Origin: Pseudomonas sp. WN033
GTDB taxonomy: Bacteria; Pseudomonadota; Gammaproteobacteria; Pseudomonadales; Pseudomonadaceae
Direction of reading: 5' to 3'
DNA: 64,000 nucleotides
Assembly: GCA_002287035.1 (NCBI GenBank)
Contig: NSKG01000003.1
Span: 124,001-188,000, forward strand
The position numbers were made by a program, and so were the translations under genes. Below the pieces are notes generated by a model. The model did not search any database. It was not told the DNA's origin and was given only the letters and a program-made list of their open reading frames with translations. Shown here piece after piece: positions 1-64,000 of the stretch. Numbering within the stretch: position 1 is the first letter of the stretch; the number at the start of each line of letters is the position of its first letter.

Positions 1-43
1 CGGCCGGGGAATGAAACGTGATGAGCGAGTCTGGAGAGATGCT

Positions 44-310
44 ATGAACAGAACACTTCTGGCCTTGGCGGGAATCGGGCTGATGTATTGTGGTTCGTTG
101 GTTGCCGAGCCGGCGCTGATCGCTGAGCGTCCGGAGTCGCAGACTGAGTTGTGGTTGCAGCTTCAGCGTGACGGTAGTCAGGCTTCGGCTCGCCCTCAGA
201 GTGCGACACCGACTGAACGGGAACTGGCGATGCGTCGTTTGCTGGAGAGCTACAAGCATCCGATCCCCGAGTTTTTCGAGCAGGATGCCGGGGGCCAGGT
301 TGGGCGCTGA
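44..310 (+). CDS. DUF3613-type small secreted protein of the tad locus
   Basis: Small protein of 88 residues with an N-terminal signal peptide (hydrophobic residues 4-20, then VAEPA) and a short polar domain ending in the HPIPEFFEQ motif typical of DUF3613 proteins that travel with tad/Flp pilus genes. The start at 44 is preferred over an upstream in-frame ATG at 11 because GGAG lies 7 bases ahead of it and the signal peptide begins there. It abuts a prepilin peptidase stop-to-stop. The rest of a tad operon probably lies left of the window. The function of DUF3613 is unknown; a periplasmic role in Flp pilus assembly is inference. Confidence 0.75.
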   Translation: MNRTLLALAGIGLMYCGSLVAEPALIAERPESQTELWLQLQRDGSQASARPQSATPTERELAMRRLLESYKHPIPEFFEQDAGGQVGR

Positions 311-838
311 TCAACGACTCAGGTGCCAGATCACGGCCAGCAGTAGCCCGCAAAGCAGAAACGGGGCATAAGGCTGCCCGCCTGGCGAATCAGGCTCAAG
401 CTGGCGCAAATGCTGATGCCAGGTTGCTGGCAGATGTGGCCAGCAGCGCGGTGCCAGCCAAGCCCAGATCAGCATTGCCAGGCCAGCGCCAGCGATGCTC
501 AACAGCAGGTGCATGACATCGCTGGCCAGGCCCAGAGCGCTGAGCATTTTGACGTCAGCAGCCCCCATGTGGCCGCGCAGGTAGCCGGGCAGGCTGAATA
601 GCAGAGCCAGCCCCAGAGCTGACATGGCCTGCAGTGGGCTGGCACCGGTCAGGCTCTGGCCACTGAATAGCAGGTAGCCGGCAGCCAGCACCAGCGCCGG
701 CAAGGTCAGCAGATTGCTGATAAGCCGGTGACGGGCATCTTGCAGGGCGCACAGGGCGCACCAGGCAATCAGGGCAGCAGACAAGGCAAGTAGCTCCTTT
801 GGGCTTGCCGGGCATGGCGCAGTATGAACAGGACACAT
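311..838 (-). CDS. A24-family prepilin peptidase (FppA/TadV-like)
   Basis: Inner-membrane aspartyl protease that would process Flp-type prepilins. Two catalytic aspartates are visible in the expected settings: one in QDARHRLISN at the end of helix 1, one in the GxxD-like GAADVKML motif. The protein is about 175 residues with several hydrophobic helices and lacks the methyltransferase domain of full-length PilD, as is usual for Tad peptidases. The start is uncertain: GTG at 850 or ATG at 838, neither with a clear ribosome site. It runs antisense to the DUF3613 gene and is divergent from the kinase at 889 with only about 50 bases between. Confidence 0.82.
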   Translation of the reverse strand: MCPVHTAPCPASPKELLALSAALIAWCALCALQDARHRLISNLLTLPALVLAAGYLLFSGQSLTGASPLQAMSALGLALLFSLPGYLRGHMGAADVKMLSALGLASDVMHLLLSIAGAGLAMLIWAWLAPRCWPHLPATWHQHLRQLEPDSPGGQPYAPFLLCGLLLAVIWHLSR

Positions 839-888
839 GCATGGTAGCACTCGGAGTCAGCATCGGGGTGTGGCTTGAGGGGCGCTGA

Positions 889-3549
889 ATGAAATTGTGG
901 CGTATGGGTGGTAAACCAGTTGAACAACCCCAGCCAGAAACGGCGGCTGGAGCCCTGGCACCTGGCGAGGAGGCTCTGTATTTGCGTCTTGATGCACAGG
1001 CTCGGGTGCTTGAGCTGAGCCCGGCCCTGCAGCGCCAGTTACCCGTATTGCCTGAACTTTCCCTGCTCAGTGCCTATCTGGCCCAGCCGGTGGTCTGGCT
1101 CAGGGAGGTGCCGGCGCGCTGGCCGACCCAGGTACCAGCCCTGCTATTCAAAGGTCTGGCCGGCTGCCGGTTGTCGATGCCGGGCTGGTTGTGCCAGGAG
1201 GGTGAGCATTGGCTGTTATGCCTGTTCGATACGAGCGAGCAGCATCAGCGACTGGAGGATGCCGAGCGCCGGCAACAGCTGTTCTCCCAGACCTGGCAGT
1301 ACGCCGAGCGTCTGGCCGATAGCCGCGACCCGGAGGTGGCACGCCTGTTGGCGGAGTGGCTGGATGAGCTGCTGGTGCGTTTGCAAGTGCCCTGGTTGGC
1401 GGTCGCTTTGCCACAGGGTGGCCGTTGGCAGGTGTATCAGCACGCGCGGATGCCCGGCATCGCTGGGCCGCCTTGGAATGAACGTGAACTGCAAAAGTTG
1501 CTGGGCGACTCGGTTACCGAAGCAGGACTCTGGCGGGTGCCCTATCGCGAACAAGGGCAGGTAGTGGCCTGGTTACTGGCTGATGGTTCTGGCCCGGCCC
1601 GGCGCCTGAGCTTCATGCGCGATGAGCACTGGAGCCAGTTGTTCGCCTTGTTGGCGGCTCCGTTGTTGCATGGGGTCCGTGCCCACGAACGAGCAGTGCA
1701 AGGGGAACGCAGTGCCGTGCTGCAACAAATGCTGGGGAGCGGCTGGTGGGAGGTCAGTGCTCAGCAGCGTGTCAGCCTGGCGCCGCATTTGCTTGCGCAG
1801 CTTGGGCTGACTCCTGAAGAGGATGGTGCGCTCAGTCTGGAGACCTGGCTGGCCGGGGTCGACCCGGCCGACCGCAGCGAATTTCGCCTGCGGCTGGATG
1901 ATGCTCTGGTGCATGGCCGTGGGTTTTGCCAGTCCTTGCGCCTGGGGGCGGCCGGGCAGTCGCGTTGGTATCGCATCCAGGTTGAGGCGCTGGGAGCAGG
2001 ACGCGGGCGACACCTGTTTGGTTTTGTTCTGGACATCAACGACAGCCGCCAGAAAGAGAACGAGGCGGCGCTGGCCCGGGCGCGGTTGGAGGGATTGGTC
2101 GATAGCGCCCCTGCCATTATTTATGTCCAGGGCTATCAGGATGGCGCGCTGTTCATGGAGTTTTGCAGTGCCAGCCTCGAAGCGGTATTGGGCTGGCGAT
2201 TCGAGGATCTGCAGGATGCGTCGCTGGCCACCTTTCTACACCCGGATGATCGTGAGGTGTTCTTCGCCAGGACGCGTACCTTGCTGCGTGATGGTGTCGC
2301 CCGTTGCCGTTATCGAATCCGTGATCGGAACAATCGCTACCACTGGATGATCGATGAGGCCAGGTTGCTGCGCGATGAGCGCGGCCTGCCCCATGAAGTG
2401 GTGGGTTTGTGCCTGGATGTGACCGAAGCCACCGAAGCCGCCGAGCAGGTGCGTGAGAGTGAGGAGCGCTACCGGGTGCTGGTGGAGGACTCGCCGGCGA
2501 TGATCTGTCGTTACCGGCCGGACCTGACGCTGACCTTTGCCAACCTGCCATTGATCAAGAGTCTGGGTGTTGAAACGGAGGCGGGGCAAAAGCTTAATCT
2601 GGGCCAGTACCTGTCGGATGAGCAGCGTCAGAATATGCATGAACGGTTGGCACAACTGACGCCGGAACAGCCCGTCAGCAGCACCGAGCTGTGCATGCAT
2701 CTGCCTGGCCGTGCGCACGCCTGGTGGGTCTGGTCCGACCGGGGGCTGTTCGATGCCCAGGGCCGGTTGGTGGAAATCCAGGCGGTGGGGCGAGACAACA
2801 CCGAAGTGCACCAGGCCCGTCAGCAGCTTTACCAAAGCGCCAAGATGGCCACTCTGGGAGAAATGGCCACGGGCCTGGCCCACGAGATCAATCAGCCGTT
2901 GAACGTCATGCGCATGGCCCTGGCCAATATGTTCAAGCGTCTGGAGAGCGATAGCCTGACCCCGGATTATCTGCGTGAAAAGCTGGAGCGGGTTGAAGCC
3001 CAGGTTACTCGTGCAGCCAAGATTGTTGATCATGTGCGGATCTTTGGCCGTCGCTCGGATGTGGAGGGGACCCTGTTTGATCCGGCCAAGGCGGTGGAAG
3101 GGGCGTTGTCTCTGGTCCTGGAAGGATTGGACAAGCACAGCGTTGAATTGCAGGTGGAGGTGCCGGTACTGCCATCGGTAGCCGGGCACGGTGACCGGTT
3201 GGAGCAGGTATTGATCAATCTGCTGCTCAATGCCCAGTATGTGGTGGTCCAGCGCCGTGAACAGGAGCCCGGCTTTCAGCCCCGGATCAGGGTGCAGGGT
3301 GAGGTTCATGGTCGCGGTGTGCGGCTCTGCGTCGAGGATAATGGCGGCGGAATCGAGCCCGGCATGTTGGAGCGAATCTTCGAACCTTTCGTCACCACCA
3401 AGCCGGTGGGCAAAGGGACAGGGCTGGGATTGTCGGTCAGCTACGGAATCATCACGCAGATGCGTGGTCGGCTTTGGGCCTGCAATACCGACGAGGGCGC
3501 GAGCTTTGTCATAGAGCTGCCGGCGGCTGAAGATGTCGCCTCGGCCTGA
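889..3549 (+). CDS. Cytosolic multi-PAS sensor histidine kinase
   Basis: Histidine kinase of 886 residues with no membrane segment. Order: an unassigned N-terminal part with a GAF-like stretch (about 130-260), three PAS/PAC modules (about 280-395, 400-515, 530-645), a HisKA dimerisation helix with phospho-accepting His665 in LAHEINQPLN, and a HATPase domain with the N-box NLLLNAQ, EDNGGGIE and GKGTGLGLS. No receiver domain is attached. GAGGGG stands 7 bases before the ATG. Its position beside a prepilin peptidase recalls the PprA kinase of the P. aeruginosa tad locus, but that identity is inference. The nearest possible partner is the lone receiver at 4597. Confidence 0.85.
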   Translation: MKLWRMGGKPVEQPQPETAAGALAPGEEALYLRLDAQARVLELSPALQRQLPVLPELSLLSAYLAQPVVWLREVPARWPTQVPALLFKGLAGCRLSMPGWLCQEGEHWLLCLFDTSEQHQRLEDAERRQQLFSQTWQYAERLADSRDPEVARLLAEWLDELLVRLQVPWLAVALPQGGRWQVYQHARMPGIAGPPWNERELQKLLGDSVTEAGLWRVPYREQGQVVAWLLADGSGPARRLSFMRDEHWSQLFALLAAPLLHGVRAHERAVQGERSAVLQQMLGSGWWEVSAQQRVSLAPHLLAQLGLTPEEDGALSLETWLAGVDPADRSEFRLRLDDALVHGRGFCQSLRLGAAGQSRWYRIQVEALGAGRGRHLFGFVLDINDSRQKENEAALARARLEGLVDSAPAIIYVQGYQDGALFMEFCSASLEAVLGWRFEDLQDASLATFLHPDDREVFFARTRTLLRDGVARCRYRIRDRNNRYHWMIDEARLLRDERGLPHEVVGLCLDVTEATEAAEQVRESEERYRVLVEDSPAMICRYRPDLTLTFANLPLIKSLGVETEAGQKLNLGQYLSDEQRQNMHERLAQLTPEQPVSSTELCMHLPGRAHAWWVWSDRGLFDAQGRLVEIQAVGRDNTEVHQARQQLYQSAKMATLGEMATGLAHEINQPLNVMRMALANMFKRLESDSLTPDYLREKLERVEAQVTRAAKIVDHVRIFGRRSDVEGTLFDPAKAVEGALSLVLEGLDKHSVELQVEVPVLPSVAGHGDRLEQVLINLLLNAQYVVVQRREQEPGFQPRIRVQGEVHGRGVRLCVEDNGGGIEPGMLERIFEPFVTTKPVGKGTGLGLSVSYGIITQMRGRLWACNTDEGASFVIELPAAEDVASA

Positions 3550-3555
3550 GCCCGT

Positions 3556-4347
3556 TCACAGACTCTTTTGCGCGCCGTAGTAGCGCCCCTGGAAATAATG
3601 CACGGGCAAGGTCCGCGCCAGGCAGGCCTGCCAGGGATTGTCGATCTGATTGAGAATCAGACTGACCGGGTGCTGGTTCAGCAGTTCGGTCAGGTTGTCT
3701 GCCGCCTGATGATACAGGTCGGGGTGAAAACTGCTTTCCGATAGCGAGATGCCGACCCGTTCCGCGGAACTGAAGATGAACTTGATCAGGTGCCAGGGGA
3801 ACAGCTGGTTGATATCCGGGTCATTACGAGTATCGATCCGGCTGGTTGCCAGATCTATACCGGCATCGTTGAGGGCATACAGCGCGGCGTAAAGCCGTTG
3901 TGTCGTGTTGCCTTGGCGCAGCGGGGCGTTGGGCAGGATCACGATCAGTTTGTAGCCGAACAGCGCCAGCGTCTGGGCGGTATTGATCAGGCTGGTCTGG
4001 ATCTGAAAGTTGCACAGGCAGTCCTTGTTCACCCGCAAAAATACCAGCGGATGTTCTGGCTGCTGTGAGCTGGGCAGGCCGAAAGAGGCGGTTGAATAAT
4101 GATGTTTGACCGACGTCAGAGCCGCTGTATAGAACACGTTGAGTTGGCTTACGGTGCTGTTTTCCAGGAACCGGGCAATGTCACCGGGGCGCAGAGTATC
4201 GGGCCGAGGCAGCAACTCATGGGCAAATGTTTTCAACTGCCGATCAAAGATTGGCTGGATGCTGGTATTGACGTTCAACAGATTGAAAGCATTTATTTTT
4301 CTGGGCGCGTCTGGGCGATAGTGCATAGGTGTCGGGCTGTTGAACAT
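3556..4347 (-). CDS. Degenerate EAL-domain protein, probably non-catalytic
   Basis: Protein of 263 residues that I read as a decayed EAL fold. QPIFDRQLKTFAHELLPR matches the strand and helix holding the EAL signature, GIDLATSRID stands where GIRLALDDFG is expected, HLIKFIF matches the FDYLKID strand, and LPVHYFQGRYYG matches the terminal QGYLF motif. The DDFGT aspartates, the EITE glutamate and the AEGVE glutamate are missing, so c-di-GMP hydrolysis is unlikely; binding or protein interaction is possible. AGGAG precedes the ATG. It lies antisense between a histidine kinase and a receiver protein. The assignment rests on pattern similarity only. Confidence 0.55.
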   Translation of the reverse strand: MFNSPTPMHYRPDAPRKINAFNLLNVNTSIQPIFDRQLKTFAHELLPRPDTLRPGDIARFLENSTVSQLNVFYTAALTSVKHHYSTASFGLPSSQQPEHPLVFLRVNKDCLCNFQIQTSLINTAQTLALFGYKLIVILPNAPLRQGNTTQRLYAALYALNDAGIDLATSRIDTRNDPDINQLFPWHLIKFIFSSAERVGISLSESSFHPDLYHQAADNLTELLNQHPVSLILNQIDNPWQACLARTLPVHYFQGRYYGAQKSL

Positions 4348-4596
4348 CGGCCGCTCCTGGCATGTCAGGCGGGAGTGAATGCGTGGTTCGATCCTAGCAC
4401 GGGCCCTTTGGCTGACGTGATCCTACCTTGGTGATAGTAGTTTCTAGAGTGTATGGGCATGAATGTTCGGGGCGCATCAGTCGCTTTTGTAGAGTAGGTA
4501 AAAATGGATAGTTGTATCTCGCTATTGAGCACTCCGGGCGGGGTTGCTAGCTTGAATAGCAAGGGATACTAGGCAGGACTGGATGGAGTGGACGCG

Positions 4597-4983
4597 ATGA
4601 CGAAAAAGAAGATATTGGTCATAGACGATGATCAGGACATCCTTCTGGAACTCCAGGAGTTTCTGAGTTCGCTCGGTCTGGCCTGCGAGTGCGTTGGCAA
4701 TGTCAGTGATGCACTGGAGCATTTGGCCAAAGATCCAGCGGTGGATCTGATCATCACCGATCTGCGCATGCCTGAGCAAAGCGGGCTGCGTCTGATCCAG
4801 CAACTCAATGAACATGCCGAGCATGCGCGTATTCCGGTCATTGTCACCTCGGGGCATGCCGATGTTGATGATGTGATCGCCCTGTTCCGTTACGGTGCAG
4901 TTGATTTTCTGCCCAAACCGATTTACTACCAGCACTTTATTGGTCTGCTACAGCGGATTTTTCCTGACCAGCAGATATCCTGA
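4597..4983 (+). CDS. Single-domain response regulator (CheY-like receiver)
   Basis: A stand-alone receiver domain of 128 residues: acidic pair in VIDDDQD, phospho-acceptor Asp in LIITDLRMPE, conserved Thr in VIVTSGHAD and Lys in FLPKPI. No output domain follows, so it acts through phosphotransfer or protein contact. The ATG at 4597 is chosen over an in-frame GTG at 4588 because GGAG (4585-4588) is correctly spaced. The kinase ending at 3549 has no receiver of its own and may be its partner, although an antisense gene separates them. Confidence 0.85.
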   Translation: MTKKKILVIDDDQDILLELQEFLSSLGLACECVGNVSDALEHLAKDPAVDLIITDLRMPEQSGLRLIQQLNEHAEHARIPVIVTSGHADVDDVIALFRYGAVDFLPKPIYYQHFIGLLQRIFPDQQIS

Positions 4984-4993
4984 CTCGACCGGT

Positions 4994-5015
4994 CCACGGC
5001 CTGAACTGGCCGTGG
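4994..5015 (+). terminator. Hairpin after the receiver gene
   Basis: Perfect 8-bp inverted repeat CCACGGCC / GGCCGTGG with a 6-base loop, 11 bases after the receiver stop codon. No T tract follows, so it is a weak or processing hairpin that separates the receiver gene from tRNA-Thr. Confidence 0.45.
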
Positions 5016-5021
5016 CGTATC

Positions 5022-5097
5022 GCCGGAGTAGCTCAGTTGGTAGAGCACGTCATTCGTAATGATGGGGTCGCAGGTTCGATTCCTGTCTCCGGCACCA
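5022..5097 (+). tRNA. tRNA-Thr (anticodon CGT)
   Basis: A complete 76-nt cloverleaf: acceptor GCCGGAG pairs with CTCCGGC, D-arm GCTC/GAGC, anticodon stem CGTCA/TGATG with loop TTCGTAA, T-arm GCAGG/CCTGT around TTCGATT, and an encoded CCA end. The anticodon CGT reads ACG. I saw no duplicated 3' end downstream that would mark an integrated element. Confidence 0.95.
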
Positions 5098-5212
5098 TCG
5101 TCCCGTCATTGTCCTGACTGATGGGTCACCATTCCGCTGGTCAAGAGCGCTGCCGGCAAGCCTGGGTGCGAGTATCTTGGATGCTCGACAGAACAAGACC
5201 CAGGAGAACGTC

Positions 5213-6391
5213 GTGACCGATCTGGATGTATTTCGTCAGCAAACCCGCGCCTGGCTGGAGGACAACTGCCCGCAGAGTATGCGTGCCCCGGTAACCAGCG
5301 ATGCCGACGCCTGTTGGGGCGGGCGCAACTTCCAGTTTCAGAGTGAGGACCAGAAACTCTGGCTCGAACGCATGGCCGCGCGTGGCTGGACCGCGCCGGA
5401 CTGGCCGCGCGAGTATGGTGGTGGCGGGTTGAGCCGGGCCGAGACCAAGGTGCTGCAGGAAGAAATGGCCCGAATCAGGGCGCGCTCACCGTTGTCCAGC
5501 TTCGGCGTATGGATGATCGGCCCGGCGATCCTCAAGTTCGGTTCCGAAGCACTCAAGCGTCAGCATCTGCCGTCGATCGTCCGTGGCGAGATCCGCTGGT
5601 GTCAGGGCTACAGTGAGCCGGGTGCCGGCTCCGACTTGGCCGGGCTGCAGACCCGTGCCGAGGATCACGGTGATCACTTCATCGTCAACGGCCAGAAGAT
5701 CTGGACCTCCTACGCCGACAAAGCCGACTGGATGTTCTGCCTGGTGCGTACCAATACCGAGGCCAAGAAGCAGCTCGGCATCAGTCTGGTGCTGTTCGAC
5801 ATGACCACGCCTGGTGTCAGCACCCGGCCAATCAAGCTGATCTCCGGCAGCTCGCCGTTCTGTGAGACCTTCCTCGACAACGTGCGGGTGGACAAGGATC
5901 AGGTGGTTGGCGAGATCAACGCCGGCTGGACCATCGCCAAGTACCTGCTGACCCATGAGCGCGAAATGATCGGCGGCATGGGCCGTACTGCCGCTGGGCA
6001 GAAGACCCTGCCACAGGTCGCAGTCGAGGCCATTGGGCTGGAGGACGGCAAGCTGGCCGACGGTTACCTGCGCAGTGACATCAGCCGTTGGGATATCGAC
6101 GCCGCCGCCTTCGCCCTGACCAGCGAGCGTGTGCTCGATGAGGCCAAGGCCGGGCAGGGTGTAGGCGCTGCCTCGGCGATGCTCAAGTACTACGGCACCG
6201 AACTGAACAAGCGTCGCCAGGAGCTGAACATTGCCCTGCATGGCAGCCAGGCCATGGTCTGGGAAGGTGAGGCCAGTAATGAAGGTGCCATGCCGCGCAC
6301 CTGGCTACGCTCCAAGGGCAACTCGATCGAGGGCGGCACTTCGGAAATCCAGCTCAACGTTATCGCCCGCAACATTCTCGGGCTGCAATGA
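5213..6391 (+). CDS. Acyl-CoA dehydrogenase (PimC-like large subunit)
   Basis: FAD-dependent acyl-CoA dehydrogenase of about 392 residues. Family hallmarks are the GYSEPGAGSDLAGLQT segment that packs on the flavin, IWTSYADKADW, and the C-terminal SIEGGTSEIQLNVIA motif. The GTG at 5213 is chosen because GGAG at 5203-5206 precedes it; an upstream TTG at 5177 lacks a ribosome site. The adjacent second dehydrogenase makes the pair resemble the two-subunit pimeloyl-CoA dehydrogenase family, whose members act on dicarboxylyl or otherwise unusual acyl-CoAs. The substrate here is unknown. Confidence 0.85.
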   Translation: MTDLDVFRQQTRAWLEDNCPQSMRAPVTSDADACWGGRNFQFQSEDQKLWLERMAARGWTAPDWPREYGGGGLSRAETKVLQEEMARIRARSPLSSFGVWMIGPAILKFGSEALKRQHLPSIVRGEIRWCQGYSEPGAGSDLAGLQTRAEDHGDHFIVNGQKIWTSYADKADWMFCLVRTNTEAKKQLGISLVLFDMTTPGVSTRPIKLISGSSPFCETFLDNVRVDKDQVVGEINAGWTIAKYLLTHEREMIGGMGRTAAGQKTLPQVAVEAIGLEDGKLADGYLRSDISRWDIDAAAFALTSERVLDEAKAGQGVGAASAMLKYYGTELNKRRQELNIALHGSQAMVWEGEASNEGAMPRTWLRSKGNSIEGGTSEIQLNVIARNILGLQ

Positions 6392-6411
6392 ACCGAATCG
6401 AGGAAATGTGC

Positions 6412-7554
6412 ATGAGCGCTCTGGTACTCAATGAAGAACAAGCAATGCTCAAGGATGCCGCCAAGGGCTTTCTGGCGGAACAGGCGCCGGTCAGTCAGTT
6501 GCGCGCCCTGCGTGATAGGCGTGACGAAACGGGGTTTTCCCGTGAACTGTGGCAGCAGATGGTGGAAATGGGCTTCAGCGGCACTCTGGTGCCTGAAGCT
6601 TTCGGCGGTGCGCAGTTCGGCCATGTTGGCATGGGCCAGATCAGTCAGCAGTGCGGGCATAACCTGAGCGCCTCGCCGCTGTTGTCGACCGCGGTGCTTG
6701 GCGTCAGCAGCCTGCTGCTGGGTGGCTCCCAGGCGCAGCAGGCCGAGTTGTTGTCGGCGATTGCCGAGGGCCGACTGCTGACCGCGCTGGCGATTGATGA
6801 AAGCCCGCGCCACGATCCCTGGCGTGTCGCCACCCAGGTACAGCGCGACGGTTCTGGTTACCGGCTGAACGGGCGCAAGCTGTGCGTGGTTGATGGCCAT
6901 GTTGCCGACTGGCTGATTGTGTCGGCGCGCAGCAGTGGTGAAGAGTCCGACCGCGAGGGTATCAGCCTGTTGCTGGTCGAACGTACGGCGCCGGGTGTCA
7001 GTGTCGAGCGCACCATCATGGCTGATTCGCGCAATGCCGCGCTGGTCAGCTTCGATAATGTTGCCCTGCCGGCTGACGCGCTGCTCGGTGGCGAGGGCGA
7101 AGCCGCTGCGGTGCTGGAGTGGGTGCTGGATGTTGGCAACGCGCAACTGGCTGCCGAACTGCTGGGGATAGCCGAGGAGGTGTTCAGCCGCAGTGTGGCC
7201 TATTTGCAGGAGCGCAAGCAGTTCGGCGTTACGCTGGGCTCGTTCCAGGCTTTGCAGCATCGCTGCGCGCATCTGTTCAGCGAGATCGAACTGGTCAAGT
7301 CGGCGGTGCTCAAGGCGCTGCAGGCGCTGGATGCGTCGGACCCCGAGGCGCCGCAGTGGGTCAGTCTGGCCAAGGCCAAGGCCTGCGAGGTGGCCGAGCT
7401 GGCGACTAACGAAGGCGTGCAGTTGCACGGCGGCATGGGCATGACCGATGAGTTCGACATCGGCCTGTTCATCAAGCGTGCGCGCATGGTCCAGCAACTG
7501 TTTGGTGACTACCGTTACCACGCCAACCGGTTTGCCAGCCTGCGCGGCTACTGA
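6412..7554 (+). CDS. Acyl-CoA dehydrogenase (PimD-like small subunit)
   Basis: Second acyl-CoA dehydrogenase, about 380 residues, with the C-terminal QLHGGMGMTDEFDIGLFIKR motif, a more divergent flavin-facing middle region (TALAIDES in place of the usual TEPxxGSD) and RKQFGVTLGSFQALQHR. Loss of the canonical TEPxxGSD motif is typical of the partner subunit in heteromeric pairs. The start at 6412 (MSALVL) has GAGGA upstream. An in-frame ATG at 6388 overlaps the preceding stop codon, so the genes are tightly coupled. Probably forms a complex with the enzyme just upstream. Confidence 0.82.
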   Translation: MSALVLNEEQAMLKDAAKGFLAEQAPVSQLRALRDRRDETGFSRELWQQMVEMGFSGTLVPEAFGGAQFGHVGMGQISQQCGHNLSASPLLSTAVLGVSSLLLGGSQAQQAELLSAIAEGRLLTALAIDESPRHDPWRVATQVQRDGSGYRLNGRKLCVVDGHVADWLIVSARSSGEESDREGISLLLVERTAPGVSVERTIMADSRNAALVSFDNVALPADALLGGEGEAAAVLEWVLDVGNAQLAAELLGIAEEVFSRSVAYLQERKQFGVTLGSFQALQHRCAHLFSEIELVKSAVLKALQALDASDPEAPQWVSLAKAKACEVAELATNEGVQLHGGMGMTDEFDIGLFIKRARMVQQLFGDYRYHANRFASLRGY

Positions 7555-7567
7555 GTTGCACCGATGC

Positions 7568-7596
7568 GACAAGGCCGGGCATTGCCCGGCCTTGTC
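7568..7596. terminator. Bidirectional terminator hairpin
   Basis: Perfect 13-bp inverted repeat GACAAGGCCGGGC / GCCCGGCCTTGTC with a 3-base loop, lying between two convergent genes (stops at 7554 and 7614). It can serve both strands, though T tracts are short. Confidence 0.75.
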
Positions 7597-7613
7597 GTGT
7601 CAGTACCGATGGC

Positions 7614-8390
7614 TCAGAAATGCACCTTGACGATCAGGTTGGTCGCGCTCTGATCGGTCTTGAAGGCGCTGCTGTCCTTGATGCCGTACTTGTTGGTCCA
7701 GTAGTCGTATTCGATACCTACGTACAACTGTTTTTCGGCCCAGTTCATGGCCTTGCCGAGGTCGTACTTGATCTGCGGGTTGAACTTGAAGTTGGCGTGG
7801 TAGCCACTGCGACTATCGTTGTCGACCACCCAGTCGATGAAGCCATCAATCAGAATGTCGGAACGTCCGGCCGGCACGGTATAGGCCCACACCGGAGTAA
7901 TCTGCCAGACGCCACGGCCACCGTCCGGGGTATCGGCACGGCGGTAGTAGGTGTTGAGCTGAAAGTAATCGAAGCCGGGGATGTCGAGGTCAAAGCCAGG
8001 ACCGAGCAGGTAGTTGTGCAGATCGCCACGGCCGAACTCGTAGGTGGCGGCCAGCAGTACGTCCTTGATCGGGCCGAAGCTCAGGTCCTGGCCGCTGATC
8101 TTGCCGAACGACAGGCGCGGCGAGAACTCGCCGTAGTAGCTGCTGTTGTCGCCGCGGGCATTTTTGCCGCCGTTGTAATGGATGCTGTCGATGAAGAAGA
8201 ACAGGTCGCCGAAGTTCCAGCCGCTGACATGCTCAAAGGTCACGGTCTGCTGGGTCTTGGGGTCAACCTGGAAGTCCGTTCCGTAGAGATAGGTCAGGCT
8301 GTTGTTCTGCCATTGCAGGGGGTAGGCCAGGGTGCTGGCGCTGGCCAGCAGGGCGCTGGCGCCGAGGGCGGCGGTGACGAGGCGTTGCAT
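7614..8390 (-). CDS. Tsx/OmpK-like outer-membrane channel protein
   Basis: Protein of 258 residues with a clear signal peptide (MQRLVTAALGASALLASAS, cleavage near TLAYP) followed by alternating beta-strands rich in Tyr, Phe and Trp and a C-terminal phenylalanine (LIVKVHF), the signature of an outer-membrane beta-barrel. The pattern (NSLTYLYGTDF, FFFIDSIHY, YEFGRG, PQIKYDLG) fits the nucleoside-specific channel family Tsx/OmpK. The start at 8390 is preferred because the signal peptide begins there and GGAG lies upstream. Substrate is unproven. Confidence 0.72.
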   Translation of the reverse strand: MQRLVTAALGASALLASASTLAYPLQWQNNSLTYLYGTDFQVDPKTQQTVTFEHVSGWNFGDLFFFIDSIHYNGGKNARGDNSSYYGEFSPRLSFGKISGQDLSFGPIKDVLLAATYEFGRGDLHNYLLGPGFDLDIPGFDYFQLNTYYRRADTPDGGRGVWQITPVWAYTVPAGRSDILIDGFIDWVVDNDSRSGYHANFKFNPQIKYDLGKAMNWAEKQLYVGIEYDYWTNKYGIKDSSAFKTDQSATNLIVKVHF

Positions 8391-8564
8391 TGGATACTGC
8401 TCCGGTTGGCATTCTTTGGGGTGGTGGCGATGGCGCGGCTTGGCGCCCGGCGCGCATGGTAAAAGCAAAACGCCAGATTGCACAGGGTCTGGTGTGATAC
8501 CACTAGGCACGAGGAGGTTCAGTGTTTACCCTTTCGGGGTGTCTAGCTTGCCGGATTCTGACTA

Positions 8565-8921
8565 ATGTTGTTGCGCGGACTGACCTGGCTGATCCTGTTT
8601 CAGCTTTTGGGTACGGGACTGAATGTCCTGTTTTTGCCTTTTTTGCCCGGCCCGATCATCGGGATGGCGCTGCTGGTGGTGTATCTCTGTGTGCGCGGTG
8701 GGGTCAGCGATTCACTGGACCTGGCCGCCAGCGGTCTGCTCAAGTATCTGCCACTGATCCTGGTGCCGCCAGCGGTCGGGGTTATGGCCTATGGCACTGA
8801 GATCGCTGCTGATGCCTGGGCGATCGCCATAACTCTGGGGCTGTCATTCATCCTTAGTCTGCCGCTGTGTGGCTGGCTGATGCAGCGGCTGATCCAGCGT
8901 CAGCAACGGGGGCGTTCATGA
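8565..8921 (+). CDS. CidA/LrgA family holin-like protein
   Basis: Small membrane protein of 118 residues with four hydrophobic helices, the family motif LPGPIIGMALL near residue 27 and LKYLPLILVPPAVGVM in the middle. LrgA/CidA proteins are implicated in murein hydrolase control and, in several bacteria, in pyruvate or small-acid transport. The stop overlaps the next start by 4 bases (ATGA), so it is co-translated with the LrgB-like partner. The ATG has no strong ribosome site. Confidence 0.85.
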   Translation: MLLRGLTWLILFQLLGTGLNVLFLPFLPGPIIGMALLVVYLCVRGGVSDSLDLAASGLLKYLPLILVPPAVGVMAYGTEIAADAWAIAITLGLSFILSLPLCGWLMQRLIQRQQRGRS

Positions 8922-9640
8922 GCGGTTCCTGGCAACTGGCTTGGCAGGCGGTGGTCGGGCACCCGCTGTTCTGGCTCGGGGTGACCCTGGGGGCTTATCA
9001 ATTGGGGCTGGCATTGTATGAGAAGAGCCGGCTGGCGATCTTCCATCCGGTGCTGGTGTCGGTGCCGATCGTGGTGGCGGTGCTGTGGAGTCTGGGTGTG
9101 GACTTTGCCGGTTACCGCGAGGCGGTAATGCCGCTGCTGATTCTGCTTGGTCCGGCCACGGTGGCCTTGGCGATCCCGCTGTATCTGAATCTGCGGCGCA
9201 TTCGCCAGTTCTTCTGGCCGGTGCTCCTGACCCTGGCCTTCGGCGGGCTGTTCGCCACCGTCAGTACCTTGTTGATCGCCTGGCTGTTGGGGGCCGATAA
9301 CATGATTCTGATGACTCTGGCGCCCAAGTCGGTAACCTCGCCGATTGCCATGCTGGTGGCTGAGCAGATTGGTGGCGTGGCGGCACTGGCAGCGGTGTTC
9401 GTGATGTTCACCGGGGTGCTGGGGGCGGTGTTTGGCCCCTGGCTGTTGCAACTCTGTGGTATTAGCCATCCGGCCGCACGGGGTATGGCACTGGGCATGA
9501 TCGCCCATGCGGTAGGGACTTCACGCGCGCTGGAGGAGGGTGAGGAAGCCGGCGCCTTCTCGGCTCTGGCCATGAGTCTGATGGGGATGGCTACCGCGCT
9601 GTTGTTGCCGCTTGGTGTGGCGTTGTGGGCTATGCTCTGA
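8918..9640 (+). CDS. CidB/LrgB family membrane protein
   Basis: Membrane protein of 240 residues with about seven hydrophobic segments and the LrgB hallmarks TLAPKSVTSPIAMLVAEQIG and GMIAHAVGTSRALEEGEEAGAFSALAM. It starts at the ATG overlapping the upstream stop; a longer in-frame start at 8867 would lie inside the LrgA gene and is rejected. It works with the upstream protein as a two-component holin/antiholin-like or transporter pair. Confidence 0.87.
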   Translation: MSGSWQLAWQAVVGHPLFWLGVTLGAYQLGLALYEKSRLAIFHPVLVSVPIVVAVLWSLGVDFAGYREAVMPLLILLGPATVALAIPLYLNLRRIRQFFWPVLLTLAFGGLFATVSTLLIAWLLGADNMILMTLAPKSVTSPIAMLVAEQIGGVAALAAVFVMFTGVLGAVFGPWLLQLCGISHPAARGMALGMIAHAVGTSRALEEGEEAGAFSALAMSLMGMATALLLPLGVALWAML

Positions 9641-9736
9641 AAGCACCCGGGGCGCTGAAGTCTGACCCGCTGACTGCGCCTGTTATGTTATGACGCCAAG
9701 GACAGGGACTCCGGGGGAGGGCTGCGCAGAGCGAAT

Positions 9737-9750
9737 TTGATCTGCGTCAA
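9737..9750 (+). promoter_or_regulatory. ANR/FNR box upstream of cydA
   Basis: TTGATctgcGTCAA matches the Pseudomonas ANR consensus TTGAT-N4-GTCAA perfectly. Its centre lies about 86 bases before the cydA start. TATACC at 9758-9763 may be a -10 element; if so the box would overlap the -35 region, a position suited to repression, whereas a more distal start would allow activation. Oxygen control of the cyd operon is inferred. Confidence 0.75.
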
Positions 9751-9778
9751 TTCGCCCTATACCTCTCAAGGTAGACAT

Positions 9779-9806
9779 GGTGGGACACTTTTGACGCTGT
9801 CCCACC
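9779..9806 (+). promoter_or_regulatory. Hairpin in the cydA leader
   Basis: Inverted repeat GGTGGGACA / TGTCCCACC, 9 bp with a 10-base loop, lies between the ANR box and the cydA ribosome site. It has no T tract, so it is more likely an mRNA-stability structure or an operator than a terminator. Confidence 0.4.
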
Positions 9807-9829
9807 GTCTCTCTCACCGGAGTAAGCAG

Positions 9830-11386
9830 ATGGATATTGTTGAGCTCTCGCGCCTGCAGTTCGCCTTTACGGCTATGGTGCACTTCCTGTTCGTTCCCCT
9901 GACCCTGGGGCTTGCCTTCATTCTGGCGATCATGGAGTCGGTCTATGTGATGACCGGCAAGACCATCTATCGCGACATGACCAAATTCTGGGGCAAGTTG
10001 TTCGGCATCAACTTCGCCCTGGGGGTCACCACCGGCCTGGCGATGGAGTTCCAGTTCGGCACCAACTGGTCGTATTACTCGCACTATGTCGGCGATATCT
10101 TCGGTGCGCCTTTGGCGATTGAGGCGCTGATGGCATTCTTTCTTGAGTCCACCCTGTTTGGCCTGTTCTTCTTTGGCTGGGACCGCATGAGCAAGGTCAA
10201 ACACCTGGCGGTCACCTGGCTGATGGCACTGGCCACCAACCTGTCGGCGCTGTGGATTCTGGTCGCTAACGGCTGGATGCAGCATCCGGTCGGCTCGGAG
10301 TTCAACATTGAGACCATGCGTATGGAGCTGACCAGTTTTGCCGAGGTGATCTTCAACCCGGTGGCTCAGGTCAAGTTCGTGCATACCGTCTCGGCCGGTT
10401 ATGTCACCGGGGCGATTTTCGTGCTGGCGATCTCCAGCTGGTATCTGCTCAAGGGCCGTGACCTGGCTTTTGCTCGGCGCAGTTTTGCCATCGCCTCGGC
10501 CTTTGGCCTGGCGGGCGTACTGTCGGTGATCGTGCTGGGTGACGAGTCCGGTTATGAGCTGGGTGAGGTGCAGAAGGTCAAGCTGGCGGCGATTGAGGCC
10601 GAGTGGCATACCCAGGAAGCGCCGGCGGCCTTCACCCTGATCGGCTGGCCCAACGAGCAGGCGCGCCAGACCGACTATGCGATCAAGATTCCGGCAGTGC
10701 TGGGGCTGATCGCCACCCGTTCGACCACTGAACAGGTGGCCGGTCTGGATCAGATTCTTGAACACAATCTGGAGCGCATGCTGCGCGGTCAGCAGGCCTA
10801 CGGGCTGATGCAGCAGATCCGCGCTGGTGATCGCTCGCCAGAGACCGTCGAGCGCTTCAATGCACTGCGCGATGACCTGGGTTATGGTCTGCTGCTCAGT
10901 GGCTACACCGATGATGTGGTCAATGCCAGCGATGAGGAAATTGCCACCGCCCTGGCCGCCAGCGTGCCGAAGATCTGGCCGCTGTTCTGGAGTTTCCGGA
11001 TCATGGTTGGCTGCGGCTTTCTGATGCTGGTGCTGTTTGCCTGTGCCTTCTGGCACAGTGCCCGGCGCACGGTCGACAAGCCACGCTGGTTGCTGCGCTT
11101 TGCCCTGTTCAGCCTGCCGCTGCCGTGGATTGCCAGCGAGGCTGGCTGGTTCGTCGCGGAGTACGGTCGCCAGCCCTGGGCTATCGGTGAAATCCTGCCG
11201 ACCCATCTGGCGGTATCCAACCTCAGCGTCAACGAGGTGCTGTTCACTCTCGGCGCGATCATGGTGCTGTACACCATCTTCGTCATCATCGAAATCTGGT
11301 TGATGACCAAGTTCGCCCGTCAAGGGCCGTCGAGTCTGCATACCGGTCGCTATGACCTGGAAACCGGCAAGGTACAGGAGGCCTGA
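9830..11386 (+). CDS. cydA: Cytochrome bd ubiquinol oxidase subunit I
   Basis: Catalytic subunit of the bd quinol oxidase, 518 residues, inner membrane, reducing oxygen with electrons from quinol. The haem-ligand region MVHFLFVPLTLG, NPVAQVKFVHT (second His) and the EYGRQPWAIGEILPT loop are present. Length and sequence, including a long Q-loop between about 250 and 380, follow E. coli CydA rather than the shorter CioA of the cyanide-insensitive oxidase. GGAG 7 bases ahead decides the start. First gene of cydABXDC; the ANR box suggests oxygen regulation. Confidence 0.95.
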   Translation: MDIVELSRLQFAFTAMVHFLFVPLTLGLAFILAIMESVYVMTGKTIYRDMTKFWGKLFGINFALGVTTGLAMEFQFGTNWSYYSHYVGDIFGAPLAIEALMAFFLESTLFGLFFFGWDRMSKVKHLAVTWLMALATNLSALWILVANGWMQHPVGSEFNIETMRMELTSFAEVIFNPVAQVKFVHTVSAGYVTGAIFVLAISSWYLLKGRDLAFARRSFAIASAFGLAGVLSVIVLGDESGYELGEVQKVKLAAIEAEWHTQEAPAAFTLIGWPNEQARQTDYAIKIPAVLGLIATRSTTEQVAGLDQILEHNLERMLRGQQAYGLMQQIRAGDRSPETVERFNALRDDLGYGLLLSGYTDDVVNASDEEIATALAASVPKIWPLFWSFRIMVGCGFLMLVLFACAFWHSARRTVDKPRWLLRFALFSLPLPWIASEAGWFVAEYGRQPWAIGEILPTHLAVSNLSVNEVLFTLGAIMVLYTIFVIIEIWLMTKFARQGPSSLHTGRYDLETGKVQEA

Positions 11387-11388
11387 TC

Positions 11389-12525
11389 ATGGACTATGAA
11401 GCGCTCAGATTCATCTGGTGGGTGTTGATCGGCGTACTGCTAGTCGGCTTTGTGATCGCCGACGGCTTCGACATGGGCGTGGCCGCGCTGCTCAAGGTGG
11501 TGGGCCGCAACAATGATGAGCGGCGAGTGATGATCAACGCCATCGCCCCGCACTGGGACGGCAACCAGGTTTGGCTGGTGACGGCTGGCGGTGCGCTGTT
11601 TGCCGCCTGGCCGACGGTCTACGCTGCCTCCTTCAGCGGTTTCTACCTGGCCATGATGCTGACCCTGTTTGCCCTGTTCCTGCGCCCGCTGGCCTTCGAG
11701 TACCGCTCGAAGATCGACAGTGAGCAATGGCGCAGCCGTTGGGACTGGGCGTTGACCGCCGGTTCGGCGATTCCGGCGCTGATCTTCGGGGTCGCTTTCG
11801 GCAATCTGTTACAGGGGGTGCCGTTCCATTTCGATGAGCTGTTGCGACTGAGCTACACCGGCAGCTTCTGGGCACTGCTCAATCCCTTTGCCTTGCTGGC
11901 CGGCGTGCTCAGCCTGCTGATGATCGTCAATCACGGGGCGACTTATCTGCAGCTCAAGACCGAGGGCGAGATTCTGGCCCGCAGCGAGGCGATCAGCAGT
12001 CTGCTAGGGCTGGCCTGCGCTGTGCTGTTTGTGCTCGCCGGGTTGTGGCTGTGGCTGGGTGTCGACGGTTTCCGGGTACTCAGCGTGATCGATACCAATG
12101 GCATCAATCGCACGGTGGACAAGAGCGTTGAGATCGCCAGTGGCGCCTGGTTCGACAATTACGCCAGTTGGCCGCTGTTGTGGCTGGTGCCGCTGCTCGG
12201 AGTGCTGGGGTTTGTGGCCAGTGCTCTGGCCAGTCGACTGCGGCGCCATGCGTTGGCATTTGCCAGTTCGGCCATGGCTATGGCCATGGTGGTCATCACT
12301 GCCGGCATCAGCATGTTCCCGTTTGTCATGCCGTCCTCGTCGGTACCCAACCATAGTCTGACCATGTGGGATGCCACCGCCAGTGAAACCACGCTGATGA
12401 TCATGTTCGTGGTTGCCTGCATCTTCGTCCCACTGGTACTGGCGTACACCGCCTGGGGCTATTACGTCATGCGTGGTCGACTCAATGAGCAGCAGATCCG
12501 CGACAACACTCACAGCATGTACTGA
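11389..12525 (+). CDS. cydB: Cytochrome bd ubiquinol oxidase subunit II
   Basis: Membrane subunit of the bd oxidase, 378 residues, with the family N-terminus FVIADGFDMGVAALL, the APHWDGNQVWLVTAGGALFAAWP motif and FPFVMPSS near the C-terminus. It pairs with CydA to hold the di-haem site and starts 2 bases after the cydA stop. Confidence 0.95.
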   Translation: MDYEALRFIWWVLIGVLLVGFVIADGFDMGVAALLKVVGRNNDERRVMINAIAPHWDGNQVWLVTAGGALFAAWPTVYAASFSGFYLAMMLTLFALFLRPLAFEYRSKIDSEQWRSRWDWALTAGSAIPALIFGVAFGNLLQGVPFHFDELLRLSYTGSFWALLNPFALLAGVLSLLMIVNHGATYLQLKTEGEILARSEAISSLLGLACAVLFVLAGLWLWLGVDGFRVLSVIDTNGINRTVDKSVEIASGAWFDNYASWPLLWLVPLLGVLGFVASALASRLRRHALAFASSAMAMAMVVITAGISMFPFVMPSSSVPNHSLTMWDATASETTLMIMFVVACIFVPLVLAYTAWGYYVMRGRLNEQQIRDNTHSMY

Positions 12526-12539
12526 GCGAGGAACTTGCG

Positions 12540-12656
12540 ATGTGGTATTTCACCTGGATTCTCGGCGTGCTGCTGGCTTGCGCCTTTGCCATCGTCAATG
12601 CCATGTGGCTGGAACTCAACGGCTATGTCGGCGAGGAGTCGCAGGACGACGACTGA
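12540..12656 (+). CDS. cydX: Cytochrome bd small subunit CydX
   Basis: A 38-residue single-helix protein beginning MWYFTWILGVLLACAFAIVN and continuing AMWLEL, which matches the CydX/YbgT family closely, followed by an acidic tail ending DDD. It starts 14 bases after cydB with GAGGA upstream, and its stop is 1 base before the cydD start. CydX stabilises the haems of the bd oxidase in E. coli. Its presence confirms the E. coli-like type of oxidase. Confidence 0.93.
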   Translation: MWYFTWILGVLLACAFAIVNAMWLELNGYVGEESQDDD

Positions 12657-12657
12657 C

Positions 12658-14370
12658 GTGACAACGCCGCACACGGTCACTGGCTGGCTGCGGCAGTTGC
12701 TGCAGCCGCAGCGGCCCTTGTTGTCCCTGGCCCTGTTGCTGGCGGTGCTGGCGGCGGGGCTGTTTATTGCCCAGAGCTGGATTCTGGCCCGGCTGTTCAG
12801 TGACTGGCTGCTGGCCTGGCAACAGCAGCAGACGGTGGATGGCACCTTGCTGGTGCAGTTGCTGCCATGGTTGCTGCTGTGTCTGCTGGGGCGGCCGCTG
12901 CTGCAGTTTGGCCGCGAGCGTTTGAGCCAGGGCGCCAGTCTCAAGGTGCGCCGGGCCATGCGTGAGCTGCTGCTTGAGCGGCTGGCACAGCTGGGTCCGG
13001 CCCGCCGCAGCCTGGGCAGTGATGCGCAGCTCACCAGCCGTTTGCTGGAGCAGGTGGATGCGCTGGACGGTTATGTCAGCCGTTACTGGGTCCAGCGTTA
13101 TCTGGTGCTGATCGTACCCTTAATGCTGGTACTGGCTACGGCTATGCACAGCCTGCTGGCGGCGCTGCTGATGCTGCTGACCGCGCCACTGGTGCCGCTG
13201 TTCATGGTGTTGCTGGGCAAGGCGGCTGCCTCTGCCAGCCAACGCCAGTTCATCGCGCTGGGGCGCATGAGCGGGCGCTTTCTCGATCTGCTGCGAGGCC
13301 TGCCGACCCTGCGCCATTTGCGCGCCCTGGCGTTCGCCCAGCAGGCCGTCAGTCAAGCCGCCGAGGACTACCGGCGTGGCACCATGCGGGTGCTGCGTCT
13401 GGCGTTTTTGTCAGGTGCGGTGCTGGAGCTGTTCGCTTCGCTGGCCATTGCACTGGTGGCGCTGTATCTCGGCTTGGGCCTGCTCGGCATTTTGCCCTGG
13501 GCCAAGGCTGAGATCCCGGTGCCCTATCTGAGCGCGCTGTTTATCCTGCTGTTGGCCCCGGAGTTCTATGCACCACTGCGGCAACTGGGCAGTGACTACC
13601 ATGCCCGTGCCGAGGCTGAAGCGGCTGTGGCCGAGTTGCAACCGCTGTTGCAACTGCAGCCCTGGCGCCACCCAGGCAAAACTCCGGTGACTCTCACAAC
13701 GGCCCCGGCGATCAGCGGGCAGGCGCTGGCGGTGGCGCAGGACACGGGCTCGGCACGCCTGGCACCACTGGATCTGCAGTTGGCTGCCGGTGAGCGGGTT
13801 TTGCTGCGCGGGCCCAGCGGCAGTGGCAAGTCGACACTGCTGGACTTGCTGATGGGGTTTTTACCCTATGCTGGCGAGTTACTGATTGATGGCCGCCCGC
13901 TGTCAGGCCTGCGGCGTGATGACTGGCTCAGGCATATTGGCTATCTGGGCCAGCAGCCGGAGCTGCTGGCGGCCAGTATTGCCGACAACCTGCGTCTGGC
14001 GGCTCCCGAGGCCAGTGATCAGCAACTGATCGAGGTACTCGATTGGGTTGGTCTATGGCCGCTGTTACGGCAACTGCCGCAGGGGCTGAATACGCCACTG
14101 GGCGAGCGTGGCCTGGGACTGTCGGGCGGCCAGCTCAGCCGTTTGGCGCTGGCCCGGCTGTTGCTGCGTGAAACGCTGGTATGGCTGCTGGATGAGCCGT
14201 TGGCGCACCTGGATCCGCAGACCGCCGAACAGATCGGCGCCCTGCTGGGGCGGCTCAGTCAGGGGCGGACGCTGTTGCTGGTCAGTCATGAAGCGCACGG
14301 TCTGGACTGGGTTGATCGGGTGATTGAGCTGGCGCCGGCAAGCCGTGCGCAGGTGGCGGCATGCGCATGA
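12658..14370 (+). CDS. cydD: Cysteine/glutathione exporter ABC subunit CydD
   Basis: Fused permease and ATPase of 570 residues. Six membrane helices fill residues 1-330, including FLSGAVLELFASLAIALVAL typical of CydD; the ATPase domain has Walker A GPSGSGKST, signature LSGGQLSRLALARLLL and Walker B VWLLDEP. With CydC it exports cysteine and glutathione to the periplasm, needed for bd-oxidase assembly. The GTG at 12658, one base after cydX, is chosen because homology begins there; an upstream in-frame TTG would run through cydX. Confidence 0.92.
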   Translation: MTTPHTVTGWLRQLLQPQRPLLSLALLLAVLAAGLFIAQSWILARLFSDWLLAWQQQQTVDGTLLVQLLPWLLLCLLGRPLLQFGRERLSQGASLKVRRAMRELLLERLAQLGPARRSLGSDAQLTSRLLEQVDALDGYVSRYWVQRYLVLIVPLMLVLATAMHSLLAALLMLLTAPLVPLFMVLLGKAAASASQRQFIALGRMSGRFLDLLRGLPTLRHLRALAFAQQAVSQAAEDYRRGTMRVLRLAFLSGAVLELFASLAIALVALYLGLGLLGILPWAKAEIPVPYLSALFILLLAPEFYAPLRQLGSDYHARAEAEAAVAELQPLLQLQPWRHPGKTPVTLTTAPAISGQALAVAQDTGSARLAPLDLQLAAGERVLLRGPSGSGKSTLLDLLMGFLPYAGELLIDGRPLSGLRRDDWLRHIGYLGQQPELLAASIADNLRLAAPEASDQQLIEVLDWVGLWPLLRQLPQGLNTPLGERGLGLSGGQLSRLALARLLLRETLVWLLDEPLAHLDPQTAEQIGALLGRLSQGRTLLLVSHEAHGLDWVDRVIELAPASRAQVAACA

Positions 14371-16016
14371 TCCGGCTACGCAGTCTGCTGGCCAGTCGTC
14401 TGGCTGGCTGGAGTCTGGCCTGGCTGCTGGGTGCCTTGACCCTGTGGGCTGCGATTGGTCTGCTGGCAGTCTCCGGCTGGTTCATCAGTGCGGCGGCCCT
14501 GGCCGGGCTGGCGACTGTGGCGGCCTATGGTTTCGACTACTTCCGCCCGGCGGCGATCATCCGCTTTTTCGCCATTGTCCGGACCGCCGGACGCTATGCT
14601 GAGCGCCTGGCCTCGCATAATGCAGCGCTGGGGCTGCTCAGTGATCTGCGTCAGCGGGTCTTTGCCCGATTGGCCTCGCTGCCGGATGAGCGGCTGCGGC
14701 TTACCCGCTCGGCCAGACTGATGCACCGGCTGGTGGCCGATATCGATCTGCTCGACCAGTTTCCGCTGCGGGTAATCCTGCCCTGGTGCTGGGCCAGTCT
14801 GTTGCTGGCGCTGGTACTGGGTTTTCATGCGCTGCTGGCGCCGGAGCTGTTCTGGGCGGTGCTGCCGGGACTGCTGCTGGCCTGGCTGCTGCCCTGGGTG
14901 GGGCTCTGGTACGGCGGGCGCCTGGCCCGCCTTGATGTGGAGCTGGGCGAACAGCGCCGGGAGCAGTTGCTCGACAGTTTGCGTTTGATGACGCCGCTGT
15001 TGCTGTGGCAACGCTGGCAGACCCGGCAGCAGGACTTTGTTGAACAGGATCAGCGATGCCTGCAAGGACAGAACAACATGCAGCGCCTCACCTCGGTGTT
15101 GGCGTTGTTGCAGCAAGGGGCGCTGGCGCTGGCAATTGGCATGCTGCTCTGGCAGGCACCGGCGCTGCTGGCCGCCGAGGCCTTGAACGTGCCCTGGCTG
15201 CTGGCCGCCTTGCTGGCAGTACTGGGACTGAATGAGGCCATGTTGCCATTGGCCGGCAGTTTCGTTTCGCTCGGCTTGAGTCAGGCCGCGCGTGATCGGC
15301 TGAATGCCGTGGCCGCGTACGAGCCTGCCGTTGCCGCGCCTGGCGTGCGCCCGGCCAGTCCATGGAGTTTGCAGCTTGAGGATGTCAGCACCCGTCAACC
15401 AGGGGCATTGTATGGTCCGCAGGCGGTCAGTCTGACGCTGCATAGTGGTCAGGTTATGCACTTGCGCGGCCCGTCCGGCTCGGGCAAAAGCACCCTGTTG
15501 CAACTGCTGGCTGGTGAACCGCTGGCGTTTAGCGGCCAACGGCGGCTCAACGGACGTGACTATGCCGACTGGGACTGGCGCGGATGCATCGGCTATTTGC
15601 CGCAACAGGTGGATATCTTCGACCTGTCGCTGGCGGTCAATCTGCGGCTGGGCAATCCCCAGGCCAGTGATGAACAGTTATGGCAGGTACTGGAGGATGT
15701 CGGGTTGCGTGACTGGGCTGCGGCAATCGGGCTGGATGCGCCGCTGGGCGAGCTTGGTAGTCGGGTGTCCGGCGGCCAGGCCCGACGGATTGCCTTGGCG
15801 CGACTGCTGCTGGCTGAGCGGCCGATTCTGCTGCTGGATGAACCCTTCGCCGGGCTCGACGCTGCGACCCGTTCACAGGTACTGGCGGCGCTGTGTCGGC
15901 GCCAGGCCAGGGGGCTGTTGCTGATCGTCAGTCATCAGCCGCTGGCCATTTCGGGGGTGGTGGTGCTGGACCTGTCACCAGGTGTCGATGAACGGTCGCA
16001 GGCCGCGCTCGAGTGA
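14361..16016 (+). CDS. cydC: Cysteine/glutathione exporter ABC subunit CydC
   Basis: Partner half-transporter of CydD, about 551 residues: N-terminal WAAIGLLAVSGWFISAAALAGL and DYFRPAAIIRFFAIVRTAGRYAERL are CydC hallmarks; the ATPase has GPSGSGKST, VSGGQARRIALARLLL and ILLLDEP. Start could be 14361 or 14367; the latter makes an ATGA overlap with cydD. Last gene of the operon. Its 3' end overlaps the convergent carboxylase gene by 42 bases and I see no terminator hairpin between them. Confidence 0.92.
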   Translation: MRMIRLRSLLASRLAGWSLAWLLGALTLWAAIGLLAVSGWFISAAALAGLATVAAYGFDYFRPAAIIRFFAIVRTAGRYAERLASHNAALGLLSDLRQRVFARLASLPDERLRLTRSARLMHRLVADIDLLDQFPLRVILPWCWASLLLALVLGFHALLAPELFWAVLPGLLLAWLLPWVGLWYGGRLARLDVELGEQRREQLLDSLRLMTPLLLWQRWQTRQQDFVEQDQRCLQGQNNMQRLTSVLALLQQGALALAIGMLLWQAPALLAAEALNVPWLLAALLAVLGLNEAMLPLAGSFVSLGLSQAARDRLNAVAAYEPAVAAPGVRPASPWSLQLEDVSTRQPGALYGPQAVSLTLHSGQVMHLRGPSGSGKSTLLQLLAGEPLAFSGQRRLNGRDYADWDWRGCIGYLPQQVDIFDLSLAVNLRLGNPQASDEQLWQVLEDVGLRDWAAAIGLDAPLGELGSRVSGGQARRIALARLLLAERPILLLDEPFAGLDAATRSQVLAALCRRQARGLLLIVSHQPLAISGVVVLDLSPGVDERSQAALE

Positions 16017-19000
16017 CTCCGGTGGTGCCGAGCTGAGTCCGCGCAGGAGCCAGTCGCGGGTCTCCAGCGGGTCGATCACCGCGTCGATCTCCAGAAAGCT
16101 GGCCATGCTCAGCCCCTTGCCACGCTGGTACAGCTCGGCGACCAGTTTATCGAACAACGCCTGTTGCTCGGCCGGGTCCTCAAGCGCCGCCAGCTCCTTG
16201 GCATAGCCCAGGCGCACTGCGCCCTCAAGGCCCATGGCGCCGAATTCGCTGCTCGGCCAGCCAATGGTGAACATCGGCGCATGGAAGCTTCCTGCGGCCA
16301 TGGCCTGGGCGCCGAGGCCATAGCCCTTGCGCAGCACCACGGTGAAGAACGGAATCTTCAGGCTGGCGGCGGTGACGAACATGCGCGAGACATGGCGCAC
16401 CGTGGCCTGCTGTTCGGCGTCCGGGCCGACCATGAAGCCGGGGGTGTCGCACAGCGAAACCATCGGCAGACCGTGGGCCTGGCACAGCTGCATGAAGCGC
16501 GCGGCCTTGTCGCCTGCCACGGCGTCGATGGCGCCGCCCAGATGCATGGGGTTGTTGGCGATCAGGCCGAAGGCCTTGCCGTTGATGCGGATCAGTGCGG
16601 TGATCAGGCCGGGGGCGAACTGGCGGCGCAGCTCCAGCACCGTGCCGGTATCTGCCAGGGTCTCGATCACCTCGCGAATGTCATACACGCGCAGGCGGTT
16701 TTCCGGGATCAGGTGGCGCAGCAGGCGCTGGTCGGCGCACTCGCCGCCGGGCAGGTCGCCCTGGAAGTAACTCAGGTATTGTTTGGCCACGCGAGTGGCT
16801 TCGGCTTCATTCTTGACCAGTACGTCGATCACCCCGTTGGGTCCCTGCATGCTGGTCGGGCCGACCTGTTCCGGGGTGAAGCTGCCAAGGCCGCCGCCCT
16901 CGATCATCGCCGGACCGGCCATGCCGATGGTCGCGTTCTCGGTGGCGATGATCACGTCACAGCAGCCGAGCAGTGCGGCGTTGCCGGCAAAGCAGCGTCC
17001 GGAAACCACGCCAACCAGCGGCACCTGACCGCTGAGCCGGGCCATGCGCATAAAGGTGGTGCAGTCCAGTCCAGCGACACCGACCTTGTCGATGTCACCG
17101 GGGCGCCCACCGCCGCCTTCGGTAAAGAACACCAAGGGCAGACGCCATTGCTCGGCCAGCTCGAGCATGCGGTCGGTTTTCTTGTGGTTGGTCACGCCCT
17201 GGGTGCCGGCGAACACCGTGTAGTCATAACTCATGGCCATGCAGCGGGCCTTTTCCGCGCCGAACTGGGCGGCATTGACCGTGCCTATGCCGGTAATCAG
17301 GCCATCGGCCGGACTCAGCTTGAGCAGTTCCTCATGGCTGCGACGGGTGCGTTGGGCGGCCAGGGCAAAGCCGCCGTATTCCATAAAACTGCCGTCATCC
17401 AGCAGGTCGGCGAGGTTCTCGCGGGCGGTGCGCTGCCCGGTCTTGCGCCGTTTGGCCACCGCTTCGGGGCGGCGCTCGTCGCTCAGGTCGGCCTGGCGTT
17501 CGAGCACATCGCGCAGGTCGGCGCGGATAGACGCCAGATCGACACTTTCCTCGGTCACCAGACCGTCGGCGCTGACCTCGGCGGGCTCAAGAAACAGCAG
17601 GGGGCTGCCTTCGAACAGGTTGTCGCCGGGTGCGGCTGTCAGGGCGCGGATGATCCCGCTCTGGGTCGCCTTGACCACGAACTCCATTTTCATCGCTTCC
17701 AGTACTGCGACCTGCTGGCCAACCGCGACGGCATCGCCGATCTGCACATCCAGACTGACCAGCACCCCCTGCACCGGGGTGTTCAGTGGTTCGGTGCCCG
17801 CCGGGGCATCGATATCCGTACGAGACGGGGTCTGGCTGCTGGCCGATCCCTTGGCATACAGGTGTGGATGGGCCTGACTGCCGGCGCCGACCAGGTTGGC
17901 GGCTTCGGCTTCGATAAAGCCGGTGCTGACCCGGTTGGCCTGCACCGCCGGATGCTGCAGCAGGTTCTGCAGGAAATGCAGGTTGCTGGCCACGCCTTCC
18001 AGACGGAACTCGCAGAGGGCGCGGTAGGCACGTTTGAGCACCTGCGAGTAATCGGCATCCGCCTGTACGATCAGCTTGGCCAGCAGCGAGTCGAAGCTGG
18101 GGCTGGTGGTGTAGCCGCTGTAGCCGTAGCCATCGACGCGGATACCGGCACCGCTGGGCGGCTCATAGGCGCTCAGGGTGCCACCGGCCGGACGTGCGCT
18201 GCCGTCGCTGGCCATGCTTTCCAGATTGATCCGCAACTGTACGGCGTAGCCGCGCGGTGCGGGTATCCGGTCCTGGGTCAGCCCCAGTTCGGCCAGCGTT
18301 GCACCCGCAGCCAGGCGCAGCTGGATCTGCGCCAGATCCAGTCCGGTGACCGCTTCGGTCACCGTATGCTCGACCTGGATGCGCGGATTGGCTTCCATGA
18401 ATACGAAGTCGCTGCTGTCCTCGTCCAGCAGGAACTCGACAGTGCACAGGCCGCGATAGCCCACCGCGCTGGTAAGGGTCAGCGCGGCTTGCAACAGCTG
18501 TTCGCGGATCGCTGGGTCCAGTCCCGGTGCCGGGGCAATTTCCAGCAGCTTCTGGTTGCGTCGTTGCAGGGTGCAGTCGCGCTCCCAGATATGCGCGACC
18601 TCGCGGCCATCGCCAATGATCTGCACTTCGATATGCCGGGCGCGGCGGATCAGCCGTTCGATATACAGCTCGCCACTGCCAAAGGCGGCCTTGGCCTCGG
18701 ACTGGCAGCGGGCGTAGGCCTCGTCCAGTTCGGCCGGATCAAGCACTGCACGCATGCCACGGCCACCACCACCGGCCAGGGCCTTGAGCATCACCGCAGC
18801 GCCGGACCCCAATTGCTGCATAAAGGCGCGGGCCTGCTCCAGCGAGGTTGGTTCATTGGTGCCCTGCACCAGTGGGATACCCAGTTCCAGTGCCAGAGCG
18901 CGGGCGCTGGCCTTGTCGCCAAAACGTTTGAGCACCTCGGCGCTGGGGCCAACAAAGCGGATACCGGCACTGTCGCACTGGGCGGCGAAGGCGGCGTTTT

Positions 19001-19259
19001 CACTGAGAAAACCGTAACCGGGGTGGATAGTGTCGCAGCCCTGCTCACGGGCGATGGCGATCAATTGTTCGCCATCCAGATAGGCACTGGCGCCCCGGCC
19101 CCTGAGGGCGATGGCCTGATCGGCCTTGTGCCGGTGCAGCGAGGCGGCATCGTCCTCGGCGTACACGGCGATGCTGGGGATATCCAGCTCGGCCCCGGCG
19201 CGGGCCAGACGGATGGCAATTTCGCCGCGGTTGGCGATCAGCAGTTTGGTGATGGGCAT
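15975..19259 (-). CDS. Single-chain biotin-dependent acyl-CoA carboxylase (BC-BCCP-CT)
   Basis: Multidomain carboxylase of 1094 residues. Order: biotin carboxylase (about 1-450; LLIANRGEIAIRL, ATP-grasp AGGGGRGM, EANPRIQVEHTVTEAVTG), a biotin carrier domain with EAMKMEF whose biotinylated lysine is Lys524, then a carboxyltransferase domain (about 590-1094) with N- and C-terminal halves (MSYDYTVFAGTQG, SLCDTPGFMVG). This arrangement matches the single-chain long-chain acyl-CoA carboxylase (LCC) family. It is translationally coupled (TGATG) to an upstream acyl-CoA synthetase, so the pair may activate and carboxylate an organic acid. Substrate unknown. Confidence 0.88.
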   Translation of the reverse strand: MPITKLLIANRGEIAIRLARAGAELDIPSIAVYAEDDAASLHRHKADQAIALRGRGASAYLDGEQLIAIAREQGCDTIHPGYGFLSENAAFAAQCDSAGIRFVGPSAEVLKRFGDKASARALALELGIPLVQGTNEPTSLEQARAFMQQLGSGAAVMLKALAGGGGRGMRAVLDPAELDEAYARCQSEAKAAFGSGELYIERLIRRARHIEVQIIGDGREVAHIWERDCTLQRRNQKLLEIAPAPGLDPAIREQLLQAALTLTSAVGYRGLCTVEFLLDEDSSDFVFMEANPRIQVEHTVTEAVTGLDLAQIQLRLAAGATLAELGLTQDRIPAPRGYAVQLRINLESMASDGSARPAGGTLSAYEPPSGAGIRVDGYGYSGYTTSPSFDSLLAKLIVQADADYSQVLKRAYRALCEFRLEGVASNLHFLQNLLQHPAVQANRVSTGFIEAEAANLVGAGSQAHPHLYAKGSASSQTPSRTDIDAPAGTEPLNTPVQGVLVSLDVQIGDAVAVGQQVAVLEAMKMEFVVKATQSGIIRALTAAPGDNLFEGSPLLFLEPAEVSADGLVTEESVDLASIRADLRDVLERQADLSDERRPEAVAKRRKTGQRTARENLADLLDDGSFMEYGGFALAAQRTRRSHEELLKLSPADGLITGIGTVNAAQFGAEKARCMAMSYDYTVFAGTQGVTNHKKTDRMLELAEQWRLPLVFFTEGGGGRPGDIDKVGVAGLDCTTFMRMARLSGQVPLVGVVSGRCFAGNAALLGCCDVIIATENATIGMAGPAMIEGGGLGSFTPEQVGPTSMQGPNGVIDVLVKNEAEATRVAKQYLSYFQGDLPGGECADQRLLRHLIPENRLRVYDIREVIETLADTGTVLELRRQFAPGLITALIRINGKAFGLIANNPMHLGGAIDAVAGDKAARFMQLCQAHGLPMVSLCDTPGFMVGPDAEQQATVRHVSRMFVTAASLKIPFFTVVLRKGYGLGAQAMAAGSFHAPMFTIGWPSSEFGAMGLEGAVRLGYAKELAALEDPAEQQALFDKLVAELYQRGKGLSMASFLEIDAVIDPLETRDWLLRGLSSAPPESLERGLRPFIDTW

Positions 19260-20950
19260 CAGAGCCAGTCCTTGAGTTCGTTTTTCTTGACCTTGCCGGT
19301 CGCGGTCATTGGCAGTGACTCGACCAAACGGATTTCCGGGATCTTGTAAACGGCCATGGCCTGTTTGCACCAGTTCATCAGGCTCTCGGCATCCAGCCCG
19401 CTACCGGGCTTGGCCACCACAAAGGCCACGGGTACTTCGCCTTTTTTGTCATCCGGGCGTCCGATCACTGCCGAAGCCAGCAGCTGCGGATGCTGGCCGA
19501 GCATGGCTTCCAGCTCACTGGGGAAGACGCTCATGCCGTTGACCTTGAGCATTTCCTTGCGTCGACCCAGATAACGGATAAAGCCCTGTTCGGTAATCAC
19601 GCCGCTGTCGCCGGTATGCAGCCAGCCATCCTTGAGCGCTTCAGCGCTGGCCTCGGGCTTGTTCCAGTAACCTTTGAGCAGAGATGGACTACGCAGGCAC
19701 AGCTCGCCCTCCTCGCCCAGCGGCAGTAGTTCGCCGGTTTCGAAACTGCAGACCTTGAACTCGGTGCCCGGGACCGGCAGACCGACGAAGGTGGGCGCGG
19801 ATTTAAGGTCGAAGTCGTTGTCCTGCAGGCCAGCGGTGAAGGTGTCGCAGGTGTGGGTTTCGGTCATGCCGAAGCTGGTTTCGAACAGGGTGCAGCCGGT
19901 CAGTTGGTGCCAGCGGCGGCGGTATTCCGGAGTCAGTTTCTTGATAAAGGATACGCAGCTGGTGACGCTCAGTGAGCTGAAGTCGAATGTCTGTACCTGT
20001 GGGTGGTCCAGTACCTCGGCGGCGCTGTCGACCAACAGGCCGGTATGATTGACCCGGTAATGTTGAATCGCGCTCATGAACGCCAGCGCGTCCCAACGCG
20101 CCAGCAGCACCAGCGTGGTACCGCCGAATACCGGGAACAGCAGCCCGGCGTTTTCGCCGGCGATCCAGAATTCGGGCATGAAATTCAGGCTGACGCGCTG
20201 GCTGTCCAGTCCCAGTGCCGCTGGCAGGAAGCTGGCGCAGGTATAGAGCATGTCGCCGTGGGTGTGGATGCAACCCTTGGGCAGGCCGGTGGTGCCGCCG
20301 GTGTAGTTGAGTGCGGCGATATCATCCAGAGCAGGTGTCGGCCAATCGCGACGTGGCTTTGTGGTGGCCAGTGCCGGCAGCAGGTCGATGCTGTCGCTCA
20401 CTTCCAGCTTGGGCGCACGTAGCAGGTCCGGCACCGGAATCGGTGGCTCGGCTGGACACAGTTCGGACAGGCTGGTGCTGATCACAAGGCGCAGATCGGT
20501 GCCTTCGCGGGCTTGGCGTACCACCGGCAGCAGTTGGTCGAAGCAGACGATCACGCTGGCGCCGCAGTCCTTGAGCTGGTAGCCCAGTTCCATCGGCATG
20601 GCCATCGGGCTGACCGGGGCGTGAATGGCGCCGGCCTTGAGAATACCGTAGAACGCAATGTGGAACTGCGGGCAGTTGGGCATGAATACCGCGACCCGCT
20701 CACCGGGCTGAATACCCTGGGCGTGCAACAGAGTAGCGAAACGGTCGGACTGCTCGTCCAGCTCGGCGTAGCTCAGACTGTAGCCATAGAACTGCACCGC
20801 TGGCTTGTCCGGACTGGTGCGCCCCCAGTGCTTAAGGTATTCGATCAGCGGCTGGTGCCCCAGCGGGTATTCAGGTTCGCGCGCATGGCCGTTAGGCCAG
20901 GCCTGCTGTTGCAGGTGCGCGAGTTGTTCCAGATACGCCTGTTCGTTCAT
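19259..20950 (-). CDS. AMP-forming acyl-CoA synthetase
   Basis: Adenylate-forming ligase of 563 residues: P-loop YTGGTTGLPKG at 216-226, GMTETH in the acyl-binding core, LHTGDSGVI and YLGRRKEMLKVNG hinge region, and the catalytic C-terminal lysine in MTATGKVKKNEL. It makes acyl-CoA from an acid, ATP and CoA. It overlaps the carboxylase start by one base and is divergent from a LysR regulator gene, so the three form a likely catabolic unit. The position suggests it supplies the CoA thioester used by the carboxylase. Confidence 0.88.
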   Translation of the reverse strand: MNEQAYLEQLAHLQQQAWPNGHAREPEYPLGHQPLIEYLKHWGRTSPDKPAVQFYGYSLSYAELDEQSDRFATLLHAQGIQPGERVAVFMPNCPQFHIAFYGILKAGAIHAPVSPMAMPMELGYQLKDCGASVIVCFDQLLPVVRQAREGTDLRLVISTSLSELCPAEPPIPVPDLLRAPKLEVSDSIDLLPALATTKPRRDWPTPALDDIAALNYTGGTTGLPKGCIHTHGDMLYTCASFLPAALGLDSQRVSLNFMPEFWIAGENAGLLFPVFGGTTLVLLARWDALAFMSAIQHYRVNHTGLLVDSAAEVLDHPQVQTFDFSSLSVTSCVSFIKKLTPEYRRRWHQLTGCTLFETSFGMTETHTCDTFTAGLQDNDFDLKSAPTFVGLPVPGTEFKVCSFETGELLPLGEEGELCLRSPSLLKGYWNKPEASAEALKDGWLHTGDSGVITEQGFIRYLGRRKEMLKVNGMSVFPSELEAMLGQHPQLLASAVIGRPDDKKGEVPVAFVVAKPGSGLDAESLMNWCKQAMAVYKIPEIRLVESLPMTATGKVKKNELKDWL

Positions 20951-21044
20951 GCCGGGATCTCTCTGCTGTTGTTATGTGGTGTGTACCCTGGTGCAAGAGT
21001 AGGCAGGCTGGCGTAGCACTGAAAGCGATGATTATTCATTCGGA

Positions 21045-21065
21045 ATCATGAATTTGCTTCATGAT
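21045..21065. promoter_or_regulatory. Palindromic LysR-type operator
   Basis: Perfect inverted repeat ATCATGAA, 5-base spacer TTTGC, then TTCATGAT, in the 168-base gap between the divergent LysR and acyl-CoA synthetase genes. It contains the T-N11-A pattern of LysR-family sites. It is 54 bases from the regulator start and about 95 from the synthetase start. Confidence 0.75.
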
Positions 21066-21118
21066 TTGGCTGAGACCAGCTAGATTCATGGCTAGGTTCA
21101 CCAATTTCCGAGTTTTTC

Positions 21119-22036
21119 ATGAATGAAAAGAATGCCGGGCCATCATTGGGGCGGATGGACCTCAATCTGTTCCGTACCTTCGAGGTGATCTATCGCGAGC
21201 GCAGTTTGACCCGGGCGGCGGCGGTCCTGCATGTCAGTCAGTCGGCAGTCAGTCATGCCCTGGCCCGGTTGCGCGAGCAGTTCGCTGACCCGCTGTTCGT
21301 GCGGCAAGGGCGGGGTGTCGTACCGACGACGCTGGCAACACGGCTGGCGCCGGGCATCCTCGACAGCCTGGAGCGCCTGCAACAATGTGTCGGACGATTG
21401 CAGCAGTTCGACCCGGCCCGTGATCAGCGTATCTTTACCCTGAACCTGCCCGAGCAACTGGAGCCAGTGTTGTTGCCCAGTCTGCTGGTGCACCTGCGCA
21501 AAGTTGCGCCATATTGTCGGGTGCGTACTGCCGGGGTGCGCTGGAGTGAACTGGCGTTGGAGCTGGCGGCTGGACGGGTCGATCTGGCGGTGCAGATTGC
21601 CCGGCCTACCGATGCCTTTCTGCGTCAGACCAAGCTGCTGGAAGAGCCGCTGTGTGTGGTGGCGGCGCCGGATTTTTCGGGCGAGCTGAGCGCTGAGCGC
21701 TATCTGGCGGCGGAGCACATTGCGGTGGCATCCTGGCGACGCGGGTTGAGCTTCGAGGATTTGGCGTTAGGACATCTGGGGTTGGTACGTCAGGTGGTCC
21801 AGCGCTGCCAGAACTATCAAGCCGCCTGTCAGGTGGTCGCCCAAAGCGATCTGCTACTGACTATGTCGCGCCGCCACGCCGAGCTGGTTGCTCGGCCATT
21901 GGGCAACCAACTGCTGACATTGCCTTTGCCGTTGCCTTCGATTGGCCTGAATCTTTACTGGCATGAGCACGCCGAGCATGATCCGGCCAACCTTTGGTTG
22001 CGCCAGCAGGTCAGCCGGGTTGCCGGTAGGCCCTAG
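21119..22036 (+). CDS. LysR-family transcriptional regulator
   Basis: Regulator of 305 residues: N-terminal winged helix-turn-helix (LNLFRTFEVIYRERSLTRAA, then VSQSAVSHALARLREQFADPLFV, about residues 15-65) followed by a periplasmic-binding-like effector domain. It is divergent from the acyl-CoA synthetase/carboxylase operon, and the palindrome between them is the probable shared operator. The 3' end overlaps ponA by 4 bases. The effector is probably an acid or acyl-CoA of that pathway (inference). Confidence 0.88.
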   Translation: MNEKNAGPSLGRMDLNLFRTFEVIYRERSLTRAAAVLHVSQSAVSHALARLREQFADPLFVRQGRGVVPTTLATRLAPGILDSLERLQQCVGRLQQFDPARDQRIFTLNLPEQLEPVLLPSLLVHLRKVAPYCRVRTAGVRWSELALELAAGRVDLAVQIARPTDAFLRQTKLLEEPLCVVAAPDFSGELSAERYLAAEHIAVASWRRGLSFEDLALGHLGLVRQVVQRCQNYQAACQVVAQSDLLLTMSRRHAELVARPLGNQLLTLPLPLPSIGLNLYWHEHAEHDPANLWLRQQVSRVAGRP

Positions 22037-24435
22037 AACAATTCCAGGGGTGCCATGCTGTCACTGACCGGATAGGCACCGCTATCCAGCTCGTCCCAGG
22101 GTGGCGGAGCGTCCTCTTCCTTGAACACTTCCAGAAATGCGCCATTGCTGCCCGGCCGGGCTGCTCGGCCAGTCAGAGGGTCGATACGCACACTGAGCAC
22201 GCCTTGAGGAACTGATTGGCTGTGTTCCGGCTTGCCGTCCAGTGCTGCCGCCATGAAGCGCATCCAGATCGGCAAGGCCGCAGTGCCACCGAATTCACGA
22301 CGACCAAGAGTGGACGGCTGGTCAAACCCGACCCAGACCGCTGAAGCGTAATCGCCGTTGTAGCCGGCAAACCAGGCGTCTTTCTGCTCGTTGGTGGTAC
22401 CGGTCTTGCCGGCAAGATCTGGTCGTTGCAAGGCGCGGGCGCGGGCGGCCGTACCGCGGGTGATCACGTCCTTGAGCATGCTGGTCAACAGGTAAGTAGT
22501 GCGCGGGTCTACGGTCTGCTCGGCCAGCAACACAGTGTTCGGTTCTTCGACCAGAGCCAGGGGGGCGCTGGTGTAGCGCTGAATCCGCTCAAGATGAGTG
22601 GTCAGCGCCTCGGGAGTCACTACCGGCTTGGCAAAGTCGATGATCTGGCCGTGGCGATCCTCGATCCTCTCTATCAACCAGGGGTCGACCTTGTAGCCGC
22701 CATTGGCGATGACCGCATAACCCTGGGCGATTTGCAGCGGGGTCAGCTCCGGTGTGCCGAGTGAGGCCGACAGGTTGCGCGGCAGGTCGGCGCGAGGGAA
22801 ACCGAAACGCTCAATGTAGGTCAGCGACTCATCAACGCCGATTTCCTGCATAAGGCGGATGGATACCAGGTTGCGCGAGCGGTACAGCGCTTCACGCAAA
22901 CGGATTGGGCCAAGGAAATCGCCTCCGGAGTTCTGCGGTCGCCAGACCGAGTTCATATAATCGTCGACGAACACCAGAGGGGCGTCATTGACGATAGTGG
23001 CCGGGGTGTAGCCATGGTCCAGAGCGGCGCTGTAGAGGAACGGCTTGAAGCTGGAGCCGGGTTGGCGCCGAGCCTGGGTTGCGCGGTTGTAGTTACTTTG
23101 CAGGAACGAAAAGCCGCCGACCAGAGCCTGAATGCTGCCGTCTTGCGGTGACACCACCACCAATGCAGCTTGGGCGCTGGGCACCTGGCTCAGCCGATAG
23201 CCGCCGTCTTCGTTGGCGATAACACGTATTACGTCGCCGGGTTTTAGTACGTCGGCAGGGCGGCGTGGGGTGGGGCCCATGCTGTTGGCGTTGAGATAGG
23301 GGCGGGCCCAGCGCATGGCTTCCCAGGCAATGGTGCCGGTATTGCCATTGCGCAGACGGATCTCGACCTGTTCTTCGTTAACCTGGGTGACCAGGGCTGG
23401 CAACAGGCCGCCCAGTGCCCGATAGGGTGCCAGGATGGCCTGCCAGTTGGCTGGGTCAGCATCCGGGTGACGGTCTTCCGGGCCACGGTAGCCATGACGT
23501 TGATCGTATTCGATCAGGCCTTCACGCAGGGCACGATTGGCATAGCTCTGCAGTTCGCTGGAAACGCTGGTGTAGACGTGGAAGCCGTCGGTATAGGCTC
23601 GCTCGCCGTAGCGCTCAATCATTTCCAAGCGAGCCATTTCAGCAACGTAGGGCGCTTCCATTTCCGGGTTGGCGCCATGATTGCGGGCCCGAATCGGACT
23701 GGTGACCGCTTCCTGATAGGCGGCCTGATCTATGTGCCCGAGATTGAGCATGCGCTGCAAAATCCAGTCGCGGCGAATCTTGGCGCGCTCTGGATTGATC
23801 AGCGGATTGAAGCGTGATGGAGCTTTGGGCAGGCCGGCGATCATGGCCAGGTCGGCCAGCGGCAATTCATTGATGGATTTGCCGTAATAGACCTGAGCAG
23901 CCGCTTCGACCCCGTAGGCGCGATTGCCCAGATAGATCTTGTTGATATAAAGCTCGAAGATTTCCTGCTTGCTGAGATTACGTTCGATTTGCAATGCCAG
24001 CAGAATTTCATTGAGTTTACGAGAGAATACCCGCTCGCTGGTAAGGAAGTAGTTCTTCGCCACCTGCATGGTAATAGTGCTGCCACCGGTCTGAATCTGG
24101 CCGCTTTGAGCCAGTTCGGTAGCAGCTCGTAACAAGCCTTTGGGATCGACGCCGTGGTGGTTGAGGAAGTTGTCGTCCTCGGCAGCCAGCAGGGCATTGA
24201 TGAAATCGTTGGGGACCTGGTCGAAGCTGACCGGGAAACGACGCATCTCGCCGAATTCGGCTATCAATTTGTGATCTGTGCTATATATCCGCAAAGGAGT
24301 TTGCAATTCGAGCTCGCGGAGTGTTTCAACATCGGGAAGTGCGGGGCTAAGATACAGAGCTACCCCGCTCAGTCCCAGGATTGGGGCACTCAGCAAAGCG
24401 ATCAGGGACCAGAATAAAAATTTCAGAAAGCGCAT
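22033..24435 (-). CDS. ponA: Bifunctional penicillin-binding protein 1A
   Basis: Class A PBP of 800 residues that polymerises and cross-links peptidoglycan at the periplasmic face. A single N-terminal membrane anchor (residues 8-30) is followed by a GT51 glycosyltransferase domain (Glu86 in LLAAEDDNF, GGSTITMQVAKN, RKLNEILLALQIE) and a transpeptidase domain with active Ser461 in SSFK, SRN, and KTGTT near the C-terminus. The start at 24435 (MRFLKFLFW) matches the P. aeruginosa protein as I recall it; the ribosome site is weak. Divergent from pilM, as in Pseudomonas. Confidence 0.95.
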   Translation of the reverse strand: MRFLKFLFWSLIALLSAPILGLSGVALYLSPALPDVETLRELELQTPLRIYSTDHKLIAEFGEMRRFPVSFDQVPNDFINALLAAEDDNFLNHHGVDPKGLLRAATELAQSGQIQTGGSTITMQVAKNYFLTSERVFSRKLNEILLALQIERNLSKQEIFELYINKIYLGNRAYGVEAAAQVYYGKSINELPLADLAMIAGLPKAPSRFNPLINPERAKIRRDWILQRMLNLGHIDQAAYQEAVTSPIRARNHGANPEMEAPYVAEMARLEMIERYGERAYTDGFHVYTSVSSELQSYANRALREGLIEYDQRHGYRGPEDRHPDADPANWQAILAPYRALGGLLPALVTQVNEEQVEIRLRNGNTGTIAWEAMRWARPYLNANSMGPTPRRPADVLKPGDVIRVIANEDGGYRLSQVPSAQAALVVVSPQDGSIQALVGGFSFLQSNYNRATQARRQPGSSFKPFLYSAALDHGYTPATIVNDAPLVFVDDYMNSVWRPQNSGGDFLGPIRLREALYRSRNLVSIRLMQEIGVDESLTYIERFGFPRADLPRNLSASLGTPELTPLQIAQGYAVIANGGYKVDPWLIERIEDRHGQIIDFAKPVVTPEALTTHLERIQRYTSAPLALVEEPNTVLLAEQTVDPRTTYLLTSMLKDVITRGTAARARALQRPDLAGKTGTTNEQKDAWFAGYNGDYASAVWVGFDQPSTLGRREFGGTAALPIWMRFMAAALDGKPEHSQSVPQGVLSVRIDPLTGRAARPGSNGAFLEVFKEEDAPPPWDELDSGAYPVSDSMAPLELF

Positions 24436-24540
24436 AAGAGGAATATTAAATTCCCTGATAGATGAAATGGTTAGCAATCGGGCTGGATGAGAACGGGTTA
24501 ACAGTCTGCATTATAAGCGCATTTTTTTTGTTTACGCCAT

Positions 24541-24569
24541 TTGCGCTTGTTAAAGGACTGTTATTTAAT
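24541..24569 (+). promoter_or_regulatory. Candidate promoter of pilMNOPQ
   Basis: TTGCGC, a 17-base spacer and TTTAAT (5/6 match to TATAAT) lie in the AT-rich gap between ponA and pilM, about 50 bases before the pilM start. The -35 match is only partial. Confidence 0.4.
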
Positions 24570-24594
24570 GTAGTAAAACATAAACCGTCCGTAA

Positions 24595-25685
<1,091 letters not shown>

Positions 25686-25686
<1 letters not shown>

Positions 25687-26264
25687 TGGCGCGCATCAAC
25701 CTATTACCTTGGCGTGAAGAACTCAGGGAAGAGCGCAAGAAGGAATTTCTTACCGTACTGGCATTGATCGTGTTGTTTGCCGGCGCACTGGTGTTCCTGG
25801 CAGACCGGCACTTCAACAGCCAGATTTCTCACCAGAATGCCCGCAACGAATTGCTGCGCCAGGAAATTCGTCTGTTGGAAGCGCGGATCCGCGAGATCGA
25901 TCAGCTTCAGGCTCGGCGTACGCAATTGCTGGAACGGATGAAGGTCATTCAGGATCTGCAGGGCAACCGACCGATCATCGTGCGGGTGTTTGATGAGCTG
26001 ACCCGCTCATTGCCGGACGGCGTTTACTTCACCTCGCTGGAGATGAAGGGCAGCACTATCAGCGTCAAGGGCGGGGCTGAATCCAATAGCCGGGTTTCCA
26101 ACCTGATGCGCCAGATGGATGCCTCGGATTGGCTGGCTGCGCCGAACCTCACTGCGGTACGGGCCGTCACCCAGGGTGCACTGGACCAGGCCAACGTGTT
26201 TGAACTGTCGGTGCGGCAAACCGAACCTGCCACCAGTAGTGAAGAGGGAGGGCAGCCGCAATGA
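25686..26264 (+). CDS. pilN: Type IV pilus assembly protein PilN
   Basis: Inner-membrane alignment protein of 192 residues: the N-terminal INLLPWREE motif that docks onto PilM, one membrane helix (about 22-42), a coiled-coil region and a small periplasmic ferredoxin-like domain. Its start overlaps the pilM stop (TGATG). It forms a heterodimer with PilO in the periplasm. Confidence 0.95.
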
Positions 26265-26890
26265 GTCTGGCCCAATCCATTGAAAGCTTGAAAAAGGTCG
26301 ATATCAACGACCTGGACTTCAACAATATCGGTTCCTGGCCGGGAGCACTCAAAGTCATCGTCGGGGCCTTGCTGTTGGTGGTGTTGCTGTTCTTGGGCTA
26401 CCACTTCCACCTTAAGGACTTGCAGGCCAGCCTTGAGCGGGCTGAAGCCCAGGAAACCACCTTGCGTCGGGATTTTGCCGACAAATCGTTCCGGGCCGCC
26501 AACCTTGAAGCCTATAAAGAGCAGCTCGAGGAAATCGAAGAGCGCTTTGGTGCGCTGCTCAAGCAGTTGCCAAGCGACACCGAAGTGCCGGGCCTGCTCG
26601 AAGATATCACCCAGATGGGGTTGAACAGCGGCCTGGAGTTTGAATCCATCACCCTGCAGCCGGAAGTCACCACGCAGTTCTATATCGAACTGCCGATTCG
26701 AATCGTGGTTCAGGGCAGCTATCACGATCTGGCGACCTTCGTCAGCAGTGTGGCGGGTCTGCCGCGGATCGTGACGCTGCACGATTTCACTATCGCGCCC
26801 TTGTCTGCCGGCAATCCAGATTTGCTGAAAATGGACATTCTGGCCAAGACCTATCGCTACAACGAAGCAGCCGAAGGGGGGCAGCAATGA
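26261..26890 (+). CDS. pilO: Type IV pilus assembly protein PilO
   Basis: Inner-membrane protein of 209 residues with a short cytoplasmic N-terminus containing DINDLDFNNIGSWP, one membrane helix (about 30-50), a coiled coil (residues 52-90) and a periplasmic domain. It partners PilN and binds PilP. It overlaps pilN by 4 bases. Confidence 0.95.
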   Translation: MSLAQSIESLKKVDINDLDFNNIGSWPGALKVIVGALLLVVLLFLGYHFHLKDLQASLERAEAQETTLRRDFADKSFRAANLEAYKEQLEEIEERFGALLKQLPSDTEVPGLLEDITQMGLNSGLEFESITLQPEVTTQFYIELPIRIVVQGSYHDLATFVSSVAGLPRIVTLHDFTIAPLSAGNPDLLKMDILAKTYRYNEAAEGGQQ

Positions 26891-27417
26891 TTATGCGCAA
26901 GCGTTTGTTCAGTGCATTGCTGTTGACGCCATTGCTGCTCAGCGGTTGCGGTAAGGGCGAATTTTCCGATTTGCAAGCATTCATGGATGAGACCCGAGCC
27001 CGGCCGGCCGGCAGTATCGAGCCGTTGCCCAGGTTCAAGCCGTACGAAGCTTTCACCTACAGCGCATCTTCACTGCGTAGCCCGTTCCAGCCTCCGATCA
27101 GGATTGATCTGAGTCAGCGCGAGCGTGGGTCCCAGGGGGTCAAGCCGGATGAAAACCGGGTTCGCCAGTTCCTGGAAGGGTTCAATATCGAAGGCTTCGA
27201 GATGGTCGGCACGCTGAGCAATCAGGGGGGAATGCAGGCGCTGATTCGTGGCGCCGGCAGTGTGCACCGGGTCAGGATTGGCGACTACCTTGGGCGTAAC
27301 CATGGGCGAGTTGTCAGCATCGATGAAGGCCGTGTGGACGTGCTTGAAATAGTTCCGGACGGTGAAGGTGGTTGGTTGGAGCGGCCGCGTACCCTCAGCT
27401 TGGCTGGGCGCGGATAA
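26887..27417 (+). CDS. pilP: Type IV pilus lipoprotein PilP
   Basis: Lipoprotein of 176 residues with signal peptide and lipobox LLLSGC, an extended linker and a beta-domain (EGFEMVGTLSNQGGMQALI) that contacts the PilQ secretin, joining inner and outer membrane complexes. It overlaps pilO by 4 bases. The start may be the first or the third codon (both ATG). Confidence 0.94.
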   Translation: MIMRKRLFSALLLTPLLLSGCGKGEFSDLQAFMDETRARPAGSIEPLPRFKPYEAFTYSASSLRSPFQPPIRIDLSQRERGSQGVKPDENRVRQFLEGFNIEGFEMVGTLSNQGGMQALIRGAGSVHRVRIGDYLGRNHGRVVSIDEGRVDVLEIVPDGEGGWLERPRTLSLAGRG

Positions 27418-27440
27418 ATCAACCAGGGAGAGAGAACAAC

Positions 27441-29603
27441 ATGAACTGCCAACAGTCACGCGTGGATCGCAATACAATGCCTCTAACCAGGAAGTTTTCC
27501 CTCGCTGCAGTCCTAGCGCTGCTCAGTCCCCTGGCCTTGGCGGCCAACCTGCAGAACCTGGACGTTGCCGCATTGCCGGGTGACCGGGTCGAACTCAAAC
27601 TGTCATTTGACGAGCCGCTGAGCGATGCTCCGCGTGGCTACACCATCGACCAGCCGGCCCGGATCGCTCTGGATCTGCCTGGGGTAAAAAACCAGCTAGG
27701 GCAGCGCAGTCGGGAGCTCGGCCTGGGCAACGCTCGCAGCGTCAACGTGGTCGAGGCCAATGATCGCACCCGCCTGATCATCAACCTGACCAATCTGGTG
27801 CCGTACAACACCCGGATCGATGGCAATCACCTTTATGTTCTGGTCGGAGCGCAAACTGCGCCGGGCTACAGTGCTGCTCCGACTCCTGTCGCTTCGGCTC
27901 CGGCTGCCAGTCCCAGCTGGCGTGACGCAGGTCAGCCGGCGGTCAGTGCCCCGGCTGCCGGTGGTCGGGCGATCACCAGTCTGGACTTTCAGCGCGGTGA
28001 GCAGGGCGAAGGCAATGTGATTATCGATCTCTCCGATCCGTCGATTCGGGTCGACGTTCAGGAGCAGGGTGGACGGGTCCGTCTGAACTTCGCCGATACC
28101 CGCTTGCCCGATCAATTGCGGGTACGGCTGGATGTTAAGGATTTCGCCACGCCGGTGAGTTTCATCAATGCCAGCAGCACCAGCTCCGGGGCCAGTATCA
28201 GCATTGAGCCGAGTGGCTACTACGAGCACCTGACCTATCAGGCCGACAATCGCCTGATCGTCAGCTTCAAGCCCCTGACCCGGGCCGAAGCCGATCAGCG
28301 CCGCGCCGATGCCTTTACCTACACCGGTGAGAAACTGTCGCTGAATTTCCAGGATATCGAAGTGCGCTCGGTTCTGCAGTTGATTGCCGATTTCACCGAC
28401 CTCAATCTGGTGGCCAGTGACACCGTGCAGGGCAGCATTACCCTGCGCCTGCAGAATGTGCCCTGGGATCAGGCTCTGGATCTGGTACTCAAGACCAAGG
28501 GGCTGGATCAGCGCCGAATTGGCAACGTGCTGCTGGTCGCGCCGGCAGATGAAATCGCCGCCCGTGAGCGTCAGGAACTGGAGTCTCAGCGCCAGATCGC
28601 GGAACTGGCTCCGCTGCGCCGTGAGCTGATTCAGGTTAACTATGCCAAGGCGGCCGATATCGCCAAGCTGTTCGCCTCTGTTACGGCCAATGACGGTGGC
28701 CAGCAGCGCGGTTCGATCACTGTGGATGACCGTACCAACAGCATCATTGCGATGGAAACCCAGGACAAGTTGGACGAGTTGCGCCGTATCGTTACCCAAT
28801 TGGACATTCCGGTACGCCAGGTCATGATCGAGGCGCGGATTGTCGAGGCCAACGTCGGTTTCGACAAGGCGCTCGGGGTGCGCTGGGGCGGTAACGTCTG
28901 GAAGGGTGATCGTTTCACGGTGTTTGGTAAGGATGGCGAAAGTGGTGTGGATGATGACGAGGATGCTTCGACTGCTCGGTTCCAGGGGCGGCGAACGCTC
29001 CCCGTTAACAGTCCCTTTGTCGATCTGGGCGTGCTGAATTCTACCTCCGGTATCGGTATCGGCTTCCTGACCAATAATGCGATCCTTGATCTGCAATTGT
29101 CGGCGATGGAAAGTACCGGTAACGGAGAGGTCATTTCCCAGCCCAAGGTGGTAACCTCGGACAAGGAAACCGCCAAGATCCTCAAGGGTTCCGAGATTCC
29201 CTACCAGGAAGCCAGCTCCAGCGGTGCGACCACTACTGCTTTCGCTGAAGCCGTGCTGTCGCTGGAAGTGACTCCACAGATCACTCCGGACAATCAGGTG
29301 ATCATGGATGTGGTGGTTACCAAGGATGAGCCGGACTTCACCAATACCGTTAACGGTGTTCCGACCATCCGCAAGAACGAGGTCAATGCCAAGATCCTGG
29401 TGGCCGATGGCGAAACCATCGTGATCGGCGGAGTATTTGCCAGTGAGACCCAGCGTGGTCAGGAGAAGGTACCGTTCCTGGGCGATCTGCCTGTGTTGGG
29501 CAGAATGTTCCGTCGGGACATTTCGATCGACAACAAAACCGAACTGTTGATCTTCCTGACGCCGCGTATTATCAATAACGGGGCTATCTCACTTGCCAGG
29601 TAA
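27441..29603 (+). CDS. pilQ: Type IV pilus secretin PilQ
   Basis: Outer-membrane secretin of 720 residues through which type IV pili pass. Signal peptide (LAAVLALLSPLALAA), two AMIN domains (about 35-280) that bind peptidoglycan, N0/STN and N1 domains (about 300-480; LNFQDIEVRSVLQLIADFT), and the secretin core ending ELLIFLTPRII. The start at 27441 has the strong site AGGGAGAG; an internal ATG at 27477 is an alternative that also gives a signal peptide. Confidence 0.95.
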   Translation: MNCQQSRVDRNTMPLTRKFSLAAVLALLSPLALAANLQNLDVAALPGDRVELKLSFDEPLSDAPRGYTIDQPARIALDLPGVKNQLGQRSRELGLGNARSVNVVEANDRTRLIINLTNLVPYNTRIDGNHLYVLVGAQTAPGYSAAPTPVASAPAASPSWRDAGQPAVSAPAAGGRAITSLDFQRGEQGEGNVIIDLSDPSIRVDVQEQGGRVRLNFADTRLPDQLRVRLDVKDFATPVSFINASSTSSGASISIEPSGYYEHLTYQADNRLIVSFKPLTRAEADQRRADAFTYTGEKLSLNFQDIEVRSVLQLIADFTDLNLVASDTVQGSITLRLQNVPWDQALDLVLKTKGLDQRRIGNVLLVAPADEIAARERQELESQRQIAELAPLRRELIQVNYAKAADIAKLFASVTANDGGQQRGSITVDDRTNSIIAMETQDKLDELRRIVTQLDIPVRQVMIEARIVEANVGFDKALGVRWGGNVWKGDRFTVFGKDGESGVDDDEDASTARFQGRRTLPVNSPFVDLGVLNSTSGIGIGFLTNNAILDLQLSAMESTGNGEVISQPKVVTSDKETAKILKGSEIPYQEASSSGATTTAFAEAVLSLEVTPQITPDNQVIMDVVVTKDEPDFTNTVNGVPTIRKNEVNAKILVADGETIVIGGVFASETQRGQEKVPFLGDLPVLGRMFRRDISIDNKTELLIFLTPRIINNGAISLAR

Positions 29604-29608
29604 GTTAA

Positions 29609-30127
29609 TTGCGTAACGTGTTTCTGGTAGGCCCGATGGGAGCAGGGAAAAGCACCATCGGGCGTTTGCTTGCCAAAGAACTCAAATATCCCTTCAAGGA
29701 TTCCGACCGGGAAATCGAGGCGCGTACCGGGGCGGACATTCCCTGGATTTTCGACGTGGAAGGCGAAGAGGGCTTTCGTCAGCGTGAAGAAGCCATGATT
29801 GCCGAGCTGGTGTGCGAGCAGGGAATTGTCCTGGCTACCGGTGGCGGTGTGGTGATGCGCGAATCCAATCGCCGCGCTCTTGCCGAGCATGGTCTGGTGG
29901 TTTATTTGCGGACCAGTGTCGAACAACAGTTACAGCGTACTGCCAAAGATCGCCAGCGCCCGTTGTTGCAGACTGCCGACCCTGAGAAGGTGCTGCGCGA
30001 GCTAATGGCCAGGCGTGATCCGCTGTATCGCGAGATCGCCGGGCTAATCATCGATACCGATCAGCGTGGCCCTAAGGCCGTGGTCAATACTATCGTTGCC
30101 CGGTTGCTGGACGAGCAGGACGCGTGA
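29609..30127 (+). CDS. aroK: Shikimate kinase
   Basis: Cytosolic kinase of 172 residues that phosphorylates shikimate in aromatic amino-acid synthesis. P-loop GPMGAGKS at 8-15, shikimate-binding [14 protein letters not shown] and the lid motif RQRPLL are present. It starts at TTG 5 bases after the pilQ stop, with AGG in the pilQ stop region as ribosome site. It sits in the conserved pilQ-aroK-aroB order. Confidence 0.95.
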
Positions 30128-30208
30128 GTTGGGCCGATCTGGTGCCTGGCTCGTGCGCTGGAACCGGGGACTGATGTATCCTTTCCGCAACTTTCCGGGA
30201 GAGGCTCC

Positions 30209-31288
30209 ATGCACCGATTGACAGTAGATCTCGCTGACCGCAGTTACCCCATCTCGATTGGTAAGGGCTTGCTCGACCAGCTCGAGCAGTTTGCTCCCTA
30301 TATCGCCGGGCGTCAGGTTTGCATCGTTACCGATGATACCGTTGCCCCACTGTATCTGGAGCGGTTGACCCGGACTCTGGACGGTTATCAGGTGTTGCCG
30401 GTGGTTCTGCCGACCGGCGAGGCTTACAAGCACTGGGCAACCTTGCAGCAGATTTTCGATGCCCTGCTGGAGGCCAGGCATGATCGGCGTACTACCCTGA
30501 TCGCTTTGGGCGGCGGGGTGATTGGTGATATGACCGGGTTTGCCGCGGCCTGCTATCAGCGCGGGGTCGACTTCATTCAGGTGCCGACCACGCTGTTGTC
30601 GCAGGTTGACTCTTCCGTGGGCGGCAAGACCGGCATCAACCACCCGGCTGGCAAGAACATGATCGGTGCCTTCTATCAGCCCAAGGCGGTAGTGATCGAT
30701 ACCGATAGCCTGTCCACTTTGCCACAGCGTGAGGTCAGTGCCGGTCTGGCGGAAATCATCAAATACGGCCTGATTCGCGACATTGAATTTCTAGCCTGGC
30801 TTGAGGTGCACATGACGGCACTGCGTGGGCTTGAGTCTGAGGCAATCACCCGGGCGATTGCCCGTTCCTGCGAGATCAAGGCTGAAGTGGTAGCTGCCGA
30901 TGAGCGCGAAGGAGGCTTGCGCGCGATTCTCAATCTGGGCCACACCTTCGGCCATGCGATTGAGGCGCATCAGGGCTATGGCCAGTGGTTGCATGGAGAG
31001 GCGGTGGGCGCCGGCATGGTCATGGCGCTTGAGCTTTCCCGGCGCCAGGGCTGGATTGATGCAGCAGACTTCCAGCGCGCAGTGACTTTGATTGCAGCTG
31101 CCGGCCTGCCGGTTCAGGCTCCCGCGCAAATGACGGCGGAGGATTTTAGCCGGCTGATGGCAGTCGACAAGAAAGTTCTGGACGGCCAGTTGCGCCTGGT
31201 GTTGCTGCAGCGCTTGGGCGAGGCGGTGATAACCGCCGATTATGACAAGGATGCGCTGCTGGCGACGCTGTCAGCCGGCGCGAAATGA
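30209..31288 (+). CDS. aroB: 3-dehydroquinate synthase
   Basis: NAD- and metal-dependent enzyme of 359 residues converting DAHP to 3-dehydroquinate. Seen are the NAD-binding [13 protein letters not shown], the [20 protein letters not shown] substrate segment, and metal ligands in the [18 protein letters not shown] and WLHGEAV motifs. GGGAGAGG precedes the ATG. Follows aroK by 81 bases with no terminator between them. Confidence 0.96.
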
Positions 31289-31305
31289 CGGAGACCGAGG
31301 CGCAC

Positions 31306-32751
31306 ATGTCAGCTCTGACGGGTGTTGAAAGTTATCTCGAGCATTATCAGCTCAGCCATGACCCCTTTGCCGCCCGCACGCCGGGCTTTAAATTTTTTAC
31401 CCCCAAGCGCAAGGAAGTGCTGGCTGAGTTGCACCACCTGGCTCGTTATGCCAGCAACCTGTTGGTCATCACTGGGCCGCAGGGTAGCGGCAAGACCTTG
31501 TTACGCCAGGCGCTGGTCGCCAGTTGCAACAAGGATACTGTGCAGTGCGTGGTGATGTCTGCGCGCGAGCTCTCGGGTGAGGCTCAGGTGCTGGCAAGCC
31601 TCTGCCAGGCCGCCGAGGCCGGATCGCAGGATATTCAGGCTTTGCTGGCCAGAGCCGAACAGTTGCATCAGGTCGGGATTCAGCTGTACCTGGTGGTCGA
31701 TGATGCCGAGAAGCTTGATCAGCAAGCATTGCAGTTGCTGGCCGACCTGAGCCAGGTTGCCGGCAAGGCGGCGCCGCGGGTGTTTCTGTTCGCTGAGCCG
31801 GCGTTCGAGGCAGCGCTGGCCCGACTGGATACCGATGGTGAGCCGGACTGGGTGCGCCGCATCGAGTTGCAGCCCTATGAGCTGGACGATACCCGGGATT
31901 ATCTGGCACAGCGTCTGGAGTCGGCCGGTCAGGGTATAGAGCTGCTTGATGATAGGCAGGTCCTCTGGATCCACGAACATAGTGGTGGCTGGCCTGGAGC
32001 GATCAATCAGGCTGGGCGCCAGGCAATGATGGCGGCGATGGGCGATGAGCTGGAGGTGCCGAGGGCTGCGCGCAAGGGGCCGGTGTTGCCGCTACGCTCA
32101 CTGGTGGCCCTGGTGTTGGTAGGTTTGGGCGTGATGTTCGCCTGGTTTATGGGTGATCGGCCGCAGGAGCCTTCCCGTACTGTATTGCAGCTACCTGATC
32201 CTGTTGTTGAGGTAGAGGCACGCCCGACCCCAACTCCGCCGCCAGCCCTGATCCCGTCGGTGGAAATCGATCCCGTGGCCGAGCCGTCTGCGCCGCCGTC
32301 CGCACCTGCGCCGGTAGTGGCTGAAGCAGAGGTGGCGCCAGTTGCTGAACCGGTTGCGGAGCCTGAGCCAATTGCAGAGCCGACCCCGGTGGTGCCCCCG
32401 CCAGTGGCCACCGCGCCTGCTCCTGCTCCGGTGCCGCCTTCCGAGGCTGCTGTTGGTGGCGCGCATACCGCCGCCTGGTATCGTCAGCGCCAGGGCAGTG
32501 AATATGTGCTGCAGTTGCTGGGTACGCGCTCGCGTCAGGCAGCGCTGGATTTCGTTGCGGCCCAGCGTGGTGTCAGTGATCTGGGCTACTTCGAGACGCG
32601 GCATGAAGGCCAGCCTTGGTTCGTGGTGACCCAGGGGGTCTATCCCGGGCGCCAGCAGGCGCAGCAGGCGGTCAATGGCTTGCCGGAGTCTGTGCGCCGA
32701 CAAAACCCCTGGCCCAGGAGTATTGCCAGCATCCAGCAATCGCTACAGTAA
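31306..32751 (+). CDS. DamX-like protein: AAA ATPase, membrane helix and SPOR domain
   Basis: Protein of 481 residues. The N-terminal ATPase domain (about 30-250) has Walker A GPQGSGKT and Walker B LYLVVDD; a membrane helix lies around 265-285, a Pro/Ala/Glu-rich periplasmic linker around 300-385, and a C-terminal SPOR domain (about 390-475) that should bind denuded glycan at the septum. The start at 31306 places the HYQLSHDPF motif at the distance expected for this family; a coupled ATG at 31285 overlaps aroB. Probable role in cell division, as for DamX. Confidence 0.82.
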   Translation: MSALTGVESYLEHYQLSHDPFAARTPGFKFFTPKRKEVLAELHHLARYASNLLVITGPQGSGKTLLRQALVASCNKDTVQCVVMSARELSGEAQVLASLCQAAEAGSQDIQALLARAEQLHQVGIQLYLVVDDAEKLDQQALQLLADLSQVAGKAAPRVFLFAEPAFEAALARLDTDGEPDWVRRIELQPYELDDTRDYLAQRLESAGQGIELLDDRQVLWIHEHSGGWPGAINQAGRQAMMAAMGDELEVPRAARKGPVLPLRSLVALVLVGLGVMFAWFMGDRPQEPSRTVLQLPDPVVEVEARPTPTPPPALIPSVEIDPVAEPSAPPSAPAPVVAEAEVAPVAEPVAEPEPIAEPTPVVPPPVATAPAPAPVPPSEAAVGGAHTAAWYRQRQGSEYVLQLLGTRSRQAALDFVAAQRGVSDLGYFETRHEGQPWFVVTQGVYPGRQQAQQAVNGLPESVRRQNPWPRSIASIQQSLQ

Positions 32752-32759
32752 TCGCTTCG

Positions 32760-32785
32760 GCCGGGGCCCTGTCACAGGCCCCGGC
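32760..32785 (+). terminator. Terminator-like hairpin after the damX-like gene
   Basis: GCCGGGGCC / GGCCCCGGC perfect 9-bp stem with an 8-base loop, immediately after the stop. A second overlapping stem TAGCCC / GGGCTA (32786-32805) follows. No long T tract. Confidence 0.6.
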
Positions 32786-32885
32786 TAGCCCTCTCGCGGG
32801 GGCTAAATGACGACCAGCCACCAAAAAAGCTTTCCTATTTACGACATTTGGATATGCTTTTGCGGCAGAAACTGCCGAAAAAAAA

Positions 32886-32914
32886 TTGTGGCGGTACCTG
32901 CCCCTGTGTAAAAT
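32886..32914 (+). promoter_or_regulatory. Candidate sigma-70 promoter of gltB
   Basis: TTGTGG, a 17-base spacer, and TAAAAT (5/6 to consensus). Transcription would start near 32921, giving a leader of about 85 bases before the gltB ATG. Confidence 0.5.
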
Positions 32915-32963
32915 GACTGCCCTTTTGTCCCGCGCCTGACCAGTTTTTAATCTGTTCTGGTTT

Positions 32964-32979
32964 TTTCAAGCGCTTGAAA
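32964..32979. promoter_or_regulatory. 16-bp perfect palindrome in the gltB leader
   Basis: TTTCAAGCGCTTGAAA reads the same on both strands. The central CG and AAGC half-sites resemble a LacI-family-type operator. It lies 26 bases before the gltB ATG and downstream of the candidate promoter, a roadblock position. The regulator is unknown. Confidence 0.5.
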
Positions 32980-33005
32980 TTAATAGATTTTCTGAGAGTG
33001 TGCCT

Positions 33006-36000
33006 ATGAAAGCAGGTTTGTATCAGCCTGATCAGTTCAAGGATAACTGTGGCTTTGGCCTGATAGCCCACATGGAAGGCCAGCCCAGTCATCACTTGCT
33101 GCAGACGGCCATCGAAGCCCTGACATGCATGACGCACCGCGGTGGCATCAATGCCGACGGCAAGACCGGTGACGGTTGTGGTCTGCTGATTCAGAAACCT
33201 GACCAGTTCCTGCGCGCTGTAGCCCAGGAGACACTGGGTGTGGCACTGCCCGAGCAGTATGCGGTGGGCATGATCTTCATGGGCGCGGATGATGCAAGTA
33301 CACAAGCCGCGCACCAGGCGTTTGAGGTCGCGTTGGCTGATCAGGGCCTCAGCCTGTTGGGCTGGCGCCCGGTGCCGGTGGACGAGAGCGTTCTTGGTCC
33401 GCTGGCGCTGAGCTGCATGCCGCGTATCGAGCAACTGTTTATTTCTGGCGAAGGTCTGGACGAACAGCAACTCGGCATCAAGTTGTTCTATGCCCGGCGC
33501 AAGGCTGAAATCGCCATGCAGGGCGATGACAACTTCTATGTCTGCAGCCTGTCGCACAAGGTCATTTCCTATAAAGGTCTGATGATGCCGGCGGATCTGG
33601 CCAGCTTCTTCCCCGACCTGGCCGATGCACGGATGGAAACTGCGATCAGCGTGTTCCATCAGCGCTTTTCGACCAACACTCTGCCGAAGTGGCCGCTGGC
33701 TCAGCCGTTCCGCCTGCTGGCGCACAATGGCGAGATCAACACCATCACCGCCAACCGCAACTGGGCCCACGCCCGGCGTAACAAGTTCTGCAACGAACTG
33801 CTGCCGGACCTGGATCAACTGGCGCCGCTGGTCAACGTTACCGGGTCTGACTCCTCCAGCATGGACAACATGCTGGAGTTGCTGATCACCGGCGGTATGG
33901 ACCTGTTCCGTGCCATTCGTATGGTAGTGCCGCCAGCCTGGCAGAACGTCGAGACCATGGACGCCGACTTGCGCGCGTTCTACGAATTCAACTCCATGCA
34001 TATGGAGGCCTGGGACGGCCCGGCCGGTATCGTATTGACCGAAGGTCGCTACGCCGTCTGTCTGCTCGACCGCAATGGCCTGCGCCCGGCACGTTACGTG
34101 GTGACCAAGAATGGCTACATCACTCTGGCTTCGGAAATCGGTGTCTGGGATTACCAGCCCGAGGACGTGATCAGCAAGGGCCGGGTTGGCCCGGGCCAGA
34201 TCCTGGCAGTCGATACCCAGACTGGCGAAGTGCTGCACACTGACGAGGTGGCCAACCGTCTGAAGTCGCGTCACCCATACCGCAAGTGGCTGAAGGAGAA
34301 TGCTCTGCGCATCCAGGCTACCTTGGATGACCGCGACCATGGTTCGGACTTCCTCGACGACGCGCGTCTGCAGCAATACATGAAGATGTTCCAGGTCACC
34401 TTCGAAGAACGTGATCAGGTCCTGCGTCCGCTTGGCGAGAATGGTCAGGAAGCAGTTGGTTCTATGGGTGACGACACGCCGATGGCGGTGTTGTCTGGCC
34501 GTGTACGTTCGGTCTACGACTACTTTCGCCAGCAGTTCGCTCAGGTTACCAACCCGGCGATCGACCCGCTGCGTGAATCCATTGTCATGTCGCTGGAGAC
34601 CTGCCTGGGTGCCGAGCGCAATGTGTTCGAAGAGACCGCCGATCACGCCAACCGGGCGATTCTCAGCTCGCCGGTGATCTCGCCGGCCAAGTGGCGCACT
34701 ATCCTTACCCTGCAGCGCCCCGGCTTCGCCCACCAGATCATTGCCCTGAACCGCCCTGAAGGTCAGTCGCTGGACGAGGCGGTACGCGCCATCGCCGCCG
34801 AGGCCGAAGCGGCTGTGCGTGAAGGCAAAACCCTGCTGGTGCTCAGCGACCGGGCCATTGAGCCGGGCAAGCTGCCGGTGCATGCGGCGCTGGCTGTCGG
34901 CGCGGTACACCACCACCTGGTCGACAAGGGCCTGCGCTGCGACGCCAACATCCTGGTTGAAACTGCCACTGCCCGTGACCCGCATCACTACGCCGTGTTG
35001 CTGGGCTTTGGCGCCACGGCGGTCTACCCCTACCTGGCCTATGAAGTGCTGGGTGACCTGATCCGTACCGGCGAAGTCATCGGCGACCTGTACGAGGTGT
35101 TCAAGAGCTATCGCAAGGGCATCTCCAAGGGTCTGATGAAGATTCTCTCGAAGATGGGGATCTCGACCATTGCCTCTTACCGCGGGGCGCAGTTGTTCGA
35201 GGCTGTGGGTCTGGCCGATGAAGTGGTCGACACCTGCTTCAAAGGAGTTGCCAGCCGCATCCAGGGTGCCCGCTTCTGCGATCTGCAGGACGAGCAGAGC
35301 CTGCTCGTCCGTGAAGCTTGGAATCCGCGTAAGCCGATTCAGCAGGGTGGCCTGCTCAAGTTCGTATTCGGTGGCGAATACCATGCCTACAACCCGGACG
35401 TCGTGCGTGCGTTGCAGGACGCCGTTCAGGGCGACAGCTATGACAAGTATCAGGAATATGCCGCGCTGGTTAACAGCCGCCCGGTAGCCGCGCTGCGCGA
35501 CCTGCTCAAGCTGCGCGACGATCAGCAGTCGATTGCGCTGGATGAGGTCGAGCCGTTGGAGTCGATCTTCAAGCGCTTCGACTCGGCCGGCATCTCGCTG
35601 GGTGCACTGTCGCCGGAGGCCCACGAGGCCATTGCCGAGGCGATGAACCGCCTGGGTGCGCGCTCCAACTCCGGTGAGGGCGGTGAAGATCCGGCCCGCT
35701 ATGGCACCGAGCGCACTTCGAAGATCAAGCAGATCGCGTCCGGCCGTTTTGGCGTCACCCCGGAATACCTGGTCAATGCTGAGGTGCTGCAGATCAAGGT
35801 CGCCCAGGGCGCCAAGCCCGGTGAGGGCGGCCAGCTGCCGGGTGGCAAGGTCAATGAACTGATCGCCCGCCTGCGTTACTCGGTGCCCGGCGTCACCCTG
35901 ATTTCGCCGCCGCCGCACCATGACATCTACTCAATCGAAGATCTGGCTCAGCTGATCTTCGATCTCAAGCAGGTCAACCCGCAGGCCCTGGTCTCGGTCA

Positions 36001-37454
36001 AGCTGGTCTCCGAGCCCGGTGTCGGCACTATCGCCGCCGGGGTCGCCAAGGCCTATGCCGACCTGATCACCATCTCCGGTTACGACGGTGGTACTGGCGC
36101 CTCGCCGCTGACCTCGATCCGCTATGCTGGCTCACCCTGGGAGCTGGGCCTGTCTGAAGCTCACCAGACCCTGCGCGGCAACGACCTGCGCGGCAAGGTC
36201 CGGGTACAGACCGACGGTGGTTTGAAAACTGGCCTGGACGTGATCAAGGCAGCGATTCTCGGCGCCGAGAGCTTCGGCTTCGGTACCGCTCCGATGATCG
36301 CCTTGGGCTGCAAGTACCTGCGCATTTGTCACCTGAACAACTGTGCGACCGGTGTTGCCACCCAGAACAAGCATCTGCGTGACAACCACTACATCGGTAC
36401 TGTGGAAATGGTGATGAACTTCTTCACCTATGTCGCCATGGAAACCCGTGAGTGGCTGGCCAAGTTGGGCGTACGTAGCCTGCAGGACCTGATCGGGCGT
36501 ACCGATCTGCTGGAAATCCTGCCCGGCAACACGGGCAAACAGCAGAATCTGGACCTGCGTCCGCTGCTCGGCAGCGATCTGGTGCCGGCCGACAAGCCGC
36601 AGTACTGCGAATCGCTGCGCAACCCGCCGTTCGACAAGGGCGAAACCGCCGAGAAGATGGTCGCCATGGCCCGCGCTGCTATCGACGGACGTACCGGTGG
36701 CGAGTACCAACTGACGCTGACCAACTGCGACCGTTCGATCGGCGCCCGGGTCTCCGGCGAGATTGCCAAGGTTCATGGCAACCAGGGTATGGTCAGCGCA
36801 CCTATCACCTTCCGCATGACCGGTACCGCTGGTCAGAGCTTCGGGGTGTGGAACGCCGGTGGTCTGCAGATGTATCTGGAAGGCGATGCCAACGACTACG
36901 TCGGCAAAGGGATGACCGGCGGCAAGCTGGTCATCGTCCCGCCCAAGGGTAGTCCGTTCCGCTCCGAGGAAACCTCGATCATCGGCAACACCTGTCTGTA
37001 CGGCGCGACCGGCGGCAAGCTGTTCGCCGCGGGTGTGGCTGGCGAACGTTTCGCCGTGCGCAACTCCGGCGCCCATGCGGTGATCGAAGGTGCCGGCGAC
37101 CACTGCTGTGAATACATGACTGGCGGTATGGTCTGTGTGCTTGGCAGTACCGGCTACAACTTCGGTGCCGGTATGACCGGTGGTTTCGCCTATGTGCTGG
37201 ATCGCGACAACAGCTTCTTCGACAAGCTCAACCACGAACTGGTCGAACTGCACCGGATCAGCAACGAAGCGATGGAGGCCTATCGCAGCCATCTGACTCA
37301 GGTGCTGACCGAGTATGTCGCCGAAACCGGCAGCGCCTGGGGCGCGGAAGTATTGGATAACCTGGATGACTACATTCGCCGGTTCTGGTTGGTCAAGCCC
37401 AAGGCAGCAAGCCTGCGTGCGCTGCTGACCAGCACTCGCGCCAATCCGCAATAA
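33006..37454 (+). CDS. gltB: Glutamate synthase (NADPH) large subunit
   Basis: Large subunit of 1482 residues that takes the amide of glutamine and makes glutamate from 2-oxoglutarate. A 14-residue propeptide precedes catalytic Cys15 (DNCGFG) of the Ntn glutaminase domain; then the central domain, the FMN-binding synthase domain (about 800-1200) with the 3Fe-4S cysteines Cys1102, Cys1108 and Cys1113, and a C-terminal GXGXG beta-helix. The ATG at 33006 is used because it gives the correct propeptide; GTG at 33000 adds two residues. A long open antisense frame is a codon-bias artefact. Confidence 0.97.
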
Positions 37455-37468
37455 GACGAGCGTCCAGC

Positions 37469-37488
37469 GGCGGGCCTGCGGGCCCGCC
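37469..37488 (+). other. Intercistronic hairpin between gltB and gltD
   Basis: GGCGGGCC / GGCCCGCC, 8 bp with a 4-base loop, no T tract. It may stabilise the gltB 3' end or set the gltB:gltD ratio. Confidence 0.45.
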
Positions 37489-37503
37489 AGCCACCGTGAT
37501 TGA

Positions 37504-38964
<1,461 letters not shown>

Positions 38965-38984
38965 TCGCACTGCGATCCTGACAG

Positions 38985-39010
38985 AAGGGCGCCTTATGGC
39001 GCCCTTTTTT
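38985..39010 (+). terminator. Rho-independent terminator of gltBD
   Basis: AAGGGCGCC / GGCGCCCTT stem with loop TTAT, running directly into TTTTTT. Standard intrinsic terminator 20 bases after gltD. Confidence 0.9.
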
Positions 39011-39031
39011 GTTTGGGTGAGAGTTGTGCCG

Positions 39032-39143
39032 GGTGGTGGCGGTGCTTGGCCTGGTCGGGACGCGCTACAAGCCGTCCATGGGGCTCGACGGCGCACATCC
39101 CTGTGCGCCGACGGTCCCGACCAGGCCAAGCCCCGCCGCCACC
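39032..39143. repeat. Structured repeat, copy A (112 nt)
   Basis: Outer arms 39032-39061 and 39114-39143 pair over 30 positions with two imperfections, one of them a G-T pair. Inside lie a 26-nt core (39063-39088) beginning CGCTACAAGCC and ending CCATGGGGCTCGA, then a 9-bp hairpin CGGCGCACA / TGTGCGCCG with loop TCCC, then ACG. The core itself can pair AGCC with GGCT, so the whole can form a three-way junction. Copy B lies 73 bases away in inverted orientation. Confidence 0.85.
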
Positions 39144-39216
39144 GCGAACTTCTCAGTTGTCTGCACGAAAACCCGCTTTTGTTCTGGTTTTTCCCGCAGC
39201 AGGCAAGGAATTGGCA

Positions 39217-39326
39217 AGCTGCATTGCCCCTCGTCTTTCCCGGACCGTCGATGGCCAAGGATGGCCATCGTCGAGCCCCATGGATGGCTTGTAGCGTGTC
39301 CGGGAAAGACGAGGGGCAGTGCGGCT
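39217..39326. repeat. Structured repeat, copy B (110 nt), inverted
   Basis: Same architecture as copy A, read on the other strand. Outer arms 39217-39245 and 39298-39326 pair over 29 positions (only G-T exceptions). The core at 39271-39296 is 25/26 identical to copy A. The inner hairpin CGATGGCCA / TGGCCATCG has a different sequence but the same 9-4-9 shape. Linker lengths (1 base and ACG) are the same. Confidence 0.85.
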
Positions 39327-39461
39327 AGATGCACAAAGGCGCAGAATCGGATCCACAAAGCTCGCCAAGCCTGAGGCGTGGCAGTTCGCCGCACCAGGCC
39401 TGATCTTTGCAATCAAATCCCGGTACAATGGCCGCTGATTCCGCAACTGGATACAGATCCC
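39327..39461 (+). promoter_or_regulatory. hemE upstream region
   Basis: Gap between the repeat pair and hemE. TACAAT at 39424-39429 is a good -10 element, about 33 bases before the hemE ATG, but no convincing -35 stands at 17 bases. Together with the terminator and the two repeats it accounts for the 497-base gap after gltD; I see no further gene there. Confidence 0.4.
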
Positions 39462-40544
39462 ATGACCGAACTCAAGAATGATCGCTTTCTGCGCGCCCTG
39501 CAGCGCCAACCCGTGGACGTGACCCCGGTCTGGATGATGCGGCAGGCTGGACGCTATCTGCCCGAGTATCGTGCATCGCGCGCTCGTGCTGGCGACTTCA
39601 TGGGGCTGTGCACCAATCCCGAGATGGCCTGCGAAGTCACCCTGCAGCCGCTTGAGCGCTACCCGCTGGACGCTGCGATCCTGTTCTCCGACATTCTCAC
39701 CATTCCCGACGCCATGGGCCTGGGGCTGTACTTCGAGACTGGCGAGGGTCCGCGCTTTCGCAAGCGTATCGACAGCGCCGCCGATATTGCCGCGCTGCCG
39801 ATTCCCGACCCCGAAAAGGATCTGGGCTATGTGATGAATGCCGTGCGCACCATCCGCCGTGAACTCAACGGGCGGGTACCGCTGATCGGCTTTTCCGGCA
39901 GCCCCTGGACTCTGGCCACCTACATGGTCGAGGGTGGCTCGTCGAAGGATTTTCGTAAGACCAAGGCCATGCTCTACAACGAGCCGGAAGCCATGCACCA
40001 GCTGCTCGGCAAGCTGGCCGATGCGGTGACCAGTTACCTCAATGGCCAGATCCTGGCTGGCGCCCAGGCGGTACAGATCTTCGATACCTGGGGTGGCAAC
40101 CTGTCGGCCGATGCCTACCAGAAGTTCTCGCTGGCCTATATGCGCAAGATCGTATCCGGACTGATTCGTGAGCACGATGGTCGCAAGGTGCCGGTGATTT
40201 TGTTTACCAAGAATGGCGGTCTGTGGCTGGAAAGTATTGCCGAGTCCGGCGCCGACGCGCTGGGCCTGGACTGGACCATGGATATCGGCGTGGCCCGTTC
40301 GCGGGTTGGTGCCAAGGTAGCCTTGCAGGGCAACATGGACCCGGCGGTGCTGTACGCCAGTCCGGATGCTATCCGCGCCGAAGTCGGGCGGATTCTGGCC
40401 AGTTACGGCAAGGGCAGTGGCCATGTTTTCAACCTCGGCCACGGGATTACTCCCGAGGTCGACCCAGCCCACGCCGGGGCCTTTATCGAGGCGGTACACG
40501 AATTGTCAGCGAAATATCATGATCCCTCTGCCATAGTGGTCTGA
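39462..40544 (+). CDS. hemE: Uroporphyrinogen decarboxylase
   Basis: Cytosolic haem-pathway enzyme of 360 residues removing four carboxyl groups from uroporphyrinogen III. Substrate-binding motifs [16 protein letters not shown] near the N-terminus, [12 protein letters not shown] (catalytic Asp), [16 protein letters not shown] and [13 protein letters not shown] near the C-terminus are complete. The ATG at 39462 matches the family N-terminus (NDRFLRAL). Confidence 0.97.
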
Positions 40545-40575
40545 GGTTAGGCGCGGGTTGCAAGGAGAGACGGCT

Positions 40576-41346
40576 ATGCGGCGAGTGGTATTCAATCAGA
40601 AGGGCGGGGTGGGCAAGTCGAGCATTGCCTGCAATCTGGCGGCCGTGAGTGCGGCGGCCGGCTACAAGACCCTGGTGGTCGATCTCGATCCGCAGGCCAA
40701 TTCTAGTCATTACCTGCTGGGTGATGGGTTGGCTAATGTGGATCATACCTTGGCCGATTTCTTTGCCGAGACTCTGTCGGCCAGCCTGTTCAGCAAGAAG
40801 GCCGAGCAGTTCGTCAGTGAAACGCCGTTCGAGAACCTCTGGTTGATGCCGGCCAGCGCCGAGCTGGCCGAGCTGCAGCATAAGCTGGAGTCACGCTACA
40901 AGATCCAGAAGCTGCGCAAGCTGCTCAAGGATCTCAAGGGTAGCTATGAGCGGATCTACATTGATACCGCTCCGGCTTTCAATTTCTACACCATTTCGGC
41001 TCTGATTGCGGCCGATCGTTGCCTGATTCCCTTCGACTGCGATGCCTTCTCGCGTCAGGCACTGTATGGCCTGCTCCGCGAACTGGAGGACATTCGCGAG
41101 GAGCACAACGACGAGCTGGAAGTGGAAGGTATCGTGGTCAACCAGTTTCAGCCGCGGGCGACCCTGCCTCAGCAGATGATCGACGAACTGGTCGCCGAAG
41201 GGTTGCCGGTACTGCCGGTACATCTGCCCAGTTCCGTGCGTATGCGTGAATCACACCAGGCCAGCACGCCGCTGATCTTTCTCGATGGGCGGCACAAGCT
41301 GACCCAGCAATTCATCAATTTGCACGATCATCTGGAAAGCCGCTGA
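40576..41346 (+). CDS. Orphan ParA-family ATPase
   Basis: MinD/ParA-type ATPase of 256 residues: deviant Walker A KGGVGKSS at residues 9-16, [10 protein letters not shown] switch I, and IYIDTAPAF Walker B. No ParB or centromere-like repeats are nearby, so it is not a normal partition system; it resembles the chromosomal orphan ParA found after hemE in Pseudomonas. The ATG at 40576 has AAGGAGAG upstream. Cargo unknown. Confidence 0.85.
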
Positions 41347-41359
41347 GTCTACTCAGCGG
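41340..41359. terminator. Hairpin spanning two convergent stop codons
   Basis: CCGCTGAGT / ACTCAGCGG, 9 bp with a 2-base loop. It contains the stop codons of both the ParA-like gene and the convergent Usp gene, which are only 6 bases apart. No T tract. Confidence 0.5.
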
Positions 41360-42186
41360 GCCACCAGCACATCGCAGGGCGGTTGGCGCAGCAGCTCCAC
41401 CGCCAGGCTTCCAAGCAACGCGTCGCCAAGGCCGCTACGGCTATGCCCGCCCAGAGCGATAAAGTCTGGTTGCAGCAACGCGACCGCTTTCTGCAAGGTG
41501 TCCAGAACCCCACCTGACTCGATCAGCAGCTCGACCTGGGGCCGGGCAATACCCAGCATATCCAGGGTGCTCATCTCATCTTCAAGCAGATAGCTCAGGG
41601 TTTCGCGCTGCTCTTCGTGGAAGCGGTCCCGGGCGGCCTGGCCGGCCAGCCGCAGGCCGAGCGGAGGTTGGCAGATATGCAGGGCGTGCAGTTGGCCACC
41701 CTGCAGTAGCTTGGCGGCGGCCCTGAGCGCGGCACTGGCACAGGCGGAAAAGTCTAGCGCCATCAGTGCCTGACGATAGTCACCGCTTTCCCGGGCAACC
41801 AGCAGTACCGGTGCGGCGGCCAAGCGACTGACCCGCTCCAGGTTGGTGCCGATAAACAGTTCAGGCTGGGTCTGGTGGTGCTGGCCCATGACGATCAGTT
41901 GCGCGTCCTGCTCGGCGGCGACCCGCAGAATCGTATCGGTGATCCGCCCGGGCAGAACCTGCAGTTCAATCTGTAATGGCTGGCCGGCCTGACACAGAGT
42001 GACCTGCGCGCCCAGCAAGTCGCGCGCCTGCTGGCACAGTTGGTCACGGGCCATCAGCGGCAACTGATCGTCGACCGTGTGCAGAACCGTGAGCGGTACC
42101 TGTAGCCGCTGAGCCAGTTGGCAGGCCCGCTTGAGGGCGAGCTCGGCATTGGCACTGAGGTCGCTGGCAATCAGAATTGGTGACAT
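41353..42186 (-). CDS. Tandem universal stress protein
   Basis: Protein of 277 residues made of two Usp domains (about 1-130 and 135-277). The second has the ATP-binding pattern GGHSRSGLGDALLGSLAVELL; the first has a weaker GQHHQTQPELFIGTNLERV. AGGAGG stands before the ATG at 42186. In Pseudomonas several tandem Usp genes support anaerobic survival under ANR control, and an ANR-like site lies upstream here. Confidence 0.88.
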   Translation of the reverse strand: MSPILIASDLSANAELALKRACQLAQRLQVPLTVLHTVDDQLPLMARDQLCQQARDLLGAQVTLCQAGQPLQIELQVLPGRITDTILRVAAEQDAQLIVMGQHHQTQPELFIGTNLERVSRLAAAPVLLVARESGDYRQALMALDFSACASAALRAAAKLLQGGQLHALHICQPPLGLRLAGQAARDRFHEEQRETLSYLLEDEMSTLDMLGIARPQVELLIESGGVLDTLQKAVALLQPDFIALGGHSRSGLGDALLGSLAVELLRQPPCDVLVAR

Positions 42187-42217
42187 CACTGTCCTCCTGA
42201 GCGGATAAATTTGCCTC

Positions 42218-42259
42218 ACTATGCGCCGCTTTTGCGGCAGGAATATTGATACAGGGCAA
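42218..42259 (-). promoter_or_regulatory. ANR-type promoter of the usp gene
   Basis: TTGATacagGGCAA (42246-42259, as read on the plus strand) is one base off TTGAT-N4-GTCAA. On the minus strand CATAGT (42218-42223) stands 32 bases from its centre, exactly the spacing of a class II FNR/ANR promoter (box at -41.5). The leader would be about 25 bases and holds AGGAGG. Confidence 0.6.
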
Positions 42260-42327
42260 GTGCATGGTGTCAGTCTGCGTGGCATGCTGGACTACACACC
42301 CAGCAACCAGTGAAAGGAAGCCTAACA

Positions 42328-43605
42328 ATGAAGCTTGAAACTCTGGCGATTCATGCCGGTTACAGCCCTGACCCCACCACCAAGGCGGTCGCCGTCCCTA
42401 TTTTTCAGACCACCTCCTATGCCTTCGACAACACCCAGCATGGCGCAGATCTGTTCGATCTCAAGGTTCCGGGCAATATTTATTCGCGGATCATGAACCC
42501 GACCAACGACGTACTGGAACAACGCATCACCGCGCTGGAGGGGGGCGTTGGCGCATTGGCGGTAGCTTCCGGGATGGCGGCAATCACCTATGCGATTCAG
42601 ACGCTGGCCGAGGTGGGCGACAATATCGTCTCAGTAGCCAAGCTTTATGGCGGTACCTACAACCTGTTTGCCCATACCTTGCCGCGGCAGGGCATAGAAG
42701 TGCGTTTTGCCGCTCATAATGATATTGCCGCCCTGGAAAGCCTGATCGATGAGCGGACCAAGGCGGTGTTCTGCGAGTCGATCGGCAACCCGGCGGGCAA
42801 CATTATCGATCTGCAGGCGCTGGCCGATGCCGCCCACCGCCATGGCGTGCCGCTGATCGTCGACAACACCGTAGCCTCACCGGTGCTGTGCCGGCCGTTC
42901 GAGCATGGCGCCGATATTGTGGTGCACTCGTTGACCAAATACATTGGCGGCCACGGCACCAGCATCGGCGGGATTGTGGTTGATGGCGGTAAATTTCCCT
43001 GGGCGACCAATGCCGAGCGTTTCCCGCTGCTCAATACCCCGGATCCGTCCTACCACGGGGTGACCTATACCGAGGCATTTGGGCCGGCAGCCTTTATTGG
43101 CCGCTGCCGGGTGGTACCACTGCGCAACATGGGCGCGGCGCTGTCACCGTTCAACGCTTTTTTGATTCTGCAGGGCTTGGAAACCCTGGCGCTGCGCATG
43201 GAGCGTCATTGTCAGAACGCCCAGCGGGTGGCCGAATTTCTCAAGGGGCATCCGCAGGTCAGTTGGGTGCAGTACGCCGGGTTGCCGGATCATCCTGAAC
43301 ATGCGCTGGCGCAGCGCTATCTGGGCGGAACGCCGGCCTCCATCTTGTCGTTCGGTATCAAGGGGGGGCAGGAGGCCGGTGCACGGTTTATCGATGCGCT
43401 GCAACTGATCGTGCGGCTGGTGAATATCGGTGATGCCAAGTCACTGGCCTGCCACCCGGCCACCACCACTCACCGTCAGCTCAATGACGAAGAGTTGAAA
43501 AAGGCCGGGGTCAGTCGCGATATGGTGCGGTTGTCGATCGGGATTGAGCATATCGACGATATTCTCGCTGATCTTGAACAGGCGCTAGGCGCGGCCCAAA
43601 GCTGA
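42328..43605 (+). CDS. metY: O-acetylhomoserine sulfhydrylase
   Basis: PLP enzyme of 425 residues that makes homocysteine from O-acetyl- (or O-succinyl-) homoserine and sulfide. The PLP lysine is Lys204 in [27 protein letters not shown], the cofactor-stacking [10 protein letters not shown] segment and VDNTVASP are typical of the MetY branch, which is longer than MetB/MetZ. AAAGGAAG precedes the ATG. Position next to the Usp and orphan ParA genes matches the Pseudomonas order. Confidence 0.93.
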
Positions 43606-43617
43606 GTCTGAGCCCAT

Positions 43618-43643
43618 TGTTCCCGGCTATCAGGCCGGGAACA
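43618..43643. terminator. Bidirectional terminator between metY and transporter
   Basis: TGTTCCCGGC / GCCGGGAACA, perfect 10 bp with a 6-base loop, between convergent genes. The transporter stop codon lies in the loop. Confidence 0.7.
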
Positions 43644-45426
43644 GAGGCCAGATCAGTGGGATTACCAGGGTGGCGGTGGCCCACATGATCAGGTTGAGCG
43701 GTACGCCGATGCGCAGGAAGTCGCTGAAGCGGTAGCCACCGGCACTGTAGACGAAGGTGTTGGTCTGATAGCCGATCGGGGTGGCGAAGCTGGCGCTGGC
43801 GGCAAACATTACCGCGACCACGAACGGACGGGGATCGGCGCCCAGTTGCTGGGCCACGCCGATGGCGATGGGCGTCAGCAGTACCGCCACCGCATTGTTG
43901 CTGACCAGTTCGGTCAACACCGAAGTCAGCAGGTAGATGAACGACAGCATGAACAGCGGCCCAAGCAGCGGCGACAGGCCCATGACCTGGCCAACGATAC
44001 CGTCGACCAGGCCAACCTTGTTCATCGCGATACTGAACGCCAGCATGCCGAAGATGATGGTCAGGATCCGCCAGTCGATCGACTTGTAGGCATCCTCGGT
44101 GTCCAGACAGCCGGTGGCCACCACCACGGCGGCGGCGATCATCGCCAGGCCTTCGATGGGCATCACCTTGAGCGCTGCCAGCAGCATCACCGCAACAATC
44201 GCGGCAATCGCAATCGGTGCCTTGTCGCGCCGATAGGCGCGTTCCTGCACGGTGTTGAGGCTGATCAGCTCGCCATTGTCGGCGAATTTCTTGATTTGCG
44301 CCGGGGTGCCTTCGACCAGCATCACATCGCCGAACTGCAGCTGAAAATCGTCGAGGTTGTCCTCGATGTTTTCGTTGTGGCGGTGGATCGCCAGTACGTG
44401 GATGCCATAGCGGGCAGTCAGGTTGAGGTCTCGCATTGGCCGGTGGCTATAGCGTGAGTTGCGCCCGACAATCGCTTCGGCCAGGATCACATCGCGGGTC
44501 GAAATGGTCTCGAAATCGGCGATCTGCTCACGGTTGAAGGCCAGCACGCCGCTCTGACGCAACTCGACGAAGTTGCGCATGTTGGCGTGCAGCACCAGCC
44601 GGTCGCCGGCGCTGAGCACCGTAGTATTGACCGGAGTGGTCAGTTCTTCATCGCCACGGAAAATCTTCAGCACCTGAATGCCGCTGTTGCCGTTGAGGCT
44701 GGCGTCGGCGATGGTCTTGCCGATTACCGACGAATCATGCGGCACCAGCAGTTCGGTCATGAATGGCCGGCTCTGGTCCGGGCGCAACTGCTTGGACAGG
44801 CTCTCGCGAGCCGGCAGCAGGCGCTGGCCGACCAGCAGGATAAAGGTTATGCCGATCACCGCCATGATCAGCCCCGGTAGGGTGATTTCAAACATGCCGA
44901 ACGGCTCCAGACCGTTGGCCCGGGCCACGCCATCGACCAGGATGTTGGTCGAGGTGCCGATCATGGTCATGGTGCCGCCGAGAATGGTGGCGTAGGACAA
45001 CGGGATCAGCATCTTCGACGGCTTGGTGCCAACTTGGGTGGCTAGGGCAATGGCCACCGGGGTCAGAATGGCGACCACCGGAGTGTTGTTGATGAAGGTC
45101 GACAGCAGCCCGGCGGTTAGCATCAGGCTGAACAGGGTGCGCCAGGGGCTGCCGCCACCCATCCGTGACAACCAGTTGCCGAGTGACTCGACACAGCCGG
45201 TGCGTTCCAGTGCTGCTGACAGAATGAACAGACAAGCAATGGTGATCGGTGCGCTGTTGGACAACACGCCAAGGACCTCGGCCGGGGTCAGCAATTGACT
45301 GACCAGCAGCACCGCCACGGCAATGCCGACTACCACGTCGGGGCTGAACTTCTCCCGGGCGAAGGCGTAGAACACCCAGCCCAGCAGGGCGGCGACGCCG
45401 ATCATTGGCAAGGAGTCCCAGCTCAT
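43630..45426 (-). CDS. SLC13-family transporter with two RCK-C domains
   Basis: Membrane transporter of 598 residues. N-terminal helices (about 1-205) with [18 protein letters not shown] and [15 protein letters not shown], a cytoplasmic insert with two TrkA-C/RCK-C domains (about 210-390), and a C-terminal half with [19 protein letters not shown] and [19 protein letters not shown]. The two SNT-like motifs are typical of SLC13/DASS carriers; family members move dicarboxylates or sulfate. ATG 45426 is chosen, with AGG upstream. Sulfate is possible given the neighbouring metY, but unproven. Confidence 0.85.
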
Positions 45427-45784
45427 TGGCAACCTGAATCTCGTGTGAGGTATCGGCCCCGGACAAAGGAGCCAGCAATGGGCGCCAGATTAAACAGGCC
45501 GCTTAGTCTTGTCCAAGTCCAAAAACTGATTTTATATGCTTTATTGGAATATATAAGCATTGGTTACATTTCGCCCCGTGTTCGCGGGCCCGGCTGCATC
45601 GGCCATACCCTATAGTCAAGATAAGGATTGTCGGTCATGGCGCCTGCCTTATGGGCTTGTATCAGGGCTTTTAATCGGGAGTCTTGGCGCTTGACCCTGC
45701 GGGATGCCTGGTCGTAGTGTTCAAACGCTTGTATGAATCTAGGGTGGCGGGTATGGTCCGCGCCGCCTGTTGGGAGACCTGAAA
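45427..45784. promoter_or_regulatory. Divergent intergenic region: SLC13 transporter / fadE
   Basis: A 358-base gap without a gene. It holds an AT-rich block with an imperfect inverted repeat, TGCTTTATTGGAATATATAA followed by GCA (45537-45559), which could serve the transporter, and TTGACC at 45691 as a possible -35 for the dehydrogenase with a poor -10 (TAGTGT). Confidence 0.45.
45722..45735. promoter_or_regulatory. PsrA-like box upstream of fadE
   Basis: CAAACgcttGTATG matches the PsrA operator form (C/G)AAAC-N2-4-GTTT(G/C) with one mismatch, 49 bases before the dehydrogenase start. PsrA is the long-chain-fatty-acid-responsive regulator of beta-oxidation genes in Pseudomonas. Confidence 0.45.
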
Positions 45785-47575
45785 ATGCCTGAATATAAAG
45801 CCCCCTTGCGTGACATGCGCTTCGTCATGGATGAAGTGTTCGACTTCGCTGCCGGTTATGAAGCCTTTGGTCTGGACGAGGTGTCGCCTGATCTGGTTGG
45901 CGCGATTCTTGAGGAAGGCGCCAAGTTCGCTGGTGAAGTGCTGGCACCCCTGAATCGGACTGGCGATGAGGAAGGTTGTCACATCGACAATGGCGTGGTG
46001 ACTACGCCCAAGGGCTTCAAGGAAGCCTATCAGCAGTACGTCGACAACGGCTGGGGTTCGATGACCGGGCCGACCGAGTATGGCGGCCAGGGCCTGCCGG
46101 CTTCACTGGGTCTGGTGATTAACGAGATGATCGCCTCGGCCAACTATGCCTGGAGCATGTATCCGGGTCTGTCGCATGGCTGCGCCGCGGCGATTCGCGC
46201 GCATGGTACTCAGGAGCAGAAAGACCTGTACCTGAGCAAGCTGACCCCCGGCACCTGGACCGGCACCATGTGCCTGACCGAGCCGCACTGCGGTACCGAC
46301 CTGGGGTTGATCAAGACCCGCGCGGTCCCCCAGGCCGATGGCTCTTACAAGATCACCGGTACCAAAATCTTCATTTCCTGTGGCGAGCATGATATGGCCG
46401 AGAACATCGTCCATCTGGTACTGGCCAAGTTGCCAGACGCGCCAGCCGGGACCAAAGGCATCTCGCTGTTCATCGTGCCCAAGTTCCTGCCCGACGCCAA
46501 TGGCGAGAGCGGTGAGCGCAACAGCCTGGTCTGTGGTTCGATCGAGCACAAGATGGGGATCAAGGCGTCGGCGACCTGCGTGATGAACTTCGACGATGCC
46601 ACCGGTTTCCTGATCGGCGACATCAACAAGGGCCTGAACTGCATGTTCACCATGATGAACCATGCGCGTCTGGGTACCGGTATGCAGGGTCTGTGTCATG
46701 GTGAAGCGTCCTATCAGAGCGCTGTCACCTATGCCAAGGATCGTCTGCAGATGCGTTCGCTGTCTGGTCCGGCTGCGCCGGAGAAGCCCGCTGACCCGAT
46801 CATCGTACACCCCGATGTACGGCGCATGCTGCTAACCATGAAGGCCTTCAACGAAGGCAATCGGGCGCTGGCTTATTACACCGCACAGTTGCTGGACAAG
46901 GCTCACTATTCCAAGGACGAGGCTGAACGTGCCGATGCCGAAAGCCAGTTGGCGTTCCTGACGCCGATCTGCAAGGCGTTCATGACCGAGACCGGCCTGG
47001 AAGCCACCATCCTCGGCCAGCAGGTGTTCGGCGGGCATGGCTACATTCGCGAATGGGGTCAGGAGCAGCAGGTGCGTGATTGCCGCATTGCCGGCATCTA
47101 TGAAGGCACCAACGGTATCCAGGCGCTGGACCTGCTGGGTCGTAAGGTGCTCGGCAGTCAGGGCAAGCTGCTGATGGCCTTCACCAAACAGGTGCACAAG
47201 TTCTGTCAGGCCAATGAAGGTCACGCCAAGCTGGGCGGTTACGTCAAACAGCTCAACGGGCTGAATGCCCAATGGGGTGAACTGACCACCAAGATCGGCA
47301 TGAAGGCTATGCAGAATCGCGAAGAAGTCGGTGCGGCTTCGATGGACTTTCTGATGTTCTCAGGTTACGTCACCCTGGCGTTCTTCTGGCTGAAGATGGC
47401 TGTGGCAGCCCAGCAGCAATTGGATGCCGGCAGCACTGAAGCGGCCTTCTATGAAACCAAGCTGGTGACCCAGGAGTTCTACTTCAAGCGTCTGCTGCCG
47501 CGCGCCTCGGCCCATAAAGAGGCTCTGGAGGCCGGTGCCGATTCGCTGATGAAGCTGAGCGCCGAGCAGTTCTAA
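45785..47575 (+). CDS. Long acyl-CoA dehydrogenase, FadE type (first paralogue)
   Basis: Acyl-CoA dehydrogenase of 596 residues for the first step of fatty acid beta-oxidation. Core motifs: MCLTEPHCGTDLGLIKTRA (flavin-facing), TKIFISCGEHDM, GQQVFGGHGYIREWGQEQQVRDCRIAGIYEGTNG written here as two parts, GQQVFGGHGYIREW and IAGIYEGTNGIQALDL, the latter with the catalytic Glu. A C-terminal extension of about 150 residues distinguishes this class from 380-residue enzymes. It resembles the P. aeruginosa FadE1/FadE2 pair. Start at 45785 has GGGAG upstream. Confidence 0.92.
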   Translation: MPEYKAPLRDMRFVMDEVFDFAAGYEAFGLDEVSPDLVGAILEEGAKFAGEVLAPLNRTGDEEGCHIDNGVVTTPKGFKEAYQQYVDNGWGSMTGPTEYGGQGLPASLGLVINEMIASANYAWSMYPGLSHGCAAAIRAHGTQEQKDLYLSKLTPGTWTGTMCLTEPHCGTDLGLIKTRAVPQADGSYKITGTKIFISCGEHDMAENIVHLVLAKLPDAPAGTKGISLFIVPKFLPDANGESGERNSLVCGSIEHKMGIKASATCVMNFDDATGFLIGDINKGLNCMFTMMNHARLGTGMQGLCHGEASYQSAVTYAKDRLQMRSLSGPAAPEKPADPIIVHPDVRRMLLTMKAFNEGNRALAYYTAQLLDKAHYSKDEAERADAESQLAFLTPICKAFMTETGLEATILGQQVFGGHGYIREWGQEQQVRDCRIAGIYEGTNGIQALDLLGRKVLGSQGKLLMAFTKQVHKFCQANEGHAKLGGYVKQLNGLNAQWGELTTKIGMKAMQNREEVGAASMDFLMFSGYVTLAFFWLKMAVAAQQQLDAGSTEAAFYETKLVTQEFYFKRLLPRASAHKEALEAGADSLMKLSAEQF

Positions 47576-47614
47576 GCCCAGGCGCATAATCTGCGCGCAA
47601 GCTCATGCGGTAAT

Positions 47615-47646
47615 GCACAACCCCGGGCCTTGGTTCGGGGTTGTGC
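47615..47646 (+). terminator. Terminator between the two fadE genes
   Basis: GCACAACCCCG / CGGGGTTGTGC, 11-bp perfect stem with a 10-base loop, followed by GTTT. It shows the two paralogues are transcribed separately. Confidence 0.7.
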
Positions 47647-47707
47647 GTTTCTGGCACAGAGCTGCTCAGGATATAGCTGTGATGGATTTTGAGACAGAAG
47701 CGATTTT

Positions 47708-47739
47708 TATATGACCAGAAAAAGCAAAAAAGTCATATA
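47708..47739. promoter_or_regulatory. Inverted repeat upstream of the second fadE
   Basis: TATATGAC, 16 A-rich bases, GTCATATA. Arms are perfect and their centres are 24 bases apart. It precedes a TACAAT (47770-47775) that could be the -10 of the second dehydrogenase. Possible operator; regulator unknown. Confidence 0.45.
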
Positions 47740-47828
47740 GGGACGCTATCGGTCCTTTTGTTTGCGCGATACAATCGCCGGATGCTCCCGGTATGGTCCG
47801 GGCACGTTTTTGCAAGAGGAGTCGTCCC

Positions 47829-49616
47829 ATGGCTGAATACAAAGCCCCCCTGCGTGATATCCGTTTCGTTCTCAATGAAGTGTTCGAAGCCGACCAGTTG
47901 TGGCAGAACCTGGCGGGTCTGAACGGAGCCATCGACGCGGAAACCGCCGATGCCATGCTGGAGGAAGCCGGCAAGATCACCTCGCAAACCATTGCGCCGC
48001 TGAACCGCAATGGCGACGAAGAGGGCGCCAAGTGGGATAACGGTGTGGTGACTACCCCGACCGGTTTCAAGGATGCCTACCAGACCTATGCCGAGGGTGG
48101 CTGGGTCGGCCTCTCGGGCAACCCTGAATTTGGTGGCTTGGGTATGCCCAAGACCCTGGGTGTGCAGGTGGAGGAAATGCTCTACGGCGCCAACAACAGT
48201 TTTGCCCTGTACGTTGCCCTGACTGCCGGCAGCACCCTGGCGCTGGATGCCCACGGTAGCGAAGAGCTTAAGCAGACCTATCTGCCCAACATGTATGCCG
48301 GCACCTGGGCCGGAACCATGTGTCTGACCGAACCGCATGCCGGTACCGATCTGGGCATCATTCGGACCAAGGCAGTGCCTGAAGCCGATGGCAGCTATTC
48401 GGTGACCGGTACCAAGATCTTCATCACCGGCGGTGAGCATGATCTGACCGAGAACATCATTCACCTGGTGCTGGCCAAGCTGCCCGACGCGCCGGCCGGC
48501 CCCAAGGGCATCTCGCTGTTCCTGGTACCCAAGTTCCTGGTCAATGCCGACGGCAGCCTGGGTGAGCGCAATAGCGTCTCCTGTGGCTCGATCGAGCACA
48601 AGATGGGGATCAAGGCATCGGCTACCTGTGTGATGAACTTCGACGGTGCCAAGGGCTTCTTGATCGGTGAGCTGAACAAAGGCCTGAACGCCATGTTCAC
48701 CATGATGAACTACGAGCGCCTGTCGATCGGTATTCAGGGCATCGGCTGCTCCGAGGCTTCCTATCAGAGCGCCGTGGCCTACGCCCGTGAGCGGATCCAG
48801 AGCCGTGCGCCGACTGGTGCGCAGCAGCCCGACAAGGCGGCCGACCCGATCATCGTGCATCCGGATGTGCGTCGCATGCTGCTGACCATCAAGGCCATGA
48901 CCGAGGGTAGCCGGGCGTTCTCGACCTATGTCGGCTCGCAACTGGACATCAGCAAGTTCTCCGACGATGCTGCCGCCAAGAAAAAGGCCGAGGATCTGGT
49001 CGCGTTGCTGACCCCGGTAGCCAAGGCCTTCTTCACCGACGTTGGCCTGGAAAACTGCGTGCATGGCCAGCAGGTATTCGGCGGCCACGGTTACATCCGC
49101 GAGTGGGGTCAGGAGCAACTGGTGCGCGATGTGCGCATTGCCCAGATCTATGAGGGTACCAACGGCATTCAGGCTCTTGACCTGATGGGTCGCAAGACCG
49201 TGGCCAACGACGGAGCCTTCTTCAAGCAGTTTGCCGATGAGATCAAGGGCTTTATCGCCGACAACGGCGACCAGGCGCTGGCTGAATTCGTCCAGCCGCT
49301 GGCCGCGGCGCTGGCCAATCTGGAAGAGCTGACCGCTCAGGTCATCGACCGCAGCAAGACCAATCCGAATGAGGTCGGTGCGGCCTCGGTCGAGTACCTG
49401 CATGTGTTCGGTTACACCGCCTATGCCTACATGTGGGCGAAAATGGCCAAGGTGGCCCTGGCCAAGCTGGATCAGGACGGTGATGGCTTCTATCAGGCCA
49501 AACTCAGCACCGGGCGGTTCTTCGTCAAGCGTCTGTTGCCGCGCATCCAGTCGCTGAGCGCGGCGGTACGTTCCGGTAGCGAGCCGCTGTTCGAGCTTAG
49601 CGCCGAGCAGTTCTGA
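47829..49616 (+). CDS. Long acyl-CoA dehydrogenase, FadE type (second paralogue)
   Basis: Paralogue of the preceding gene, 595 residues, with the same motifs: MCLTEPHAGTDLGIIRTKA, TKIFITGGEHDLTENI, GQQVFGGHGYIREWGQEQ and IAQIYEGTNGIQALDL. The substrate-side residues differ (PHAGTD against PHCGTD; a more acidic C-terminal region), consistent with different chain-length preference as in the P. aeruginosa FadE1/FadE2 pair. AGAGGAG precedes the ATG. It is followed by its own terminator. Confidence 0.92.
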   Translation: MAEYKAPLRDIRFVLNEVFEADQLWQNLAGLNGAIDAETADAMLEEAGKITSQTIAPLNRNGDEEGAKWDNGVVTTPTGFKDAYQTYAEGGWVGLSGNPEFGGLGMPKTLGVQVEEMLYGANNSFALYVALTAGSTLALDAHGSEELKQTYLPNMYAGTWAGTMCLTEPHAGTDLGIIRTKAVPEADGSYSVTGTKIFITGGEHDLTENIIHLVLAKLPDAPAGPKGISLFLVPKFLVNADGSLGERNSVSCGSIEHKMGIKASATCVMNFDGAKGFLIGELNKGLNAMFTMMNYERLSIGIQGIGCSEASYQSAVAYARERIQSRAPTGAQQPDKAADPIIVHPDVRRMLLTIKAMTEGSRAFSTYVGSQLDISKFSDDAAAKKKAEDLVALLTPVAKAFFTDVGLENCVHGQQVFGGHGYIREWGQEQLVRDVRIAQIYEGTNGIQALDLMGRKTVANDGAFFKQFADEIKGFIADNGDQALAEFVQPLAAALANLEELTAQVIDRSKTNPNEVGAASVEYLHVFGYTAYAYMWAKMAKVALAKLDQDGDGFYQAKLSTGRFFVKRLLPRIQSLSAAVRSGSEPLFELSAEQF

Positions 49617-49626
49617 ACCGGTGCCA

Positions 49627-49651
49627 GGCCTGCCGGTATGGCCGGCAGGCC
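49627..49651 (+). terminator. Terminator hairpin of the second fadE
   Basis: GGCCTGCCGG / CCGGCAGGCC, perfect 10 bp with a 5-base loop, 11 bases after the stop. It has no T tract and touches the GacA box that follows. Confidence 0.6.
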
Positions 49652-49652
49652 A

Positions 49653-49670
49653 TGTAAGCCATGGCTTACA
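49653..49670. promoter_or_regulatory. GacA box (upstream activating sequence)
   Basis: TGTAAGCCATGGCTTACA is a perfect match to the GacA consensus TGTAAG-N6-CTTACA. With flanking CA/TG it is a 22-bp perfect palindrome (49651-49672). Its centre is about 65 bases upstream of the likely sRNA start. Confidence 0.9.
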
Positions 49671-49726
49671 TGCACTGATGGTAATGGACTATGGGCACTG
49701 CCTGCCGCTCTGCGTAACATCATGTA

Positions 49727-49845
49727 ACGCAAGGAGCCAGCAGGAAGCAGCCCAAACAACATGGATTAAGGACAGTGCCCGGGGGGCACACCATTAGGGA
49801 TGATCAGGACCCGTTCTGCAAAGCCTCGCTTCGGCGAGGTTTTTT
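49727..49845 (+). ncRNA. Rsm-family sRNA (RsmY/RsmZ-like), sponge for RsmA/CsrA
   Basis: Non-coding RNA of about 119 nt; the 5' end is estimated from TAACAT (49715-49720) as -10. It carries six GGA motifs (first bases 49733, 49743, 49763, 49770, 49798, 49807), several in AAGGA, CAGGA or CATGGAT contexts, plus a hairpin GTGCCC / GGGCAC (49775-49789). The 3' end is an intrinsic terminator. Such RNAs titrate RsmA and so relieve translational repression of secondary-metabolism, biofilm and virulence genes. The GacA box upstream makes the assignment strong; which Rsm paralogue it is cannot be told. Confidence 0.85.
49824..49845 (+). terminator. Intrinsic terminator of the Rsm sRNA
   Basis: CCTCGC / GCGAGG with a TTCG tetraloop and TTTTTT immediately after. 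Confidence 0.92.
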
Positions 49846-49868
49846 CTTTTCTGCCTCGCCGCCCTGGC

Positions 49869-50657
49869 TCAGGCGAACCTGCATTCCAGTACTCCCAGCT
49901 CGCCCATGTCTACCCGCACCTGATCGCCGGCCTCCACCGCCTGCATGGGCGCTAGCGCTCCGGACAGCACGATTTCCCCCGCCCTGATCGGGGTACCCTG
50001 ACGCGCCAGCTCACGGGCCAGCCACAGGCAGGCATTGAGCGGGTTGCCCATGCATTGGCTGGCGTGCCCTGATAGCGGCGTCAGGTCATTGCGCTGTAAT
50101 TGCACCTCCAGGGTGCTCAGGTCCACATCGCGTGGGGCTAAGGGCCGAGAGCCGAGCACGAACAGTCCTGAAGACAGGTTGTCCGCCAGCGCGTCGAACA
50201 GGTTGCGAGGCCAGCCTGTCAATGCCGAGTCACAGATTTCCAGCGCCGGTGCCACGCCGCCCAGGGCGTCGAGCAGGTCGGCTACTTGCAGGTCCGGGCC
50301 GTCCAGGGTTTCGGCAAACATAAACGCCACCTCTGCCTCCACCCTGGGCGCCATCAGCCGGGGCGTGGGGACTGACTCATCCTCGCAGCATTGCCAGTCA
50401 TGCGCCAGAACGCCATACAGTGGGTGATTGAGCCCCATGGCCTGTTGCGCTCGAGGGTCGGTGAGGCCAAGCTTGTAGCCGATCAACTCCAGCCCGGCAC
50501 TACATTGCAGTGCAGTCAAAGCCCGCTGGGTAGCATAGGCCTGCTCCAGACTGGTGATACCGAAGCGCTCGGCAACCGGCGCACAGGCCGCCAGCTGCTG
50601 ACGGGCCTGGAACAGCTCCTGAGCTGCGGCTTGTGGGTCGAAAGCGGGCGTGTTCAT
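49869..50657 (-). CDS. 2-keto-4-pentenoate hydratase-like protein
   Basis: Protein of 262 residues of the MhpD/fumarylacetoacetase-fold hydratase family. IGYKLGLTDPRAQQAMGLNHPLYGVL, APRVEAEVAFMF (metal-binding acidic residues), ALEICDSAL and AGEIVLSGALAPMQAVEAGD are the typical stretches. The family hydrates 2-hydroxypenta-2,4-dienoates in aromatic meta-cleavage or decarboxylates related acids. No ring-cleavage genes are near, so the substrate is open. It overlaps the dioxygenase gene by 4 bases (ATGA), so the two are one operon. Confidence 0.82.
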   Translation of the reverse strand: MNTPAFDPQAAAQELFQARQQLAACAPVAERFGITSLEQAYATQRALTALQCSAGLELIGYKLGLTDPRAQQAMGLNHPLYGVLAHDWQCCEDESVPTPRLMAPRVEAEVAFMFAETLDGPDLQVADLLDALGGVAPALEICDSALTGWPRNLFDALADNLSSGLFVLGSRPLAPRDVDLSTLEVQLQRNDLTPLSGHASQCMGNPLNACLWLARELARQGTPIRAGEIVLSGALAPMQAVEAGDQVRVDMGELGVLECRFA

Positions 50658-51562
50658 GCGGCGGATCCGCCGACCGGCTTGTCGCCGACCACCGTAGTGC
50701 GAAACATTTCCCGGCGCTTGCCGAAATAGTCCGAGACCGGTTGATGCCAGGTGCAGCGGTTGTCCCAGATGGCCAGTGTGCCGGGCGTCCAGCGCATACG
50801 GCAGGTAAAGGCTGGGGCGGTAGCGACCGAGAACAGGTAGTCGAGGATCGGTCGCGACTCCTCGGCCTTCATCCCCTCGATACCCAGGGTGTAGGCCGGA
50901 TTGGCAAACAGCACGTTGCGGCCTGTCTCCGGGTGACGGGTGATCAGCGGGTGGCTGCGCACATCATGGTCAACGTTCTCGCCATAGACAATCTTCATGC
51001 TTTCCAGCCCGGCATTGTGTTTGGCGTTCGGGCCATAGCCGAACTCGGGGCTATGTATCCCGCGCAAACCATGCAGCATTTTCTGCATGGCCGGCGACAG
51101 CCACTCGTAGGCCAGGTACATGTTGGTATAGAGGGTATCGCCGCCGACCTCTGGCACATCGTGGCCGTACAGCAGGGTAAAGGCCGGCGGACACTCCTGG
51201 AAGGTCCAGTCGGTGTGCCAGGCGCCACCAAAGACGATGGGGGTGCTTTCGTCGGCCTCCTTGCGCACATGCACCACATGCGGGTGATCAGCCATGGGTT
51301 TGACATAGGGTTCGCTGCCGAACTCGCCAAAGCGCAGCGTCACCGCCTCCAGTTGGGCGACGGACAGATTCTGATCGCGAATGAACAGCACCAGATGATC
51401 CATCAGTGCCTGACGCAGTTCTTTCTGGCCTTCGTCAGACAGGTTGTTGAGGTCGATGTCATAGACATCGGCGCCCATCGAGCCAGCTACAGGAGATATC
51501 TTGAAGTGCTGGTAGCTGCGGGCCTGGTTGTTGCTGGCGCTGGTGTAGAAGAATTCGGGCAT
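50654..51562 (-). CDS. TauD/TfdA-family 2-oxoglutarate dioxygenase
   Basis: Fe(II)/2-oxoglutarate-dependent oxygenase of 302 residues. The iron triad is His116 and Asp118 (WHTDWTF) and His273 (WDNRCTWHQP); arginine near 283-284 (GKRREMFR) would hold 2-oxoglutarate. Relatives hydroxylate taurine, alkyl sulfates or aryloxyalkanoates. First gene of a two-gene operon with the hydratase and divergent from an AraC regulator. The combination of a hydroxylase and a hydratase suggests a short catabolic step; the substrate is unknown. Confidence 0.85.
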   Translation of the reverse strand: MPEFFYTSASNNQARSYQHFKISPVAGSMGADVYDIDLNNLSDEGQKELRQALMDHLVLFIRDQNLSVAQLEAVTLRFGEFGSEPYVKPMADHPHVVHVRKEADESTPIVFGGAWHTDWTFQECPPAFTLLYGHDVPEVGGDTLYTNMYLAYEWLSPAMQKMLHGLRGIHSPEFGYGPNAKHNAGLESMKIVYGENVDHDVRSHPLITRHPETGRNVLFANPAYTLGIEGMKAEESRPILDYLFSVATAPAFTCRMRWTPGTLAIWDNRCTWHQPVSDYFGKRREMFRTTVVGDKPVGGSAA

Positions 51563-51633
51563 TATGGTTACCTCTTGTTATGAATCAGAGCCTGGTCAGC
51601 ATGCTACAGGCCCTATACTTCGGCCATGACTTC

Positions 51634-51661
51634 TACTGCCATCGCATGACAGATACTGCCA
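51634..51661. promoter_or_regulatory. AraC-type direct repeats
   Basis: TACTGCCA occurs at 51634-51641 and again at 51654-51661, exactly 20 bases apart, i.e. two helical turns, the usual arrangement of AraC half-sites. They lie in the gap between the divergent TauD-like and AraC genes, 12 bases before the AraC start. Confidence 0.6.
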
Positions 51662-51673
51662 GATGGAGGGCTT

Positions 51674-52723
51674 ATGGACTGGCGACAGCGACGTGACAGC
51701 ACCAATGTCAGTTACCTGCTGGAGGTTGCCGGACAGCTCGGTGTGGTTGCCGATGAGTGTCTTGCCAACACCGGCCTGAGCCTGGAGCGACTGGCCGCCG
51801 GTGAGGGTTTTGAGCTGTGGCAGGAGCTGGCCGTAGTGCGCAATCTGGTGGCGCGCTGGCCGCACCCGGGTACTGGGCTGCGGGTCGGCAAGTGCTACCA
51901 CCTGACCAGTCTGGGGTTGTTGGGTTATACCATGCTGGCCAGCCGTACCCTGTGGGAAGCAATTCAGGTCAGTGAGCGCTTTCGCCCGTTGTCGCTGTCG
52001 ATCTGCCCGGTAAGCCTGCAACCGCATGAGCAGGGGCTGTGGATGTGTCTGGATGACAGCGTTCTGCCCGAGGATGCCCGTTGCCTGGTGGTTGAGCGCG
52101 GGTTGGCGGCCTGGAAGCGGGTATTCTCCGAGTTGCTGCAACGGCCATTCATACCGCTGCAGGTTTCCCTGGCGCTGACCTCGGTCGGCTCAGCGGCGGA
52201 TTACAGTGCCCATTTCGGTTGCCCGGTCCTGTTGCGGCAGCCACGCAATGCCATGTTGATCGCGCGCAGCGATCTGGATAGCGCTTTGCCCCTGGCCAAT
52301 GCCCAGACCCAGCAAACCTGTGCCAGCCTCTGCCAGCGCCTGTGTGATGACCTGGGGGATGTCCAGGGCGTGCTGGCGCGACAGGTGCTGCAACGGTTGA
52401 TGAGTCATTCAGGACGCCATTGCCGGGCGGCCGAAGTGGCGGGTTGGCTGGGGCTTTCCGAGCGCACCCTGCATCGCCGTCTGGCCGAGGAGGGCTATCC
52501 GTTTCGCGGGCTCGACGAGCGGGTGCGGCGTAATCTGGCCGAGCGTCTGCTGGGCGGCAGTGCCTTGGGGTTGGAAAGTATCGCGCAGCAGCTTGGCTAT
52601 GCCGAGGCGGCGAGTTTTTCCCGGGCATTCAAGCGCTGGACAGGGCGCTCGCCGGATCAGTGGCGGCGCCAGCGTTTACGCGCTGGCGAGCCCTTGACGC
52701 TGTTGGGAGAGACCTATGCTTGA
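51674..52723 (+). CDS. AraC-family regulator (OruR-like, arabinose-binding-type N-domain)
   Basis: Regulator of 349 residues with the N-terminal domain of the OruR/ArgR-type AraC subgroup (about 20-205) and a C-terminal double helix-turn-helix (about 240-340): RAAEVAGWLGLSERTLHRRLAEEG and then SIAQQLGYAEAASFSRAFKRWTGRSP split here as IAQQLGYAEAASFSRAF and KRWTGRSPDQWR. It is divergent from the TauD-like/hydratase operon and its 3' end overlaps the ABC ATPase gene by 8 bases, so it may control both units. Confidence 0.87.
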   Translation: MDWRQRRDSTNVSYLLEVAGQLGVVADECLANTGLSLERLAAGEGFELWQELAVVRNLVARWPHPGTGLRVGKCYHLTSLGLLGYTMLASRTLWEAIQVSERFRPLSLSICPVSLQPHEQGLWMCLDDSVLPEDARCLVVERGLAAWKRVFSELLQRPFIPLQVSLALTSVGSAADYSAHFGCPVLLRQPRNAMLIARSDLDSALPLANAQTQQTCASLCQRLCDDLGDVQGVLARQVLQRLMSHSGRHCRAAEVAGWLGLSERTLHRRLAEEGYPFRGLDERVRRNLAERLLGGSALGLESIAQQLGYAEAASFSRAFKRWTGRSPDQWRRQRLRAGEPLTLLGETYA

Positions 52724-53369
52724 GCTGTTACAGGTCAGCAAAGGCTACGCCAGTCCGCAGGGCAGCATCCGCGTGCTGGAACAGGTCGACCTGCAATTGG
52801 CGGCGGGTAGCAGTCTGGCCCTGACCGGTGAATCGGGCTGTGGCAAGAGCACATTGCTGCATCTGGTGGCCGGCCTGGATCTTCCTGATGGCGGCGATAT
52901 TCGCCTGGATGGCCAGAGTCTCACTCGTCTGGGCGAAGCCGGGCGGGCTGCCTGGCGGCGTCAGCGCGTGGCGCTGGTGTTCCAGCAGTTCAATCTGATC
53001 CCGTCCTTGCCGGTGGCCGATAATCTGGCGTTCCAGGCCCGTCTGGCCGGGTGCCTGGAGCGTCCCTGGCTGGACTATCTGACCCGGCAACTGGGTCTTG
53101 AAGCCTTGCTCGGGCGTTATCCCGAGCAACTTTCCGGTGGTCAGCAACAGCGGGTGGCTGTCGGCCGGGCGCTGGCGGTCCGACCACAGTTGCTGCTGGC
53201 CGACGAGCCAACCGGCAATCTGGACGAGCAGACGGCTGAAGAGGTCATGGCCCTGTTGCTGAAATTGGTGGCGGACAGTGGTTGCAGTCTGTTGATGGTA
53301 ACGCATAGCCAGCACCTGGCCGCGCGTCTGGATCGGCAAGTGCGGCTGTCGGCCGGGCAATTGCACTGA
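52716..53369 (+). CDS. LolD/MacB-type ABC transporter ATPase
   Basis: ATPase of 217 residues: Walker A GESGCGKST, Q-loop FQQFNLIPSLPV, signature LSGGQQQRVAVGRAL, Walker B LLLADEPTGNLD and H-loop VTHS. The length and the LADEPTGNLD motif fit the MacB/LolD/FtsE mechanotransmission group. GGGAGAG precedes the ATG, which lies inside the AraC gene. It pairs with the FtsX-like permease that starts at its stop codon. Confidence 0.9.
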   Translation: MLELLQVSKGYASPQGSIRVLEQVDLQLAAGSSLALTGESGCGKSTLLHLVAGLDLPDGGDIRLDGQSLTRLGEAGRAAWRRQRVALVFQQFNLIPSLPVADNLAFQARLAGCLERPWLDYLTRQLGLEALLGRYPEQLSGGQQQRVAVGRALAVRPQLLLADEPTGNLDEQTAEEVMALLLKLVADSGCSLLMVTHSQHLAARLDRQVRLSAGQLH

Positions 53370-55840
53370 TGCTGGGGCGGCTCGGCTGGACCTGGCTGAC
53401 CTTGCTCAGTCACTGGCGACGGCATCCGTTGCAGGCCCTGTGTCTGCTGGTTGGCCTGTGGCTGGCTACGGCGCTGTGGAGCGGGGTTCAGGCGCTCAAT
53501 GCCCAGGCGCGTGACAGCTACGAGCGTGCGGCTCAGCTGTTTGGCGACGGCCAGCAAACGGTACTGATCAATCCGGCGGGACAGATGCTGGCCGAAGCGG
53601 ACTTTATTGACCTGCGTCTGGCCGGCTGGCCGGTGTCCCCGCTACTGCGTGGCAGTCTGCGGTTCGAGGGCCCCGATGGCCCGCGACGTCTGCAAGTGCT
53701 GGGGATTGAGCCCTTGAGCCTGCCGGCCGGAGGGCTGTTGGGGCGCCAGCTCAACTCGGCGTCCGACTTGAGCGATTTCATGTATGCGCCGGGGCGTACC
53801 TGGCTGGCGGCCGATACCCTGGCCGAGCTGGGGTGGCAGCCGGGCCAGCAGCCGCAGGCTGAACATGGCGCGCGCTTGCCAAGTCTTCAGGTTCGGGATG
53901 AACTGCCGCCGGGCACCTTGGTGGTCGATATCGGCCAGGCCCAGGCCCTGCTGGAGCGGCCCGGACAACTGAGCCAACTGCTGGTTGAGCAAGGCTTTGC
54001 CGCAGACCGGCCAGCCTTGCCGGCCGGTATTGAGCTGGTCTGGGATCAACGCGAAGAGGCTGACCTCGAGCGCCTGAGTGACAGTTTCCACATGAACCTG
54101 AGCGCTCTCGGACTCTTGGCCTTTCTGGTCGGGCTCTTCATTGTCCATGCCGCTGCTGGTCTGGCGCTGGAGCAGCGCCGGGGGCTACTGCAGACCCTGC
54201 GAGCCTGCGGTGTGTCGCTGAGTCAGCTCAGTACGGCGTTGATCCTGGAGCTGTTGGTGCTGGCGCTGTTGGCAGGGCTGTTGGGACTGGTCAGCGGTTA
54301 TCTGATCGCCAGCCTGCTGGTGGGCGATGTTGCCGCCAGCCTGCGGGGCCTGTATGGCGCTCAGGTGGCCGGGCAACTGCGGCTTGAGCCTGGCTGGTGG
54401 TGGACCGGGCTGGGTATGGCGGTGCTGGGCTGCGCTCTGGCTGGTGCTGCCAGCGTGCTGCGCGCCCTGCGCCTGCCGGTTCTGGCCTGGGCTCGGCCTC
54501 AAGCCTGGCGCGAGGCGCAGGGGCGAACCCTGCGACGATTGTCTCTGGCAGCAGTGGCGCTGCTGGGCGCGGCGTTGCTGTTGGTGTGGCGTGGTGACAG
54601 CCTGGTGGCTGGGTTCATGTTGCTGGGCTGTCTGCTGCTGGGCGTGGCCTGGCTGTTGCCATTATGGCTGGCGCTGTTGCTGCGGCTTGGCCAGCGCCTG
54701 GCCAAACAGCCGGTTTGGCAATGGTTCTGGGCCGACAGCCAGCAGCAGTTGGGTGGTTTGAGTCTGGCACTGATGGCTCTGCTGCTGGCGTTGGCGGCCA
54801 ATATCGGGGTGGGCAGCATGACCGAAGGGTTTCGCAAGACCTTTGTCGGCTGGCTGGATCAGCGTCTGGCCGCGGATATCTATGTGCGTCCGGATGGCGC
54901 CGCAGAGGCTGCGCAGCTGAGTCGCTGGTTACAGGCCAGACCTGAGGTTGTTGGGCTGCTGCCGAGCTGGCAGCAGGAGCTGCGCGTCGGTGGCTGGCCA
55001 ACGGAGGCCAGTGGCGTGATCGATCATCCCCTATACGCCGAGTCCTGGCCGCTGCGTGACAGCCTGGCCCAGGCCTGGCCACGCCTGCATGCGGGCGAAG
55101 GGGTCATGGTCAGTGAACAGCTGGCGCAGCGGCTGGGACTGACGCTGGGCAGCAATCTGGAGCTACTGACGCCAGCCGGGGTGCAGGCTTTCGTGGTCCT
55201 GGGACGCTATGCTGACTATGGAAATCCGCGTGGACAGGTGCTGATGGCGGCTGAGCGCTTTCGCGAGCTATGGCCGCAGCGCGAACTCACCAGCATTGGT
55301 GTTCTGACCCGGGAGGGGGCCGCCGCGCAACTGGTCGAGGCCCTGCGTCATGAGTTCGATCTGCCGGGTAACCGGGTGATCGACCAGGCCACACTGAAAG
55401 ATTACTCGCGTCAGGTGTTCGAGCAAACCTTCGCCGCCACGGCGGCGCTCAACAGCCTGACCCTGGGCGTGGCGGTGATTGCCCTGTTGTGCAGCCTGTT
55501 GAGCCTGGCCGACAGCCGCCTGGGGCAATTGGCTCCGCTCTGGGCCATGGGCCTGACGCCAGCGGGGCTGGCCCGGCTGAGTCTGATCCAGATGCTGGCG
55601 CTGGCGGGCCTGACCTGTCTGCTGGCGATTCCGCTGGGGCTGGCGTTGGCCTGGGTGCTGGTCGAGGTGGTCAATGTCCAGGCTTTTGGCTGGCGCCTGC
55701 CCTGGCACTGGTTCCCCGGGCAGTGGCTGGTGCTGACGGCACTGGCGCTGCTGGCGGTACTGCTGGCCAGCCTGGGCCCGGTATGGCGGCTCAGCCGTCA
55801 GGGGCCGATGGACATGTTGAGGCGCTTGGCGCATGACTAA
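53369..55840 (+). CDS. FtsX-like ABC transporter permease
   Basis: Permease of 823 residues in the duplicated arrangement: a first membrane helix, periplasmic domain (about 45-230), helices around 245-380, a central pair of helices, a second periplasmic domain (about 490-690) and three terminal helices. The NLSALGLLAFLVGLFIVHAAAGLAL and LNSLTLGVAVIALLCSLLSLAD segments are FtsX-type. Starts on the ATPase stop (TGATG). With the AttH-like lipoprotein it resembles the attEFGH-type systems of other proteobacteria; the cargo is probably a lipid or lipoprotein (inference). Confidence 0.85.
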   Translation: MLGRLGWTWLTLLSHWRRHPLQALCLLVGLWLATALWSGVQALNAQARDSYERAAQLFGDGQQTVLINPAGQMLAEADFIDLRLAGWPVSPLLRGSLRFEGPDGPRRLQVLGIEPLSLPAGGLLGRQLNSASDLSDFMYAPGRTWLAADTLAELGWQPGQQPQAEHGARLPSLQVRDELPPGTLVVDIGQAQALLERPGQLSQLLVEQGFAADRPALPAGIELVWDQREEADLERLSDSFHMNLSALGLLAFLVGLFIVHAAAGLALEQRRGLLQTLRACGVSLSQLSTALILELLVLALLAGLLGLVSGYLIASLLVGDVAASLRGLYGAQVAGQLRLEPGWWWTGLGMAVLGCALAGAASVLRALRLPVLAWARPQAWREAQGRTLRRLSLAAVALLGAALLLVWRGDSLVAGFMLLGCLLLGVAWLLPLWLALLLRLGQRLAKQPVWQWFWADSQQQLGGLSLALMALLLALAANIGVGSMTEGFRKTFVGWLDQRLAADIYVRPDGAAEAAQLSRWLQARPEVVGLLPSWQQELRVGGWPTEASGVIDHPLYAESWPLRDSLAQAWPRLHAGEGVMVSEQLAQRLGLTLGSNLELLTPAGVQAFVVLGRYADYGNPRGQVLMAAERFRELWPQRELTSIGVLTREGAAAQLVEALRHEFDLPGNRVIDQATLKDYSRQVFEQTFAATAALNSLTLGVAVIALLCSLLSLADSRLGQLAPLWAMGLTPAGLARLSLIQMLALAGLTCLLAIPLGLALAWVLVEVVNVQAFGWRLPWHWFPGQWLVLTALALLAVLLASLGPVWRLSRQGPMDMLRRLAHD

Positions 55841-56915
55841 AGCTTATCTGTGTCTGCTAATGATAGCGCTGCTGCTCAGCGGCTGTGAGCCAGCGCGCGA
55901 GACGCCGGGTGAAGGCTTTGCCGGGCTTGGCCGTGAACAGCAGGGCTATGCTCCGGTGGTGCCGGGGCGGGTACTGAGCTTCCCGGCCGACCATGCGGCC
56001 CACCCCGAGTTTCGTATCGAATGGTGGTATGTCACCGCCAATCTCAAGGATCAGCAGGGACGTGACTGGGGCGCGCAGTGGACTCTGTTTCGGCAGGCGC
56101 TACAGCCGCACACCGAGACGTCGCCAACCGCCGGCTGGGGTCAGCCGCAGGTCTGGCTCGGGCATGCGGCACTGACTCAGGCGCAGGGTCATCGCCATGC
56201 CGAACGTCTGGCCCGAGGGGGCGTCGGTCAGGCTGGGGTGGAGTTGAATCCCTATCGCGCCTGGATTGATCACTGGCAACTGAGCGGTCAGGCCAATGCC
56301 ATGCTCAGCCCGCTTTGGGTGCAGGCACAGGGCGAGAACTTTGGTTATCGGCTGGAACTGCACAGTGACCGGCCGGTGGTATTGCAGGGCGAGCAGGGAT
56401 ACAGCCGCAAGTCCGACAGCGATCAGGCCTCCTATTACTACAGCCAGCCGTTCTATCAGGTCAGGGGCGAGATCGAGTGGGATGGCGAGCGGCTGGCGGT
56501 CACGGGGCAGGGCTGGCTTGATCGGGAGTGGAGTAGCCAACCGCTGGCAGAAGATCAACAGGGTTGGGACTGGTTTTCTCTGCATCTGGATAGCGGCGAT
56601 AAGCTGATGCTGTTCCGGCTGCGCAGCGAGCAACGCGGACATTACCTGTCCGGCACCTGGATCAGCGCCACGGGGCAGACCTGGCCGCTGGCACCTGAGG
56701 CGGTCGAGATCGAGCCGCTCAATCAGACCTCAGTGGCCGGGCGTCAGCTACCGACCCGCTGGCACCTGCGAGTAGCCGCGCGGGATTTCGAGGTTACGAC
56801 CGAGGCCCTGAATCCACAGGCCTGGATGGGCACCGGCATTCCCTACTGGGAAGGGCCGATTCGAGTGTCCGGCAGTCATGCCGGGGTTGGTTATCTGGAA
56901 ATGACCGGTTATTGA
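55833..56915 (+). CDS. AttH/CrtC-like lipocalin-domain lipoprotein
   Basis: Lipoprotein of 360 residues: signal peptide with lipobox LLLSGC, then a two-part lipocalin-like fold of the AttH/carotenoid 1,2-hydratase family, marked by FRIEWWYVTANL, WTLFRQAL, YYYSQPFYQVRG, GWLDREWSSQ and WDWFSLHLDSGDKLMLFRLR. It overlaps the permease gene by 8 bases. It likely binds a lipophilic ligand handled by the ABC transporter; enzymatic activity is not assumed. Confidence 0.83.
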   Translation: MTKAYLCLLMIALLLSGCEPARETPGEGFAGLGREQQGYAPVVPGRVLSFPADHAAHPEFRIEWWYVTANLKDQQGRDWGAQWTLFRQALQPHTETSPTAGWGQPQVWLGHAALTQAQGHRHAERLARGGVGQAGVELNPYRAWIDHWQLSGQANAMLSPLWVQAQGENFGYRLELHSDRPVVLQGEQGYSRKSDSDQASYYYSQPFYQVRGEIEWDGERLAVTGQGWLDREWSSQPLAEDQQGWDWFSLHLDSGDKLMLFRLRSEQRGHYLSGTWISATGQTWPLAPEAVEIEPLNQTSVAGRQLPTRWHLRVAARDFEVTTEALNPQAWMGTGIPYWEGPIRVSGSHAGVGYLEMTGY

Positions 56916-56954
56916 GGCTTGACGCTGTGCCGGCCGGCGGCGTAGATTGAGGCC

Positions 56955-57020
56955 ATGTCAGCGCTCAACGTGTTTTTCGCCCGAATGATTATTACCGCCA
57001 TTCCGATATTGGCGGGCTGA
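56955..57020 (+). CDS. Attenuator leader peptide for ilvA
   Basis: A 21-codon open frame too short for normal gene finding. Codons 11-19 read MIITAIPIL: four isoleucines, one threonine and one leucine in nine codons, with the Thr-Ala-Ile codons lying in the first arm of the attenuator. The product of the pathway (Ile) and the substrate of the enzyme (Thr) are thus both sensed. It starts 18 bases after a TAGATT that could be a -10. No strong ribosome site, only GAGG at 56949. Confidence 0.8.
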   Translation: MSALNVFFARMIITAIPILAG

Positions 57021-57058
57021 CACGCGTCCATCCCAACCCGCCCTCGAGGCGGGTTTTT
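56995..57058 (+). promoter_or_regulatory. Four-segment transcription attenuator before ilvA
   Basis: Segment 1 CCGCCA (56995-57000) pairs with segment 2 TGGCGG (57010-57015). Segment 2 GGCGGG (57011-57016) can instead pair with segment 3 CCCGCC (57037-57042). Segment 3 otherwise pairs with segment 4 GGCGGG (57048-57053), and TTTTT follows (57054-57058), making a terminator. A ribosome stalled on the Ile/Thr codons masks segment 1, so 2 pairs with 3 and the terminator does not form. The leader stop codon lies just after segment 2. Confidence 0.85.
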
Positions 57059-57094
57059 CATGACTGCTCCGAGGGTTAAAAGCCAGGAGGCAGC

Positions 57095-58180
57095 ATGAAT
57101 ACCCGTTTATCCCCCGAGCCTGAAACCTGCCGGGACCCGCAACCCGATAGCCGCAGCGGATTGGGTGGCGCCATTCGCCCCGGACTGGCGCCCGGTCTGC
57201 TGCGCGATTATGTCGCCCGCATTCTGTCGGCCCCGGTGTACGAGGTGGCGCATGAGACGCCGCTGCAGCAAGCCGCGCAGCTTTCTTCCCGGCTGGGCAA
57301 CCGGATACTGCTCAAGCGTGAAGATCTGCAGCCGGTATTTTCCTTCAAGATCCGTGGCGCCTACGCCAAGCTGGCCAGTCTGGATGCTCAGGCCCGCGCC
57401 GCCGGGGTTATCTGCGCTTCGGCCGGTAATCATGCCCAAGGCCTGGCATTGGCAGCCCGGCACCTGCAGGTCAAGGCGCTGATTGTCATGCCCGCCAATA
57501 CCCCACAGATCAAGGTCCAAGGGGTACGCCAGCAGGGCGCCCAGGTTTTGTTGCAGGGCGATAGCTTCACCCAAGCGTTGGAGTACGCCCAGCTACTGGC
57601 CCGGCTACAGGGTTACAGCTTTATTGCGCCCTACGACGACCCCGAGGTGATCGCCGGGCAGGGCACGGTGGCTGTCGAGTTGCTGCGTCAGCAGGCCGAA
57701 CTGGACGCGGTGTTCGTGCCGGTCGGCGGCGGTGGTTTGATTGCCGGGGTGGCGGCTTATTTGAAGTATCTCAACCCGGCAATCCGGGTGGTTGGGGTTG
57801 AGGCCGAAGGCTCAGCTTGTCTGAAAGCGGCTCTGGATAGCGGTAAACGAGTGGTTTTGCCGAGTGTGGATGGCTTTGCCGATGGAGTGGCTGTGGCTCA
57901 GGTCGGGGTGCATAACTGGGCTCTGTGTCGTCATCTGGTCGATGAGGTCATCAGCGTCGGCAACGATGAAATCTGTGCAGCCATTCGCCAGGTCTACGAG
58001 GACACCCGGGCGATCACCGAACCTTCGGGTGCCCTGGCCGTGGCCGGGTTGCAGCGTTATGTAGCCCGCAGTGGGTGCCGGGATCGGACCCTGGTGGCAA
58101 TTACCTCGGGCGCCAATATCAATTTCGCCAGCCTGCGCCATGTGATCGAGCGCACTGAGCAGATGCTCAGTGTGGCCTGA
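57095..58180 (+). CDS. ilvA: Threonine ammonia-lyase lacking the regulatory domain
   Basis: PLP-dependent threonine dehydratase of 361 residues. The PLP lysine is in FSFKIRGAYAKL; SAGNHAQG, the glycine loop VGGGGLIAGVA and GVEAEGSACLKAAL match the catalytic half of biosynthetic IlvA. The protein ends right after ITSGANINFASLRHVIERTE, where IlvA of E. coli continues with about 190 residues of ACT-like domain that bind isoleucine. An N-terminal tail of about 35 residues is extra. GGAGG precedes the ATG. The attenuator upstream supports a biosynthetic role despite the TdcB-like length. Confidence 0.85.
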   Translation: MNTRLSPEPETCRDPQPDSRSGLGGAIRPGLAPGLLRDYVARILSAPVYEVAHETPLQQAAQLSSRLGNRILLKREDLQPVFSFKIRGAYAKLASLDAQARAAGVICASAGNHAQGLALAARHLQVKALIVMPANTPQIKVQGVRQQGAQVLLQGDSFTQALEYAQLLARLQGYSFIAPYDDPEVIAGQGTVAVELLRQQAELDAVFVPVGGGGLIAGVAAYLKYLNPAIRVVGVEAEGSACLKAALDSGKRVVLPSVDGFADGVAVAQVGVHNWALCRHLVDEVISVGNDEICAAIRQVYEDTRAITEPSGALAVAGLQRYVARSGCRDRTLVAITSGANINFASLRHVIERTEQMLSVA

Positions 58181-59012
58181 TGCGCTCGATCCGGTCCGGA
58201 TGGATGATGATCTGGCCCTGCTTGAGCAGGCCGCCAATGGCTTTCTTGAAATTGCCCTTGCTGACCCCGAACAGCGCGGCAATGTCTTCGGCCGGGCTTT
58301 TGTCGCTGAGCATCAGCACGCCCTGATGGGCATCGAGCTGCTCCAGAATCCGGCTTTGCAAGGTCTCGGCCGCGTCGCGTCCCAGTGGCTGCAGGCTCAG
58401 GCTGATCTTGCCGTCGGGCCGCAGCTCGCGGATATAGCCCTGCTCGCGCATGCCACTGCGAACGAACTTGAACAGTTCATTTTTGTGCAGCAGGCCCCAA
58501 TGCTGGCCATTGATGATGGCTTTGTGGCCCAGGTCGGTGCGTTCGGCAATCAGCAGGTCAACCGCCTGCCCAGGCTGATAGCGCGCCGGGGTTTTGTCCA
58601 GGTAGCGGTCCAGCTTGCTGGTCGCGGTAATGCGCCGGGTGTGCTTGTCCAGATACAGGTAGACCAGACAATACTGACCCACTTCCAGCGGACGCCGGGT
58701 TTCCGAGTGGGGCAGCAGCACATCCTTGGGCAAGCCCCAGTCGAGAAACACCCCGGTACGGTTGATGTCGGTGACCTTAAGGCTGGCAAATTCACTGACC
58801 AGAGCCTTGGGCTTGCGGGTAGTGGCGATCAGCCGGTCTTCACTGTCCAGATAGATGAACACGTTGAGCCAGTCATCGACCTCGGCCGGCTCGTCCTTGG
58901 GGATCTCGCGTTTGGGCAGCAGAATTTCACCATCCGGCCCGCCGTCCAGGTAAAGCCCGAAGTCGGTGTATTTGGTGATTTGCAGGGTGTTGAAGCGGCC
59001 CAGGGCTGCCAT
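58167..59012 (-). CDS. CvfB-family S1 RNA-binding protein
   Basis: Protein of 281 residues with S1-like beta-barrels in tandem (about 1-60, 65-130, 140-215; DFGLYLDGG, GVFLDWGLPKDVLLP, LLHKNELF) and a C-terminal winged helix (SPAEDIAALFGVSKGNFKKAIGGLLKQ split as DIAALFGVSKGNFKKAIG and GLLKQGQI). CvfB proteins bind RNA and affect virulence or translation in Gram-positive species; role here unknown. The start at 59012 is used because longer in-frame sequence reads through tRNA-Ile2. The 3' end overlaps ilvA by 14 bases. Confidence 0.83.
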   Translation of the reverse strand: MAALGRFNTLQITKYTDFGLYLDGGPDGEILLPKREIPKDEPAEVDDWLNVFIYLDSEDRLIATTRKPKALVSEFASLKVTDINRTGVFLDWGLPKDVLLPHSETRRPLEVGQYCLVYLYLDKHTRRITATSKLDRYLDKTPARYQPGQAVDLLIAERTDLGHKAIINGQHWGLLHKNELFKFVRSGMREQGYIRELRPDGKISLSLQPLGRDAAETLQSRILEQLDAHQGVLMLSDKSPAEDIAALFGVSKGNFKKAIGGLLKQGQIIIHPDRIERIRPH

Positions 59013-59072
59013 AGGGGATTCTCGCAGGAATGGGGGAAGCTTGAGGAGTAGTGTATCGGAGAACGTAAGAAA

Positions 59073-59149
59073 TGGTGGGCCCACCAGGACTTGAACCTGG
59101 GACCAAGCGATTATGAGTCGCCTGCTCTGACCAACTGAGCTATAGGCCC
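59073..59149 (-). tRNA. tRNA-Ile2 (anticodon CAT, lysidine-modified)
   Basis: Complete 77-nt cloverleaf with encoded CCA on the minus strand: acceptor GGGCCTA, D-arm GCTC/GAGC, anticodon stem and loop GCGACTCATAATCGC, T-loop TTCAAGT. The arm GCAGGCGACTCATAATCGCT is nearly identical to E. coli tRNA-Ile2, so CAT is read as Ile (AUA) after TilS modification, not Met. Located between the CvfB and GGDEF/EAL genes. Confidence 0.9.
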
Positions 59150-59195
59150 TATATATCAAACTGGGCCGGATTATACGGTGTGGATGGGCGACTGA

Positions 59196-62189
59196 CTAGG
59201 CGCTGTGACGTAGGAAGCTTTTGGCGAACTGGCTGGCGGGTAGTGGTCGGCTGATCAGGTAGCCCTGAACCACATCGCAACCCTGCTGCTCCAGCAGGAT
59301 TTTCTGTTCCTGGCGTTCGACGCCCTCGGCGACGACGCTCATACCCAGGTTGTGAGCCAGGACAATGATCGACTGGGTGATAGCCGCGTCCTGAGCCCCG
59401 GGTAGCCCGGAGACGAAACTGCGGTCGATCTTCAGGGTGTCCAGCGGCAGCTCCTTGAGATAGGCCATGGACGAATAACCGGTGCCGAAATCGTCGATCG
59501 ACAGATGTATGCCCAACTGGCGGAACTGCTGCAGCAGGGTGACCGATTCACGCTGGTGGTCCATGACGAAGTCTTCGGTGATTTCCAGCTCCAGATAGCA
59601 TGGCGGAATCTGATAGCGCTCCAGTACCTGCTCGATGTTTTTCAGCAGGTGTTTGTCCCGCAGTTGCGCGCCGGAAATGTTGACCGCCAGGCGCATCGGG
59701 GCAAAGCCCTGGTGTAGCCAGGCGCCAAGCTGTGCGCAGGCGCTGTCGAGAATATAGCGGCCCAGTTCGACAATCAGACCGGTTTCCTCGGCCAGGGCGA
59801 TGAACTGTTCTGGGCCGACCAGGCCACGCTGAGGGTGTTCCCAGCGCACCAAGGCTTCGACTCCGTCGAGCTGGCCGTTCTTGAGGTTGAGCTTGGGCTG
59901 GTAGACCAGGGTAAATTCGTCGCGCTCAAGGGCGTGGCGCAGTTCGTTCTCCAGCGCCATGCGCTGGTGGGCATCGGCGGTCAGTTCGCTGGTGTAAAAG
60001 GCGTAGCGATTGCGGCCCAGGTTTTTGGCTCGATACATTGCGGCATCGGCATGCTTGATCAGACTGTTGACGTCGTTGCCGTCGCGGGGAAACAGGCTTA
60101 TGCCAATGCTGGCGCTGACGAAGAACTCATGGTCTTCGGCGATGAAGGCGTTGCGAAAAACCGCCAGCAACTTGTCGGCGATACTACCGGCGTCCTGTTC
60201 CTGATGCAGGTGGGGGAGCAGGACGATGAACTCGTCGCCGCCGTGGCGGGCGACTGTATCAATTTCGCGCAGGACCGAGCACAGGCGCTCGCTGACCGAT
60301 TTGAGCAGGATGTCGCCGATATGGTGGCCAAGGCTGTCATTGATCTGCTTGAACCGGTCCAGATCTACGAACAGCAGGGCGCCGGGGTGAGTATCCAGGC
60401 CGCGGGCCTGCGCTGCCAGTGCTTCACGCAGGCGGGCCTCGAACAACGTGCGGTTGGGTAGTCCGGTCAACGGGTCGTGGTGGGCCTGGTGATCGAGCCG
60501 GGCCTGGGTGTGCTTGAGCGGGGTAATGTCGCTGAACACCATCACCACCTGGCTGAGTTGGCCTTCGTCGTTGAGCACCTGGCTGACATTGGCCCAGCTG
60601 GCATAGAGTTCACCATTCTTACGTTGGCTCCAGGCTTCGCCCTGCCAGTGTCCGTGACTGTTGAGTGCCTGCTCGATCTGCTCAGGCAGGTCGGGGTCTT
60701 CGGCCTGTTTGGCCAGCAATAAGGCCGGCTGGCCGACCACTTCGGCTGCGCTATAGCCGGTAATGTGGCTGAACGCGCTGTTGACTGCCAGTACGGTGCC
60801 TTCGGCATCGGTTATCATGACCCCTTCAGTGGTGTTTTCAAACACGGTCGCCGCCTGGCGCAGGGAGGCTTCCATGCTCAGACGTTCGCTGACGTCCCGG
60901 GCGATGGTCAGTACGCAGGGCTGGTCCTCAATGGTGACGGCCTCGCAGGACAGTTCGACCTGACGGATTTCGCCATTGGCGATAACGATATCGGTCCGCA
61001 TGTCACGGACCCTACCTCGCCGCACCAGTTCGTCGAGCATGCGTTGTCGATCACTCTTGTTACGCCAGAGTCCCAGCTCCAGGGTAGAGTGTTGCACGGC
61101 CTGATCACGCTGATAGCCGGTGATAGCGGTAAACCCATCGTTGATGTCGAGCAGCAGGCCATCGCTGAGGCGGGAGATCAGCAGGCCGTCGGGTGAGGCG
61201 TGAAACGCGCGGGAGAACTTTTGCTCGGAGAGCCTGAGCTGCTCCTGGACGGTCTTGAGTTCGGAGATATCGCGAATCACCACTACCAGGGTCGGGTGGT
61301 TGTTGAGGCTGACCTTGCGCGCGGAGAGCAGGGCGGTAAAGGGGACGCCGCGCCGTGGCCGAAAGCGCACTTCCAGGTTGCTTTCCTTTTGGGTGTTAAG
61401 CCGGGCCAGCATGGCCGGACCGATACCTTCTTCATACCAGATGCCGAGTTCGGTGGAGGTCTTGCCCAGGGCTTCGTCGCTGCGAATGCCGAGCAGGTGT
61501 TCAAACGTGCGGTTGACGGCAAGCAGTTTGCCGGTAGCAGCGTCGGCCAGCACGATGATGTCGGGGCAATTGTGAAATACCGAGGCGAAGCGATGCTCGG
61601 ACAGACGCAAGGCGTGCTCGGTACGTTTCTGTTCGTGAATGTCGATCAGCAGGCCGCACAGGCCGATGACGTGCTGCTGGTCATCACGCTGGCAACTCAC
61701 CAGATTGCGTAGCCAGAGGGCGTTGCCGTGCTGATCAAGCATGCGAAAGTCATAGCTGTGATCCTGGCCGCTGGCGGTCTCCTGGTGCATGTAGTCCAGT
61801 ACCCACTGGCGGTCACCGGGGTGCAGATGAGTTTGCCAGAACCCCTTGAGCAGCCACTGGTCGGTCGGGTAACCCAGCATGGATTCGGCATGGGCTGAGA
61901 CGTAGGTGAACTGCAGATCGGGCAGATTCATCTCCCAAGTAATAGCGTGCAGCTTGTCTATCAGTTGCCGGTAGTGCTGGTTCTGCTGACGTAGCAGTTC
62001 CTGAGCTTTCAGGCTGGATGGCGAGGGTTTGGGTTTACGGTGGTGGAGCAGCAGCGCACCCAGTAACAGGGCGCTGACTGGAATCAACAACAGGAGTGAG
62101 AGCGGGAGTTGGGCAGCAGTCATAGGCTGGCAGGCGGTGCATGCCAGGGCGAGAAAGGCAATCAAGCCTGTGCGGGCCACTACAGTCAT
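59196..62189 (-). CDS. PAS(4)-GGDEF-EAL protein, RmcA-like without periplasmic domain
   Basis: Membrane-anchored c-di-GMP enzyme of 997 residues. N-terminal hydrophobic segment (8-20), short loop, membrane helix (about 27-47), four PAS domains (about 95-215, 220-340, 345-465, 470-590), GGDEF at 650-654 (intact, RHGGDEF) and EAL at 778-780 (intact, EALVRWEHP; DDFGTGYSS). Both cyclase and phosphodiesterase sites look active. Position beside rpoD and tRNA-Ile2 matches the redox-responsive RmcA of P. aeruginosa, which also has four PAS domains but carries a periplasmic binding-protein-like domain missing here. ATG 62189 is preferred; upstream in-frame codons run into the rpoD terminator. Confidence 0.87.
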   Translation of the reverse strand: MTVVARTGLIAFLALACTACQPMTAAQLPLSLLLLIPVSALLLGALLLHHRKPKPSPSSLKAQELLRQQNQHYRQLIDKLHAITWEMNLPDLQFTYVSAHAESMLGYPTDQWLLKGFWQTHLHPGDRQWVLDYMHQETASGQDHSYDFRMLDQHGNALWLRNLVSCQRDDQQHVIGLCGLLIDIHEQKRTEHALRLSEHRFASVFHNCPDIIVLADAATGKLLAVNRTFEHLLGIRSDEALGKTSTELGIWYEEGIGPAMLARLNTQKESNLEVRFRPRRGVPFTALLSARKVSLNNHPTLVVVIRDISELKTVQEQLRLSEQKFSRAFHASPDGLLISRLSDGLLLDINDGFTAITGYQRDQAVQHSTLELGLWRNKSDRQRMLDELVRRGRVRDMRTDIVIANGEIRQVELSCEAVTIEDQPCVLTIARDVSERLSMEASLRQAATVFENTTEGVMITDAEGTVLAVNSAFSHITGYSAAEVVGQPALLLAKQAEDPDLPEQIEQALNSHGHWQGEAWSQRKNGELYASWANVSQVLNDEGQLSQVVMVFSDITPLKHTQARLDHQAHHDPLTGLPNRTLFEARLREALAAQARGLDTHPGALLFVDLDRFKQINDSLGHHIGDILLKSVSERLCSVLREIDTVARHGGDEFIVLLPHLHQEQDAGSIADKLLAVFRNAFIAEDHEFFVSASIGISLFPRDGNDVNSLIKHADAAMYRAKNLGRNRYAFYTSELTADAHQRMALENELRHALERDEFTLVYQPKLNLKNGQLDGVEALVRWEHPQRGLVGPEQFIALAEETGLIVELGRYILDSACAQLGAWLHQGFAPMRLAVNISGAQLRDKHLLKNIEQVLERYQIPPCYLELEITEDFVMDHQRESVTLLQQFRQLGIHLSIDDFGTGYSSMAYLKELPLDTLKIDRSFVSGLPGAQDAAITQSIIVLAHNLGMSVVAEGVERQEQKILLEQQGCDVVQGYLISRPLPASQFAKSFLRHSA

Positions 62190-62257
62190 TCTAGCGACGA
62201 CCCTCTTCCTTGTTGGTGACGAAGCGATGTCCCTTGAGTGTAGCGTCTTGAACGTGA

Positions 62258-62281
62258 AAACGCCCGGCATGCCGGGCGTTT
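62258..62281 (-). terminator. Intrinsic terminator of rpoD
   Basis: AAACGCCCGGC / GCCGGGCGTTT, 11-bp stem with a 2-base loop; on the minus strand it runs into TTTTC, 12 bases after the rpoD stop. Confidence 0.88.
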
Positions 62282-62292
62282 CTAGGAGGGGC

Positions 62293-64000
<1,708 letters not shown>

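What the first reader, a model, noticed from the sequence alone, without database searches (positions are those of the whole stretch)
39032..39326. Pair of folded repeats with a fixed core but covarying stems
Two elements of 112 and 110 nt lie 73 bases apart in opposite orientation between gltD and hemE. Read in the same direction both are: outer arm of about 30 nt, 1 base, 26-nt core, 9-bp hairpin with a 4-base loop, ACG, and the complementary outer arm. The core is 25/26 identical (CGCTACAAGCC, one R position, then TCCATGGGGCTCGA). The hairpins (CGGCGCACA against CGATGGCCA) and outer arms share almost no sequence beyond the GTCC/GGAC at the inner end, yet pair nearly perfectly in each copy. 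Such covariation means the fold, not the stem sequence, is kept. The core can also pair AGCC with GGCT, giving a three-way junction. Candidates are a structured mobile palindrome (REP/MITE-like), a site for a DNA-folding or relaxase-like protein acting on single strands, or an RNA element at a 3' end. I cannot tell whether the family is already described.
Basis: seen in the sequence. Interest (0 to 1): 0.75.

Follow-up and report, generated by a model that had tools for sequence, protein, structure and literature searches.

The report
Scattered hairpin RNAs sponging regulator CsrA
The two repeats belong to a family of folded elements found in dozens of copies in many gammaproteobacteria, whose 30-bp stem differs from copy to copy yet stays paired and whose two hairpin loops carry the motif known for binding the regulator CsrA/RsmA, so that, made as RNA, they would likely act as scattered decoys for that regulator.

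Summary
The window pair (39032-39143 minus, 39216-39327 plus) belongs to a large family: 45 model matches in this genome, 25-30 in each of three genomes of other families, and at least one in 86 of 293 genomes sampled from the order, 33 of 274 from the class and 11 of 299 from the phylum, all 11 inside the class. Each copy is a 29-30-bp stem of nearly private sequence under a three-way-junction cap with two hairpins. Read on one strand, both loops are ANGGAN (153 of 164 parsed), the CsrA/RsmA site. In the stem, G-U outnumbers A-C on that strand (94:27, sites anchored without a model). Orthologous copies keep the cap while stem columns change together (36 of 37 paired). Most copies are single; neighbours are nearly always inverted. 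An own-genome subgroup sits in a 175-bp MITE. Best reading: strand-specific RNAs acting as dispersed CsrA/RsmA decoys, near Rfam TwoAYGGAY but below its cut-off. Expression, binding and effect are untested. Copies show no orientation preference relative to genes, and no promoter-like site was found at the window pair.

The parts
39032..39143 (-). Element 1, complete 112-nt capped stem read on its GGA strand
   Evidence: R1 match 108 bits; RNA fold z -10.2
39114..39143 (-). Element 1, 5' arm of the 30-bp outer stem P1
   Evidence: pairs with 39032-39061
39086..39113 (-). Element 1, hairpin P3 with loop sequence ACAGGGATGT
   Evidence: 12-bp helix in A1/A4 counts; the energy model pairs the three innermost stem-side bases with the junction strand instead; loop motif
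39070..39085 (-). Element 1, hairpin P2 with loop sequence CCATGGACGG
   Evidence: A1 alignment, loop motif
39062..39069 (-). Element 1, junction strand TGTAGCGC
   Evidence: A1 alignment
39032..39061 (-). Element 1, 3' arm of outer stem P1
39144..39215 (.). 72-bp spacer of the inverted pair; spacers of other pairs are not alike
   Evidence: 25 spacers listed
39216..39327 (+). Element 2, complete 112-nt capped stem read on its GGA strand
   Evidence: R1 match 117.1 bits; RNA fold z -11.9; Rfam TwoAYGGAY 33.6 bits on the same strand, below its cut-off of 43
39216..39245 (+). Element 2, 5' arm of outer stem P1
39246..39273 (+). Element 2, hairpin P3 with loop sequence CCAAGGATGG
39274..39289 (+). 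Element 2, hairpin P2 with loop sequence CCATGGATGG
39290..39297 (+). Element 2, junction strand TGTAGCGT
39298..39327 (+). Element 2, 3' arm of outer stem P1
37546..38964 (+).
   Evidence: ORF and codon model; terminator scan
39378..40544 (+).
   Evidence: ORF and codon model

Best explanation
Each repeat is one copy of a dispersed family whose conserved cap carries two ANGGAN hairpin loops on one strand, and when that strand is transcribed it likely binds the regulator CsrA/RsmA, so that the many copies together would act as a distributed decoy (sponge). Shown here: the family, its three-way-junction fold, the strand bias of stem wobbles, the near-invariant loops, the inverted arrangement of neighbouring copies, and conservation of the cap at orthologous sites while the stem changes in a paired way. 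Inferred: the GGA strand is transcribed (read-through or pervasive transcription; the window pair has no promoter-like site in a consensus scan), one CsrA/RsmA dimer bridges the two loops of a cap (GGA-GGA distance 22-25 nt in 156 of 164), and the 29-30-bp stem holds the cap folded and may protect it or mark it for RNase III. The private stem sequences are explained by drift under a pairing constraint, with DNA template switching inside the palindrome probably copying changes from one arm to the other. An inverted pair gives any transcript that crosses it one GGA-strand cap, whichever way it runs. A subgroup spreads as cargo of a 175-bp MITE whose 4-bp target duplications (TTAG, CTAG, CTAA) suggest an IS5-type transposase (recalled, not tested).
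For: Covariation: 26 of 29 P1 pairs change on both sides among 29 copies; in 91 diverse copies 45 of 46 pairs do (shuffled mean 39.7, 1 of 500 as high) with covariation score 0.91 versus 0.19 shuffled and 0.10-0.14 slid. Loops: at least two GGA in the cap in 114 of 115, 90 of 91 and 106 of 110 copies. Where both loops could be parsed (164 of 190), both are ANGGAN in 153, and the A before N is kept in 164 of 164 P2 loops, including 44 where it faces no U. Three own copies (L119, L162, L168) contain the CsrA SELEX consensus RUACARGGAUGU exactly; in the A4 set most loops match 7-9 of its 12 positions and 20 of 188 match 11 (consensus from a passage of PMC7652899). Strand bias of P1 wobbles, GU vs AC: 121 vs 42 over five groups, the two smallest not significant alone; 154 vs 31; 94 vs 27, p=7e-10, without a covariance model; 75 vs 14 and 106 vs 15 for wobbles flanked by Watson-Crick pairs. 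Orthologs: 37 P1 columns changed on both sides, 36 paired in both; caps differ at 0-7 of 51-54 positions, most 60-nt flanks far more. The sub-threshold TwoAYGGAY matches lie on the same strand, and PMC4333381 predicts CsrA binding for TwoAYGGAY from the same motif (passages). The genome has one CsrA gene (PF02599), and RsmY lies in the window.
Against: No RNA was measured. No orientation preference within tandem genes (18 sense: 14 antisense; 15: 15), so a specific 3'UTR role in cis is not supported. The window pair follows a terminator-like hairpin and has no promoter-like site. The elements are missing where CsrA/RsmA is expected: 9 of 37 genomes of the genus and the 12 listed same-family genomes of other genera. 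Both strands of the window copies fold strongly, and the complement of element 1 is slightly more stable (-92.1 vs -90.8 kcal/mol). In hairpin P3 the raw count goes the other way (28 A-C vs 9 G-U in A4); 24 of the 28 lie at one outer position beyond the helix, and internal pairs are too few to judge (6:1 and 3:1). The conserved junction strand is not explained by CsrA binding alone. Strand-specific folding would also suit an ssDNA intermediate. Adjacent compensated columns (9 vs 5.0 expected, p=0.03) suggest that a DNA mechanism makes part of the covariation. In three of twenty flanks the DNA beside the element is nearly as conserved as the cap. In Xanthomonas RsmU, replacing the GGA motifs did not abolish RsmA binding (PMC7694677 passages).
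Confidence: 0.6

Rival explanations
1. The elements are DNA parts of a mobile repeat (REPIN- or MITE-like): the folded single strand of the cap is the substrate of a transposase, the inverted pair is the mobile unit, and the GGA loops are protein contacts on ssDNA.
For: Neighbouring copies are inverted with one polarity: 17 of 17 neighbour pairs in four genomes, 21 of 25 in named genera, recalling REPINs (PMC3116915 passages). One clean filled/empty site with a 4-bp TTAG duplication. Wobble bias would also arise if one ssDNA strand folds. Tandem array in G101.
Against: Most copies are single (own genome 41 of 45 matches). The arms differ from copy to copy, which plain copying would not give, while caps stay alike. 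The cap is conserved at orthologous sites long after insertion. The loops match the CsrA RNA site, including an A kept where it cannot pair. The TIRs of the MITE subgroup lie outside the element. In four genomes the only outward-facing neighbours 0.45-6 kb apart (G000:C18:440275/441540) enclose a 326-aa ORF that looks like a membrane transporter by eye, not a transposase.
Confidence: 0.2
2. Stable 3' roadblocks: the long stem protects upstream mRNA from 3' exonucleases or limits read-through, and CsrA/RsmA is irrelevant or only tunes it.
For: By a crude gene caller nearly all copies lie between genes (6 of 90 units and 1 of 90 overlap a called ORF) and few between divergent ones (8 of 62 resolved singles and 0 of 21 pairs; 3 of 44 and 0 of 19). 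Very stable folds.
Against: A roadblock needs neither ANGGAN loops nor a conserved junction strand. Wobble bias to one strand without orientation bias to genes does not fit a role that depends on gene direction.
Confidence: 0.12
3. Selfish repeat with no host role: recent copies keep a fossil cap, and the pairing of arms is only DNA template-switch correction of a palindrome.
For: Multi-column compensated blocks such as G022/G026 E+; the mechanism is published (PMC8794818, abstract and outline seen). Some copies are decayed or deleted between close species.
Against: Cap conservation against diverged flanks at orthologous loci. Strand-specific wobble bias in many genera. Template switching alone would not favour one strand of the element.
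Confidence: 0.08

Closest known systems
TwoAYGGAY RNA (Rfam RF01731, clan CL00106)
   [quoted passage not shown] same strand; listed for gut metagenomes, gammaproteobacteria and Clostridiales (PMC2864571 passage); predicted to bind CsrA (PMC4333381 passages)
   Different: No copy examined reaches the Rfam cut-off (best 33.6 and 35.2 bits vs 43; none at gathering). Loops are ANGGAN, and both are AYGGAY in only 37 of 164. A different conserved junction strand, no long P2, dozens of copies per genome and MITE carriage, none of which appears for TwoAYGGAY in the passages I saw.
RsmX/Y/Z and CsrB/C sponge RNAs
   Same: GGA hairpin loops; titration of CsrA/RsmA as the likely role
   Different: Those are one to a few dedicated sRNA genes with several GGA hairpins (recalled); here many dispersed two-loop copies, with no promoter-like site at the window pair (other copies not scanned)
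RsmU (3'UTR-derived RsmA-binding sRNA of Xanthomonas campestris, PMC7694677, passages)
   Same: RsmA-binding RNA made from a 3' region
   Different: Not this family as far as tested: no R1 match directly downstream of the comEA-like gene in four Xanthomonas and one Stenotrophomonas genome (one of the five has a copy about 1.3 kb further on). RsmU's own sequence was not at hand.
REP/REPIN repeats
   Same: Extragenic, high copy number, inverted neighbours, a tandem array
   Different: REPs listed in PMC2817692 carry a GTAG/GTGG head before a short palindrome; here that tetranucleotide is not conserved, the element is a 112-nt capped stem, and most copies are single. In G101 a GTAG REP-type repeat lies beside each cap as a separate unit
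MITEs with IS5-type targets
   Same: About 175-bp unit, 16-bp inverted ends, 4-bp target duplications in the own-genome subgroup
   Different: Only a subgroup; the window pair has no such ends and I did not find them around copies of other families by eye

Membership tests
TwoAYGGAY RF01731 | Score at or above the curated cut-off (43 bits) | tested here: not met
   33.6 bits, 35.2 bits; no match at gathering for the window or for 38 loci holding copies
TwoAYGGAY RF01731 | Two hairpins with AYGGAY loops on one outer stem | tested here: not met
   Two hairpins on one stem: yes. Loops ANGGAN in 153 of 164 parsed, both AYGGAY in 37 of 164
CsrA/RsmA-binding RNA | ANGGAN in hairpin loops, two sites within reach of one dimer | tested here: met
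   153 of 164 parsed of 190; spacing 22-25 nt in 156 of 164
CsrA/RsmA-binding RNA | Physical binding and titration | not testable with these tools
   needs EMSA, CLIP or a reporter
CsrA/RsmA-binding RNA | The RNA strand carries the constraint | tested here: met
   Outer stem: GU over AC on the GGA strand, 94:27 without a model, 121:42. P3 has too few internal wobbles to judge
REP/REPIN | Conserved GTAG/GTGG head next to a short imperfect palindrome | tested here: not met
   The junction strand reads TGTAGCG, TGCCGCG, TTACAGCG, TCACGGCG and others
REP/REPIN | Inverted doublets as the common unit | tested here: inconclusive
   Neighbours are inverted: 17 of 17, 21 of 25; but most copies are single (41 of 45, 13 of 25, 19 of 29, 22 of 30)
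REP/REPIN | RAYT (Y1 transposase) in the genome, linked to the repeat | not tested
MITE | Terminal inverted repeats and a target duplication at a filled/empty site | tested here: met
   Own-genome subgroup only: G000:C17:275247-275420 with TTAG on both sides, empty in G028; matching 4-mers around L116, L117, L165, L167 read. Not met for the window pair
Integron attC site | Conserved outer boxes around a variable centre | tested here: not met
   Here the centre is conserved and the outer arms vary; attC definition recalled

The most novel reading that the evidence does not exclude
Gammaproteobacteria carry a class-wide, partly mobile family of 'capped-stem' RNAs: a constant two-site CsrA/RsmA-binding cap on a fixed-length (29-30 bp) stem whose sequence is private to each locus. 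Spread singly and as inverted pairs through tens of intergenic sites, they form a genome-distributed sponge that sets free CsrA/RsmA from the summed read-through transcription of the chromosome.
Probability: 0.35. Interest if true: 0.9.

Novelty: new variant of a known kind. Interest (0 to 1): 0.8.

Why it matters
If right, the Csr/Rsm system is titrated not only by dedicated sRNA genes but by dozens of dispersed copies, which would change how free CsrA/RsmA is estimated and would give a repeat family a host role. The constant cap on a hypervariable stem of fixed length, with orthologs between species, is also a good natural test of how paired stems evolve (selection on RNA versus DNA template switching). 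It gives a motif that can be looked for at once in existing RNA-seq and CLIP data.

Tried and rejected
Known RNA family: Rfam at gathering finds none of the copies examined; at low threshold only sub-threshold TwoAYGGAY on the right strand among chance hits to other families. Phage or plasmid origin: no match in either collection for the window region or for one MITE unit at the limits used; a 60-nt end gave two chance matches in Mycobacteroides plasmids. RsmU of Xanthomonas as a member: not supported, though RsmU's own sequence was not compared. Stems made from the target site at insertion: considered because arms are private and of fixed length; not favoured, because orthologous copies show the same stem drifting in paired steps. 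No clean empty site of a private-stem copy was found, so it is not formally excluded. A clean empty site for the window pair: not obtained. G028 has an internal deletion within the pair, G026 and G022 show only the left element, and L046, L054, L060 show none. Parent transposon of the MITE: not found; the lone TIRs looked at belong to decayed copies or to another repeat; no transposase family was searched. Orientation relative to genes: no preference. Promoter at the window pair: none in a consensus scan. Spacers are not alike; a GCAC excess on both flanks is unexplained.

Weak points of the counts. R1 was built on GGA-loop copies, so loop counts on its matches lean towards GGA, and ANGGAN was counted only where two GGA hairpins could be parsed. 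The named loci were found with an exact 29-nt cap pattern that includes the P2 loop, so cap identity and P2 conservation there are inflated; the stem-pairing test is not affected by this. Genome counts are lower bounds (12-150 candidates scored per genome), include the own genome, and the order, class and phylum samples overlap; how many of the 299 phylum genomes lie outside the class is not told. Rows dropped: one search kept 29 of 40 core matches; one search dropped 5 low-pairing copies and duplicates; one search used 94 of 110 for stem counts; one search folded 61 distinct of 82 sites, 16 did not fold and 5 were duplicates or too near an end; one search parsed 164 of 190. Other mismatches are not rare in stems (83, 163, 125); some come from indels put out of register. 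The three gltD-hemE comparisons share genomes, and some G028 contexts are orthologs of own ones. Gene calls are from a home-made codon model. Literature: searches (open-licence PMC papers; listings seen) showed no description of this family; subscription papers are not held. Of papers I saw passages of PMC4333381, PMC2864571, PMC7652899, PMC7694677, PMC2817692 and PMC3116915, and abstract and outline of PMC8794818.

Full report
What is in the window. The key step was to read the other strand. In that orientation each element is: a 30-nt arm; a hairpin P3 (12 bp with the junction-side CG pairs) with an NGGA loop; directly after it a short hairpin P2 with an NGGA loop; a conserved junction strand (TGTAGCGT in element 2); and the complementary arm. 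Both copies fold on the GGA strand into the same three-way junction (z -11.9 and -10.2). There the energy model pairs the three innermost bases with the junction strand instead of lengthening P3, and it puts the P2 GGA in an 8-nt loop. The complementary strands also fold well (z -9.6 and -10.2), so energy alone does not choose the strand. A terminator-like hairpin follows gltD at 38983-39008, and no promoter-like site was found in 38960-39470.

The family. A covariance model R1 from 29 ungapped copies of the genus, chosen for good pairing from 40 core matches, found 45 matches in this genome, the window pair included, 43 of them full length. It matched 32 of 58 sampled relatives, 28 of them among the 37 genomes of the genus, 86 of 293 genomes of the order (40 of 119 genera), 33 of 274 of the class, and 11 of 299 of the phylum sample, all 11 inside the class. 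Three genomes of other families carry 25, 29 and 30 matches. These are lower bounds, since only 12-150 candidates per genome were scored; each tally includes the own genome and the samples overlap. An exact 29-nt pattern of the cap hit at least 119 stretches in the genome collection. The 80 shown carry names such as Stenotrophomonas, Xanthomonas, Microbulbifer, Marinobacter, Oceanisphaera, Rheinheimera, Alcanivorax, Halopseudomonas and Shewanella. A few are MAGs labelled otherwise, such as Klebsiella pneumoniae and a Patescibacteria bin; I did not check those labels. The 12 listed genomes of the window's own family but other genera had no match.

The fold is kept, the stem is not. In 91 diverse copies 94.9% of cells pair, against 35-39% when partners are slid, and 45 of 46 pairs show changes on both sides (shuffled mean 39.7). 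Among named genera the 5' arms agree at 37% of positions on average; equal-length caps agree at 64%, a figure raised by the pattern used to find them. Pairing falls from 0.82 at column 28 to 0.50 at column 31 and 0.32 at column 32 counted from the junction, so the stem has a fixed length of about 29-30 bp although its sequence is private. At orthologous sites (ten comparisons, three of them sharing genomes) 37 P1 columns changed on both sides and 36 are paired in both species; 34 changed on one side, 11 of these still paired. Caps differ at 0-7 of 51-54 positions, and the 60-nt flanks at 3-25 of 39-60 aligned positions with gaps; three 3' flanks (G016/G023 twice, G011/G026) are nearly as conserved as the cap. 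So these copies have evolved in place under a pairing constraint. Blocks such as three adjacent compensated columns with no other change (G022/G026) and an excess of adjacent compensated columns (9 vs 5.0, p=0.03) point to DNA template switching as a partial source of the compensation, a mechanism described in PMC8794818 (abstract and outline seen). Covariation alone therefore overstates selection on RNA.

One strand is folded. A mismatch between arms that is G-T on one strand is C-A on the other, so such mismatches tell which strand is under constraint. On the GGA strand G-U exceeds A-C 121 to 42 over five groups (two small groups not significant alone) and 154 to 31 in 94 copies of named genera. 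When sites were anchored by the exact cap pattern and the arm chosen on Watson-Crick pairs only, it was 94 to 27, p=7e-10, in 61 folded sites of 82, beside 125 other mismatches. Counting only wobbles flanked by Watson-Crick pairs gives 75 to 14 and 106 to 15. In hairpin P3 the raw count runs the other way (28 A-C to 9 G-U in A4, 10 to 7 in A5), but 24 and 7 of these A-C lie at one outer position beyond the helix, and the internal pairs are few (6:1 and 3:1). Copies are balanced relative to gene direction, so a transcription-linked mutation bias does not explain the stem result. It shows strand-specific folding; it does not by itself separate RNA from a single DNA strand.

The loops are CsrA/RsmA sites. 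The cap holds at least two GGA in 114 of 115, 90 of 91 and 106 of 110 copies. Where both hairpins could be parsed (164 of 190), both loops are ANGGAN in 153. The leading A stays where it cannot pair with the base opposite (44 of 164 P2 loops). P3 stems of 59 different 6-nt sequences carry the same loop. Three own copies contain the SELEX consensus RUACARGGAUGU exactly, which I read in a passage of PMC7652899; most loops of the A4 set match 7-9 of its 12 positions. PMC4333381 (passages) used this motif to predict that TwoAYGGAY, the nearest Rfam family, binds CsrA. The genome holds one CsrA gene and RsmY lies in this window. This is the basis for the decoy reading. Binding, expression and effect are inferred.

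Arrangement and spread. Most copies are single: 41 of 45 matches in the own genome, 13 of 25, 19 of 29 and 22 of 30 in three others. Where two lie within 450 bp they are inverted with GGA strands pointing outwards: 17 of 17 in those four genomes, and in named genera 21 of 25, with 3 convergent and 1 tandem. By a home-made gene caller 6 of 90 and 1 of 90 units overlap a called ORF and the rest lie between genes; among tandem genes the GGA strand of single copies is sense or antisense equally often (18:14; 15:15). A pair gives every crossing transcript one GGA cap, which fits a decoy that works in either direction; this is inference. In the own genome a subgroup sits in a unit of about 175 bp with ends GGGAAACACTGATTAA (59 such ends with up to 2 mismatches, none in the reversed control). 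At G000:C17:275247-275420 the close relative G028 is empty, with TTAG duplicated around the unit; matching 4-mers (TTAG, CTAG, CTAA, CTAA) flank L165, L116, L117 and L167 (read). That is MITE transposition; an IS5-type enzyme is suggested by these targets (recalled). The window pair has no such ends. At its locus two relatives hold only the left element, one has an internal deletion, and three show neither.

Judgement. The family, the fold and the strand bias of the stem are firm. That the element works as RNA is likely. That it binds CsrA/RsmA is probable from the loops. That the copies together matter for the cell is open. It works like a CsrA/RsmA sponge and resembles TwoAYGGAY, but fails that family's score and loop definition, so I file it as a new variant of a known kind. 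No description of this dispersed family turned up in the listings of searches, which cover open-licence papers only.

Noticed in passing
window 49731-49843 +: RsmY sRNA (Rfam RF00195, 58.3 bits) about 10 kb from the pair; Pseudomonas sRNA P9 at 56985-57057.
   Followed up: no
L354 1788-3152 (G101:C1): Six tandem units of 227 bp, each holding a capped stem on the same strand and one GTAGGAGCGGCTTCAGCCGCGA REP-type repeat.
   Followed up: partly
L131, L171, L173, L174, L175 (P2); L174, L023, L026, L006, L268 (P3): Some copies carry structured insertions at the tip of P2 or P3; by eye the P3 module (CTCCTGCATTTT plus a CCGCCATCC-type hairpin) recurs in several species and occurs in both orientations.
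   Followed up: partly
L177 1480-1775, L172 2950-3230, L163 1690-1990: The same GGGAAACACTGATTAA end is followed by an unrelated sequence (with GGGATTGCRCGGAGATT in L177 and L163), so another repeat seems to share the MITE ends.
   Followed up: no
L003 1446-1531, L021 1446-1531: Fused halves of two caps in opposite orientation, probably from deletion within an inverted pair.
   Followed up: partly
flanks of the elements: GCAC is enriched on the GGA strand on both sides of the stem (52 and 43 of 115 in the genus set, shuffled 12 and 14; 28 and 28 of 105 in named genera, shuffled 13 and 16). The genus set includes related MITE copies; no explanation.
   Followed up: partly
L345 from 1761 +: The region after the comEA-like gene of Stenotrophomonas maltophilia SJTL3 looks like a row of GGA-loop hairpins, possibly an RsmU-like RNA with more sites (by eye).
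   Followed up: no
L056 and L258: The G035 contig and the named record of Pseudomonas saudimassiliensis have the same length (3338867), which hints that the window's genus includes that species.
   Followed up: no
L118 1327-1404 -: SAH riboswitch beside one own-genome copy.
   Followed up: no
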